DNA of 44,016 nt from NCBI GenBank assembly GCA_017462755.1, contig JAFTQM010000001.1, positions 1 through 44,016 of the forward strand, given 5' to 3'. Position numbers and translations under genes: made by a program. This stretch comes from Lachnospiraceae bacterium (GTDB lineage Bacteria > Bacillota > Clostridia > Lachnospirales > Lachnospiraceae). How positions within the stretch are numbered: position 1 is the first letter of the stretch; the number at the start of each line of letters is the position of its first letter. Positions 1 through 44,016 of the stretch are shown one piece after another. The notes under the pieces were generated by a model that saw only the letters and a program-made list of their open reading frames with translations, was not told the DNA's origin and did no database searches.

Positions 1-924
1 CGTACCGCAGACTTCCTGGGCCACATAGCGGAACATGTTTTCTGTCAGATCCATCATACCATAATAATCGGTATATGCCTGATACAGCTCCATCAGTGTG
101 AACTCCGGATTGTGTCTGGTATCAACACCCTCGTTACGGAATACACGACCGATTTCGTATACGCGCTCCAAACCACCGACAATCAGACGCTTCAGATACA
201 GCTCCAAAGAAATACGAAGCTTTACATCCTCGTCCAGCGCATTATAATGCGTCTCAAATGGTCTTGCTGCTGCACCGCCGGCATTGGCTACGAGCATCGG
301 AGTCTCTACCTCCATAAAGCCCTGTCCATCCAGATACTTACGGATGCTGCTGATAATCTTGGAACGCTTAATAAAAGTTTCCTTTACATCCTGATTCATA
401 ATCAAGTCCACATAACGCTGACGGTATCTTACATCCGTATTGGTCAAGCCGTGGAACTTCTCCGGCAGAATCTGAAGAGACTTCGACAACAGAGTAATCT
501 CCTGTGCATGTACCGAAATTTCTCCGGTCTTGGTCTTGAATACTTCACCCTTGATACCTACGATGTCACCTGCATCGAACTTCTTAAAGCCGGCATATAC
601 TTCCTCGCCTACACTGTCTCTTGCCACATAGGACTGGACATTACCCTTTAAGTCCTGAATATTACAGAAGGATGCCTTACCCATGATACGCTTCTGCATC
701 AGACGGCCTGCAATCGTTACCTGCTTGCCTTCCAGTTCCTCAAACTGATCCTTGATTTCCTGGCTGTGATGCGTTACATCAAACTTCGTAATCACAAATG
801 GGTCCTTGCCTGCTGCCTGCAAATCAGCCAGCTTCTGTCTGCGCACCTGAAGCAGTGCGTTCAGCTCCTCCTTCGTTTGTACCTTTTCTTCTACCGGGTT
901 CTGTACATTCTTTTCCTCTGCCAC
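1..924 (-). CDS. lysS: Lysyl-tRNA synthetase, class II (N-terminal part)
   Basis: Charges tRNA-Lys with lysine in the cytoplasm. The gene runs off the left edge, so only about 308 N-terminal residues are present out of roughly 500 in the family. Read on minus, it starts at a GTG (924) behind an AAGGAGAG ribosome binding site; the protein begins [13 protein letters not shown]. An OB-fold anticodon-binding domain (roughly residues 60-165) is followed by the class II core, with the motif 1 region (FMEVETPML) and motif 2 (RVFRNEG followed by [13 protein letters not shown]) near the edge. It lies 85 bp downstream of greA, an order common in Firmicutes, with a terminator-like hairpin between. The identification is firm; the C-terminal half is not visible. 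Confidence 0.93.
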
Positions 925-955
925 GATAATCTCTCCTTTTTCTTCAATGGAATTA

Positions 956-992
956 AAACGACGGCCTATGCGCAAAAATGCCCCATACGCCG
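956..992 (-). terminator. Likely rho-independent terminator of greA
   Basis: Read on minus, CGGC plus GTATG pairs with CATA plus GGCCG around a loop containing TTTTT, and the stem is followed by TCGTTTTAA. It lies between greA and lysS and could reduce read-through into lysS. The stem has one internal mismatch, so strength is uncertain. Confidence 0.5.
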
Positions 993-1009
993 CCGCAAAT
1001 GATTGCAAT

Positions 1010-1492
1010 CTAGCTCATCTTCTGGATTTCCAATACCTTGTACTGAATCGTGCCGTACTGGGTTTCTACATTGATGATATCGCCCAGCTTTGCACCAATC
1101 AACGCACGTCCTACCGGTGATTCGTTCGAAATCTTCCCCTTCAGACTGTTAGCCTCGGTAGAACCTACAATCTTATATTCCAGCTCATCCTCGAATTCCA
1201 TATCCAGAATCTTTACCTTACATCCGATGTTGATGGCATCTACATCCACCTCATCTTCTACGACAACTTCTGCATTCTTTAAAATCTTTTCGAGCTCTTC
1301 AATACGAGCCTCGATATCTCTCTGCTCGTCCTTCGCAGCGTCATACTCTGCGTTCTCCGACAAGTCGCCCTGCTCTCTTGCTTCTTTAATCTTCTCGGCA
1401 ACCTGCTTTCGCTTGTTTACCTTGAGATCTTCTAATTCTTCCTCTAACTGTTTCAGCCCCGCATAAGTTAAAATGTTTTTCTTCTCTGCCAT
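1010..1492 (-). CDS. greA: Transcription elongation factor GreA
   Basis: GreA enters the secondary channel of RNA polymerase and stimulates cleavage of backtracked transcripts. The protein is 160 residues, the normal family length. The N-terminal half is a coiled-coil hairpin whose tip carries the conserved acidic motif [13 protein letters not shown]. The C-terminal FKBP-like domain ends [14 protein letters not shown]. The start was placed at the ATG giving [15 protein letters not shown], as in other GreA proteins. The GGAGG upstream is about 13 bases away, a little far. The open frame continues 13 codons further, but that part does not look like GreA. It is followed by lysS. Confidence 0.95.
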
Positions 1493-1632
1493 AGGTATTA
1501 CACTTCCTCCATCTATTGTGGGATTCTGCACCCACTATTCCACATATTATATCTGATTGTTTTCCCCTTGTCAACACCCGATTCGCCCAGCTTCCGCATT
1601 TTTAAATCGATTGGCATACGAATGTTGCTAAT

Positions 1633-2388
1633 CTATATATTCATCTCCGCACGACGGCGCTTTACACCATCCAGGATTGCCTTTTTCTTTTCTACTAATT
1701 TGCTCTTGTCCATCGCCGGTACACCCTCCAGACGGTACTTCATGCCAAGCTTCTCATACTTTGCCTTTCCCATCACATGATACGGCAGTGCATCCAGCGC
1801 CTTTAGATTGCTGAACTGTCCGATAAAATAGCCCAGCTCCTCTAAATATTTCTCGTCATCCGTAATGCCCGGAACAACGACGTGGCGAATCCACATATCT
1901 ACCTTCTTTTCCTCCAAATACGCTGCAAACTTCAAAATATTGGTATTTGGCTGTGCCGTCAGCTGCAGATGCTGCTCCGGGTCGATATGCTTGATATCCA
2001 GCATAACCAAATCGGTCAGCTCCATCAGCCGGTCCATTTTTTGCATTGCTTCGGCATCCTCCGGACAAAATGTAATTCCAGACGTATCAATACAGGTGTG
2101 AATTTCCTTACTCTTTGCCAGCGTAAACAGCTCAATCAAAAAATCCAACTGCAATAATGGCTCGCCACCGGTTACTGTTATTCCGCCATTCTTATAAAAC
2201 GCTTTATTCCGCTCATACTGTTCGATAATGTATTCCGGCTCCATCAATGTACCGGCATTCACATCCCAGGTATCCGGATTGTGACAGTATGCACATCGCA
2301 TCGGACATCCCTGCACGAATACAACAAATCGCGTTCCCGGTCCGTCTACTGTACCAAAACTTTCTAATGAATGAATCTTGCCCTTCAT
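1633..2388 (-). CDS. pflA: Pyruvate formate-lyase activating enzyme (radical SAM)
   Basis: Uses S-adenosylmethionine and a [4Fe-4S] cluster to abstract hydrogen from the conserved glycine of PFL, creating the glycyl radical. The 251-residue protein has the CxxxCxxC motif at residues 28-35 (CPMRCAYC) and the SAM-contacting TVTGGEPLLQ at 71-80. The ATG follows a GAAGGAAG ribosome binding site. It is the last gene of the pfl cluster (pflB, GRD-like gene, GRD gene, pflA), separated from the glycyl-radical-domain gene by 86 bp that contain a perfect hairpin with a short T-run. Here its physical substrate should be the separate 80-residue domain protein rather than the C-terminus of PflB. Confidence 0.95.
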   Translation of the reverse strand: MKGKIHSLESFGTVDGPGTRFVVFVQGCPMRCAYCHNPDTWDVNAGTLMEPEYIIEQYERNKAFYKNGGITVTGGEPLLQLDFLIELFTLAKSKEIHTCIDTSGITFCPEDAEAMQKMDRLMELTDLVMLDIKHIDPEQHLQLTAQPNTNILKFAAYLEEKKVDMWIRHVVVPGITDDEKYLEELGYFIGQFSNLKALDALPYHVMGKAKYEKLGMKYRLEGVPAMDKSKLVEKKKAILDGVKRRRAEMNI

Positions 2389-2414
2389 ATGCTTCCTTCT
2401 TTCCTTTTTGCTTC

Positions 2415-2444
2415 AAAAGACCCGGGAAGTAATTTCCCGGGTCT
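2415..2444 (-). terminator. Hairpin between radical-domain gene and pflA
   Basis: A perfect 11-bp inverted repeat (AGACCCGGGAA, five-base loop, TTCCCGGGTCT) is followed on minus by TTTTG. It looks like a leaky intrinsic terminator. Placed here, it would give less pflA than pflB message, as expected for an enzyme and its catalytic activase. The effect is inferred from structure only. Confidence 0.6.
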
Positions 2445-2474
2445 GGAAGTTTGTCTTACTCGTTTGAGCAGTAA

Positions 2475-2717
2475 TTACATATTCTCGTGGAATGTACGAG
2501 AAATAACGTCTGCCTGCTGCTCTGGAGTTAACTTAATGAAGTTAACTGCGTATCCGGATACACGGATTGTCAGCTGTGGGTACTTCTCTGGATGAGCCTG
2601 TGCATCCAGCAGAGTGTCTCTGTTTAATACGTTTACATTTAAGTGGAAACCACCCTTTGTAACGTAACCATCTAATAACGATACAAGGTTATCAACCTGT
2701 GCTGCATTTGCTGCCAT
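2475..2717 (-). CDS. Stand-alone PFL glycyl-radical domain (GrcA-like)
   Basis: An 80-residue protein matching the C-terminal end of pyruvate formate-lyase: [15 protein letters not shown], then HPEKYPQLT and the radical motif RVSGYAV with the glycine at residue 55, then [17 protein letters not shown]. The glycine is 26 residues from the C-terminus, the same spacing as in E. coli PFL (Gly734). It has its own ATG and a strong AGGAGG site. The large upstream PflB stops before this domain, and the two together total 759 residues, about one normal PFL. It differs from proteobacterial GrcA/YfiD, which repairs an otherwise intact PFL, because here no other copy of the domain is visible. I infer that it docks into PflB to make the active enzyme. 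Confidence 0.9.
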
Positions 2718-2732
2718 GATTTTGTCCTCCTA

Positions 2733-2963
2733 TTATTTTTCTTTTTGCTCCGGTTCGGATGCCGCACGGTCATCCAGCCCCTTTTCGAGAGTTGGTACAC
2801 TGCAGGCCATCGGCGTCTTGGAACAATCCGTACAGCCCATTGTCTGAACGCTTTTTGCCTGCTCACTGTTTTGGTCCATATCGACATTGACATGTCCCAC
2901 ACCCTTGGTCATGCCGGAATCCAGCATCTTTACAAGGTCATCAATCATTGCTTTTTCGTTCAT
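2733..2963 (-). CDS. Small GRD-like protein with cysteine cluster, unknown function
   Basis: A 76-residue protein between the two halves of PFL. Its first 30 residues (MIDDLVKMLDSGMTKG, GHVNVDMD) resemble the start of the neighbouring radical-domain protein ([24 protein letters not shown]). It then diverges: there is no RVSGY glycine loop, but there is a Cx2Cx6C cluster (CTDCSKTPMAC) and a charged tail. The ATG at 2963 has a GGAG nine bases upstream; a TTG at 2978 is less likely because it overlaps that site. It starts 48 bp after pflB and ends 15 bp before the radical-domain gene, so it is probably co-transcribed. It may be a diverged duplicate that occupies the radical-domain groove or binds metal. 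The function is unknown. Confidence 0.72.
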   Translation of the reverse strand: MNEKAMIDDLVKMLDSGMTKGVGHVNVDMDQNSEQAKSVQTMGCTDCSKTPMACSVPTLEKGLDDRAASEPEQKEK

Positions 2964-3011
2964 ACGAGGTGTCTCCAATCTGTTCTATACTACTATATGA
3001 TGTTGATTTGA

Positions 3012-5051
3012 TTACTTATTTAAATCAATCTCGATGTCACCGCTGAATACGATGTCTTCCTTACCAAGTGCACCTGGGATTACAGTGAAGGTATTGGAGA
3101 TACCGTCCTCTGCATCACCGAATGGAAGCTTGGATACGGATGCTAAAGATGCTACTGCACCGTTGGTATCACGACCATGCATTGGGTTAGCACCCGGTGC
3201 GAATGGCTGTCCCTTCTTACGTCCGTCCGGAGTATTACCGGTAGCCTTACCATAGGTTACGTTGGAAGTAATGGTAAGAATGGAAGTGGTAGGAATACCA
3301 TTTCTGTAGGTATGATGTCTTCTTACTGCGGTCATGAACTTGTGAACGATTTCCTGAGCGATATCGTCTACGCGGTCATCATCGTTACCATACTTAGGGA
3401 AGTCGCCGGTGGTCTTGAAGTCAACAATGATGCCGTCCTCATCACGAACAACCTCTACCTTTGCATACTTAATAGCGGACAGGGAGTCAGCTACGATAGA
3501 CAGACCTGCCACACCGGTAGCGAAGTAACGAAGAACGTTCTTGTCATGAAGAGCCATCTGTGCTCTCTCATAGCAGTACTTGTCATGCATGTAGTGAATG
3601 ATGTTCAGAGTATTTACATATACATCTGCCTGCCACTCAACCATATCCATGAACTTCTGCATTACATCGTTGTACTCAAGCACATCGCCTTCTACCGGAC
3701 GATAGTGAGGACCTACCTGCTTCTTGGTAACCTCGTCTACACCACCATTTAAAGCGTAGAGTAAGCACTTTGCAAGGTTTGCACGAGCACCGAAGAACTG
3801 CATTTCCTTACCCATAACCATGGAGGATACGCAGCAAGCGATACCGTAGTCATCACCATGCTTTGGTCTCATAAGGTCATCGTTCTCGTACTGGATGGAA
3901 GAGGTCTCGATGGACATCTTAGCACAGTACTTCTTCCAGTTCTCCGGAAGTCTGGTGGACCACAGAACAGTAAGGTTTGGCTCTGGGGAAGCACCAAGGT
4001 TGGTTAAGGTGTGCAGATAACGGAAGCTCATCTTGGAAACCATATGTCTACCGTCTACACCAACACCTGCTAAGGACTCAGTTACCCATACAGGGTCACC
4101 TGCGAAAATCTGATTGTACTCAGGAGTACGAGCGAATCTTACCAGACGCAGCTTCATGATGAAGTGGTCGATGAACTCCTGAATCTGCTCCTCAGTGAAG
4201 GTACCGTTTGCAAGGTCTCTCTCTGCATAGATGTCAAGGAAGGTAGAGGTACGTCCAAGGGACATAGCTGCACCGTTCTGCTCCTTAACGGTAGATAAGT
4301 AACCAAAGTAGGTCCACTGAATAGCTTCCTGTACGTTTGCTGCCGGCTTGGAAATATCAAAGCCATAGGAAGCAGCCATCTGCTTCATCATCTTTAATGC
4401 AACGATCTGCTCGGAAATCTCCTCGCGAAGACGGATTACATCGTCAGTCATTACTCTGCCGGTGGAATCCTTCTGCTCTAACTTGTCCTCAATCAGACGG
4501 TCGATACCGTACAGAGCCACACGTCTGTAGTCACCGATGATACGACCACGGCCGTAAGCATCCGGAAGACCGGTAATAATATGGGAAGAACGGCATGCTC
4601 TCATCTCATCGTTGTAAGCATCGAAGCAGCCTGCGTTATGTGTCTTTCTATGTGTAGAGAAGAACTCGCTGATTTCAGGATCTACGGTGTAGCCATTGTC
4701 AGCACATGCCTTCTCTGCCATACGGATACCACCGTAAGGCTGTAAGGAACGCTTGAAAGGCTTGTCTGTCTGGAAACCTACAATCGTCTCCTTATTCTTA
4801 TCTAAGTAACCCGGAGCATGAGAGGTAATTGTGGAAACAACCTTGGTATCCATATCCAGAACACCGCCTGCTTCTCTCTCCTGCTTCTGTAAATCCATTA
4901 CCTGTGCCCATAAATCCTTTGTGTTTTGTGTAGGGCCAGCCAAAAAGCTCTCGTCGCCATCATATGGATGATAGTTCTTCTGGATAAAGTCGCGAACGTT
5001 AATCTCCTTATCCCACTTGCCGCCTACAAAATTTGTCCATTCTGGTCTCAT
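3012..5051 (-). CDS. pflB: Pyruvate formate-lyase catalytic core lacking glycyl-radical domain
   Basis: Converts pyruvate and CoA to acetyl-CoA and formate. The 679-residue protein contains the full PFL barrel, including the catalytic Cys406-Cys407 pair (GIACCVSSM) equivalent to Cys418-Cys419 of E. coli, and runs to the [19 protein letters not shown] region. It then ends at a clean TAA, about 80 residues short of a normal PFL. The missing RVSGY domain is the separate gene at 2475-2717. Start at ATG 5051 with AGGAGG ten bases upstream. The stop, the intervening small gene and the fresh ribosome binding sites argue against a sequencing frameshift. A consensus promoter and a nested inverted repeat lie upstream. 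By itself this protein should be inactive. Confidence 0.93.
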
Positions 5052-5101
5052 TTTGATATAGCCTCCTATGAATAATATTTTATAAATTATCTAAGTGACG
5101 T

Positions 5102-5146
5102 AATTGAGAAAATTACATCACGAGGTAATTCTTCATCAGCTCAATT
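5102..5146 (-). promoter_or_regulatory. Nested inverted repeat in the pflB leader
   Basis: AATTGAG (5102-5108) pairs with CTCAATT (5140-5146), and inside it AATTAC (5111-5116) pairs with GTAATT (5125-5130). It overlaps the -10 and the predicted start of pflB transcription, so it is well placed as an operator or leader stem. It does not match the FNR or Rex consensus. Confidence 0.45.
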
Positions 5147-5172
5147 ATATGTGAAACTTTCGGCATAGTCAA
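5144..5172 (-). promoter_or_regulatory. Sigma-A promoter of the pfl operon
   Basis: On minus, TTGACT, a 17-bp spacer and TATAAT. The predicted start is near 5137, about 85 bases before the pflB ATG. This is one of the best promoter matches in the window and fits strong expression of a fermentation enzyme. Confidence 0.75.
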
Positions 5173-5364
5173 GGCAATCGGAGATTATTTTTTTAAGAAA
5201 TTTTGGTATAAATTTTTCTTTAGTACATTTTTATTTCTTTCTCATGATTTATTCCGTAATTTTATTGACTTTTTCCTTTGTTTCTGCGCCATGCAGTAGC
5301 TTTTCATGCAGTGTTACGCTATACTTTTATATAATTAAATCAGTAAAGTATTGGAGGACAATTC

Positions 5365-6747
5365 ATGAAAAAAAGACATATTTTCCGAACAAAAACCATC
5401 GCATGCTTTTTGCTGGCAGCTCTGCTGACCTCCTGTGGTCAGTCCGGCAGTTCTGAACAAGCTTCTTCCTCTCCGACGGCTTCCGCAGCCGGCACTCCAT
5501 CGGAAGCTCCGACTGAAGTTCCAACACCAACCACTGCTCCGACGACTACTCCGACTCCAACCACTGCTCCGACACCGACACCTGACCCGGAGGCAGAATA
5601 TTGGCAGGGAGTACTGGATTCCTTTGCGGACAGCAGCTATGACCTGACCGCTGCGCTGACCGAGCCTTCTCTCAAATCGCTCTGCGCAGATTATTTTAAA
5701 CTCGGTGTCGGCTTAACCGGAAGCAGCTACAACAATTTGGCAATCCATTCGGACGAATATATGACGGTCGTAAAAAAGCATTTTAACAGCTGTACCTTAA
5801 CCAATTTGATGAAGCCAAGCTACATACTAAATCAGGCAGACAGCCGCGAAAATATTGCCAACGGAAATCCCGAACCGGCTTTGGACTTTTCCCGTCTCGA
5901 TGAAACCCTGCAGTGGTGTCTTGACAATGGTGTGCAGATGCGCGGTCACACGATTGTATGGCATACCCAGACTCCGGACTGGTATTTCCGCGAGGGCTAT
6001 ACCAACGACGGAGCTTATGTAAATCGCGATACCATGCTCGCCCGTCTGGACAGCTATACCAAGCAGATTATGACCTATTGTCAGGAAAATTATCCGGGTG
6101 TCGTGTACTGCTGGGATGTGGTAAACGAAGCGGTTGACCCGTCAAACGGTGACCCGGACAGCTTCTATCACTGCCGTATGGAAAATGACAATACTCCAAA
6201 TCAGTGGTATCACGTCATTGGTGACGATTACGTCGAGCAGGCATTCCGAATTGCCCGCAAATATGCCGCAGAGGGCGTAAAGCTTTTTTACAATGATTAC
6301 AGCACCTACGATACTGCCAAGCGTCAGTATATCTACAATTTGTGCGAGCATTTAGCAAACGAAGGGCTGATTGACGGTATCGGTATGCAGGGCTACTGGG
6401 GCGTCGGACATCCGAGCATTGCCACGCTCGAAACCACCATCCGCCAATATGCCAAGCTTGGACTTGAAATCCAGATTACCGAGCTGAGTATCAGCACAGA
6501 CGAAGCAACCGAAGCAGAATTTGAGCGTCAGGCAAAACGTTATTCTTCCATATTTTTAATGCTTTCCGAAGTGGATTCCGAAGGAGGCGGACCGGCAAAC
6601 ATTACTGCCGTTACCCTGTTTGGTCTGATGGACGGATATGTTTTTTATGCCGACGATGACACTACGTCCCGTCTGTTTGATACCAATTTCCAACCAAAAG
6701 CTTCCTTTTATAAGGTCAAAGAAATGCTGAAACTTGCCTTTCAATAG
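5365..6747 (+). CDS. GH10 endo-beta-1,4-xylanase, surface lipoprotein
   Basis: Cleaves the xylan backbone outside the cell. The 460-residue protein starts with a lipoprotein signal (lipobox LTSC, lipid-attached Cys24), then a Thr/Pro-rich linker (residues about 45-75) that lifts the enzyme off the membrane. The rest is a single GH10 barrel: GHTIVWHTQTPDW (194-206), acid/base Glu255 in WDVVNEAVD and nucleophile Glu373 in ITELSIS. No carbohydrate-binding module is present. The start has GGAGG eight bases upstream. It stands alone between pflB and the PFOR gene; I see no xylan transporter nearby. The identification is firm; substrate range (xylan or mixed-linkage glucan) is inferred. Confidence 0.93.
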   Translation: MKKRHIFRTKTIACFLLAALLTSCGQSGSSEQASSSPTASAAGTPSEAPTEVPTPTTAPTTTPTPTTAPTPTPDPEAEYWQGVLDSFADSSYDLTAALTEPSLKSLCADYFKLGVGLTGSSYNNLAIHSDEYMTVVKKHFNSCTLTNLMKPSYILNQADSRENIANGNPEPALDFSRLDETLQWCLDNGVQMRGHTIVWHTQTPDWYFREGYTNDGAYVNRDTMLARLDSYTKQIMTYCQENYPGVVYCWDVVNEAVDPSNGDPDSFYHCRMENDNTPNQWYHVIGDDYVEQAFRIARKYAAEGVKLFYNDYSTYDTAKRQYIYNLCEHLANEGLIDGIGMQGYWGVGHPSIATLETTIRQYAKLGLEIQITELSISTDEATEAEFERQAKRYSSIFLMLSEVDSEGGGPANITAVTLFGLMDGYVFYADDDTTSRLFDTNFQPKASFYKVKEMLKLAFQ

Positions 6748-6801
6748 AAAAAAGATATCAATTTTTTAATGTTTTTTTAGGTTTTTTCTCTAAAAATTCA
6801 C

Positions 6802-6830
6802 TTTACTATTCTAGCCGCCCATGCTATTCT
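6802..6830 (+). promoter_or_regulatory. Probable promoter of the PFOR gene
   Basis: TTTACT, a 17-bp spacer ending in TGC, and TATTCT: a weak -35 but an extended -10. The leader then contains a 7-bp hairpin (TAGCACT at 6856-6862 with AGTGCTA at 6870-6876) before the AAGGAGG site. Confidence 0.5.
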
Positions 6831-6919
6831 TTTAAGCAGATACAATTTAATTGTTTAGCACTTTAATCCAGTGCTATTTATTGGTTTTTTTGACAAGAAT
6901 AACAAGGAGGATCAATTAC

Positions 6920-9900
6920 ATGGCTAGAAAAATGAAAACCATGGATGGTAATACCGCAGCAGCACACGTATCCTATGCATTTACCGACTGTGCGGCAATC
7001 TATCCGATTACCCCTTCTTCTCCACTGGCTGACTACACCGATATGTGGTCCACCCAAGGAAGAGAAAATATCTTCGGTCATCCGGTAATCCTTACTGAGA
7101 TGCAGTCCGAGGCAGGTGCAGCAGGTGCCGTACACGGTTCCCTTACCGCAGGCGCGCTGACTACCACCTATACCGCTTCTCAAGGCTTATTATTGATGAT
7201 TCCGAATATGTATAAAATTGCCGGTGAGCTGCTTCCGGGCGTTATCAACGTAACTGCTCGTGCAATCGCCAGCCACGCACTTTCGATTTTCGGTGACCAT
7301 TCCGATATTTATGCCTGCCGTCAGACCGGTTTCGCTATGCTTTGCTCCGGCAATGTACAGGAGACGATGGATCTTGGCGCAGTAGCACATTTGACCGCAA
7401 TCAAGGGTCGCGTACCGTTCATGCATTTCTTTGATGGTTTCCGTACCTCCCACGAGATTCAGAAGGTCGAAATCTGGGACTACGAGGACTTAAAAGATAT
7501 GTTGGATATGGATGCCGTAGATGCATTCCGCAAGAGAGCACTCAATCCGGAGCATCCGCAGCAGAGAGGTACCGCTCAGAACCCTGACGTATTCTTCCAG
7601 GCAAGAGAAGCAAGCAATCCTTACTACAATGCAGTACCTGAGTTAACTCAGATGTATATGGATAAGGTAAATGTAAAGCTTGGTACTGACTACAAATTAT
7701 TCAACTACTATGGTGCAGCAGACGCAGAGCATGTTATCGTAGCAATGGGCTCTGTCTGTGATACCATCGAAGAAACCATTGATTATCTGAATGCTGCCGG
7801 CGGCAAGTACGGTGTGGTAAAGGTTCGCCTGTACCGTCCATTCTCCGCAAAGCATTTAATCGACGTGATTCCTGCTTCCGTAAAGCAGATTACCGTTCTT
7901 GACCGTACCAAGGAGCCGGGTGCTCTGGGCGAGCCGCTCTATCTTGACGTAGTAGCAGCCTTAAAGGATTCCCAGTTTACCGCAGTTCCGGTATACTCCG
8001 GTCGTTACGGTTTGGGCTCTAAGGATACGACTCCGGCTCAGATTAAGGCAGTATATGAGAACAATGCAAAGAAGAAATTTACCATCGGTATTGTTGACGA
8101 TGTAACCAAGCTTTCCCTTGACGTACCGGAAGAAATCGACACCGCTCCTGCCGGTACGACCTCCTGTAAGTTCTGGGGTCTCGGTGCAGACGGTACCGTA
8201 GTTGAAAACAAGAACTCCATCAAGATGATCGGTGACCATACTGACAAGTACGCTCAGGCTTACTTTGATTATGATTCCAAGAAGTCCGGTGGTGTGACCA
8301 TCTCCCACTTACGCTTTGGTGATAAGAAGATTCGTTCCACCTACCTGATTAATAAGGCAGATTTCGTAGCCTGCCATATGCCTGCTTACGTTCGTAAGTA
8401 CAATATGGTGCAGGATTTGAAGGACGGCGGCTCCTTCCTGTTAAACTGCTCCTGGACACCGGAAGAGCTGGAAAAGGAATTGCCGGGTCAGGTAAAGAAG
8501 TATATCTACGACCACAAGATTAACCTGTATACCATCGACGGCTTCAAGCTTGGTAAGGAAATCGGTCTTGGTACTCGTATCAATACCATTCTCCAGTCCG
8601 CATTCTTCTCCATTTCCGGTATTATTCCGGAGGAAGATGCCGTGAAGTATATGAAGGACGCAGCTACTGCTACCTATTCCAAGAAGGGTGATGACGTTGT
8701 AAAGATGAACCACGACGCTATCGACGCAGGCTGCAAGAATTATACAAAGATTGAAATTCCGGCTTCCTGGGCAGATGCTACAGAGGAGAGTCTGGCAATA
8801 TCTGCTGCATCCGGCAGACCGGAGGTATTAAAATATGTAAACAGCATCCAGAATGCAATCAATGCTCAGAACGGCAACAGCCTGCCGGTATCGGCATTCA
8901 TAGATTACGCAGACGGTACCGTTCCGCTTGGTACGGCTGCTTACGAAAAGCGCGGTGTGGCAGTGGATGTTCCGGTATGGAATTCCGAGCTTTGTATCGG
9001 CTGTAACAAGTGTTCTCTGGTGTGTCCGCATGCCTGCGTTCGTCCGGTTGCAATGACCGAGGCGGAGGCTGCCGCTGCTCCTGCAACTGCAGCTACCAAG
9101 GAATTAAAGACCATGCCTGGCAGAAAATTCGCTGTAACCATCTCCGTACTTGACTGTACCGGTTGTGGTGCCTGCGGCAATGCCTGCCCGGTTAAGGCAA
9201 TTACCTTTGACGCTTTAGAGAATCAGTTAGAAACTCAAAAGATGTTTGACTACGGTGTTACCTTAGAAGAGCCGACCGAGATTATTGCAAAGTTTAAGGA
9301 AACTACAGTAATCGGCAGTCAGTTCAAGCAGCCGCTTCTTGAGTTCTCCGGCGCTTGCGGCGGCTGTGGCGAAACACCTTACGCAAAGCTTGTAACACAG
9401 CTGTTTGGTGACAGAATGTATATCGCAAATGCAACCGGTTGTTCCTCTATCTGGGGCGGCTCCTCTCCTTCCACACCATATACGGTAAACAAGGAAGGCA
9501 AGGGTCCGGCTTGGGCAAACTCCTTGTTCGAGGACAACGCAGAGTTTGGTCTTGGTATGCAGTTAGCATCTACGACCTTAAGAGAGCGTGTTATCGACTC
9601 TGTAAAGAGACTTTCCGAGACCGCAGAAAAGCCGGAAGTAAAGGTGTTACTCGACGAGTTCCTTGCAACCAAGGATTCCTCGACCTTAAACGGACCTGCA
9701 GCAAAGAAGCTTGTCGCTGCATTAGAGGCTTGTGACTGTGACAATCCGGACAGAGCAAATATCTTAAAGAACAAGGATTTCTTAGCAAAGAAGTCTCAGT
9801 GGATTTTCGGTGGTGACGGCTGGTCCTACGATATCGGCTTCGGCGGTGTAGACCATGTACTCGCTTCCGGCAGAGATGTCAATATCCTCGTATTCGATAC

Positions 9901-10438
9901 CGAGGTTTACTCCAATACCGGAGGTCAGTCCTCCAAGGCAACTCCTACCGGTGCTATCGCTCAGTTCGCTGCAGCCGGTAAGGATGTAAAGAAGAAGGAT
10001 TTGGCAGGTATCGCTATGAGCTACGGCTACATCTATGTAGCACAGATTGCTATGGGCGCAAGCGAAGCTCAGTGTATCAAGGCATTGGCTGAGGCAGAGA
10101 GCTATCCGGGTCCATCCTTAGTAATCGCTTATGCTCCATGTATCAACCATGGCATCAAGGGTGGTATGAAGAATGCACAGGCAGAAGAAAAGCGTGCCGT
10201 AGAAGCAGGCTACTGGCATCTGTTCCGCTTCGACCCACGTCTTTCCCTGGAGGGCAAGAACCCATTCCAGTTAGACTCCAAGGAGCCTACCGCAGATTAC
10301 CTTGAGTTCATTAACAGCGAGGTGCGTTACAATCGTCTTTCCCGCTCCAACCCTGAGAGAGCAAAGGCTCTTTTTGAGAAGGCAGCGAAGGAAGCAAAGG
10401 ATAAGTACGCAAAGCTTGCTGCAATGGCTGGTAAATAA
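6920..10438 (+). CDS. nifJ: Pyruvate:ferredoxin (flavodoxin) oxidoreductase
   Basis: Oxidatively decarboxylates pyruvate with CoA to acetyl-CoA and CO2, passing electrons to ferredoxin. It is a single-chain enzyme of 1172 residues, the usual length. Domain order: pyruvate-binding N-terminal domains (ITPSSPLADYTD), the gamma/EKR region, two 4Fe-4S clusters (CIGCNKCSLVCPHAC near residue 692, CTGCGACGNACPVKAI near 745), a third-cluster cysteine region (ACGGCGETPYAK) and the thiamine-diphosphate domain (GGDGWSYDIGFGG near 963, then EVYSNTGGQSSKATPTGA). The start is the ATG after AAGGAGG; the frame continues 23 codons upstream without a ribosome binding site. With the split PFL, this gives the cell two routes from pyruvate to acetyl-CoA. 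Confidence 0.96.
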   Translation: MARKMKTMDGNTAAAHVSYAFTDCAAIYPITPSSPLADYTDMWSTQGRENIFGHPVILTEMQSEAGAAGAVHGSLTAGALTTTYTASQGLLLMIPNMYKIAGELLPGVINVTARAIASHALSIFGDHSDIYACRQTGFAMLCSGNVQETMDLGAVAHLTAIKGRVPFMHFFDGFRTSHEIQKVEIWDYEDLKDMLDMDAVDAFRKRALNPEHPQQRGTAQNPDVFFQAREASNPYYNAVPELTQMYMDKVNVKLGTDYKLFNYYGAADAEHVIVAMGSVCDTIEETIDYLNAAGGKYGVVKVRLYRPFSAKHLIDVIPASVKQITVLDRTKEPGALGEPLYLDVVAALKDSQFTAVPVYSGRYGLGSKDTTPAQIKAVYENNAKKKFTIGIVDDVTKLSLDVPEEIDTAPAGTTSCKFWGLGADGTVVENKNSIKMIGDHTDKYAQAYFDYDSKKSGGVTISHLRFGDKKIRSTYLINKADFVACHMPAYVRKYNMVQDLKDGGSFLLNCSWTPEELEKELPGQVKKYIYDHKINLYTIDGFKLGKEIGLGTRINTILQSAFFSISGIIPEEDAVKYMKDAATATYSKKGDDVVKMNHDAIDAGCKNYTKIEIPASWADATEESLAISAASGRPEVLKYVNSIQNAINAQNGNSLPVSAFIDYADGTVPLGTAAYEKRGVAVDVPVWNSELCIGCNKCSLVCPHACVRPVAMTEAEAAAAPATAATKELKTMPGRKFAVTISVLDCTGCGACGNACPVKAITFDALENQLETQKMFDYGVTLEEPTEIIAKFKETTVIGSQFKQPLLEFSGACGGCGETPYAKLVTQLFGDRMYIANATGCSSIWGGSSPSTPYTVNKEGKGPAWANSLFEDNAEFGLGMQLASTTLRERVIDSVKRLSETAEKPEVKVLLDEFLATKDSSTLNGPAAKKLVAALEACDCDNPDRANILKNKDFLAKKSQWIFGGDGWSYDIGFGGVDHVLASGRDVNILVFDTEVYSNTGGQSSKATPTGAIAQFAAAGKDVKKKDLAGIAMSYGYIYVAQIAMGASEAQCIKALAEAESYPGPSLVIAYAPCINHGIKGGMKNAQAEEKRAVEAGYWHLFRFDPRLSLEGKNPFQLDSKEPTADYLEFINSEVRYNRLSRSNPERAKALFEKAAKEAKDKYAKLAAMAGK

Positions 10439-10450
10439 ATTGTATCCTCA

Positions 10451-10500
10451 AAAAAAGAAGAATCGCAACCGAACATTCCGGTTGCGATTCTTCTTTCTAT
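10451..10500. terminator. Bidirectional terminator between PFOR and zinc-ribbon genes
   Basis: A perfect 16-bp stem (10456-10471 with 10479-10494), a seven-base loop, A-run before and T-rich sequence after. It serves the two convergent genes. Confidence 0.85.
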
Positions 10501-10523
10501 ATTATGATACCATGCCTGCTGTA

Positions 10524-11036
10524 TTACTCCATCTTCTGTCCGCACTCGGTACAAAAGTTCTTTCCTTCTGCCACCTCAGCACCACAGTTGCCGCAGTACT
10601 TCTTCGATACTTCCTCTACCTCTACTGCTTCTGCCTCCACAATCTCCGGAACCTTTGCACCGCAGTTACCGCAGAACTTGGTAGTTACCGGATTCATCTC
10701 ATGACACTCCGGACACTCCACGGTTTCCTCCTCCTGTGCCTTTGCTGCCTTTTTCTTCTCTGCATTTGCATCCGAAATCTTCTTCAGCTCCGCTTCCTTA
10801 GCAGCAATCAGCTCATTGTGCTTGTCAATCACAGTGCAGAGCTTTACCATCTCCGGCTTTATCAGCTCTCCATCCTGATACTGCTTGTAAAGCATTGCAC
10901 CCAGCTTTACATACTGCGCGTTAATTGCCTTCTTCTCCTCTGCAATCGCGTTCTTTAACTTCGATACCTCAATTACTTCACTGGTCTTATCGCTTGCAGA
11001 CTTTACTAAATCCTGTACTTTGTCAAAAAATGCCAT
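10524..11036 (-). CDS. Zinc-ribbon protein with coiled-coil N-terminus
   Basis: A 170-residue cytoplasmic protein. Residues 1-105 are charged, helical and probably coiled-coil (AIAEEKKAINAQYVKLG, KHNELIAAKEAELKK). They are followed by two or three zinc-ribbon knuckles: CPECHEMN paired with FCGNCGAK, then YCGNCGAE paired with FCTECGQ. An acidic linker (VEAEAVEVEEV) separates the ribbons. The ATG follows TAGGAGGAAAAG. Such proteins are common in Clostridia, usually without assigned function; protein-protein contacts are more likely than catalysis. It is monocistronic, divergent from the phosphoesterase gene. Confidence 0.75.
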   Translation of the reverse strand: MAFFDKVQDLVKSASDKTSEVIEVSKLKNAIAEEKKAINAQYVKLGAMLYKQYQDGELIKPEMVKLCTVIDKHNELIAAKEAELKKISDANAEKKKAAKAQEEETVECPECHEMNPVTTKFCGNCGAKVPEIVEAEAVEVEEVSKKYCGNCGAEVAEGKNFCTECGQKME

Positions 11037-11266
11037 ATTCTTTTCCTCCTATTCAATCTTCCCTTTTCTTCTTTGCTACAGCGATTTCCGCGGGAATCAC
11101 TGTTCTGATATTATTGTAACATCATCTCTCTTGCTTTTCATTAAGAATAGATTGGAGTTTCATTAAAAAAATATTTCCTGCATATACCACTCATTCTGCC
11201 ATGGAAGTGACCCATTTTTTTCTTATACTTTGCTCGTTATTTGATTTTAGAAGAGGGGATGTTATA

Positions 11267-14110
11267 TTGAAGAAATTACGTTTTAAAAAATTTGCACTGC
11301 TTCTGCTGCTTGCCGGAGCTGCCTTACTGTCCGGCACCAGCTATGCCAAGGCTGCCGAGCAGGATACCGAGACGATTGATTTTCGCATTCTCGCCACCGG
11401 CGATTTGCACGGTCAGGTAACCTCCTGGAACTACGAAACCGGAGAAGCCGACCCTACGGTTGGTCTGTCCAAGCTTTACACGCTTATCAAAAAAGAACGA
11501 AAAGCAGTCGGAAACAACAACACCCTGCTGGTGGATGCCGGCGATTGTCTGTATGATTATTCTACCAATTACATATACGAAAATTATCCGGACGAGGTAC
11601 AGCCGATTTATCAGGCGATGAGTGCCATGCGCTACGATTGTATTACCCCGGGCAACCACGATTATGATTATCCGTGGGAATATCTGTACCGCCAGTTGGA
11701 CAATTCCGGTCTGTTATCCAAAACCTTCGCCTGCAATGCGGTGTACACCGAAAGCGGCGAGAGTCCGTTCCGTACCTCTGCCATCTACACCCGTAAGGCA
11801 AAGACCTCGGAGGGTCGGACGGTTATGCTCAAAATCGGCGTTATCGGTGCTACCAAGGCAAGCTTTTCCTCGCGCCGTTTCCGCTATGCCGGATTTTTGG
11901 ATGGCAGTGATATCTACACCAGCGTTCAAGCCGAAGCGGAACAATTAAAGGAAAAGGGTGCCGATTTGGTTCTTGTGTTTATTCACGGTGGTTTGGGACT
12001 TTTAAGCGGTTCCGACCCCAATGTACAGGCCGGCGCACGTCTGGCAAAGCTGAGCACGGTAGACGCAGTTATCTGCTCTCATACACACGAAGCGTTCCCA
12101 TCCACCGATAAGACCTATTCCGGATTCTTAAATGTCAACGAATCTAAGGGTTTGATTTATAATACACCGGTCGTCGAAACCGGCAGCCACGCCAATGCAC
12201 TGGGCGTTATCTCCTTCAAGCTGGAGGTTGACAAGGAGGATGAAATTTCGATTTTAGATGCTTCGTCTAAGTTAAAGAAGGTAACGGCTTCCATAAAGGA
12301 GGATGAGACCATCGTTGATATTTTTTCTGAGTATCACGATAAAATCCTTTCCTCCCACGATGCTACGGAATATTCCATCGCCAAAGGAATTACCTATACC
12401 AATGCGGATTGTATCGTTGAGGATTCGGATTTGTACCAGCTGATGAACGAAGCCAAGCTCCGCTGGGCAGCCTCCTATATTGCAGACTATGCTCCGGAGT
12501 ACAGTGATATGCCGCTGATTTCTGCCACTGCGAATTATCTGGACAACAAAGAACAGACCATTGAGCTGTCCGCCTCCATGAGTGAAACGGATGTTGCCGC
12601 TCTCATCGGAGAATCCAGCAGTGAGCGAAGCAGCGGTTACATACATATCTACACTCTGTCGGGTACAAACCTGATTGAATGGCTGGAATACAATGCGAGC
12701 ATTTACGGAACCATCGGAACCTCCTTACCTTCCCTGCTTTCTTCTTATGCAGCGAAAAATCCTTCCGTATCTTCGCTGACCCGCACGACTTATGTCAAGG
12801 ATTGGAGCAATTTCTTTACCTTTGACGGTATATCCTTTGACATCGACCTCTCTGTTGCACCGCGCTACAACGGAAATGGTTCCTTAATCAACTACTCGCG
12901 CAGAGTGAAAAATCTGACCTGGCAGGGACAGGCAGTTACTCCTGATATGACCTTTCTGGTCGTTATGGACTCTTTAGATATGCGCTACAAATTCATGCCT
13001 ACCGACGATAGTTCGATTTTTACTACGCGGCTTTGGACGACCAGCAAGGAGATTTTGTTGAATTATATCAAGGATCAAAGTGCTTTCGGTCCTCTTTCCG
13101 TCACTGCCGACCACAACTGGCGTCTCATTGCTCCTGCAAGCTACAAATTTGTCGTAGCTATACCAAAGGAGCACCAAAACTATATTGCCGCTCAGGATTG
13201 GTACCAAAAGCGTGTCAAGAAGGGCAGTCTGTATTATTACTATCTCGGCAAGCTGACCAATACCGCACAGACTCCGTCCGTCGTATTGTCTCCTGGGATT
13301 CTCTCCGATACCGGTCGCGCCGTACCGATTCAGATTCAGGTCAATACCGTACCGGGTACCGAAGTTACCGAGATTCTTTATCTTGCCGGAAATGTATCCG
13401 ATGCTGACGATTCCCGCTGGGATACTCAGGGCATGGTTGCCAGTGACTTCTGCTTCCGTGTTCGCAAATGTGGTCTTTTTAGTGTGCGTGTGACCGACTC
13501 TGCCGGAAATTCCTGCGTCGGACATATCAATATCACCAACTACCATTCCGCCACCCTGGAAGCTCCTCGGGTCAATATCATAACCAACCGAATCAGCACC
13601 ATCAGCGGTACTGCGATTCCGCTTTCCTGGATTCACATTGCACTGCCGGATGGCAGAATCGTCAAGGGCCGGTCCGATACCGTCGGCAATTTTGAGATAG
13701 AGGTTCCACTGCCTCGCTCGTATGATGTCTACAGCATTTGGGCAACCAATGGTAACAAGACCAGTCAAATTGTCGAGGCCGTCGTGCGTAAAACCGGTGC
13801 CAACCAGCCGACGGGCGATTCCATACGCGCAGGTGACCTTTTCGTTACCGGAAACGTAGACCCATATGTCACCCTTTCCATCCGTGTCGGCTCTACTACC
13901 TACGTCGCTCTTGGTGAAACCGAGGCTTACAAGGCATCCAGCGTATACAAGGCACATCACCAGATATACGAGACTGTCATTACCCGCTACGACGACGGCA
14001 GCTTTATCATCCGTCTCCCGGAGGCAGCACAGTCCGGTCAGATTTATCATCTGTATGCTACCGACCGCAACGGAAACGCCAGTCGCGCTACTTCAATTAC
14101 AGTAAAATAA
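11267..14110 (+). CDS. Secreted 5'-nucleotidase / cyclic phosphodiesterase family protein
   Basis: Predicted to hydrolyse nucleotides or other phosphoesters outside the cell. The 947-residue protein is read from a TTG preceded by AGAGGGGA; the frame upstream is not protein-like, and this start gives a classical signal peptide (MKKLRFKKFA, hydrophobic core, SYAKA-A cleavage). The metallophosphatase domain shows GDLHG (45-49), VDAGDC (89-94), PGNHDYD (128-134), FIHGG and CSHTHE, the metal-ligand set. It is followed by a 5'-nucleotidase C-terminal domain and, from about residue 690, by Ig-like beta-sandwich repeats. There is no LPxTG or C-terminal membrane anchor. Related to UshA/CpdB/YfkN. The exact substrate cannot be told from sequence. 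Confidence 0.85.
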   Translation: MKKLRFKKFALLLLLAGAALLSGTSYAKAAEQDTETIDFRILATGDLHGQVTSWNYETGEADPTVGLSKLYTLIKKERKAVGNNNTLLVDAGDCLYDYSTNYIYENYPDEVQPIYQAMSAMRYDCITPGNHDYDYPWEYLYRQLDNSGLLSKTFACNAVYTESGESPFRTSAIYTRKAKTSEGRTVMLKIGVIGATKASFSSRRFRYAGFLDGSDIYTSVQAEAEQLKEKGADLVLVFIHGGLGLLSGSDPNVQAGARLAKLSTVDAVICSHTHEAFPSTDKTYSGFLNVNESKGLIYNTPVVETGSHANALGVISFKLEVDKEDEISILDASSKLKKVTASIKEDETIVDIFSEYHDKILSSHDATEYSIAKGITYTNADCIVEDSDLYQLMNEAKLRWAASYIADYAPEYSDMPLISATANYLDNKEQTIELSASMSETDVAALIGESSSERSSGYIHIYTLSGTNLIEWLEYNASIYGTIGTSLPSLLSSYAAKNPSVSSLTRTTYVKDWSNFFTFDGISFDIDLSVAPRYNGNGSLINYSRRVKNLTWQGQAVTPDMTFLVVMDSLDMRYKFMPTDDSSIFTTRLWTTSKEILLNYIKDQSAFGPLSVTADHNWRLIAPASYKFVVAIPKEHQNYIAAQDWYQKRVKKGSLYYYYLGKLTNTAQTPSVVLSPGILSDTGRAVPIQIQVNTVPGTEVTEILYLAGNVSDADDSRWDTQGMVASDFCFRVRKCGLFSVRVTDSAGNSCVGHINITNYHSATLEAPRVNIITNRISTISGTAIPLSWIHIALPDGRIVKGRSDTVGNFEIEVPLPRSYDVYSIWATNGNKTSQIVEAVVRKTGANQPTGDSIRAGDLFVTGNVDPYVTLSIRVGSTTYVALGETEAYKASSVYKAHHQIYETVITRYDDGSFIIRLPEAAQSGQIYHLYATDRNGNASRATSITVK

Positions 14111-14205
14111 AGAATGTGTGATTGCAAATTCTATTTTTATATGTCCACAGGCTACAAGGAAAAGAACAATCGTTATGCCCAATTGTACAACTTGTAGAAG
14201 TGTAT

Positions 14206-14357
14206 GCAGAAGCCGCTGCAAATGAACAAAACATCGGCAGGTACTCAAAAACCGTCGGTACTTAGGCGCTGTACTTTAGCGCCTTACGTACCGCTACGAG
14301 TTTTTGGTAGCGAAAGCGTGCCTGCGATGGTTTTCGTTCATTTTGCAGCGGCTTCTT
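14206..14357. repeat. Large nested palindromic element, non-coding
   Basis: The gap between two convergent genes is mostly one foldable unit. The outer arms match over about 38 bases with few gaps: left from 14209 (AGAAGCCGCTGC, AAATGAACA, CAGG), right ending at 14355 (CCTG, GTTCATTTTGCAGCGG, CTTCT). Inside are CGGTAC/GTACCG (14256/14287 area) and GGCGCT/AGCGCC around a short loop, and CGCTAC/GTAGCG on the right flank. There is no open reading frame. It is far larger than an ordinary bidirectional terminator and may be a mobile non-autonomous repeat or a structured RNA. Confidence 0.65.
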
Positions 14358-14400
14358 TAACCAGTTATTAAATTTTACAATCGCTTAATCAAAGCTTCTT

Positions 14401-15552
14401 TTACTTCTTCTGTATCAAGCTCTCTGCCAGCGCTACTTCCTGCCGAAGTACTTCTCTGGATTCCTCCTGACGCTGCTGCAACCGCTCCTTTACCTCACGG
14501 TAATCCGGCTGCAATTCTTCGATGCTTTCCGGAAGCAGTTCTTTATTTCCGATCAGATGCTCCGAGAGTCCGATTTCATTCAACAGATTCGCCATACGTT
14601 CCGGATAGGTCTTGTGCGGAATGGTAATAAAATTTCTCTCATAAATCACAGAGAACACCGTCGCATGGAAGGAATTTGTAATCACGAGTGCAGCGCCCTC
14701 GACCAAGCCTAAAAATTCCTCCGGACCCGCATCCGCAAACCGTCCCAGCTCGTTGGTATACTTCTGCGCCATACGGTTCTGTACGACAGGAAGTCCGGTC
14801 TGCTGCGATACCTGCTCTACTATCGCATTCAGTCTCGCATCCTTTCCGATCACATGTACCAAAATATAGGGCTGCTGATACTTTGACGGCACCTTCATCG
14901 CATCAAAATCCTGCTTTTCTAACAACAGCGTTGGGTCTAATACCACCGATACCGGTTGCTCCAAAAGAGGCTGCAAAAGCTCCTGTGCCGAAGCTTCACG
15001 CACCGCGATTGCCGCATATTCCCTCAAAAATCCACGGAAGAAATCCTGCGCCGGAATGGACAGCTTTCGCTTGCCGATACTGGATGCATAGGCTAACTTC
15101 GGCTTGCCGGTCTTTTCGAATGCCAGAAAATATGCAGGCTTTAAGCCCTTAGTAATCGAGCCGTTCCATACCTGATCACTTCCGGTAATCAGTGCATCAT
15201 ACGGTGCGCCCGCATCTCCGTCCTCCAGCTGCTTATACGAACGGTACACCGTTTCCGTCGTATTCATTACTTCATTGATAAAATGCTCAAACTTCTCCGC
15301 CTTAATAATTCTCGGCTTCTGTGTTCTGTTAAACTTAATTCTCCGCAGCTTGTTATAGCAGCGATTCAAAAACTTATTTGAAAAACGCTTTTTTGGCACG
15401 AACAGACGATATACATTATCAATCGCCGGAGTACGATAATTGATAATCTCCGCCTCATGTCCCTCCTTCTCCAAAAAACGCTGCAGGGACCATGCCTGAA
15501 GCACACAGCCGTAATTGTAGGCCGAATTGATTGTAATAATACCGATTTTCAT
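14401..15552 (-). CDS. Polysaccharide pyruvyl transferase family protein
   Basis: Family members transfer a pyruvyl ketal from phosphoenolpyruvate to a sugar of a cell-surface polymer. The 383-residue protein starts MKIGIITINSAYNYGC, the typical Rossmann-like N-terminus, and carries the late GT-B-like motif TNSFHATVFSVIYERNFI. The start was placed at the ATG behind AAAGGAG, which overlaps the end of the upstream gene's stop region (gap 7 bp); the frame extends 18 codons further without support. It is the last gene of the AI-2E permease, TagF/GT4, pyruvyl transferase set. The family is broad, so the acceptor is unknown. Confidence 0.85.
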   Translation of the reverse strand: MKIGIITINSAYNYGCVLQAWSLQRFLEKEGHEAEIINYRTPAIDNVYRLFVPKKRFSNKFLNRCYNKLRRIKFNRTQKPRIIKAEKFEHFINEVMNTTETVYRSYKQLEDGDAGAPYDALITGSDQVWNGSITKGLKPAYFLAFEKTGKPKLAYASSIGKRKLSIPAQDFFRGFLREYAAIAVREASAQELLQPLLEQPVSVVLDPTLLLEKQDFDAMKVPSKYQQPYILVHVIGKDARLNAIVEQVSQQTGLPVVQNRMAQKYTNELGRFADAGPEEFLGLVEGAALVITNSFHATVFSVIYERNFITIPHKTYPERMANLLNEIGLSEHLIGNKELLPESIEELQPDYREVKERLQQRQEESREVLRQEVALAESLIQKK

Positions 15553-15559
15553 ATCTCGC

Positions 15560-18028
15560 CTACTCCTTTCCAGCCTGTTTTTCATCAAACAAATGCTCAA
15601 AATCATTTACAATCTTCTGGTTATAATCCTTGAACGAAATATTCAGCGCTTTCACTTCACCACGCCAGAACGCTTCCATACCGCCGACCAAACCAGCCAC
15701 ACTGTTCTCCACCAGATGACCGTTGTAGCGGCGCAGGAAATCTCCCGAACCCGGAATATCGGTTGCCACAATCGGAATGCCGAGCGTATCTGCCTCCAAA
15801 AGCACCAGACCCAACGGCTCACGATTCGACGGCAACAGGAACAAATCACATTCACGCAAAATCGTAAACGGATTGGAAATCGCACGCACAATCACAATAC
15901 GGTCTGCACATTCCTGTGCTGCCGCAAACTTGACGGTTTCACCATACAGCACACCATAGCCACCGATAATAATCAGCACCACATCCTCATGTGTCTTTGC
16001 AAATTCCGCAAATGCCTCAATCAGCTTCTTATGCCCCTTCTCCTCCGAGAATCGTCCAATGGTAATAAACTTCTTGCGGCTCTTATCCTGTAAAAGCTCC
16101 GCAAACGCTTCCTTATTCATTGTAATCTTGGTCTCTTTATCTACCGCAAACTCCTGCGTTGCTTTCTCACGAACACCTTCATCAAAATGTGCATTTTCCA
16201 CAATTACCACATTGTCCTGATTCGTTTCAATCTTGAGCAAGGAATCCTTCGTCGCCTGACTTACCGGAACGACACGGTCATATTCGCGATATGCATGCTT
16301 CAAGGTCAGCAGATGCTGATTGCCCTTTTCCTGAATCTCATCATACATATCATTATGCACAAAGATTGCCTTCTTGGCATCTGCCTGCAAGAACATCATA
16401 GTCACATAAGGCGCATATCCGGTAAAATGAATAATCTTATCAATACTTGCTGCACCAAACTTCTTGTCATACTCTCTGGTAAACAGCTCACGCATCTTAC
16501 GCTCAATCCAGCGGTTTTCCAAATTAAATTTAAAATACAGCTTAAACGCAATCACCTCTGCCAAGGTCTTTTCGGTAATACTGCCGCTCATCGGCAACAA
16601 ATCCACCGTTTCCGGCACACAGGACAAACGTCCCGGCACCTTCGCAAGCTGATCCTGCGGAAAGGTAAAATAATAATTTGCCTTTTCCTTATCCACCAGA
16701 TTAATCAGATTCAAAAGCGAGGTCGTCATACCGTTTCTGCCCAAATTGGAGCAGTACACCAGCACATTTTCCTTGCCGTTGGATACCGGCTTTTCTTCCT
16801 TGCAGCAATTCTTGCCAAGCAGCACATGATCCAATATTCTGCGCGCTGCATCCTTATTGTCATACTTGCAATATTTTGCCCGAAATTCCGTATCATCATA
16901 GTTCTTTGGCGAACGAATCTCTGCAAGCAGCTCATCATAGTGATTTGCCTGTGGGAACGGAAAGCTGTCAATTGGCACATACAAACCGCGCTCATCCAAA
17001 TATGACTCGCGGTCGTAAGTAAACAACACAATCTTTTTTCCGCTGTTCGCAAAATCATAAAATACACTGGAATAATCGGTTATTAACACATCTGCCGCAT
17101 TCAACAGGTCATAGGTCTCATAACGCGCCGGAAGAGGCTTGATATGCTTGAATGCACCAAATTTGAACTTCTTTGCCGTAAAGAGATGAAATTTTACATA
17201 AATAATCTCATCATCCTGCAAATAATGGTCTAATACATGAAAATAACAATATGCCGCATGCATCTGTGCATCCGTCTTCTTGTTGGTCAGGACACCGCGC
17301 CACGTCGGCATGTACACAATCATCTTCTTGTCCGCAATACCAAGTTCCTCTTTTAATTCTCTTCCGCGCTCTTCATTATCAAAGAAAACACTGTTTCTCG
17401 GATAACCCTCCAACAATGCCTTACCCTTCCATGTATTGTGAAGCATATAGGCATTCATCATCTTTTCCTTCATATAATCATTCGGATAAAGCAGATAGTC
17501 GGAAATCAAGAAGTTACGCTGCACATTACCAATCGCATATGCACGGTTCCACACATCGCGTCCCATCATCTTAAACGGAGTACCATGCCAGGTATTCAGA
17601 TACACCTGTCCCTCACGTTTAATAAACCACGCCGGAAAAGTCGTATCGTTAAACAAATATTTTGCAGTCGCTAACAACCGACGATAATCCATGCTGCCGG
17701 TGCGCACAAACTCCACACCCTCAATCCCATACCGTTCGAACAACCGACGGAATCTGCCTACCATTCTTCCGGACACATGCAGATAAACCTTGAACTGCGG
17801 ATACGCGCCGCTTGTCAGCTCTTTTAACAGATAAAAAATATTACCTGCCACATCCTTACCGCTCTTGGACTCCAACAACACCGCATACTCATCCAACGGA
17901 GCCTTCTGCAGCAGCTTCACATAATAGCTGTTTTTCTTTGCCCAACGAAACTTTGCACGGATTCCTTTGAGCTTACGCTTTATCTTTTTTACACCGCGCT
18001 TACACTTTCTGATTATTTTTTTTACCAT
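15560..18028 (-). CDS. Two-domain transferase: CDP-glycerol glycerophosphotransferase (TagF-like) plus GT4
   Basis: An 822-residue probable polymerase of a teichoic-acid-like surface glycan. A very basic N-terminus (MVKKIIRKCKRGVKKIKRK) suits membrane binding. The TagF-like domain (about 60-400) has YLNTWHGTPFKMMG, LEGYPRNSVFF, MIVYMPTWRG and ITDYSSVFYDFA. The C-terminal half (about 425-810) is a GT4 fold with FITIGRFSEEKGHKKLIEAF, IIGGYG and LPSNREPLGLVLLEADTLGIP. The start was chosen at ATG 18028 (GGAG nine bases upstream); an in-frame ATG 15 codons earlier lacks a ribosome binding site. It is 7 bp upstream of the pyruvyl transferase gene. The product is inferred to be a glycerol- or ribitol-phosphate and sugar-containing polymer. 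Confidence 0.88.
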   Translation of the reverse strand: MVKKIIRKCKRGVKKIKRKLKGIRAKFRWAKKNSYYVKLLQKAPLDEYAVLLESKSGKDVAGNIFYLLKELTSGAYPQFKVYLHVSGRMVGRFRRLFERYGIEGVEFVRTGSMDYRRLLATAKYLFNDTTFPAWFIKREGQVYLNTWHGTPFKMMGRDVWNRAYAIGNVQRNFLISDYLLYPNDYMKEKMMNAYMLHNTWKGKALLEGYPRNSVFFDNEERGRELKEELGIADKKMIVYMPTWRGVLTNKKTDAQMHAAYCYFHVLDHYLQDDEIIYVKFHLFTAKKFKFGAFKHIKPLPARYETYDLLNAADVLITDYSSVFYDFANSGKKIVLFTYDRESYLDERGLYVPIDSFPFPQANHYDELLAEIRSPKNYDDTEFRAKYCKYDNKDAARRILDHVLLGKNCCKEEKPVSNGKENVLVYCSNLGRNGMTTSLLNLINLVDKEKANYYFTFPQDQLAKVPGRLSCVPETVDLLPMSGSITEKTLAEVIAFKLYFKFNLENRWIERKMRELFTREYDKKFGAASIDKIIHFTGYAPYVTMMFLQADAKKAIFVHNDMYDEIQEKGNQHLLTLKHAYREYDRVVPVSQATKDSLLKIETNQDNVVIVENAHFDEGVREKATQEFAVDKETKITMNKEAFAELLQDKSRKKFITIGRFSEEKGHKKLIEAFAEFAKTHEDVVLIIIGGYGVLYGETVKFAAAQECADRIVIVRAISNPFTILRECDLFLLPSNREPLGLVLLEADTLGIPIVATDIPGSGDFLRRYNGHLVENSVAGLVGGMEAFWRGEVKALNISFKDYNQKIVNDFEHLFDEKQAGKE

Positions 18029-18092
18029 TCGGCTATTCTCCAATTCTATTATTCTATGAAAAAGCTGAATCAATCAGTGTTTCTTTGCGTAC

Positions 18093-19304
18093 TTACTCCT
18101 CTGTGGAAGTATTCTCTCGCTCTGTTTCACTCTCTGCTTCTTCTGACTTCGAACACTCCGTGCCCTCAGCAAGAGCTTCCTCTGCTTTTCCGGCATTTAC
18201 TGCTTCCCGCTGATGCAAATTCTCCTGCAGCAGACGATACAGCGTAGCCGCTACCGGTACACCCAAGAGCATTCCGGCAATTCCCATCAGACTGCCGCCG
18301 ACCGTAACTGCTGCCAGCACCCAGATGCCCGGCAAACCTATCGACGAGCCCACTACCTTCGGATAAATCAGATTACCCTCCAGCTGCTGCAATACTACCA
18401 AGAAAATCAGGAAAATCAATGCCTTCATCGGCGATACCGTCATAATCAGCACCACGCCGACTGCTCCGCCGATATAAGCACCCGCTACCGGCACCAACGC
18501 CGTAAAACCAATCAGTGTTCCAATCATCGCCGCATACGGCAGTCGGAAGATTAACATACCAATAGCACAAAGCAGACCCAGAATAATGGCTTCTATGCAC
18601 TGTCCTACAACATAATGGCGAAAGCTGTCATCCATCACCGAAAGCACATGCATCAGCTTCGCAAACCAATTCTTCGGAAGATAATTCTGCAGCATTCGCT
18701 TTGCCTGACCGCCAAGCTGCTCCTTTCCCAAAAGCAGATAAATCGCAAAAATAATTCCAAGCACCAAGAGCATTGCCACTGAGAAAAAGGAAGAAATCGC
18801 ATTTGCCACCGTACCAACCACACTGCCCACACCGGACCACAAGAACTGTACGATATTTTGCAACGTCTTTTCCCAATCAATGGTAGCCAGCTTTTGCATT
18901 ATCTCCTGCGGAAGCAGTTCATTTAAGGTATCACTGTCCGCCAACCATGCAATCACATCCGGCAAGCCCTCCATCAATAACAGGATACTGTCCTTCAACT
19001 CCGGAATCACCAGATATCCCACCATGGCAACAATCAATACTAAGGTCAAAAATGCCAAAAGCATACATACGACTCTTTTGGTTGCTTCTACGATTTTTCT
19101 TTTTTTCTTCGGAAAATAGTGCCGCTCATAAAAGCCCATCAAAATATTTACAAGATAAGCAATGATTCCGCCTGCCATCAACGGTGCTGCCGCACGGAAA
19201 AATACACCGCAAAAATGTGCCAGCACACTCCAATAGGTAATTGCCAAATACAACAAAAAGATGCTGACTCCCACACGCCAGCAGGATTTCCATTCAATTT
19301 TCAT
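18093..19304 (-). CDS. AI-2E family transporter
   Basis: A 403-residue polytopic membrane protein. Hydrophobic segments start near residues 10, 35, 75, 155, 200, 240, 265 and 310, with the family motifs GLLCAIGMLIFRLPYA, GFTALVPVAGAYIGG and GIAGMLLGVPVAATLY near the C-terminus. The tail is acidic and probably cytoplasmic. The ATG follows AAAGGAGG; the open frame extends 36 codons upstream but this start is clearly right. Family members are described as AI-2 exporters or sodium/proton antiporters, and many have no known substrate. It starts 64 bp before the TagF/GT4 gene and may be co-transcribed with it. Confidence 0.88.
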   Translation of the reverse strand: MKIEWKSCWRVGVSIFLLYLAITYWSVLAHFCGVFFRAAAPLMAGGIIAYLVNILMGFYERHYFPKKKRKIVEATKRVVCMLLAFLTLVLIVAMVGYLVIPELKDSILLLMEGLPDVIAWLADSDTLNELLPQEIMQKLATIDWEKTLQNIVQFLWSGVGSVVGTVANAISSFFSVAMLLVLGIIFAIYLLLGKEQLGGQAKRMLQNYLPKNWFAKLMHVLSVMDDSFRHYVVGQCIEAIILGLLCAIGMLIFRLPYAAMIGTLIGFTALVPVAGAYIGGAVGVVLIMTVSPMKALIFLIFLVVLQQLEGNLIYPKVVGSSIGLPGIWVLAAVTVGGSLMGIAGMLLGVPVAATLYRLLQENLHQREAVNAGKAEEALAEGTECSKSEEAESETERENTSTEE

Positions 19305-19341
19305 TGGTACCTCCTTTATACAGTTACCATCCCCGAAAGGG

Positions 19342-19375
19342 TTTCTGATATAGGACGTTCTCTCCATATCAGAAA
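19342..19375 (-). other. Perfect stem-loop in the AI-2E gene leader
   Basis: TTTCTGATAT and ATATCAGAAA form a 10-bp stem with a 14-base loop, 38 bases upstream of the AI-2E start and directly after the tRNA-Gln terminator. Role unknown; no T-run follows on minus. Confidence 0.5.
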
Positions 19376-19407
19376 AAAAGCGATATAACCTCTCGGCTAC
19401 ACCGCTT
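19373..19407 (-). terminator. Terminator of tRNA-Gln
   Basis: On minus, AAGCG pairs with CGCTT and an inner AGCC pairs with GGTT, followed by seven T residues. It lies 16 bases after the tRNA 3' end. Confidence 0.75.
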
Positions 19408-19422
19408 CTCACATTGTTTGAG

Positions 19423-19494
19423 CTGGGCTACAAGGATTCGAACCTTGAGATGCTGGAATCAGAATCCAGTGCCTTACCGTTTGGCGATAGCCCA
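19423..19494 (-). tRNA. tRNA-Gln (anticodon CUG)
   Basis: Read on minus, a full cloverleaf: acceptor TGGGCTA/TAGCCCA with discriminator G, D arm with AAACGGTAAGGC, anticodon stem CTGGA/TCCAG with loop TTCTGAT giving anticodon CTG (reads CAG codons), and T arm with GGTTCGAATCC. U1-A72 is typical of bacterial tRNA-Gln. CCA is not encoded. It has its own promoter and terminator. Confidence 0.95.
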
Positions 19495-19533
19495 ATGTTA
19501 TCTGTGATCGTGTATCTCTCAACCACAGACATT

Positions 19534-19562
19534 ATTATAATACAGGTTTAAAAAAATTGCAA
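19534..19562 (-). promoter_or_regulatory. Promoter of tRNA-Gln
   Basis: On minus, TTGCAA, a 17-bp spacer and a perfect TATAAT, placing the start about 30 bases upstream of the mature tRNA. Confidence 0.75.
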
Positions 19563-19592
19563 GTACTTTTTTAAAAAAAATATTCAATTTCA

Positions 19593-20780
19593 TCATTTTT
19601 TATTTTCTGCCTGTATGAAACTGTTTTCCAGCGTGATGACACAGGCATATCTGGCATCAATTTTATGCAGCCGTTCCGTCAATGCATCCAAAAGTTCTGC
19701 CTCCTGATCCGCCTTGTAGGAATACGGTAATACCAAATCAAAAATCAGATTAATCTGTTCTTCTCCGTTTATCATCCGAAAATCGTGAATGGATGCCGCA
19801 GGCTCTAACTCCCGCACAAGCTCCGCCACCATCCGTTTCCGCTCCGCCACACTCAAATCATTGACCTCGACCGGGTCCATATGGATGACAAGGAACAAAT
19901 TCATATCCCGCAATACCTCTCGCTCAATTCGGTCCACTAACTCATGTGCAGCCTCAATCTCCATTGTATTCGGCAGCTCTGCATGAATCGTCGCCATCAA
20001 ATGTGACGGTCCGTAATTGTGTACAATCAAATCATGACTTCCCACAATTCCCTCGTAACTCTCCACCTTCTGCGTGACCTGCTCATAGACCTCTCTGTCG
20101 ATGGCCTCTCCTAACAGCGGCTCCAGCGTATCCTTGGCTATCCGCAAACCTGCAAGCAGAACCACCACCGAAACAATTGCTCCCATATATCCGTCAATAT
20201 AGATGCCCGCCAACCTTCCGATGACTAACGAAAGCACCGTAGCTCCCGTTACCAGCACATCACCGGTGGCATCCGCTGCCGTTGCCTGCATTACCTTGGA
20301 ATTGATTTTCTTGCCCAGCTTGCGATTAAAGCTTGCCAGCCAAAGCTTTACCAAAATTGAAAGGCAGAGCAGTATTACCACCACCAGCTGAAAACGCAGC
20401 TCCTCCGGGTGAAAGATTTTGGTTACCGCATTTTTCAAACAGGAAAAGCCTACTTCAATAATCAAAAACGCCACCACAAGCGCCGCAATATATTCGTAAC
20501 GTCCATGCCCAAACGGATGCTCCTCATCCGCAGGACGACCGGCCAGCTGTACCCCGACCAGACTCACAAGCGAAGACGCGGCATCCGATAAGTTGTTAAA
20601 TGCATCCGCCAGCACCGAAATACTGTTTAGCATCAGACCGCCCACCAGCTTTGCCGCAAACAGCAGTACATTGCAGCAAATACCGACCACACTCGCCAGT
20701 ATCCCGTAAGCCTTTCGCACCTTCGGCTGTTGTACCTTCTCATTATCCTTTACAAACCATCGTACCAGTAAACTTGTCAT
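19593..20780 (-). CDS. Cation diffusion facilitator family efflux protein
   Basis: Exports divalent metals (Zn, Mn, Fe or Co) against protons at the cytoplasmic membrane. The 395-residue protein has six hydrophobic segments, the transmembrane metal-site motif DAFNNLSDAASS in the second, HPFGHGRYE after it, and the second acidic pair AADATGDVLVTG in the fifth. A cytoplasmic metal-binding domain follows (SHDLIVHNYG, HAELP, VIHMDPVE). The start was placed at the ATG behind a run of G residues; a GTG ten codons upstream is possible. Residues beyond the CDF C-terminal domain (about 300-395) extend it past the usual 300-residue length. The metal specificity cannot be assigned. Confidence 0.9.
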   Translation of the reverse strand: MTSLLVRWFVKDNEKVQQPKVRKAYGILASVVGICCNVLLFAAKLVGGLMLNSISVLADAFNNLSDAASSLVSLVGVQLAGRPADEEHPFGHGRYEYIAALVVAFLIIEVGFSCLKNAVTKIFHPEELRFQLVVVILLCLSILVKLWLASFNRKLGKKINSKVMQATAADATGDVLVTGATVLSLVIGRLAGIYIDGYMGAIVSVVVLLAGLRIAKDTLEPLLGEAIDREVYEQVTQKVESYEGIVGSHDLIVHNYGPSHLMATIHAELPNTMEIEAAHELVDRIEREVLRDMNLFLVIHMDPVEVNDLSVAERKRMVAELVRELEPAASIHDFRMINGEEQINLIFDLVLPYSYKADQEAELLDALTERLHKIDARYACVITLENSFIQAENKK

Positions 20781-20856
20781 ATTCCCCCCGTGGCATCCTC
20801 CAATTCCCACACTACCGCACCTTACTTAGTTCTTATTTTCTATCACTATATGCAAA

Positions 20857-20886
20857 ATTATACTACAATCTTCCCACAAAATGCAA
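20857..20886 (-). promoter_or_regulatory. Promoter of the cation efflux gene
   Basis: On minus, TTGCAT, an 18-bp spacer and TATAAT, with the start near 20850, about 70 bases before the ATG. A plus-strand TATAAT at 20955-20960 probably drives the divergent small membrane protein, though its -35 (TTTCTT) is poor. Confidence 0.6.
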
Positions 20887-21013
20887 CCATACCCTATCTT
20901 TCCAAAATATTGCCGCATTTTAAAATTTTCCTTTCTTTTTTTCAGAATACAGGGTATAATATTTATAACCATATGCTATGCATAAACATTTCATAAATAG
21001 AAAGGAGATTCCA

Positions 21014-21292
21014 ATGAAAAAATTTGGCAAATTCTTATTAGGTACTGTATCGATTGCAGCCGCAGTAGGTGGACTTTACTGCTTATACAAGAATTCCATC
21101 AACAAGAAGGCAGATGACGATTTCGATGATTTCGACGATGCAATGATGGATGATGAGACCGATTCCATTACCTTAGAGCCGGAAGACCGGGAGTATGTTT
21201 CGATTGACATCACCTCCGAGGCTGCCGAGGAAGCTGAGACCGTAGACACCGAAGCAAATGATGTCGTTCTCGATACTGCAGAAACAGAATAA
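21014..21292 (+). CDS. Small acidic membrane-anchored protein, unknown function
   Basis: A 92-residue protein: a short basic start (MKKFGKF), one hydrophobic segment (LLGTVSIAAAVGGLYCLY), then a strongly acidic tail rich in Asp and Glu (DDDFDDFDDAMMDDE) ending DVVLDTAETE. The ATG follows AAAGGAGA; the frame upstream is not convincing. The Ala/Gly-rich segment followed by YKNS resembles small Firmicute proteins with a YtxH-like membrane segment, but I cannot name a family. The acidic region may bind cations or basic proteins at the inner face. It is monocistronic and is closed by a strong terminator shared with the anti-sigma gene. Confidence 0.75.
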   Translation: MKKFGKFLLGTVSIAAAVGGLYCLYKNSINKKADDDFDDFDDAMMDDETDSITLEPEDREYVSIDITSEAAEEAETVDTEANDVVLDTAETE

Positions 21293-21300
21293 GAACAAAA

Positions 21301-21348
21301 ATTCACCGTGAAATGATGTTATATATCACTTCACGGTGAATTCTTTTA
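21301..21348. terminator. Bidirectional terminator, small acidic protein / anti-sigma gene
   Basis: ATTCACCGTGAA (21301-21312) pairs perfectly with TTCACGGTGAAT (21330-21341), followed by TCTTTTATA; an A-run precedes it. It separates two convergent transcripts. Confidence 0.85.
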
Positions 21349-21354
21349 TATTCT

Positions 21355-22245
21355 TTAATCCATGCCCAAAATCTCCAATACCGCCTCTGCATTGCGGCTG
21401 CCCAAAAGCATCTGCTGCTTTCCGCCGCTTGGCAGCTCTACCATAAGCTCCACACTGCGGTTCGTATATACAACACATTCCACCGCACAGCCGTCCGTAA
21501 GCGTTCCTACAATCTGCAACGCAATCCCGCTATCCTCAGATGCCGATTGCCACTGCGCTTCTGCGACCTCGCCCGCAATATCACAAAGCTGCAAAATCTC
21601 CTGCAACGGTGCCGCCTCTAGTGCCGGCATCTCAGCCTCCGGCAACGGAGTCAGGACAGCGCTCTCCATTTCCTCTGCGGCGTCTCCGGTCATATTCTCT
21701 GCTACCGATGTCTTATCATCCGTACTCTCACCCTTCGGAACATTCTGCGTACTCTCAAAACACTCCCCGCTTTCACTTCCATCCGAATCCATCACACCAT
21801 ATGCACCGGTGTTGCCGCTTCCCGTCGCTGCAGTGGAGCTGTCAGAACTGGCAGTCGCCTCCTGCGGCATTTCACCTCCTGATAACTCAGCACTGTAATT
21901 CGGTGCTGCATTATCCATCGCCTCTTCCTTCGTCAGTCTCAGCCTTCCCAGATTGCCGCCCAGATATATGATTCCCAGCACGGCTGCCGCTGCCAGCGTA
22001 CCCAGCCACGCCATGCTTTTTCTCTTGCCTGTTTTGTTTTGCTCTTTTGGAGCCTTTCCTGCCTCCGACCGCTCGGTTTTGTCCGTTGCCGCCTTCGCCT
22101 CTACTGCTCCTAACGTTTTTTGTATCAGCTTTTCGCTGACCGTAATCTCGCTCAATTCCTCATCCAGCCTTTGAAACAGCTGCCGCATTTCCATCTCTTC
22201 TTTCTTCCTTTGTTCTGTTTCTTTGTTTAACTCTTCCCTGCTCAT
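21355..22245 (-). CDS. Membrane-bound anti-sigma factor
   Basis: Predicted to hold the adjacent ECF sigma factor inactive until an envelope signal arrives. The 296-residue protein has a charged cytoplasmic N-terminus (EEMEMRQLFQRLDEELSEITVSEKL), one membrane segment (about 92-112, AWLGTLAAAAVLGIIYLGG) and an extracellular part rich in Ser, Glu and Gly ending in a compact domain. The start overlaps the sigma gene stop by four bases (ATGA), so the two are translationally coupled. I do not see the HxxxCxxC zinc motif of ZAS-type anti-sigmas. The role rests on gene order and topology more than on a recognised domain. Confidence 0.8.
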   Translation of the reverse strand: MSREELNKETEQRKKEEMEMRQLFQRLDEELSEITVSEKLIQKTLGAVEAKAATDKTERSEAGKAPKEQNKTGKRKSMAWLGTLAAAAVLGIIYLGGNLGRLRLTKEEAMDNAAPNYSAELSGGEMPQEATASSDSSTAATGSGNTGAYGVMDSDGSESGECFESTQNVPKGESTDDKTSVAENMTGDAAEEMESAVLTPLPEAEMPALEAAPLQEILQLCDIAGEVAEAQWQSASEDSGIALQIVGTLTDGCAVECVVYTNRSVELMVELPSGGKQQMLLGSRNAEAVLEILGMD

Positions 22246-22814
22246 CCGGCAACCTCCTTTCCCAAAAGCTGTTTTAACCGCTCTCTTGCTCTGGACATCC
22301 GACTTTTTGCCGTACCGCTGCTGATTCCAAGCATCTTGGCTGCCGCCTCCAGACTCTGCTCCTGAAAATATACACAGATGACCAGCTCCCGATACTTTTC
22401 CGGCAGCATACTCACGGCCTCTCGTACCGTCTTGGCCGTTTCCTCCTGCTCAAGCCTTGTATATCCTTCCATGCCTGCTGCCAGTTCTTCCTCCGTCGCC
22501 GCACCTCGCCGCACGTTCTTCCCTGTCGGAATCACTTCTTCCTCTCCGGTCAGTCCACGCTCCGTAAAATCATACATCGGTACCACCTTCGTATGATACG
22601 CACTCTTTAGATAATCCTTGCAGGTATTTATCGTAATACGCAGCAGCCAAGTCTTGATTTCTGATTTTCCCTCAAATGTATGTAGCTTTTCATGCACCTT
22701 CAGAAATACCTCCTGAAAGATATCCTCCGCCGTATGCATATCCTTCACATAGAGATATGCCGTCCGCAGGACATCATTTCCGTATTCCCGCATCAATTGC
22801 TCCAGACTCTTCAT
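22242..22814 (-). CDS. ECF-family RNA polymerase sigma factor
   Basis: Directs RNA polymerase to stress promoters. The 190-residue protein has region 2 (DVLRTAYLYVKDMHTAEDIFQEVFLKVH, IKTWLLRITINTCKDYLK) and region 4 (LPEKYRELVICVYFQEQSLEAAAKMLGISSGTAKSRMSRARERLKQLL), joined by an unusually long charged linker (residues about 80-120). The ribosome binding site (GGGGAC) is weak. Upstream lies GGAACC-N16-CGTC, the B. subtilis-type ECF promoter pattern, so the gene is very probably autoregulated. It overlaps the anti-sigma gene. Closest in layout to the SigW/SigV type; the stimulus is unknown. Confidence 0.92.
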   Translation of the reverse strand: MKSLEQLMREYGNDVLRTAYLYVKDMHTAEDIFQEVFLKVHEKLHTFEGKSEIKTWLLRITINTCKDYLKSAYHTKVVPMYDFTERGLTGEEEVIPTGKNVRRGAATEEELAAGMEGYTRLEQEETAKTVREAVSMLPEKYRELVICVYFQEQSLEAAAKMLGISSGTAKSRMSRARERLKQLLGKEVAG

Positions 22815-22866
22815 TCTTCGTCCCCATTTCCAATAAAAAGCCGGCTCCCGCTGCCTCTAATGATTA

Positions 22867-22892
22867 GACGATGCAAACAAGGAACCGGTTCC
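22867..22892 (-). promoter_or_regulatory. ECF-type autoregulatory promoter
   Basis: On minus, GGAACC, a 16-bp spacer and CGTCTAA. This matches the Firmicute ECF pattern (AAC in the -35, CGTC in the -10). Its position directly upstream of the sigma gene is what autoregulation predicts. GGAACCGGTTCC at the -35 is itself palindromic. Confidence 0.65.
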
Positions 22893-22922
22893 AAAAATCG
22901 CTCTATTTTTTTATTTTGCTGC

Positions 22923-23846
22923 TTACAGTATCAGCATTAATCCCAAATTACGAACCAGACCGCTCTTTACATAGCCTCCGCGCAATGTCCGCAGCCGGCG
23001 CTCTGCCAAGCCCATCTGTGGCAGTCTTACAAAGCTGCTCAGCTCCGACAAACGCTCTCCGCTAAGCTTTGGATGGTCACCATAGATACTCAAAAATTCC
23101 TCTGCCTGTGCAAAGGTCGCCTCCAAAGCTGCCTTCATCGCCTTCACATCCTTCAGCCGTCCCTTCACATAGCTGGTAAAATCCTGCGTTCCGACCACAT
23201 TATGTCCATGCTGTCGATAATCCAGTGTCGGTACATCCAGATAGCTGATATTGCCAAATGCCGCCGCTGCCAGTGCCACCCACCAATCATGAAAACGTGC
23301 CTTTTCAGGGAGCTCCGTTATCAAAGCCGCCAATGCCCGGTTCATCATCATCGTACAGCCGATGCAAAGATTCTCCATCAACAAATGCGGTAAACTGCGC
23401 TGCTTCATATCAAAATGCTGCACTCTAGTAAAGGAGGGCTGCAACGGCTTCGCCTCCCGGTCTACGACTGCCGCATCCGTACACACCAGTGCCGGTGTTT
23501 CCTTGCCGTACCGTTTTTCCATCTGCAACATCCGCCGTTTGGTTCTGGTCAGCTTGTCCGGATGCCAAATATCATCCTGGTCTGCAAACATATAATACTC
23601 GCTGTCATAAGCCATCAGCATCGAAAGAAAATTCTTCGTACTGCCCAGATTTTTAGGATTTCTTCGCACAGTAATCTGCTGCGGATAGCACGCGGCATAT
23701 TCTTCTAAAATCTCCGGAGTCGCATCCTGCGAGCCGTCGTCCCAGATTACCAGCCGCCAGTCGGTTTCCTCCTGTGCCAAAATCGAATCCAGCTGCTCCC
23801 TGATATATGCTTCTCCCTGATATGCTGCCATCAAAATCGTAATCAT
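22923..23846 (-). CDS. Family 2 glycosyltransferase
   Basis: A 307-residue inverting GT-A transferase that likely adds a sugar to a surface glycan. N-terminal nucleotide-sugar site: MITILMAAYQGEAYIREQLDSIL and VIWDDGSQDAT; DxD-type motif YMFADQDDIWHPDKL; acceptor region VCTDAAVVD and the late motif WWVALAAAAFG followed by YRQHGHNVVG. These features are typical of rhamnosyltransferase-like GT2 enzymes. The ATG follows GGGAG. It lies downstream of another GT2 gene in the same direction, but the 208 bp between is filled with hairpins, which may uncouple their expression. Confidence 0.9.
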   Translation of the reverse strand: MITILMAAYQGEAYIREQLDSILAQEETDWRLVIWDDGSQDATPEILEEYAACYPQQITVRRNPKNLGSTKNFLSMLMAYDSEYYMFADQDDIWHPDKLTRTKRRMLQMEKRYGKETPALVCTDAAVVDREAKPLQPSFTRVQHFDMKQRSLPHLLMENLCIGCTMMMNRALAALITELPEKARFHDWWVALAAAAFGNISYLDVPTLDYRQHGHNVVGTQDFTSYVKGRLKDVKAMKAALEATFAQAEEFLSIYGDHPKLSGERLSELSSFVRLPQMGLAERRLRTLRGGYVKSGLVRNLGLMLIL

Positions 23847-23871
23847 TGCTCTCCCTCATTAATCAGAACAA

Positions 23872-24068
23872 AGAGTTTGCAAAGCAAACTCTCGCGCTGA
23901 CGCGCGGTCACAAAGTGACATCTACTGCTCGCGTGTATAAAACGGATTTCATCCGTTTAACCAGTTTGCGTCTTACGCAAACTGTGCAAGCGAACTTTGT
24001 TCGCTTTGCATCCACCCGAAGGGTTTTGTATGACAGGAAATAGTCGCAAAACGACTACTTTCCTGTCA
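23872..24068. repeat. String of eight consecutive short hairpins
   Basis: Nearly every base of this gap belongs to a short palindrome. In order: 23872-23892 (9 bp, loop AAA), 23893-23906 (5 bp), 23907-23919 (5 bp, loop AAA), 23940-23958 (8 bp, loop TTC), 23962-23984 (10 bp, loop CTT), 23986-24009 (10 bp with a bulge, loop TTT), 24014-24024 (4 bp, loop GAA) and 24031-24068 (16 bp with a bulge). The last one covers the final codons and stop of the upstream glycosyltransferase gene. Most loops are three bases. The units differ in sequence, so this is neither CRISPR nor a tandem repeat. Confidence 0.8.
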
Positions 24069-25017
24069 TAAAATAACCCGGATTACTCGAAAGCTTCAAC
24101 ACCAATTCCTTCGGAAGCATTCGATAATGTTTTCCAAACTGATAACCAATAAACTTTGCCGCACTCTGAAAAATCAAATCCAGCACATCCAGATAACGCC
24201 GCTGTCCCATCAGATATTCTAATGTCTGCAGCACCAATCGGCTGCCTTCCTTTTCTGCCGGCACTGCCGCAAAGATTTCCCGATACTCCGCATGGGATAC
24301 ACCCAAATCAAAATTACGCTTCAGCTGCTCACGCAGGGTATAATTATGCGAATGAATTACCTTCGCTTCTGCCACATAGGCAATCCGGTAGTCCGCTTCA
24401 ATCAAACGTGCCGCGATAATCGCATCCTCGTTGAAAATCGTCTTTTCCACAAAGCCGCCCACCTCTTCGTATGCACTGCGCCGGTACGCCGCGCACACGT
24501 CCGAGCAAAAATATGTCTTGATGCCAAGCCGTTCCAAATCCTTTTTGGACTTTACACTGCTCGTTTTCGGATAATTAAACAGACGTGTATATTGCTCCAC
24601 CATGCTGCTGTTTAAGGATGCTCCCTGTCTGGCGTATGCCATTGCACAAGCCTCCTGCTGCAGCCCGCCGAGCAATCGCTCCAACAGATAATCATCTGCC
24701 GGTACTGCATCCTGCGTCATCATCACAAAATAATCCGCATTGCTCAGAGAAACACCGTACCGTCTCGTACCGCCGTGGTCAAACTCCTCTTTTCGGATTG
24801 CTACCACCCGCACATCAATCTGTTTCTTACCGTAGATTTTCTGCTTTTTCATCTGTTTTTCCAAGCGGCGCACAATTGCTTCGTTCGGAAAATCCTCGGT
24901 CTCCGTATTCAATACAATGATTTCGTCCGGCTTTACCGACTGCATCAGCAGCATCCGAAATAATTGGTCAAACTTTTTATCCGGCTTGTACACCGGGATA
25001 ATCACATCCAGTGACAT
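24055..25017 (-). CDS. Family 2 glycosyltransferase
   Basis: A 320-residue GT-A transferase. Motifs: MSLDVIIPVYKPDKKFDQL and IIVLNTETED at the nucleotide site, DHGGTRRYGVSLSNADYFVMMTQDAVP as the DxD-like segment, and the late CSDVCAAYRRSAYEEVGGF. The HGGTRN-like and TQDA motifs are typical of enzymes near rhamnosyltransferases of the RfbF group. The ATG follows GGAGG. It starts 47 bp after prfC ends, so it is probably transcribed from the prfC promoter. Its last codons and stop lie inside a 16-bp hairpin. The sugar and acceptor are unknown. Confidence 0.9.
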   Translation of the reverse strand: MSLDVIIPVYKPDKKFDQLFRMLLMQSVKPDEIIVLNTETEDFPNEAIVRRLEKQMKKQKIYGKKQIDVRVVAIRKEEFDHGGTRRYGVSLSNADYFVMMTQDAVPADDYLLERLLGGLQQEACAMAYARQGASLNSSMVEQYTRLFNYPKTSSVKSKKDLERLGIKTYFCSDVCAAYRRSAYEEVGGFVEKTIFNEDAIIAARLIEADYRIAYVAEAKVIHSHNYTLREQLKRNFDLGVSHAEYREIFAAVPAEKEGSRLVLQTLEYLMGQRRYLDVLDLIFQSAAKFIGYQFGKHYRMLPKELVLKLSSNPGYFMTGK

Positions 25018-25064
25018 GTACTAATCCTCCATTTTGAGAACACTTTTCGTTCGAGAAATTCTCC

Positions 25065-26657
25065 TTAGTTTCTGCTGAACTCCTCTAACACCAGTCCCTT
25101 GTTACGATCCTGTACCGTTCCGACGCTCCACGCATGAATGAACAATAAGAGCGGATTGCCCTTCATATCCTTTACCTTCTTGGTATCCGAGGTTACGGAC
25201 AAGGACGATACATCCACCTCTTCCTTATTTGCAATCCAGCGGATATGCTCATAAGGCAATGGCTCCAAACGAATCTCTACATTATATTCTGACTCCAGAC
25301 GGAATTTTAATACGTCAAACTGCAGTACACCTACTACACCAACGATAATTTCCTCCATACCGGTGTTGAACTCTTGGAAAATCTGGATTGCACCCTCCTG
25401 TGCAATCTGCGTTACACCCTTGACAAACTGCTTACGCTTCATCGTATCGACCTGACGAATCTTTGCAAAATGCTCCGGTGCAAAGGTTGGAATACCCTCG
25501 TATGCGTATTTCTTGCCCGGTACGCACAGCGTATCACCAATCGAAAAGATACCCGGGTCGAATACACCGATGATGTCTCCGGCATATGCCTCGTCCAAAA
25601 TCTTACGCTCCTGTGCCATCAGCTGCTGCGGCTGAGACAGACGCAGCTTCTTGCCGCCCTGCACATGATATACCTCCTCCTGTGCATCAAACTTACCGGA
25701 GCAGATACGCATAAACGCAATACGGTCACGGTGTGCTTTATTCATATTTGCCTGAATCTTGAATACAAATGCCGAAAAATCATTGGTCAGCGGGTCAATC
25801 ACACCGGCATCCGAATTTCTCGGAAGCGGCGAGGTCGTCATTGTTAGGAAATGCTGCAAAAAGGTTTCTACACCAAAGTTCGTCAGTGCCGAACCGAAAA
25901 ATACCGGAGTCAGTTCACCCGCACGCACTGCATCCAAATCAAATTCCTGACTTGCACCGTCTAACAGCTCAATCTCCTCCGCTAACTTTGCATGCGCTTT
26001 GGCACCAATCACGGCATCCGTATTGGCATCGCCAATCGTCACCTCAACAGAGTCAACCTCCTTCATACCGTTGTTGGCAGCGGTAAAGCGAGAAATCACC
26101 TTGGTATTGCGGTCGTATACACCCTGAAATTCCTTACCGGAGCCGATTGGCCAGTTGACCGGACAGGTCGCAATTCCCAGTACAGTCTCAATATCATCCA
26201 GAAGCTCAAAGGTATCCTTGGCTTCACGGTCCATCTTATTGATAAAAGTAAAAATCGGAATATGGCGCATTACACATACCTTGAACAGCTTTCTGGTCTG
26301 CGCCTCTACACCCTTGGAGGCATCGATTACCATGACCGCAGAATCCGCTGCCATCAGGGTACGATAGGTATCCTCCGAGAAATCCTGATGTCCCGGAGTA
26401 TCCAGAATATTAATGCAATAACCATCGTAATTGAACTGCATTACAGAGGAAGTAACCGAAATACCACGCTCCTTCTCGATTTCCATCCAGTCCGACACCG
26501 CATGCTTTGCGGTTTTTTTGCCCTTTACCGAACCCGCAAGATTAATCGCTCCTCCGTACAACAACAGCTTCTCTGTCAGCGTTGTCTTACCTGCATCCGG
26601 GTGCGAAATAATCGCAAATGTTCTTCTTTTCTTTATTTCATTGGAATAATCCTGCAT
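25065..26657 (-). CDS. prfC: Peptide chain release factor 3
   Basis: GTPase that removes RF1/RF2 from the ribosome after termination. The 530-residue protein has G1 ISHPDAGKTTLTEKL (about 16-30), switch I ISVTSS, G3 DTPGHQDFSEDTYR, G4 NKMD and the RF3-specific middle and C-terminal domains (GVVGVLQFDVLKFRLESEYNVE). Full family length. The ATG follows AGAGAGGA. The leader is unusual: a consensus promoter at 26805-26833 is followed almost at once by a 19-bp hairpin that has terminator features, about 95 bases upstream of the start codon. It is followed by a glycosyltransferase gene. Confidence 0.95.
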   Translation of the reverse strand: MQDYSNEIKKRRTFAIISHPDAGKTTLTEKLLLYGGAINLAGSVKGKKTAKHAVSDWMEIEKERGISVTSSVMQFNYDGYCINILDTPGHQDFSEDTYRTLMAADSAVMVIDASKGVEAQTRKLFKVCVMRHIPIFTFINKMDREAKDTFELLDDIETVLGIATCPVNWPIGSGKEFQGVYDRNTKVISRFTAANNGMKEVDSVEVTIGDANTDAVIGAKAHAKLAEEIELLDGASQEFDLDAVRAGELTPVFFGSALTNFGVETFLQHFLTMTTSPLPRNSDAGVIDPLTNDFSAFVFKIQANMNKAHRDRIAFMRICSGKFDAQEEVYHVQGGKKLRLSQPQQLMAQERKILDEAYAGDIIGVFDPGIFSIGDTLCVPGKKYAYEGIPTFAPEHFAKIRQVDTMKRKQFVKGVTQIAQEGAIQIFQEFNTGMEEIIVGVVGVLQFDVLKFRLESEYNVEIRLEPLPYEHIRWIANKEEVDVSSLSVTSDTKKVKDMKGNPLLLFIHAWSVGTVQDRNKGLVLEEFSRN

Positions 26658-26750
26658 TGCTTTGTCCTCTCTTTATTCTCTTTCTTCTTTTCCGCTCACA
26701 TCAAAGTCTGCTACACCGGAATCTCCATCCTCTCTCATCAAGCTTCTGCG

Positions 26751-26791
26751 CAACTGAAAAAGAGTTTGCAAAGCAAACTCTTTTTCAGTTG
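26751..26791 (-). terminator. Terminator-like 19-bp hairpin at the 5' end of prfC mRNA
   Basis: Perfect 19-bp stem with a three-base loop. On minus the inner GAGTTTGC/GCAAACTC stem is followed by TTTTTC, as in an intrinsic terminator, only a few bases after the predicted start near 26798. It may act as an attenuator, or as a 5' stem that stabilises the message. The same inner palindrome occurs at 23872. Confidence 0.55.
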
Positions 26792-26804
26792 CAAAACTAT
26801 GCTT

Positions 26805-26833
26805 ATCATAGCGGTTTTGCTAAGGTTTGTCAA
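26805..26833 (-). promoter_or_regulatory. Promoter of prfC
   Basis: On minus, perfect TTGACA, a 17-bp spacer and TATGAT. It overlaps the hairpin at 26791-26820. Confidence 0.75.
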
Positions 26834-26922
26834 CCATTTCTAAGGAAGCACTGCACTAATCCGTGCTTCCTCAATATACATTTTTACCAAAGAATCTCAG
26901 AATCTTTGTTCGTTTTCCCAAC

Positions 26923-26951
26923 TTGAATCTCCCACTTTCACATGCTATATT
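26923..26951 (+). promoter_or_regulatory. Promoter of the small toxin gene
   Basis: TTGAAT, a 17-bp spacer ending TGC, and TATATT (extended -10). The start is predicted near 26958, giving a leader of about 100 bases. Confidence 0.65.
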
Positions 26952-27026
26952 CATTAACAGGGAAACCAAAGCAAGGCGGCTTGCCCTCCTACCGGAGGGT
27001 TGTGCGCAGACATTTCTGCATGACAA

Positions 27027-27053
27027 AACCCTCCATCGAACGAAAGGAGGGTT
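27027..27053 (+). promoter_or_regulatory. Hairpin hiding the toxin ribosome binding site
   Basis: AACCCTCC (27027-27034) pairs perfectly with GGAGGGTT (27046-27053), which contains the Shine-Dalgarno of the toxin. A second CCCTCC/GGAGGG hairpin at 26984-26999 could compete. Translation of the full-length message should therefore be weak, as in known type I toxins. Confidence 0.65.
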
Positions 27054-27057
27054 GCCA

Positions 27058-27150
27058 ATGGTTACATATTCGGATTTATTCCAATTGTGTCTCTTGTTGG
27101 TCGCCCTTGTAAGTCTGTGCCATCAGATTTTCAAGGACAAAAAAGAGTAG
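27058..27150 (+). CDS. Holin-like type I toxin peptide
   Basis: A 30-residue peptide: MVTYSDLFQ, a hydrophobic segment (LCLLLVALVSLCHQIF) and a basic/charged end (KDKKE). This is the signature of the putative holin-like toxin peptides found in many copies in Clostridia. Such peptides insert into the membrane and are controlled by antisense RNA. The Shine-Dalgarno (AAAGGAGG) is strong but buried in a hairpin. A promoter faces it from downstream on minus, and a minus-strand terminator overlaps its stop codon. The peptide family is recognised from memory; the toxin role is inferred from the architecture. Confidence 0.75.
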   Translation: MVTYSDLFQLCLLLVALVSLCHQIFKDKKE

Positions 27151-27234
27151 CCGCCATTGTCCGACCAATGACGGCTGCTGCGTAATGCAGTAAACCAATT
27201 ATCGAGGGCAAACCACTTTCGGTTTCCCTTTCTT
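27139..27234 (-). ncRNA. Predicted antisense antitoxin RNA
   Basis: A minus-strand transcript of about 95 bases is predicted from the promoter at 27241-27269 to a terminator that overlaps the toxin stop codon. That terminator pairs AGCCG-CATTG (27149-27159) with CAATG-CGGCT (27166-27176) and is followed on minus by six T residues (27144-27139). An inner hairpin is at 27206-27228. The RNA would be complementary to the 3' end of the toxin message, as in TxpA/RatA-like type I systems. Confidence 0.65.
27206..27234 (+). terminator. Probable 3' end of the toxin message
   Basis: GGGCAAACC pairs with GGTTTCCC (one bulged C), followed by TTTCTT. The right arm is also complementary to the 5' end of the same message (26959-26967). 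Confidence 0.5.
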
Positions 27235-27240
27235 AAATCT

Positions 27241-27269
27241 AATATAACATTTTTTTTTCTTAACGTCAA
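27241..27269 (-). promoter_or_regulatory. Promoter of the antisense RNA
   Basis: On minus, TTGACG, a 17-bp spacer containing a nine-A run, and TATATT. It starts about 30 bases after the stop of the GH42 gene, which reads in the same direction. Confidence 0.7.
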
Positions 27270-27299
27270 TCTTCTTTTACTGAAGACTCCACACCAAAA

Positions 27300-29351
27300 T
27301 TATAATCGGTATACACTCGTACCGTAGCCCGGGAGCATTACCGTGCCGGACTCTGTCGCACCGGTATACAGATTGCTCACAGTCTTATTCAGCTTGATTT
27401 CTACCGGCTCCTTGCTGTAATTCAGCACAAACAGATAGCTCTTTCCGTCCTTTTCGCGTACTGCGATTTCACAGCACTCCGGCAGCTCCACTGCCTCGCG
27501 ATAAGGCTCTGCCAAACCAAGCTGGCGCAAAAATACTGCTGCAGCTTCTTCATTGAACGTACCGCCGAAATAGTAGGTCTTGCCCTTGCCGGTTTCCTTC
27601 GAAATCAGCGCCGGAGTTCCTTCATAATATGCATCACGATATTCCGCTTCTACCTTACCGCCTGCTACCGGTGCCAGCAAATCATTGAATACTGCTGCCG
27701 GAAGCTTCTCTCCGTTCCACTCGGCATATGGTACTGCATCATCCGGTGCCACATAGCTGTATTCCGGAATATCCGTACCGCAAAGCTCCTGTATCAGACC
27801 CGGCAGCTTTAGCATCACGCACTTTCCGGTCTTATCCTTGTAGCCTGCACGACAACCAAACAGCACCGTACCGCCCTGCTCGACATATGCCGTCAGCTTC
27901 GCTACACTCTCCTCCGTCAAAATAACGGCATGCGAATAAACTAATACCTTATACTTGCTCAGCTGCTCTACCGTCATATGGTCGAGATAACAGAAATCAA
28001 ATGGTGTATGTGACTTCTGTAATGCATTGAACCATGCTGCCTGACTCGCACGCTCAATCCGTCCGTGCCATACATCCAGCTCACTGTCCCAGCAATTATC
28101 ATATTCCTTAATCAGACCCACCTCGGCACGATAAGAGCTGCCTGCTACCTCGTCAAGCTTTGTCAGCTTCTTATGTATCTCACCAACCTCACGCAGTCTG
28201 CGGTTGTCTCTGCCGGAATAGTCCAAAATACCATGCCAGTAAATCTCCGAGCCCATCGTACAAGTACGCCAACGGAAATAGCTGACATAATCCGCGCCAT
28301 GCGCAATGCTCTGCATCGTCCACAGTGTAATCTGACCCGGCCTCGGTGCCGGTCCCTCCATACCTCTGTGATTGCCGGTCGAACCGGACTGCTGCTCCAT
28401 GATACCGAATTTTCCGGAAATCGCTCTGGTTTCTGCCAGATTGATGCTCCATCTCCGGTCATTCAAGGTCGGAATATCGTTTTTGTAATTGTCCAGACAA
28501 TAGCCAAAATTCGGATACGAGTCATACATCATGAAATCCAGACTTTCCTTGGTCAGACGGCAATGGTCCATATTGCCGAACAAGCTGTTGGTCGTAATAA
28601 AATCGCCCGGCTTAATGTATTTTTTCAATATATCACTCTGCAGCTTTGCGTAACGGCACACGCTGTCCGCAATAAAACGCTTGTAATCCAAAAAGTAATG
28701 CGGATTCTGGTTGTTACCGCCCGGTGTGGTGCGAGGCACATAGATTTCCTCCCATGCGGTATAGGTCTGATTCCAGAAGGTCGTCCCCCACGCCTCATTC
28801 AGCTTCTCCAATGTACCGTATTTTTTCTTTGCAAACTCACGGAACGCAATGGTGTCGCTCTCCGAATAAAACTCCCATTCCTCACAGTTAAACTCATTGT
28901 CCAACTGCCAGCCGATAATGCATGGACGCTTCGCATAATGTTCTGCAAATTTCTCGACAATAATTGCAGAAAGCTCCTGATACTTCGGCGAATTGTAATT
29001 GTAATGCCGTCTCATGCCATGACGGATTAAGGTACCGTCGATTCGAGCATTCAAAACCTCCGGATATTTATTGGTCAGCCATGCCGGCGGTGTCGCCGTC
29101 GGGGTACAAAAGATTACCTTCATACCTACCTTTTCTGCCAAATCCAAAAATTCATCAAAGAATGTAAAATCAAACTCGCCCTCATGTGCTTCTACCTTGC
29201 TCCATGCGAACTCTGCAATACGGATGACTTCGATGCCATTTGCCAACATCCGCTTCAAGTCATCCTCCCAGAGACTCTTGTCCCAATGCTCCGGATAATA
29301 ACAGGTACCGAGAATGATACGGTCGCCCTGCAAAATATTTCCCTTGTCCAT
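27300..29351 (-). CDS. GH42 beta-galactosidase
   Basis: Releases galactose from beta-1,4-galacto-oligosaccharides in the cytoplasm. The 683-residue protein has no signal peptide and shows GTCYYPEHW near the start, acid/base Glu153 in GWQLDNEFNC, nucleophile Glu319 in FGIMEQQSG, a trimerisation domain (about 390-600) and a small C-terminal beta domain. The start is the ATG with GGAGGG seven bases upstream; a TTG two codons earlier is not needed. It is the last gene of the galactan locus but is separated from galT by a terminator, a cre-like site and a 14-bp inverted repeat, so it is likely a separate transcription unit under similar control. Confidence 0.94.
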   Translation of the reverse strand: MDKGNILQGDRIILGTCYYPEHWDKSLWEDDLKRMLANGIEVIRIAEFAWSKVEAHEGEFDFTFFDEFLDLAEKVGMKVIFCTPTATPPAWLTNKYPEVLNARIDGTLIRHGMRRHYNYNSPKYQELSAIIVEKFAEHYAKRPCIIGWQLDNEFNCEEWEFYSESDTIAFREFAKKKYGTLEKLNEAWGTTFWNQTYTAWEEIYVPRTTPGGNNQNPHYFLDYKRFIADSVCRYAKLQSDILKKYIKPGDFITTNSLFGNMDHCRLTKESLDFMMYDSYPNFGYCLDNYKNDIPTLNDRRWSINLAETRAISGKFGIMEQQSGSTGNHRGMEGPAPRPGQITLWTMQSIAHGADYVSYFRWRTCTMGSEIYWHGILDYSGRDNRRLREVGEIHKKLTKLDEVAGSSYRAEVGLIKEYDNCWDSELDVWHGRIERASQAAWFNALQKSHTPFDFCYLDHMTVEQLSKYKVLVYSHAVILTEESVAKLTAYVEQGGTVLFGCRAGYKDKTGKCVMLKLPGLIQELCGTDIPEYSYVAPDDAVPYAEWNGEKLPAAVFNDLLAPVAGGKVEAEYRDAYYEGTPALISKETGKGKTYYFGGTFNEEAAAVFLRQLGLAEPYREAVELPECCEIAVREKDGKSYLFVLNYSKEPVEIKLNKTVSNLYTGATESGTVMLPGYGTSVYRL

Positions 29352-29377
29352 TTGCAAACCCTCCTATTTTATACTAC

Positions 29378-29419
29378 TAGATAATTGCGAAGCTCAAAAA
29401 ATGGTTTCGCAATTATCTA
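29378..29419 (-). promoter_or_regulatory. 14-bp inverted repeat in the GH42 leader
   Basis: TAGATAATTGCGAA (29378-29391) and TTCGCAATTATCTA (29406-29419) form a perfect stem with a 14-base loop directly upstream of the GH42 ribosome binding site. It could be an operator (two half-sites) or an RNA stem. Possible -10 elements (TATGAA, GATAAT) overlap it. Confidence 0.5.
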
Positions 29420-29439
29420 TTCATACTGTTATTGTGCCA

Positions 29440-29453
29440 CGAAAACGCTTGCC
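29440..29453. promoter_or_regulatory. Candidate cre (CcpA) site upstream of GH42
   Basis: CGAAAACGCTTGCC keeps the GAAAACGCTT core of the cre consensus but departs at the ends. It lies just upstream of the likely GH42 promoter. Confidence 0.4.
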
Positions 29454-29497
29454 CAGCAATGTCTAATTCTATAAAGAACATTGCTTTTCTTCCATAT

Positions 29498-29531
29498 AAA
29501 ACGAGGGCAGGACACTCCACTGCCCTGCCCT
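29498..29531 (-). terminator. Terminator of galT
   Basis: On minus, AGGGCAG pairs with CTGCCCT over a 14-base loop, followed by CGTTTTATA. It closes the transporter-to-galT operon. Confidence 0.7.
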
Positions 29532-29567
29532 TGTCAACTTAGCAAACTGCTAATTTACCCTTGCTTC

Positions 29568-31073
29568 TTAGATTGCTGCGATAAATCGGTCAAATGCTTC
29601 TCTGCCCTCCGGCGTACACTTAAACACACCGGCATCCTCCAGTACCCGTACAAATACCTTGCCGGTTTCCTGACGCAGAATCTCATCCACATTCTCACGA
29701 TTTATTTCACCATACTGAGGCATAAATTCATCTACCCAGTCTGCGTGCTTTTCAAGCTCTGCAATCGCACGAATATCCTTGCCCGCTACCAATGCATCTG
29801 CCAGCGCAGCCAGCTCCTCCTTCAATCGGGACGGCAGTACCGCCAGACCCATAACCTCAATCAGACCGATATTCTCTTTCTTAATATGATGAAGCTCCTG
29901 ATGCGGATGATATACACCCAGCGGATGCTCCTCTGTTGTGATATTGTTCCGCAGCGCCAAGTCCAACTCGTACATCTCACCCTTCTTGCGGGCAATCGGT
30001 GTAATCGTATTGTGCGGCTCTCCGTCCGTCTCGGCAAAAACAAATGCTGCCTCATCGGTATAGCCTCTCCAGCTCGCAAGAATTCTGGTTGCCAGCTCGC
30101 CAATCCGCTCCGTATCCTTGCTTCTCAAACGAATGACTGCCAGCGGCCAATGTACAATACCGCACTCCACATCCTCAAAGCCCGGAACGGTAAAATTCTT
30201 TTCGATTGGCGCCTTTGCCATTGCAAACTCATAATTACCGCCCTGAAAATGCTCATGACTCAAAATCGAACCGCCTACAATCGGAAGATCCGCATTGGAA
30301 CCCAGAAAATAATGCGGGTATGCCTTGATAAAATCGAACAGCTTACCCCATACCTTCTCGTCAATCGCCATCGGAATATGCTTCTGATTGAACACGATAC
30401 AATGCTCATTGTAATATACATACGGGGAGTACTGGAAGCCCCAAGGCGCTCCCTGTATGGTTACCGGAACAATACGGTGGTTGCCGCGCGCCGGATGATT
30501 CAAGCGTCCTGCGTAGCCTTCATTTTCATAGCAAAGCTGACATTTCGGATATGCTGCGCTCTTCATGGTCTTGGCCGCTGCAATAGCCTTCGGGTCTTTC
30601 TCCGGCTTGGACAGATTGATGGTAATATCAATCTCCCCGTACTCGGACGGTACCTTCCACTTCATATCCTTCTTTACACGGTAGGTACGAATATAATCCG
30701 TTGCCTGACTAAACGCATAGAAATAATCCGCTGCTGCCTTTGGCGATTTTGCATATTCGGCACGGAACCGTCTTGCAAACTCCGATGGCTTCGGTACCAG
30801 CACCTCCATCACCTTCGTATCCAGCAAATCGCGGTATCCGATGGAGTTCTCCTCCAGAACTCCATTTCCCGCACAATAATCCAATACCTCCGCAAGCGTC
30901 TGCTCCAAATCAATTTCCAGCGACTCATCTACAATATCCGCAATATCGCCTTCATACTCTTCTACCTGCAAAAGCTCCAGATATTTATTTACAACATAAT
31001 AAATATCCTCTTTTTCAATCAAGCCTGTACGAATACCATGATTTACCAACGCTTTTATATTATCCTGTATCAT
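29568..31073 (-). CDS. galT: UDP-glucose--hexose-1-phosphate uridylyltransferase
   Basis: Leloir pathway enzyme: exchanges UMP between UDP-glucose and galactose-1-phosphate. The 501-residue protein is of the long GalT type of Firmicutes (about 490-500 residues), with CQLCYENEGYAG, the GGSILSHEHFQGG histidine motif, and LGVYHPHQELHHIKKENIGLIEV near the C-terminus. The start is the ATG behind GGAAAGG; the frame continues 13 codons upstream with no support. It begins 39 bp after the secreted galactanase gene, so galactan cleavage and galactose use share a transcript. No galK or galE is in the window. Confidence 0.95.
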   Translation of the reverse strand: MIQDNIKALVNHGIRTGLIEKEDIYYVVNKYLELLQVEEYEGDIADIVDESLEIDLEQTLAEVLDYCAGNGVLEENSIGYRDLLDTKVMEVLVPKPSEFARRFRAEYAKSPKAAADYFYAFSQATDYIRTYRVKKDMKWKVPSEYGEIDITINLSKPEKDPKAIAAAKTMKSAAYPKCQLCYENEGYAGRLNHPARGNHRIVPVTIQGAPWGFQYSPYVYYNEHCIVFNQKHIPMAIDEKVWGKLFDFIKAYPHYFLGSNADLPIVGGSILSHEHFQGGNYEFAMAKAPIEKNFTVPGFEDVECGIVHWPLAVIRLRSKDTERIGELATRILASWRGYTDEAAFVFAETDGEPHNTITPIARKKGEMYELDLALRNNITTEEHPLGVYHPHQELHHIKKENIGLIEVMGLAVLPSRLKEELAALADALVAGKDIRAIAELEKHADWVDEFMPQYGEINRENVDEILRQETGKVFVRVLEDAGVFKCTPEGREAFDRFIAAI

Positions 31074-31112
31074 ATCACTGCAACCTTTCCTAATATACTT
31101 CAATACAAGCAA

Positions 31113-33179
31113 TTAATCCATCTCGTAGAGTGTAATATCATCCCATGCGCCCCATGCCTTTGCTGCTGCCTTTGCACGAACACCTACGATAACCTCTGCA
31201 CCCTCCGGAATTTCAATGCCGCTGACTACCGGGTTGTCCCACTTCTGCCAGCTGGTTACACCGGTAGATGCATTCAATTCCTCACCATTTACCTTAATAT
31301 ACAGCTGGAACATTGCATTGCTTCCTGCGTCACCGCCCTGAAGCCAGCCTGCCAGCTCGTAGGTACCTGCCGGAATCTTTTCTACCTTCTGCTCTACAGT
31401 ATATTCTACTGCATTTGCGCTGTAGAACTTCAAGCTGAAGGTACCGGTATGCTTATTGTTGTCTTCAATTCGACCAATGCCCTCACCTGTGATTTCCCAC
31501 ATACTCATCAGTGCATCCTCAAAGCCACCGTTCTTTACATAGTTTACCTTCTTTATCTCAAGTGCGCAAGTGATTTCATAATCTTTTCCATCACCATTGG
31601 CTGTACCATGGATGGTATACATGCCTGCACCCGCTGCCTCTGCTGCAGCTACCTCATCTGCATTCCAGGTTGCCGGAATTTCCTTCTCACTTCCGTCAAT
31701 CATGATTGCCGGTACGGTTGCCGGCATTTCTACCTTCTTGCCGATACCGGACTCATATGCAATATCCGGCACCTTGCTGATTACCTTCTTTGCTGTCGTA
31801 CCGCTGAATACATATTTGAACACATTGATGCTCTCTAACGGTGTACCGTCAAATGCGAACATTGCTTGATTGTCCCAAGAGGAACCGCCATAATATACGC
31901 CCGCATCCTTCGGGTCATACTTCTGCGCATAGCTGGATGCCCAGCCGCTGCCCTGCTCTTCCCAAACCAGACGGTTTGCTTCATAGACTGCACCTGCATT
32001 CGAGGAGCTCTGGTCACATACCTCTACCGGAATCCACGCAGGCTCCCAATAGAATACACCCAGACCGCCGGCAGCCTGTACGGTTGCCATAACATCACGA
32101 ACCTCATTTGCCTGACCCTGCACGGTAGCCTCATAGAAAAATTCTACACCGGAGGTTTCCTCACCGATACTGTTCGAGAAACCGTCGCCGTCCTCAAAGG
32201 TATAGACATAACTGGTCTCCATTACCATGACTTCTTTGTTGTAAGTCTCGCGAATCTTTGTCAAAGTAGCCTCAAGCTTCTCCATCGTACTGTGCCAGAA
32301 CGGATAGTAGGATGCACCAAACACATCATAATCCACACCGGCATTAATCAGATTGCCTGCGATATCCGCAAAACCGGAGTTTTCCGGATTTGCATAATGC
32401 ACTGCAATCTTGATATCCTTGGAAAATGCACGAATTGCTTCGCTCGCAGAGCGCATCAGGGTATATACACGCTCCGGATCAGTCTCACCGGACATACCGT
32501 TATTTGTTTCATTACCAATCTGTACCATACCGACATCCACACCGGCATCCTTCAACTTCTGCAGACACTTGGTCGTATACTCTGCAATCATCGTCGTCTT
32601 GTCTGCCAGAGTTACATGTGCCCAATCTTTCGGCGCAAACTGCTTCGCCGGGTCTGCCCAGAAATCCGAGTAATGGAAGTCAATTAACACTCTCATACCT
32701 GCATTGGTTGCCAGCTTACCCATAACAACTGCTTTTTCGATATCGTTGTTACCGCCGCCGAAGCCCATGCCGTTTTTATCATAAGGCTTGTTCCATACAC
32801 GGAGACGTACCCAGTTGACACCACTATCTGCAAGGAAATTGAAGAAGCCTGCATCATCCAGCTCATTTCCCTCAAAATCCTTATATACTACTCCACTGTC
32901 CTTCTCTACAATATAAGAAGAAATATCTACACCACGGATAAATTCATCCGTCATCCCCTCAACCGGCTCCACATACAGCTCGCTCTCTGCCGCTGCACTG
33001 CCTTCAAAGCTTCTTGCCTTCTGCTTTTCACCATAATCAACCGAACGCTTTACCGATACAATACCATAGTCATTCTGCATATTTGCTTCCGACTTTTCCG
33101 TTTCCTTACCGCAGGCAGTCATACCAAGCATACTAACACACAGACCTGCCGCAATGATTCTTCTCCAATTCTTTTTCAT
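31113..33179 (-). CDS. Secreted GH53 endo-beta-1,4-galactanase, modular lipoprotein
   Basis: Cuts beta-1,4-galactan at the cell surface. The 688-residue protein has a lipobox (MTAC, Cys23), a linker, a GH53 barrel from about 78 to 460 with acid/base Glu224 in QIGNETNNG and nucleophile Glu321 in VMETSYVYT, then an Ig-like domain (about 470-555, KVEMPATVPAIMIDGSEKEI) and a C-terminal beta-sandwich (NYVKNGGFED to the end) that looks like a CBM61-type galactan-binding module. The start follows GGAGG. It lies between the TraX-family gene (25 bp upstream) and galT. The enzyme assignment is firm; the binding module is inferred from position and fold-like motifs. Confidence 0.93.
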   Translation of the reverse strand: MKKNWRRIIAAGLCVSMLGMTACGKETEKSEANMQNDYGIVSVKRSVDYGEKQKARSFEGSAAAESELYVEPVEGMTDEFIRGVDISSYIVEKDSGVVYKDFEGNELDDAGFFNFLADSGVNWVRLRVWNKPYDKNGMGFGGGNNDIEKAVVMGKLATNAGMRVLIDFHYSDFWADPAKQFAPKDWAHVTLADKTTMIAEYTTKCLQKLKDAGVDVGMVQIGNETNNGMSGETDPERVYTLMRSASEAIRAFSKDIKIAVHYANPENSGFADIAGNLINAGVDYDVFGASYYPFWHSTMEKLEATLTKIRETYNKEVMVMETSYVYTFEDGDGFSNSIGEETSGVEFFYEATVQGQANEVRDVMATVQAAGGLGVFYWEPAWIPVEVCDQSSSNAGAVYEANRLVWEEQGSGWASSYAQKYDPKDAGVYYGGSSWDNQAMFAFDGTPLESINVFKYVFSGTTAKKVISKVPDIAYESGIGKKVEMPATVPAIMIDGSEKEIPATWNADEVAAAEAAGAGMYTIHGTANGDGKDYEITCALEIKKVNYVKNGGFEDALMSMWEITGEGIGRIEDNNKHTGTFSLKFYSANAVEYTVEQKVEKIPAGTYELAGWLQGGDAGSNAMFQLYIKVNGEELNASTGVTSWQKWDNPVVSGIEIPEGAEVIVGVRAKAAAKAWGAWDDITLYEMD

Positions 33180-33204
33180 AACTTTCCTCCGTCACGAGAA
33201 TGTT

Positions 33205-33981
33205 TTATAAGCAATACTTTCCTACAAGTCCTAACACCAGCAGCTGGAGCGGATACAGCACATAAAACAGCTTTCGGCTGCCTGCTCCCTTTTCTCCATT
33301 GTAAAAATGATTAAAGATAAATCCGAATGGTGCCGGGAACCGCAGAATCGAGACCGAAGCAGCCATAAAGGTCGTAAACATACCATTGCCCGCAAAAATC
33401 CACATTACTGCAGTTACCAGAATCAAAACCAACCCGGACTGAATACTAAACAATACCGTCCAAAGCACTGCGGCCACTACGATGAAAAACTTTAACATCA
33501 CTCCACGGAACTTTGGCACCTCACTTACATAATCCAGAAAATATATCATGAGCAATGCAATCAACAGGCCGAACACCGGGTTCTGCGAATCCATCGTAAA
33601 CCATGCATCCTTCATCGCCAAATCATACGGCACCTCAGAGATTACTGCTAACGCACCGATGCGAAGCAGATAATTTTTGTACGAGGCAGTGTGGCGATAG
33701 CCTTCTATCAGCTGCAACACATACATCGGAAGTGCCAGCGAAGCAATACCGCTGCATACCACAATCAGAGTAGACATTCCCATTACGTCACTGTCCGTCT
33801 TCATTGCCTCAAGCAACGATTCCGTAGAGTAACCATCCAGATTCATCACACCATTTTGCAGGATTGCCACACCCACGGTACCGATGATGGTCATCACTGC
33901 CGCTATCACCTTCAACACAAAGCCGCTATATTGAATTTTCATTTTTTTGGCATTTGAGCCTAATGCATTTCTTTCAAACAT
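33205..33981 (-). CDS. TraX-family integral membrane protein
   Basis: A 258-residue protein with about seven membrane segments. The segment ALPMYVLQLIEGYRHTASYKNYLLRIGALAVISEVPYDLA is the recognisable TraX-family core: an EGxxHT motif followed by a YLLRL-like helix and the SEVPYDL turn. TraX was first described as the pilin N-acetylase of the F plasmid, and many Firmicute relatives have no known target. Start behind GGAAGGAAAG. It sits between two galactanase genes with gaps of 63 and 25 bp, so it is part of the operon. An acyl-transfer role in galactan or surface-glycan metabolism is possible but only inferred from context. Confidence 0.8.
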   Translation of the reverse strand: MFERNALGSNAKKMKIQYSGFVLKVIAAVMTIIGTVGVAILQNGVMNLDGYSTESLLEAMKTDSDVMGMSTLIVVCSGIASLALPMYVLQLIEGYRHTASYKNYLLRIGALAVISEVPYDLAMKDAWFTMDSQNPVFGLLIALLMIYFLDYVSEVPKFRGVMLKFFIVVAAVLWTVLFSIQSGLVLILVTAVMWIFAGNGMFTTFMAASVSILRFPAPFGFIFNHFYNGEKGAGSRKLFYVLYPLQLLVLGLVGKYCL

Positions 33982-34044
33982 ATACTTTCCTTCCTCTCAT
34001 TCTGAGAAGACTATTTTATAACCTACCAACAAATCACAAAATAA

Positions 34045-35151
34045 CTACGCCTGAAACTCCTTAATCACCTTCAGTGCAGGGAGCGCATTGCCATCATAAT
34101 CAAACAATGCCTGATTTGCCCATTCGTTTCCACCCGGACCCTTTTCGCGAACATATTCCCAGCCTGCCTGATTTGCCCAGCCGCTGCCCGGAACCGGAAT
34201 CCATGTCGGCTCCCACCAGAAGATGCCCTTGCCCTTATTCTCCGGCACCTCCTTCAGGATATTCAGCACTGCCTGTATAAAATCTGCCTGTCCCTCCGGC
34301 GTCATTGGGAACGGTACCTTGGCTGCCAGCTCCGGTCTCGTCGCTGCACCCTTGCGATTCTCGTCAGTCACCTGCTCATACGCTGCATAGCTTTCCATCG
34401 TATGTCCCATGCTGACCTCGGCAATTATCAGCTCCTTGCCGTAACGCTCTGCACAATTTAACAGATTTGCACGCAGACCACCTAAGGTACCATGCCAGAA
34501 CGGATAATAGCTGAGTCCGATGATGTCCCAGTCACCGCCACGGTCACGGAAATTGTCGAACCATTCCTCATACAGCTCAATCTTGCCGCCATTGTCCAGA
34601 TGAATCATAACCTTACTATCCGGTGCAAATTCTCTGACCGCACGCACACCAGCCTTGACAAAACGTGCAATATTATCATACTCCGGCACCTTGCCATATG
34701 GCCACATCAGACCATTCGACAGCTCGTTTCCGACCTGCACCATACCCGGCAAAATATCTTCCTTTTGACAGATTTCCAGTACATCCTTGGTAAAATCATA
34801 AACCGCCTGCTCCAGCTGCTCGACCGTCATACCTTCCCATGCCTTTGGCAGATACTGTTTGCCCGGGTCTGCCCAGAAATCCGAATAATGCAAATCCAGT
34901 AACCAGTCAAAGCCTGCCTGCTTTACACGCTTTGCCAGCTGTACCATGTTTTCCAAATCACAATCTCCGGCACCATAGGACTCTCCTGCATCCGAATATG
35001 GGTCATTCCATACACGAATACGAATCCAGTTACCGTCATAGCTTTTCAAAATTTCCAGTGCGTCCTTTTCTTTTCCCTCATCAAAGAAGCGACCGCCACA
35101 GCGCTCTACCTCCGGCAGAGTAGATACATCAAAACCCTTGATAAACTCCAT
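34045..35151 (-). CDS. Cytoplasmic GH53 beta-1,4-galactanase
   Basis: The second galactanase of the locus: 368 residues, a single GH53 barrel with RIRVWNDPYSDAG, DLHYSDFWADPGKQY, acid/base Glu143 in VQVGNELSNG and nucleophile Glu245 in IIAEVSMGH. It has no signal peptide, so it should act on imported galacto-oligosaccharides, shortening them for GH42. The start was placed at the ATG with GAGGAAAAGG just upstream; the 26 codons before it are basic and lack a ribosome binding site, and MRKRMEF at 35163 is a weaker option. It begins 85 bp after the small zinc protein gene. The enzyme class is firm; the division of labour with the secreted enzyme is inferred. Confidence 0.93.
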   Translation of the reverse strand: MEFIKGFDVSTLPEVERCGGRFFDEGKEKDALEILKSYDGNWIRIRVWNDPYSDAGESYGAGDCDLENMVQLAKRVKQAGFDWLLDLHYSDFWADPGKQYLPKAWEGMTVEQLEQAVYDFTKDVLEICQKEDILPGMVQVGNELSNGLMWPYGKVPEYDNIARFVKAGVRAVREFAPDSKVMIHLDNGGKIELYEEWFDNFRDRGGDWDIIGLSYYPFWHGTLGGLRANLLNCAERYGKELIIAEVSMGHTMESYAAYEQVTDENRKGAATRPELAAKVPFPMTPEGQADFIQAVLNILKEVPENKGKGIFWWEPTWIPVPGSGWANQAGWEYVREKGPGGNEWANQALFDYDGNALPALKVIKEFQA

Positions 35152-35236
35152 CCTTTTCCTCATTTCTGCGCTGCTTCGTGCGCATTTCTTTGCTGATTTT
35201 TGCGCCCCGAAAAAACGGGTCGCAATCAAAACCTAT

Positions 35237-35467
35237 TTAGTCCTCGAACTTCTCAAAGTCCTCCATGGAATATCTCTTTAACATACTGCGGTAACGGAAG
35301 CGTGCCAACTGATTCTTCTCCTGCACATCCTCCTCACTGCCGGTATACTGGCAGCGGATGCAGTAATACTCCTTCTTATCCTTATCATAAAACATATCAA
35401 TGTCCAAATCTCTTAAAAAACAGGATGGACAACGGTAATTTAATTTGCCTTTTCCAGCTTGAGCCAT
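35237..35467 (-). CDS. Small zinc-finger protein coupled to the unknown galactan-locus gene
   Basis: A 76-residue protein with two CxxC knuckles (CPSC near residue 13 and CIRC near 36) in the pattern of a zinc ribbon, then a basic and acidic helical tail (LARFRYRSMLKRYSMEDFEKFED). It starts inside the 3' end of the 620-residue gene (28-bp overlap in another frame), and its AAGGAGG site lies within that coding sequence, implying coupled translation. I do not recognise the family. A regulatory or partner role for the upstream protein is a context guess. Confidence 0.8.
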   Translation of the reverse strand: MAQAGKGKLNYRCPSCFLRDLDIDMFYDKDKKEYYCIRCQYTGSEEDVQEKNQLARFRYRSMLKRYSMEDFEKFED

Positions 35468-37302
35468 GTCGAGAATACCTCCTTATCCTTAATTGCGCCT
35501 GTATAACCCAGAGTAAACATCGGGCTGAATGCATAGCCCTCTCTGTAATAACCGGTTGCCGCATTATCACAGGTCATGCTTACCTTTGTATGGATTGGAG
35601 GAATCAAAGCGGATACCTCATCTGCGCCCTCTACATTGCACTCTCTGCACTTATAAGCATACTGTAACTCTTCGTTCTTGCCGTCCTTTGCAGCATTTAA
35701 GGTAATGCAGGTCATATCCTCCGGATACTCTGTAATACCATAGCATGCTACCATATATTCGTTGATGCTTACCTCAGCATCCGGGTTGCTCATTTCTAAG
35801 ATGTGACGCTCGATACGGATATCACTGCCACCCTCCGGGAATGCAATCACAGTCTGAAGCTTTACGGTTAAATCATAGAACTCGATGTCAACCGGATCCA
35901 GAATCAGCTTACGCTCGCCATTCGCCTCTTCAAAATGTGCGTGTGTTCTGCACTGGCAAAGGTCAACCTCTTCTCCATTGTAGCAAAGCTTTGCACTACG
36001 AACAGTACCCTCGCCTGCATAGTGAGTGAAGTAACCTGCACGATACTTCTCCTGAATCAGGAACGGATAACCGGCCTCCTGTACATGATCCGTACCGATA
36101 CCAACCTTCCACTCTAACTTCGATACATATGGTCTTAAATCTACAATAGCACCACCCTGATTCATGTTCACACATGCTCTCATGAATGGGTCGCAGTACC
36201 AGAACAGCTGCTTGTCGCTGCCGTACAGAATATCTCTCCACAGAGCACATTCCGGCTCGGTGTAGGACTTCTTCTGACGATAGTAGTCAGCGAACTCAGC
36301 CATCGTCATATCCTTTAACTTGCCTTCCTTCTTTAACTGACCATAGTAAGCACAGCCATCGAAGTAGCTCTGACGGAGCAGCTCATACGGAGCCTCCCAG
36401 CGTCCCATCTTGTTCATCCAGCCCGGTCCTACGAACATCATGTTATATGCATAGCCGTTGTTGAACTTTGCCTGATAGCGATACTGGTCAATCAGGTTGT
36501 ACAGATACGGATACTCCTGACCGCTGTAATTGCCCTCTGCATCAAACTCACCAGCCTTGTAAATCATACCACGAAGTACGTTCTGCGGATGAGTACCAAA
36601 GTTCGAACCGTTACCATCGTAGCAAGCAATCAGGTCTCTCGAAAGATGCGGAATCGCTACGATACCGCTGTCCTCTGCCTCATTTGCAGCAGGTGCGTGG
36701 GTATTCTGCTTACTTGGAATCCATGGAGCCCATGGACCACCGTCCATCAGAGTATACCAGCTGTTGTTACAGGTATGGTATGCCTTTGGACCCTCTTCCC
36801 AACAGGTAGCTACCGCACACTTAACGCTTGGGTACTTCTCCTTGATATAGTTTGTCAGGTCAGCATCCATATAGTAGCTACCGGTCGATTCCGGATAAAA
36901 ACCAAATCTCTCATAGAACTTGCCGAATACATCGTCTACAATCGACTTCTTGGTCTCCATATCAAACATCCAGATACAGAAATCCTTCGTCTTGTACTTC
37001 GCACGGAACTCCTCGCAAGGAAGACCAAGCAGAGTCAGAGAAATCTCATCGCCGTATTTTTCATGATGCTCCTTTGCCAGCTCTACTGCCTCATCATTGA
37101 ACAAGCTCGCATAAGTCATCTGAATCGTAGTCTTCAAACCATTGATATGTGCAGCCTCCTGCTGTGTCTTGAAAATATCCAAGCTCTCTGTTAACAGCGC
37201 CTTTCTGCCGATATCCTCAGCCTTACCATGACCGGTTACCTTCTCAGCATACTCAGGCACCATTTCCGGTCTGTGAATAATATTTACAATAAATTCTTCC
37301 AT
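35440..37302 (-). CDS. Conserved-looking 620-residue protein of unknown function in the galactan operon
   Basis: I do not recognise this protein. It has no signal peptide and is probably cytoplasmic. The first half reads like a metal-dependent (beta/alpha) barrel of the polysaccharide-deacetylase/GH57-like type: MVPEYAEKVTGHG at the start, CIWMFDMETKK, ERFGFYPESTGSYYMDADLTNYI, then CWEEGPKAYHTCNNSWY, GGPWAPWIPSK and IPHLSRDL. The second half (about 390-620) is beta-rich, like a sugar-binding or substrate-shaping domain (RTHAHFEE, DIRIERHILEM). The start follows GAGAGG. It lies between the permease genes and the cytoplasmic galactanase, so a carbohydrate substrate is likely. A glycosidase or deacylase are both possible. 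Confidence 0.85.
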   Translation of the reverse strand: MEEFIVNIIHRPEMVPEYAEKVTGHGKAEDIGRKALLTESLDIFKTQQEAAHINGLKTTIQMTYASLFNDEAVELAKEHHEKYGDEISLTLLGLPCEEFRAKYKTKDFCIWMFDMETKKSIVDDVFGKFYERFGFYPESTGSYYMDADLTNYIKEKYPSVKCAVATCWEEGPKAYHTCNNSWYTLMDGGPWAPWIPSKQNTHAPAANEAEDSGIVAIPHLSRDLIACYDGNGSNFGTHPQNVLRGMIYKAGEFDAEGNYSGQEYPYLYNLIDQYRYQAKFNNGYAYNMMFVGPGWMNKMGRWEAPYELLRQSYFDGCAYYGQLKKEGKLKDMTMAEFADYYRQKKSYTEPECALWRDILYGSDKQLFWYCDPFMRACVNMNQGGAIVDLRPYVSKLEWKVGIGTDHVQEAGYPFLIQEKYRAGYFTHYAGEGTVRSAKLCYNGEEVDLCQCRTHAHFEEANGERKLILDPVDIEFYDLTVKLQTVIAFPEGGSDIRIERHILEMSNPDAEVSINEYMVACYGITEYPEDMTCITLNAAKDGKNEELQYAYKCRECNVEGADEVSALIPPIHTKVSMTCDNAATGYYREGYAFSPMFTLGYTGAIKDKEVFSTWLKLEKAN

Positions 37303-37333
37303 GATTTACCTCTCTTATATGTTGTTATTCCAC

Positions 37334-37411
37334 GTTTGCGCTCTGCGCAAACTGGCTGTGTGAAAGAACTTCTAAGTTACATCTTGTTACCATCTTCAGG
37401 TTCTTTCACAC
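37334..37411. repeat. Two hairpins between the permease and the unknown gene
   Basis: GTTTGCGC and GCGCAAAC (37334-37341, 37345-37352) form an 8-bp stem with a three-base loop. GTGTGAAAGAAC and GTTCTTTCACAC (37358-37369, 37400-37411) form a 12-bp stem just after the permease stop. They may set relative expression of transporter and enzymes. Confidence 0.6.
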
Positions 37412-37412
37412 T

Positions 37413-38261
37413 TTAGCCCTTCACGGCTCCGTTTGTAATTCCTTCTACATAGAACTTCTGCATGATGACGAACAGAATCGAAATTGGTATCGATACCAGT
37501 ACACCGCCGGCACAGAACTGTGCGAAGTAGTGATTAATCAGTGTTCTGTCCAACATATTATACAAGCCGATGGATACCGTCCAGTCACTGGAAATACCGG
37601 AGTTCAGAATCAGCTTTGCATATACGAAATCTGCCCACGGTACCAGGAAGGAATTGATAATCGTGTAAACGATAATCGGCTTGGACATCGGAATAACCAC
37701 GCGGAAAAAGATACGCGCCTCCGAAGCACCGTCAATCGTTGCTGCCTCTCGTAATGTTGTCGGCACGGTATCGAAAAAGCCCTTTGCAATCAGGTAACCC
37801 AGACCTGCCGAGCCGGAATATACCAGCACAAGTCCAAGATGACTGTTCGTCAAGCCTGCATTCTTCAATACGAAATAAACCGCAATCATTGCAAGCACAC
37901 CCGGGAACAGATTAATTGTTACCGAAAGATTCATCAGCGTCTTACGCGCCTTAAAACGCATACAGCTCATTGCGTATGCTACCATCAATACGAACGAGGT
38001 CGAAATGATACAGGTCGCAATCGCTACAATTAAGGTATTTTTAAACCAGTTCGGGAACTGGGATACCGTATCCGAACCAAATACCAGCTTGTGATAATTT
38101 ACAAGCGTGTATTCTTCCGGGAAAAAGTTCCGGATATTAATTCCGGGATCTGTCGAAAAGGAGGTTAACACAATCCAAACGATAGGAACCAGCCAAATCG
38201 TACAGAGAACTACTAAAAATCCGTGTCTAAGTACAGACTTAATTATTTTCTTTGCTTTCAT
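37413..38261 (-). CDS. Sugar ABC transporter permease, MalG/GanQ type
   Basis: One of two membrane subunits of the galacto-oligosaccharide importer. The 282-residue protein has six hydrophobic segments and the ATPase-docking EAA loop (REAATIDGASEARIFFRVVIPMSKP). The C-terminus (YVEGITNGAVKG) is typical of MalG-like proteins. It starts 1 bp after the other permease stops, with AAAGGA inside that gene's end. No ATPase gene is in the locus; Firmicute importers of this type usually share an MsmK/UgpC-like ATPase encoded elsewhere. Substrate is inferred from the operon. Confidence 0.92.
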   Translation of the reverse strand: MKAKKIIKSVLRHGFLVVLCTIWLVPIVWIVLTSFSTDPGINIRNFFPEEYTLVNYHKLVFGSDTVSQFPNWFKNTLIVAIATCIISTSFVLMVAYAMSCMRFKARKTLMNLSVTINLFPGVLAMIAVYFVLKNAGLTNSHLGLVLVYSGSAGLGYLIAKGFFDTVPTTLREAATIDGASEARIFFRVVIPMSKPIIVYTIINSFLVPWADFVYAKLILNSGISSDWTVSIGLYNMLDRTLINHYFAQFCAGGVLVSIPISILFVIMQKFYVEGITNGAVKG

Positions 38262-38262
38262 T

Positions 38263-39732
38263 TTACTGGAACATCCTTTCTTTATCGCCCTTCGTTAACG
38301 AACGGAACGCTACTAACGTAAAGATTGCACAAATAATAAATACCATGATACCGATGACAGATGCCATCTTGTAATTATAATTTTCCTGCGTCAGACGGAA
38401 CAGCCATGTAACAAGGAGGTCAATCTCTTTCGCCTTCGACAAGGCAAGACTCTGATTGGTCGTTACATAAACATCCTGCGTCAACAGGTAAATTACGTTA
38501 AAGTTATTAATATTTCGAACGAAGTCGGTTACCAGCGTCGGACCGGTTACTGCAAACATATACGGCATCGTAATCTTCCAGAAGGAATGCCACTCATTTG
38601 CACCGTCAATCTTTGCACTCTCCGTCATATCTGCCGGGATATTCAAAAGTACACCGGTAGCTACCAGCATCTGATACGGTACACCTACCCAGATGTTGAT
38701 GATGATAACCATAACCTTTGCCCAACCCGGACTGCTAAGGAACGGCACATAATCAAGATGCTCCGCTACCAGACCGATATCCTTTAAGAAATCAGTAATG
38801 CCCGCCTGTGCAAACAAACTATTTACAATACCCGAATCCGATAAGAAGTTACGAATCAGCAGCAAGGTTACAAACTGCGGCACTGCAATCGTTACTACAA
38901 AAATCGTTCTCCAGAACTTCGGGAACTTCGTTTTCTTATTCAACAGGAACTTCGCTAACATAATACCGAGGAAATAGTTCGAAAACGTTGCGAAGAATGC
39001 CCAAATCAATGTCCATGTCAAAACCGTTTTAAACGAATATCCGAAGGTTGCAGTCAGACCATTCGTAAACAAACGGGTAAAGTTCTCAATACCCACCCAG
39101 TCAAACAAGGAATCCGGCGGCATATGCTGCTGATCATAATTCGTAAATGCTACTGCAATCAGAATAATGAGCGGTACTACCGTAAACACAACCACGCCGG
39201 CTACCGGAAGCGATAACAGGGTAATGTGAAACTTTTCGTTCAAATAGCTCTTCACATCTTCTTTAAAGCTATTGATATGCTTTCCGGCTTCCGCACGCTT
39301 CTGCAGCTTATGCACTGCTCTGAGATTTGCAAGCCAGCTGAAAAACAGAATTACGATCGCAACGAATGTAATAACACTGAACAACAATATCGTAAAGGAA
39401 TTGTCATAGTCGTTCATCTCATTTTTCATCGTCTGCATATTAAACACATATTCCAGCTGAACCGTACCAAGGGTTCCAAAATCCGCAAGATAAGGCATTC
39501 CCACCACAAAGATAAACGCAAGCATTGCCACTTCGTACAGTGTCATAATCAACGCTTTCACGTACTGCTTTCTGGCAAGATAACCTGCTCCCATCCAAAG
39601 TGCGGAGCACTTTACCGCCCAATCGCCATTTTTCAAAGCAAGAAATGCAGCCTTGAACAGATTCGGTTCCTTCTCTACCGCAACCATTCTGTCGTCCATA
39701 GCGTTCGCCTGGCTTTTATTCTTCTTACTCAT
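38263..39732 (-). CDS. Sugar ABC transporter permease, MalF/GanP type
   Basis: The larger membrane subunit, 489 residues. It has extra N-terminal segments (YVKALIMTLYEVAMLAFIFVVGMPYL) and a cytoplasmic stretch before the core, as in MalF-like proteins of oligosaccharide importers, and the EAA loop ESAKIDGANEWHSFWKITMPYM. The start was placed at ATG 39732 behind AGGAGAA; six further codons upstream are unsupported. It follows the binding-protein gene by 90 bp that contain a 12-bp hairpin. Confidence 0.92.
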   Translation of the reverse strand: MSKKNKSQANAMDDRMVAVEKEPNLFKAAFLALKNGDWAVKCSALWMGAGYLARKQYVKALIMTLYEVAMLAFIFVVGMPYLADFGTLGTVQLEYVFNMQTMKNEMNDYDNSFTILLFSVITFVAIVILFFSWLANLRAVHKLQKRAEAGKHINSFKEDVKSYLNEKFHITLLSLPVAGVVVFTVVPLIILIAVAFTNYDQQHMPPDSLFDWVGIENFTRLFTNGLTATFGYSFKTVLTWTLIWAFFATFSNYFLGIMLAKFLLNKKTKFPKFWRTIFVVTIAVPQFVTLLLIRNFLSDSGIVNSLFAQAGITDFLKDIGLVAEHLDYVPFLSSPGWAKVMVIIINIWVGVPYQMLVATGVLLNIPADMTESAKIDGANEWHSFWKITMPYMFAVTGPTLVTDFVRNINNFNVIYLLTQDVYVTTNQSLALSKAKEIDLLVTWLFRLTQENYNYKMASVIGIMVFIICAIFTLVAFRSLTKGDKERMFQ

Positions 39733-39750
39733 ATATCTTCTCCTATACAA

Positions 39751-39792
39751 ACTGCCGCATATGTGTTTTTTGAATTACAAATATGCGGCAGT
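39751..39792 (-). other. Intercistronic stem-loop after the binding-protein gene
   Basis: ACTGCCGCATAT (39751-39762) pairs perfectly with ATATGCGGCAGT (39781-39792). Hairpins at this place in sugar ABC operons protect the binding-protein part of the message, giving more binding protein than permease. No strong T-run follows. Confidence 0.65.
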
Positions 39793-39822
39793 GATTTTAC
39801 TACTTATTCATTTAGTTACCGT

Positions 39823-41154
39823 TTACTGTACCGGTGCGGTAATACCTGCTACCATGTTATCAAGCAGAGTCTGAAGATCGGTACCCTCCGGATTACCATC
39901 CTGAAGTGTCTGACCAAAGGTCTCAGTAGCGCCCCAGAAGTTTCCGCCTACGGTCTGAACTGCTGCCCACTGCTGCTGCTTTGCAAATGCTGCGATAGCG
40001 ATATTTGCCTGTACTGCATCAGAAGCTGCTGCATTGATATTGGAAGGACCATTTCCTCTTAACTCAAAGCTCTTAACCTGATTTGCTTCATTTGTAATCC
40101 AATCTGCTAACTTTAATGCCCAACCTACATTCTTGCAGTGTGGGTTAACACCTACTAACTTACAACCGGTTACAGAGTACATCTGATGCTCGGAACCTGC
40201 TGCACTAAAGGTAGGAAGCTTTGTAGCCGCATAGTTATCTCCCCATGCTTCCTGAGCTGCATTTGCATTCCATACACCATTGATACCTGCGATGATGGAG
40301 CCATCCTTGATACCGGTTACGAACTCAGCATCCTCAGTAGCGATGAAGCCTTCATGCTTACAAATATCTAACATAGCCTGAGCTACATCAATACCCTTAA
40401 CGGAATTTGTAGTGGAGTTCCAGTCACAAAGAGTATCTACACCATTCTCAGCTAAGGTAGAATCTAAACCAACTGCCTTAAAGAAACCGTAAGTATACCA
40501 ACCGGAGTTCATCTCCATGGTTACCTTCTTGCCTGCTGCAGCTGCCTTCTCTAACATAGTGCTCCAGGAAGCTACATCTGCCTCAGATAAGTACTCCTTG
40601 TTGTAGAATAAGAAGTAGCCGTTATCTGCAGTTCTTGGATAAGCATAAAGCTTTCCGTCTACGGTTGCTGCTGCTACAGAACCGGAAGTATTTCTAGCCT
40701 CGATATCTGCACGACCCATCTCATCCGGAATCGCCATCAGTGCACCAGCTGCTACTAACTCATTCAACTGGTCATTCGGGAAAGAATAAACATCTGCTGC
40801 GGTCTCTACGTCAGTAAGGATGGTATCCTTTGCAGTAGACTCGGACTGAACACCGATCTGGATGGTTAAATCAACTGCATCCTTATTTGCCTCGATGAAC
40901 GCATCTGCCATCTCTCTTAACATGGTCTGGTCTTCCTCAGCGCCCCACATTGTTAAGGTAACTTCTTCCTTTGCGCCGCTTGCGTTTCCGGTATTGGAAC
41001 CGGTGTTGCTTCCTGTGTTAGAACCGGTGTTGTCACTTCCGGTATTGCTGGTATTGTTGCCAGCGTCATCCTTCTTATCTCCGCTGCCACAAGCTGTCAT
41101 GCTAAGTGCCATTGCACCGGTCATAGCCAGTGCTAAAAACTTCTTTAACTTCAT
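39823..41154 (-). CDS. Extracellular sugar-binding lipoprotein of the ABC importer
   Basis: Captures oligosaccharides outside the membrane. The 443-residue protein has a lipobox (MTAC), a flexible low-complexity linker of Asn-Thr-Gly-Ser repeats (residues about 33-60) and a family 1 solute-binding fold (VTLTMWGAEEDQTMLREMADAF, NPHCKNVGWALKLADWITNEANQ). It is first in the importer operon, behind AGGAGG. Upstream lie three LacI-type operator candidates and a TTGACA -35. Ligand predicted from neighbours: beta-1,4-galacto-oligosaccharides. Confidence 0.93.
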   Translation of the reverse strand: MKLKKFLALAMTGAMALSMTACGSGDKKDDAGNNTSNTGSDNTGSNTGSNTGSNTGNASGAKEEVTLTMWGAEEDQTMLREMADAFIEANKDAVDLTIQIGVQSESTAKDTILTDVETAADVYSFPNDQLNELVAAGALMAIPDEMGRADIEARNTSGSVAAATVDGKLYAYPRTADNGYFLFYNKEYLSEADVASWSTMLEKAAAAGKKVTMEMNSGWYTYGFFKAVGLDSTLAENGVDTLCDWNSTTNSVKGIDVAQAMLDICKHEGFIATEDAEFVTGIKDGSIIAGINGVWNANAAQEAWGDNYAATKLPTFSAAGSEHQMYSVTGCKLVGVNPHCKNVGWALKLADWITNEANQVKSFELRGNGPSNINAAASDAVQANIAIAAFAKQQQWAAVQTVGGNFWGATETFGQTLQDGNPEGTDLQTLLDNMVAGITAPVQ

Positions 41155-41458
41155 GTTTCATATCCTCCTCTTGATTTTGCTTTTTTATTTGCGCAATCGG
41201 TTGCTTTTTGTGATTTTAGTTTAACACTTTGTCATTTTGCTGTCTATGTCAATTTTATATATAATTAACTTGCTTTCTTTGTGCATTTTGTACAAAGTTT
41301 CGATTATTTTCGCATTTTCCATTGCGCAACCGTTGCGCTTGTGCATTTTTCACATACCATCTATTTGCGCACCATACTAAAGTGTTGCACAACCGGCGCA
41401 AATTCGTACCATCTGCCAGAGGCTTCCAGTGGAAGCACTGAATTAATCAGTGCTTCCA
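41155..41458. promoter_or_regulatory. Control region of the galactan operon
   Basis: On minus, a perfect TTGACA -35 (41247-41252) lies upstream of the binding-protein gene, though the -10 at 17-18 bp (AAGTGT) is poor, which suits a regulated promoter. Three operator-like sites share GCGCAA-C-GG-TTGC: 41189-41204, 41322-41338 and 41384-41402. A further TTTGCGCA lies at 41364-41371. The spacing (about 135 and 62 bp) would allow DNA looping. Confidence 0.6.
41322..41338. promoter_or_regulatory. LacI-type operator, best match
   Basis: TTGCGCAACCGTTGCGC contains GCGCAAC and GTTGCGC arms around a single central base. It is the most symmetric of the sites near the lacI and binding-protein promoters. 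Confidence 0.6.
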
Positions 41459-41460
41459 CT
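41422..41460. repeat. Overlapping palindromes at the end of the lacI gene
   Basis: AGTGGAAGCACTG (41428-41440) and CAGTGCTTCCACT (41448-41460) form a perfect 13-bp stem that includes part of the lacI stop codon. GCTTCC-AGT-GGAAGC (41422-41436) is an alternative stem sharing one arm. The GGAAGCACTG word recurs in the palindrome at 26843-26871. Confidence 0.7.
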
Positions 41461-42478
41461 AGGTAAGCTTCGTCGATTCTCTCAATACTACCTGATAGCC
41501 CAATTCTATTTTGTGCTCTACTGCCCTGCCGTCCAGCAAATCCAACAACTGCCTGCACGCTACACTTCCCAATTCCTCTGCATCAAAATGCAGTGCCGTA
41601 ATCGAAACAAGATATTCTCTGAGCGCCTGATTGTCATAGAACGAAGCCACCTTGATATCCTCCGGAATACAATGCTCCGTTTTTTCGATGTATTTCAACA
41701 CCTCAGCACACACAATATCGTCCATACAAACAATACATTCTGCACCGTTCGCAATCACATCCGCCGCTGCTCTGGCAATCAGAATATCATTCTCAAGCCC
41801 GGTAAATATCAGGTTTTTATCCCTTTTGCAGCCCAAATTATCACACGCCTTACAAAAGCCCTCATAACGGCTTTTGTTTACCTGATTCAGCATATTGCCG
41901 CCCAACAGCGCAATCTTCTTGATTCCCTGCAAAAGCAGGATGGTCGTCAGCTCCTGACATGCTGCCATCTGCCGATTATCCACCTGAATTACCCGTGAAT
42001 CATCACAGCTTCCCATCAGTACGAACGGTACGCCCTGCTCCTGCAGATACGGAATAACCGCATCATTTTCCGTTGCCTGAAACAAAATAAAGCCATCTAC
42101 CTTGCCATTTTCTACAATTCTGCGAATCGGATCAATGTTGTTTGGTTGCGCAATCGCTATTACCACATCATAATCACACTTTACCGCTGTTTTGTAGACT
42201 CCGCTGAGACTTTCCCGGCTGAACGGCTGCTCAAATCTCGAAAATTCCGCCGGAAGCATCAGCGCAATGTTGTACGTCTTGCTGCTCGCCAGTCCTCTCG
42301 CCAGCACATTCGGACGATAGTTGTGCTCCTCTATGTAATCCATTACCTTTGCCCGGGTCTCTGCTCCAATTCGCCCTTTTCCTGATATTGCGCGCGAAAC
42401 CGTAGTCTTCGAAACCCCCAGCGCAGCAGCAATATCGCTGATATTTATATTCTGCTTGCCCTCTGTCGTATGGTTCAT
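41459..42478 (-). CDS. LacI-family transcriptional regulator of the galactan locus
   Basis: Represses its own gene and the importer operon until sugar binds. About 339 residues: the HTH (ISDIAAALGVSKTTVSRAIS) and hinge helix (RPNVLARGLASS), then a periplasmic-binding-like effector domain (YNIALMLPAEFSRFEQPF to the end). Two starts are possible: ATG 42478 with GGAG six bases upstream, taken here, or ATG 42490, four codons longer with a weaker AGGG. Operator-like half-sites flank its own -10. A perfect cre site lies in its leader, so glucose-type repression probably overrides. The effector is inferred to be galactose or a galacto-oligosaccharide. Confidence 0.9.
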   Translation of the reverse strand: MNHTTEGKQNINISDIAAALGVSKTTVSRAISGKGRIGAETRAKVMDYIEEHNYRPNVLARGLASSKTYNIALMLPAEFSRFEQPFSRESLSGVYKTAVKCDYDVVIAIAQPNNIDPIRRIVENGKVDGFILFQATENDAVIPYLQEQGVPFVLMGSCDDSRVIQVDNRQMAACQELTTILLLQGIKKIALLGGNMLNQVNKSRYEGFCKACDNLGCKRDKNLIFTGLENDILIARAAADVIANGAECIVCMDDIVCAEVLKYIEKTEHCIPEDIKVASFYDNQALREYLVSITALHFDAEELGSVACRQLLDLLDGRAVEHKIELGYQVVLRESTKLT

Positions 42479-42517
42479 ATTCTTCTCCATTCCGAAGTAC
42501 CCTTGTACTTCTCTGTT

Positions 42518-42531
42518 TGTAAACGCTTACA
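42518..42531. promoter_or_regulatory. cre (CcpA) site in the lacI leader
   Basis: TGTAAACGCTTACA matches the catabolite-responsive element consensus (TGWAANCGNTNWCA) at every defined position. It lies between the lacI promoter and start codon, a roadblock position. Confidence 0.7.
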
Positions 42532-42594
42532 TTTATGCAATTTTCACATACCAAAAGCAATTCCCGATTTTTTTCATTTGTTTGAGCAACAAAC

Positions 42595-42633
42595 TTGCGC
42601 AATTTATTATCCCTGTTGCGCTAATTGTAACAA
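42595..42633 (-). promoter_or_regulatory. lacI promoter with embedded operator half-sites
   Basis: On minus, TTGTTA (42628-42633), a 16-bp spacer and GATAAT (42606-42611). The spacer holds GCGCAAC (42615-42621) and TTGCGCAA sits at the predicted start (42595-42602), which suggests autorepression. Confidence 0.55.
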
Positions 42634-42634
42634 T

Positions 42635-42676
42635 AAAAAAGGCGGCTGTCAAGAGCCATGCACTCCTGATGCCGCC
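42635..42676 (-). terminator. Terminator of the membrane-anchored orphan gene
   Basis: On minus, GGCGGC pairs with GCCGCC over a 24-base loop and is followed by TTTTTTATTG. It separates the orphan gene from lacI. Confidence 0.7.
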
Positions 42677-42693
42677 AAAAATTCATTCGTTTT

Positions 42694-43218
42694 TTATATC
42701 TTCATCTCAAAGTAATAGATTATGTTTTCCGTTGCATCGTAAACCGCCATAACCAGATGAAACTCGGTTGCATAATAGGTCTTTTTGTAATCCGGCTCCG
42801 CCTTCGTCTCCGGATGATTCTTGTCAAGGAAAAACCAGTAACCCGACTCAATCTCCTGCAAATCACGTAGTACCAGCCTTCCATCTGCTACCGCACCCTG
42901 ACTCTCCATCGTATCTAGCACCGTGCCTATGGAATTCCATACCTGCTTTTCTGCAAGCGGCAGCTCATGCCAGCCTTCTCCGGCAACTACCTGCTCCACA
43001 TCTGCCGCATGCTCCGGTGTAATCATATAAAAGGTTGCAGCATTGCTGCTCTTTCCCCGATGCTCAAATTCCTCTATCGACTCCGCGCCGATTTCCTCCA
43101 TCGCCAGCTCCACATCACTCTTTTTGGTCATCAAAAAGAACACCAGTCCGGCTACCGCGCATGCCGCTACTATTCCGCCCACAATACCTGTAATAATCTT
43201 CTTCGTCTTTCTCTTCAT
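42694..43218 (-). CDS. Membrane-anchored protein of unknown function
   Basis: A 174-residue protein with a basic start (MKRKTKK), one membrane segment (residues about 8-31, IITGIVGGIVAACAVAGLVFFLM) and an extracellular domain of about 140 residues. The domain contains ATFYMITPEHAADVEQVV, GRLVLRDLQEIESGYWFFLDKNHPE and AVYDATENIIYYFEMKI. It reads like a small alpha/beta domain of the kind found in secreted Firmicute proteins, but I cannot name a family. It has its own strong extended -10 promoter and its own terminator, so it is independent of the galactan operon. Confidence 0.78.
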   Translation of the reverse strand: MKRKTKKIITGIVGGIVAACAVAGLVFFLMTKKSDVELAMEEIGAESIEEFEHRGKSSNAATFYMITPEHAADVEQVVAGEGWHELPLAEKQVWNSIGTVLDTMESQGAVADGRLVLRDLQEIESGYWFFLDKNHPETKAEPDYKKTYYATEFHLVMAVYDATENIIYYFEMKI

Positions 43219-43261
43219 GCCTATGCCATCCTTTGCTTGGGTTTGATATTGACTGCTTTAT

Positions 43262-43290
43262 ATTATAGCACAGTTCTATCGGATTTTCAA
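43262..43290 (-). promoter_or_regulatory. Promoter of the membrane-anchored orphan gene
   Basis: On minus, TTGAAA, a 17-bp spacer ending TGC, and TATAAT (extended -10). Confidence 0.7.
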
Positions 43291-43324
43291 TTCATTCGAG
43301 CACCTTAGGTAAACATGAAACCAA

Positions 43325-43561
43325 TCAATTCATCGGAAGGTTCCCACCTTCATAATTCTCTCTGAAATTGCGCACGAACGGAGCTTTCGAATTTCTTTTG
43401 ATTTCTTCCTCAATATCTTTCAGAAAATCTTTATGATACTTTTCCTCCGTAAAATTCTTTGCATCCAAATATCCTAAAACACCATATTGTTCCGCAAAAT
43501 AATTCGCCACTCTACATCGTACATTTATTTCAACCTGTTCAATCTCCGCAAAAATAATCTG
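43325..43561 (-). pseudogene. Remnant of an Abi-family (Abi_2) abortive-infection gene
   Basis: The open frame translates to about 78 residues matching the middle of Abi_2/AbiD/AbiF-like proteins: IFAEIEQVEINVRCRVANYF, AEQYGVLGYLDAKNF, KYHKDFLKDIEEEIKRN and APFVRNFRENYEGG, where family members read similarly (a YGxLGYLD motif, then an ExxRxxxxPFVxH-like stretch). Both ends are missing: an in-frame TAA sits just before it at 43562-43564, and a TGA follows where the family continues. There is no convincing start or ribosome binding site; GTG 43510 is the only candidate. It is therefore a fragment of a lost defence gene. The family match is from memory. Confidence 0.65.
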
Positions 43562-43577
43562 TTAATATCCCCCTCAA

Positions 43578-43629
43578 ATTAAAAGACCCAACGTGGTCCG
43601 CATCGTTGAGAGGCGTGTTGGGTTCTGTT
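43578..43629 (-). ncRNA. Short hairpin RNA with its own promoter, next to the Abi remnant
   Basis: A consensus promoter (43636-43664) would start a transcript near 43629 that immediately enters a hairpin: right-arm AGAACCCAAC (43626-43617) pairs with GTTGGGTCT (43592-43584), followed by TTTTAATTTG. The whole RNA would be about 50 bases. Internal CAACG/CGTTG allows an alternative fold. Abi-family genes are known to be accompanied by a small structured RNA (the AbiF RNA motif) upstream of the gene, which is exactly this position and strand. Confidence 0.55.
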
Positions 43630-43635
43630 AATCAT

Positions 43636-43664
43636 ATTATATGCAATCACTATCAAAAATGCAA
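43636..43664 (-). promoter_or_regulatory. Promoter of the short hairpin RNA
   Basis: On minus, TTGCAT, a 17-bp spacer and a perfect TATAAT, with no protein start downstream before the hairpin. Confidence 0.65.
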
Positions 43665-43725
43665 TACTTACTCTTGTCTTTTTCCGCTATTTTTTACTCA
43701 TCCACTATTCGCTCTCCCATCTCTT

Positions 43726-44016
43726 CTACGAAATAAAAATCCCAATCACGCACACTGCCTGCCCGTCTTTTACTCCCACAAAGTAAACCGCTCCGCACCC
43801 ACCTTCCTCCGCACAGCTATGAAAGTCCTTCATTGATGCCACACGATATCCATCCTGCTCGACGTATACCAGCTCACAATCCTCCGCACAGGTCAGCTCC
43901 CTCGCAGTTCCCTCGACCGCTTCCCACTGTGTAGACGGAGTATCCGTGCTAACCTCTCTCGCCGTCCGCACCTGCAAGGTATCCATATCCGCAAAACCAT
44001 CCAACCAGACATACTC
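43726..44016 (-). CDS. Unidentified protein, C-terminal part only
   Basis: The frame is open to the right edge, so the start lies outside the window. The visible 96 or so residues read EYVWLDGFADMDTLQVRTAREV, then SECAEDCE-like acidic stretches (ELTCAEDCELVYVEQDGYRVASM), a cysteine-containing segment (HSCAEEGGCGAVYFVGV) and end VCVIGIFIS. No family is recognised. It could be the C-terminal domain of a larger protein. Confidence 0.55.
   Translation of the reverse strand, partial: EYVWLDGFADMDTLQVRTAREVSTDTPSTQWEAVEGTARELTCAEDCELVYVEQDGYRVASMKDFHSCAEEGGCGAVYFVGVKDGQAVCVIGIFIS

Follow-up and report, generated by a model that had tools for sequence, protein, structure and literature searches.

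Division of the enzyme over separate genes

How can a pyruvate formate-lyase (PFL) be put together if its catalytic barrel and its glycyl radical are encoded by different genes? This question is raised by a locus of a Lachnospiraceae bacterium (assembly GCA_017462755.1, contig JAFTQM010000001.1, positions 1 to 44,016; this whole stretch of 44,016 nucleotides is called the window below). A first-pass annotation of the sequence had described an enzyme of two parts, a catalytic core and a separate radical carrier. Both parts are present (Table 1), but a third gene lying between them, here termed MID, had been overlooked. The reported end of PflB after residue 679 is a clean stop, and the chain contains the adjacent cysteines ('IACCVSSM') and lacks RVSGY, as had been stated. 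That motif is indeed found on a separate gene for 80 residues with its own AGGAGG, which by eye is located just 5' of the ATG on the coding strand.

Table 1 Features of the split PFL locus in the window
Feature	Position	Strand	Remarks
pflA, 251 aa	1633..2388	-	radical-SAM activating enzyme; TIGR02493 294.3 bits (cut-off 231.75)
G+C-rich hairpin of 11 bp followed by TTT	2418..2444	-	attenuator-like, between grcA3 and pflA; by eye
grcA3, 80 aa	2475..2717	-	stand-alone glycyl-radical subunit, RVSGY
MID, 76 aa	2733..2963	-	accessory; radical-domain-like helix and strand at the start, CTDCSKTPMACSVPTL at the end
pflB core, 679 aa	3012..5051	-	catalytic barrel without glycyl-radical domain
TTGACT-17-TATAAT	5144..5172	-	promoter-like, upstream of pflB; 11/12 consensus matches

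The core matches the Pfam family PFL-like (PF02901) over residues 15-601 with an E-value of 2.9e-218 and reaches 1099.9 bits against TIGR01255 (curated cut-off 994.2), covering model positions 2-663 of 744. Hence, score and adjacent active-site cysteines are those of TIGR01255, while the glycyl-radical loop is missing from this chain. The Pfam Gly_radical model (PF01228, 106 positions) is divided over two genes, its positions 1-49 matching core residues 617-665 and its positions 51-106 the 80-residue reading frame. Likewise, residues 10-680 of E. coli PFL (1h16) match core residues 4-668, and residues 682-759 match residues 8-80 of the small protein. The earlier remark that 679 and 80 residues sum to 759, about one PFL, is arithmetically correct but partly coincidental, since roughly 11 residues ending the core (FAGDIELDL in the window's clade) and roughly 7 opening the small protein are surplus in comparison with 1h16. 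By score, the small protein is a member of NCBIfam NF038360, GrcA3, a family whose name implies radical repair (158.6 bits, cut-off 158; 157.4 bits and thus just under it in the genome scan), and it also matches the radical domain of YfiD/GrcA in PDB entry 6owr.

Regarding expression signals, promoter-like sites occur 8 times in the region versus 7.7 times in shuffled sequences, and the hairpin does not appear in the output of the terminator scan, which requires five T. Next but one to the split PFL, a 1195-aa protein is encoded (6851-10438, plus strand) that by eye resembles pyruvate:ferredoxin oxidoreductase, another enzyme that cleaves pyruvate. The intervening lipoprotein-like ORF of 460 aa (5365-6747, plus strand) presumably resembles a GH10 xylanase.

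Occurrence of the split and its interpretation

A role as spare part, as known for GrcA, presupposes a full-length, oxygen-cleavable PFL in the same cell. In the window's genome, a draft of 99 contigs, PF02901 has a single match, the core itself; the search for a second PFL suggested earlier thus revealed no other core, and since the genome is only 81.7% complete, an unseen one is possible. Three radical-domain matches were obtained in this genome, two of which are genes of the locus already described, while the third, on another frame, reads as the end of what we take to be NrdD, the anaerobic ribonucleotide reductase.

A contig scan with the core yielded 377 relatives, the best 80 of which align over essentially the whole length with 89-92% identity. 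Together with the window these form a first set of 81 loci, 74 of them with at least 1600 nt readable downstream. The radical gene and MID were found in all 74 (for MID, 73 plus L078, whose copy holds ambiguous bases) and an activase recognizable by its motif in 63. In a further set of 60 loci, chosen by truncation of the core or presence of MID (see below), the radical gene was again found in every case. The split recurs in many genera. The first-pass annotation had proposed to look for the gene order in related genomes, and the position of the radical gene downstream of the core (74/74 and 60/60 readable loci) is free of circularity. All 138 split cores contain ACC, and all 138 radical subunits R[VI]SGYAV, a count that is partly circular, as R[VI]SGY had served for their recognition. 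In comparison with six relatives, pN/pS amounts to 0.09-0.13 for the core, 0.09-0.17 for the radical subunit and 0.22-0.38 for MID, at high synonymous divergence; core and radical subunit are under purifying selection, the core strongly so.

Among 250 genomes of the family, the small-protein profile gave some match in 211. Stand-alone radical matches (frames below 200 aa, not each inspected) number at least 111 in at least 96 genomes, and MID proper occurs in 64 genomes; two more that matched (G085, G123) were left out because the match was limited to the radical-subunit start. A stand-alone radical gene is present in 63 of these 64 genomes. The exception, G006, is 67% complete; its MID (L276:1337-1579) lies away from any PFL operon, and neither core nor radical gene was found. 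Similarly, MID of G002 (L275:3096-3401) is on another contig than core and radical gene (L269). Truncated cores also exist in the single-contig assemblies G046 and G085, and full-length and truncated PFL occur together in some family genomes such as G085 and G119, while in the window's own genus, G173 lacks MID and encodes a full-length PFL. Beyond the family, MID was found in three further families of the order sample (f8, f11, f22) and stand-alone radical subunits in six families of the class sample (f177, f181, f184, f185, f215, f225). Outside the family, the GrcA3 matches listed for a phylum sample (398 genomes) are on long frames save three: one frame is broken by runs of N (G722), one lies at a contig end (G553) and one belongs to a different enzyme (G726).

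The latter enzyme (L233:1473-4120) is of the PFL2/dehydratase type, and its radical domain is encoded by a separate gene after the ribosome-site-like GGGGGTG. It scores 626 bits against TIGR01774, under the cut-off of 678.2. The 30 matches listed for its 41 relatives are mostly on long frames and in a few cases on short ones (G949, G864, G922); the single case is either an independent split or an error.

Two simpler explanations of the window's locus can be weighed against these data. That a sequencing or assembly error or a frameshift split a single gene might be suspected in a 99-contig draft, but such an error is rejected and left with practically no probability: dozens of genomes, among them single-contig assemblies, show the split again, and in most cases an entire gene separates the two parts, so that it is not an artefact. 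Alternatively, the cell might possess a full-length PFL, with GrcA3 as a mere repair protein, like YfiD of E. coli, and with the short core as a relic. The NCBI name 'autonomous glycyl radical cofactor' and the family genomes with both PFL forms would fit this explanation. It is nevertheless highly improbable, given the strong purifying selection on the core, the occurrence of the split in many genera and the failure to see another PFL core in the window's genome (81.7% complete), which also speaks against the silent duplicate of an intact PFL that the first-pass annotation had named as a possible refutation. The same observations, no other core found, wide conservation and purifying selection, support well that the radical domain is a separate and needed subunit; GrcA3 is probably such a subunit rather than a repair factor. 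The split PFL is hence a real and widespread PFL variant in many Clostridia.

Additional copies of the radical gene

Two stand-alone radical genes each were found in 15 of the at least 96 genomes and one in the window's genome. Fourteen of the second copies have no PFL core within the 3.7-8 kb read, and that of G097 lies beside pflA at a contig edge. Five more orphans from the order sample (L236, L237, L238, L240, L241) bring the total to 19. According to gene labels that are readings of the sequence, nine of the 19 adjoin a spoIIIAA-like gene and two (L260, L268) a Crp-type gene. Three of the 19 are beside rubrerythrin-, desulfoferrodoxin- or rubredoxin-like genes: genes of thioredoxin-like and rubrerythrin-like type follow the orphan of L235, that of L240 is near desulfoferrodoxin-like and rubrerythrin-like genes, and that of L262 is followed by a gene for a rubredoxin-like protein. 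For six of these 14 genomes, 54-67 of 70 positions are shared by the orphan and operon copies.

The radical carrier had been proposed to be exchangeable. Independent support for this proposal comes from the orphan copies in other genomes, although the window's own genome has no second copy; the carrier is probably exchangeable. Cheap replacement of the subunit after cleavage by oxygen, and regulation of activity through its supply, which had been proposed as well, remain suggestions.

MID as a relative of the radical domain

The 76 residues of the window's MID are counted from an ATG that by eye is preceded by GGAG, while the list of reading frames gives 81 aa from an upstream TTG. This protein belongs to no Pfam family, and 29 MIDs gave two stray single-member matches in Pfam with E-values of 0.074 and 0.25. 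Its first residues, compared with NCBIfam, give a weak match to GrcA3, as was also the case for a divergent MID. When wide profiles, with 25 rows for MID and 14 for the radical subunit, were aligned by hhalign, a pairwise E-value of 3.7e-9 at 96% probability was obtained, with 36% identity over the first 33 columns, whereas the narrow profiles are no more than suggestive (49% probability, E = 1.7e-4). At the level of sequence, MID therefore contains the N-terminal helix and the barrel strand of a glycyl-radical domain. The shared region includes the strand HLNVNV, which by our own matching would correspond to strand ten of the PFL barrel and to y-beta1 of YfiD (strand names according to PMC8683613).

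The RVSGY loop is absent from the window's MID, and by eye no glycine loop is seen in any of the 25 aligned MIDs. In the wider set of MIDs a zero count of RVSGY is partly circular, as those of the 60-locus set had been picked for its absence. Within the alignment of 25 rows, D15, G23, N26 and C47 are invariant and H24, A53, C54, P57 and T58 nearly so. The tail, CTDCSRTPLACSVPTLHEGLDD, is rich in cysteine; in L152 and L166, MID ends after the first cysteine pair, and in L135 its frame overlaps the end of the core. Hence, MID appears to be half a radical domain joined to a cysteine-rich tail.

MID-like starts were also observed in eight small proteins without a PFL core in the stretch read. Six of them (L239, L242, L244, L246, L247, L248) share an end like YHHGRCDVGSPWAKG and two (L243, L245) contain CCxMYGR; one of each kind was compared with NCBIfam, and neither gave a match.

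Alternation of MID with a cysteine tail on the core

The alternative to MID became apparent in 55 loci, namely every listed core match that does not extend beyond position 704 of the profile (744 positions). These were chosen by truncation alone, at a time when the MID family was already known. MID without cysteines in the core tail was found in 28 of them and a cysteine-tailed core without MID in 27; no locus had both and none had neither. Five further loci, added from MID matches to give the 60, are all of the MID type, so that both elements together occur in 0/60. Tailed cores are extended by a stretch with two or three cysteines, for example CEAGSCAIPNLEEGLD or CGDMACKVPTLHKGID, which resembles the MID tail. 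Two to three such cysteines are present in 27/27 tailed cores and none in the other 33 cores, nor in any of the first set of 81.

A further 33 loci with readable core end and radical gene were picked with the MID result known, which deprives their proportions of meaning but leaves the tail a fair test. (L220, which lacks the core, and L234, with MID and radical gene but no core, were left out.) No cysteine tail was present in the 14 loci with MID in the genome (L223-L232, L284-L286, L269). The remaining 19 loci, for which no MID was found, comprise 15 with at least two cysteines in the tail (L215-L219, L222, L270, L271, L273, L274, L287, L288, L289, L291, L293) and four with neither element (L221, with a single cysteine, L272, L290, L292). 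The rule of always exactly one cysteine element, which held in the first 60 loci, is therefore withdrawn, and the element is not indispensable. The PTL/PNL motif is absent from several tails (L215-L219, and L293, which has just GCCEDNID), and the core of L288 is interrupted by a stop. Positions 46-67 of the MID profile, run against the frames from ten loci, detect the tail of the L291 core (E = 3.9e-5) and, more weakly, the core tails of L288, L287 and L289 (6e-4 to 2e-3). Since this last third of the profile finds core tails, some of these and the end of MID are related by more than visual resemblance.

In the 30 best-scoring loci of full-length family PFLs, 29 have no cysteine between core and radical domain. 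The exception, L024 (G096), with CGCEEVTC at this place and CCM at the end, is a fused form carrying the cysteine element.

A quick tree was calculated from 94 cores without their tails. On it, one set (SH-aLRT 99) comprises the split cores together with six full-length PFLs. This nesting suggests that the six, L024 and five others, may have arisen by re-fusion, but a branch with all split rows on one side was not rejected by an AU test (p = 0.094). The MID and tail designs interchange on the tree: well-supported branches force at least six changes of MID and at least seven of the tail, and in six of six independent pairs the two change in opposite ways (p = 0.031). For split state versus cysteine element, the core tree offers three independent pairs only, too few for statistical power.

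Proposed mechanism and the role of MID

Taken together, we consider it likely that the locus encodes a naturally split PFL consisting of a core, a GrcA3-like radical subunit and an accessory MID; points against it are the full-length enzyme without MID in G173, the possible second PFL mentioned above, the four later loci with neither MID nor tail, and the weak binding in E. coli described below. The core supplies the barrel and the two active-site cysteines. By analogy with the chemistry of E. coli PFL and YfiD/GrcA, PflA would generate the glycyl radical on GrcA3, which would dock on the core through the strand that forms the tenth barrel strand of an ordinary PFL and thereby place its glycine loop in the active site. 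As the subunit is untethered, a cleaved or undocked GrcA3 could be swapped for a new one, and the orphan genes may provide an additional supply in some relatives. MID most likely docks near the core C-terminus via its radical-domain-like helix and strand and would bring along a cysteine pair; there it would cover the open site or assist the loading of the radical subunit. Elsewhere, the related tail attached to the core might act in its place.

Support for such an assembly comes from E. coli: PFL cut at residue 695 and combined with YfiD has wild-type activity once activated, while binding of YfiD to the truncated core is too weak to measure, activation is 32-fold less, and residues 696-733 of PFL as well as 1-60 of YfiD matter for binding (PMC8683613). 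Given this weak binding, natural split enzymes should need a substitute. Candidates may be the additional residues at the end of the core (FAGDIELDL) and the helix that the radical subunit has retained, besides MID or the tail.

What MID does can be read in several ways. Tentatively, the family, half a radical domain with a cysteine-pair tail that is the core's own tail elsewhere, might cap or gate the site between visits of the exchangeable subunit, giving a three-part and continuously re-loadable enzyme. It is also conceivable, if doubtful, that MID is a competitive placeholder which occupies the tenth-strand site once the radical subunit is gone, covers the active-site cysteines and regulates loading, with the cysteine pair as redox or metal switch. 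MID does resemble exactly those elements, helix and strand, by which the radical subunit is seated, the 25 aligned copies show no glycine loop, and C47 is invariant with C54 nearly so in the wide alignment; yet no such decoy domain exists in species whose core carries the tail, and four of the 33 later loci have neither element. A third and rather unlikely possibility is that the cysteine tail acts like the [4Fe-4S] small subunits of benzylsuccinate synthase (BSS), as a redox or structural element that keeps stray thiyl or glycyl radicals under control or quenches them. Most split enzymes have kept it at either of two sites, which would agree with this, as would the finding that 29 of the 30 full-length PFLs lack it ahead of the radical domain. 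There is also precedent, since BSS beta is reported to favor the formation of thiyl radicals, and a quenching role has been suggested as well (PMC12590467). However, the tail has two or three cysteines only, and the narrow MID profile A1 found no PDB match at E-values up to 10.

Relation to known systems and significance

The core resembles canonical PFL (E. coli PflB, TIGR01255) in its cysteine pair, its PflA partner and a score above the curated cut-off even without the last 80 positions, and differs in the radical domain on another chain, the extra residues at the core end and the third gene. Like YfiD/GrcA, GrcA3 carries the radical domain, and the pair resembles the truncated E. coli PFL combined with YfiD in vitro; YfiD, however, has 127 aa, is half disordered and serves a full-length enzyme (PMC8683613). 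For GrcA3 of the window, no full-length PFL was found, and the helix before the strand is carried as well. The closest solved relatives of the core are two chains named 'Formate acetyltransferase', PDB 38la and 38lb (1088.6 and 1137.3 bits), be they natural chains or constructs. Both are without the radical domain, as they are not among the 34 PDB matches of GrcA3, and no MID chain accompanies them; 38lb extends past the core with the cysteine-bearing stretch GECDMC. The small subunits of BSS and HPAD are, like MID, small cysteine-bearing accessory proteins of a glycyl-radical enzyme. In these enzymes, the radical domain remains on the large chain. Their small subunits bind [4Fe-4S] clusters (PMC12590467), while for MID only the sequence was compared, and profile A1 revealed no relation to the solved Fe-S subunits (0 PDB matches, E up to 10).

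A text search of the literature, covering few subscription journals, retrieved no paper on a split PFL and none naming GrcA3. The NCBI name and the two PDB chains without radical domain nevertheless limit the novelty of the split, which itself may be known to others; the MID/cysteine-tail element and its alternation have no known match in what was searched.

These results would correct the annotation, in which the short PflB should not be regarded as a fragment and GrcA3 should probably be listed as a subunit. What in E. coli is a repair event appears in many genera of Clostridia as a natural and genetically fixed spare-part arrangement. This makes it possible to test whether an exchangeable subunit delivers the glycyl radical under normal conditions, by what means such an anaerobe survives exposure of a main pyruvate-cleaving enzyme to air, and which role the MID/cysteine-tail element may play.
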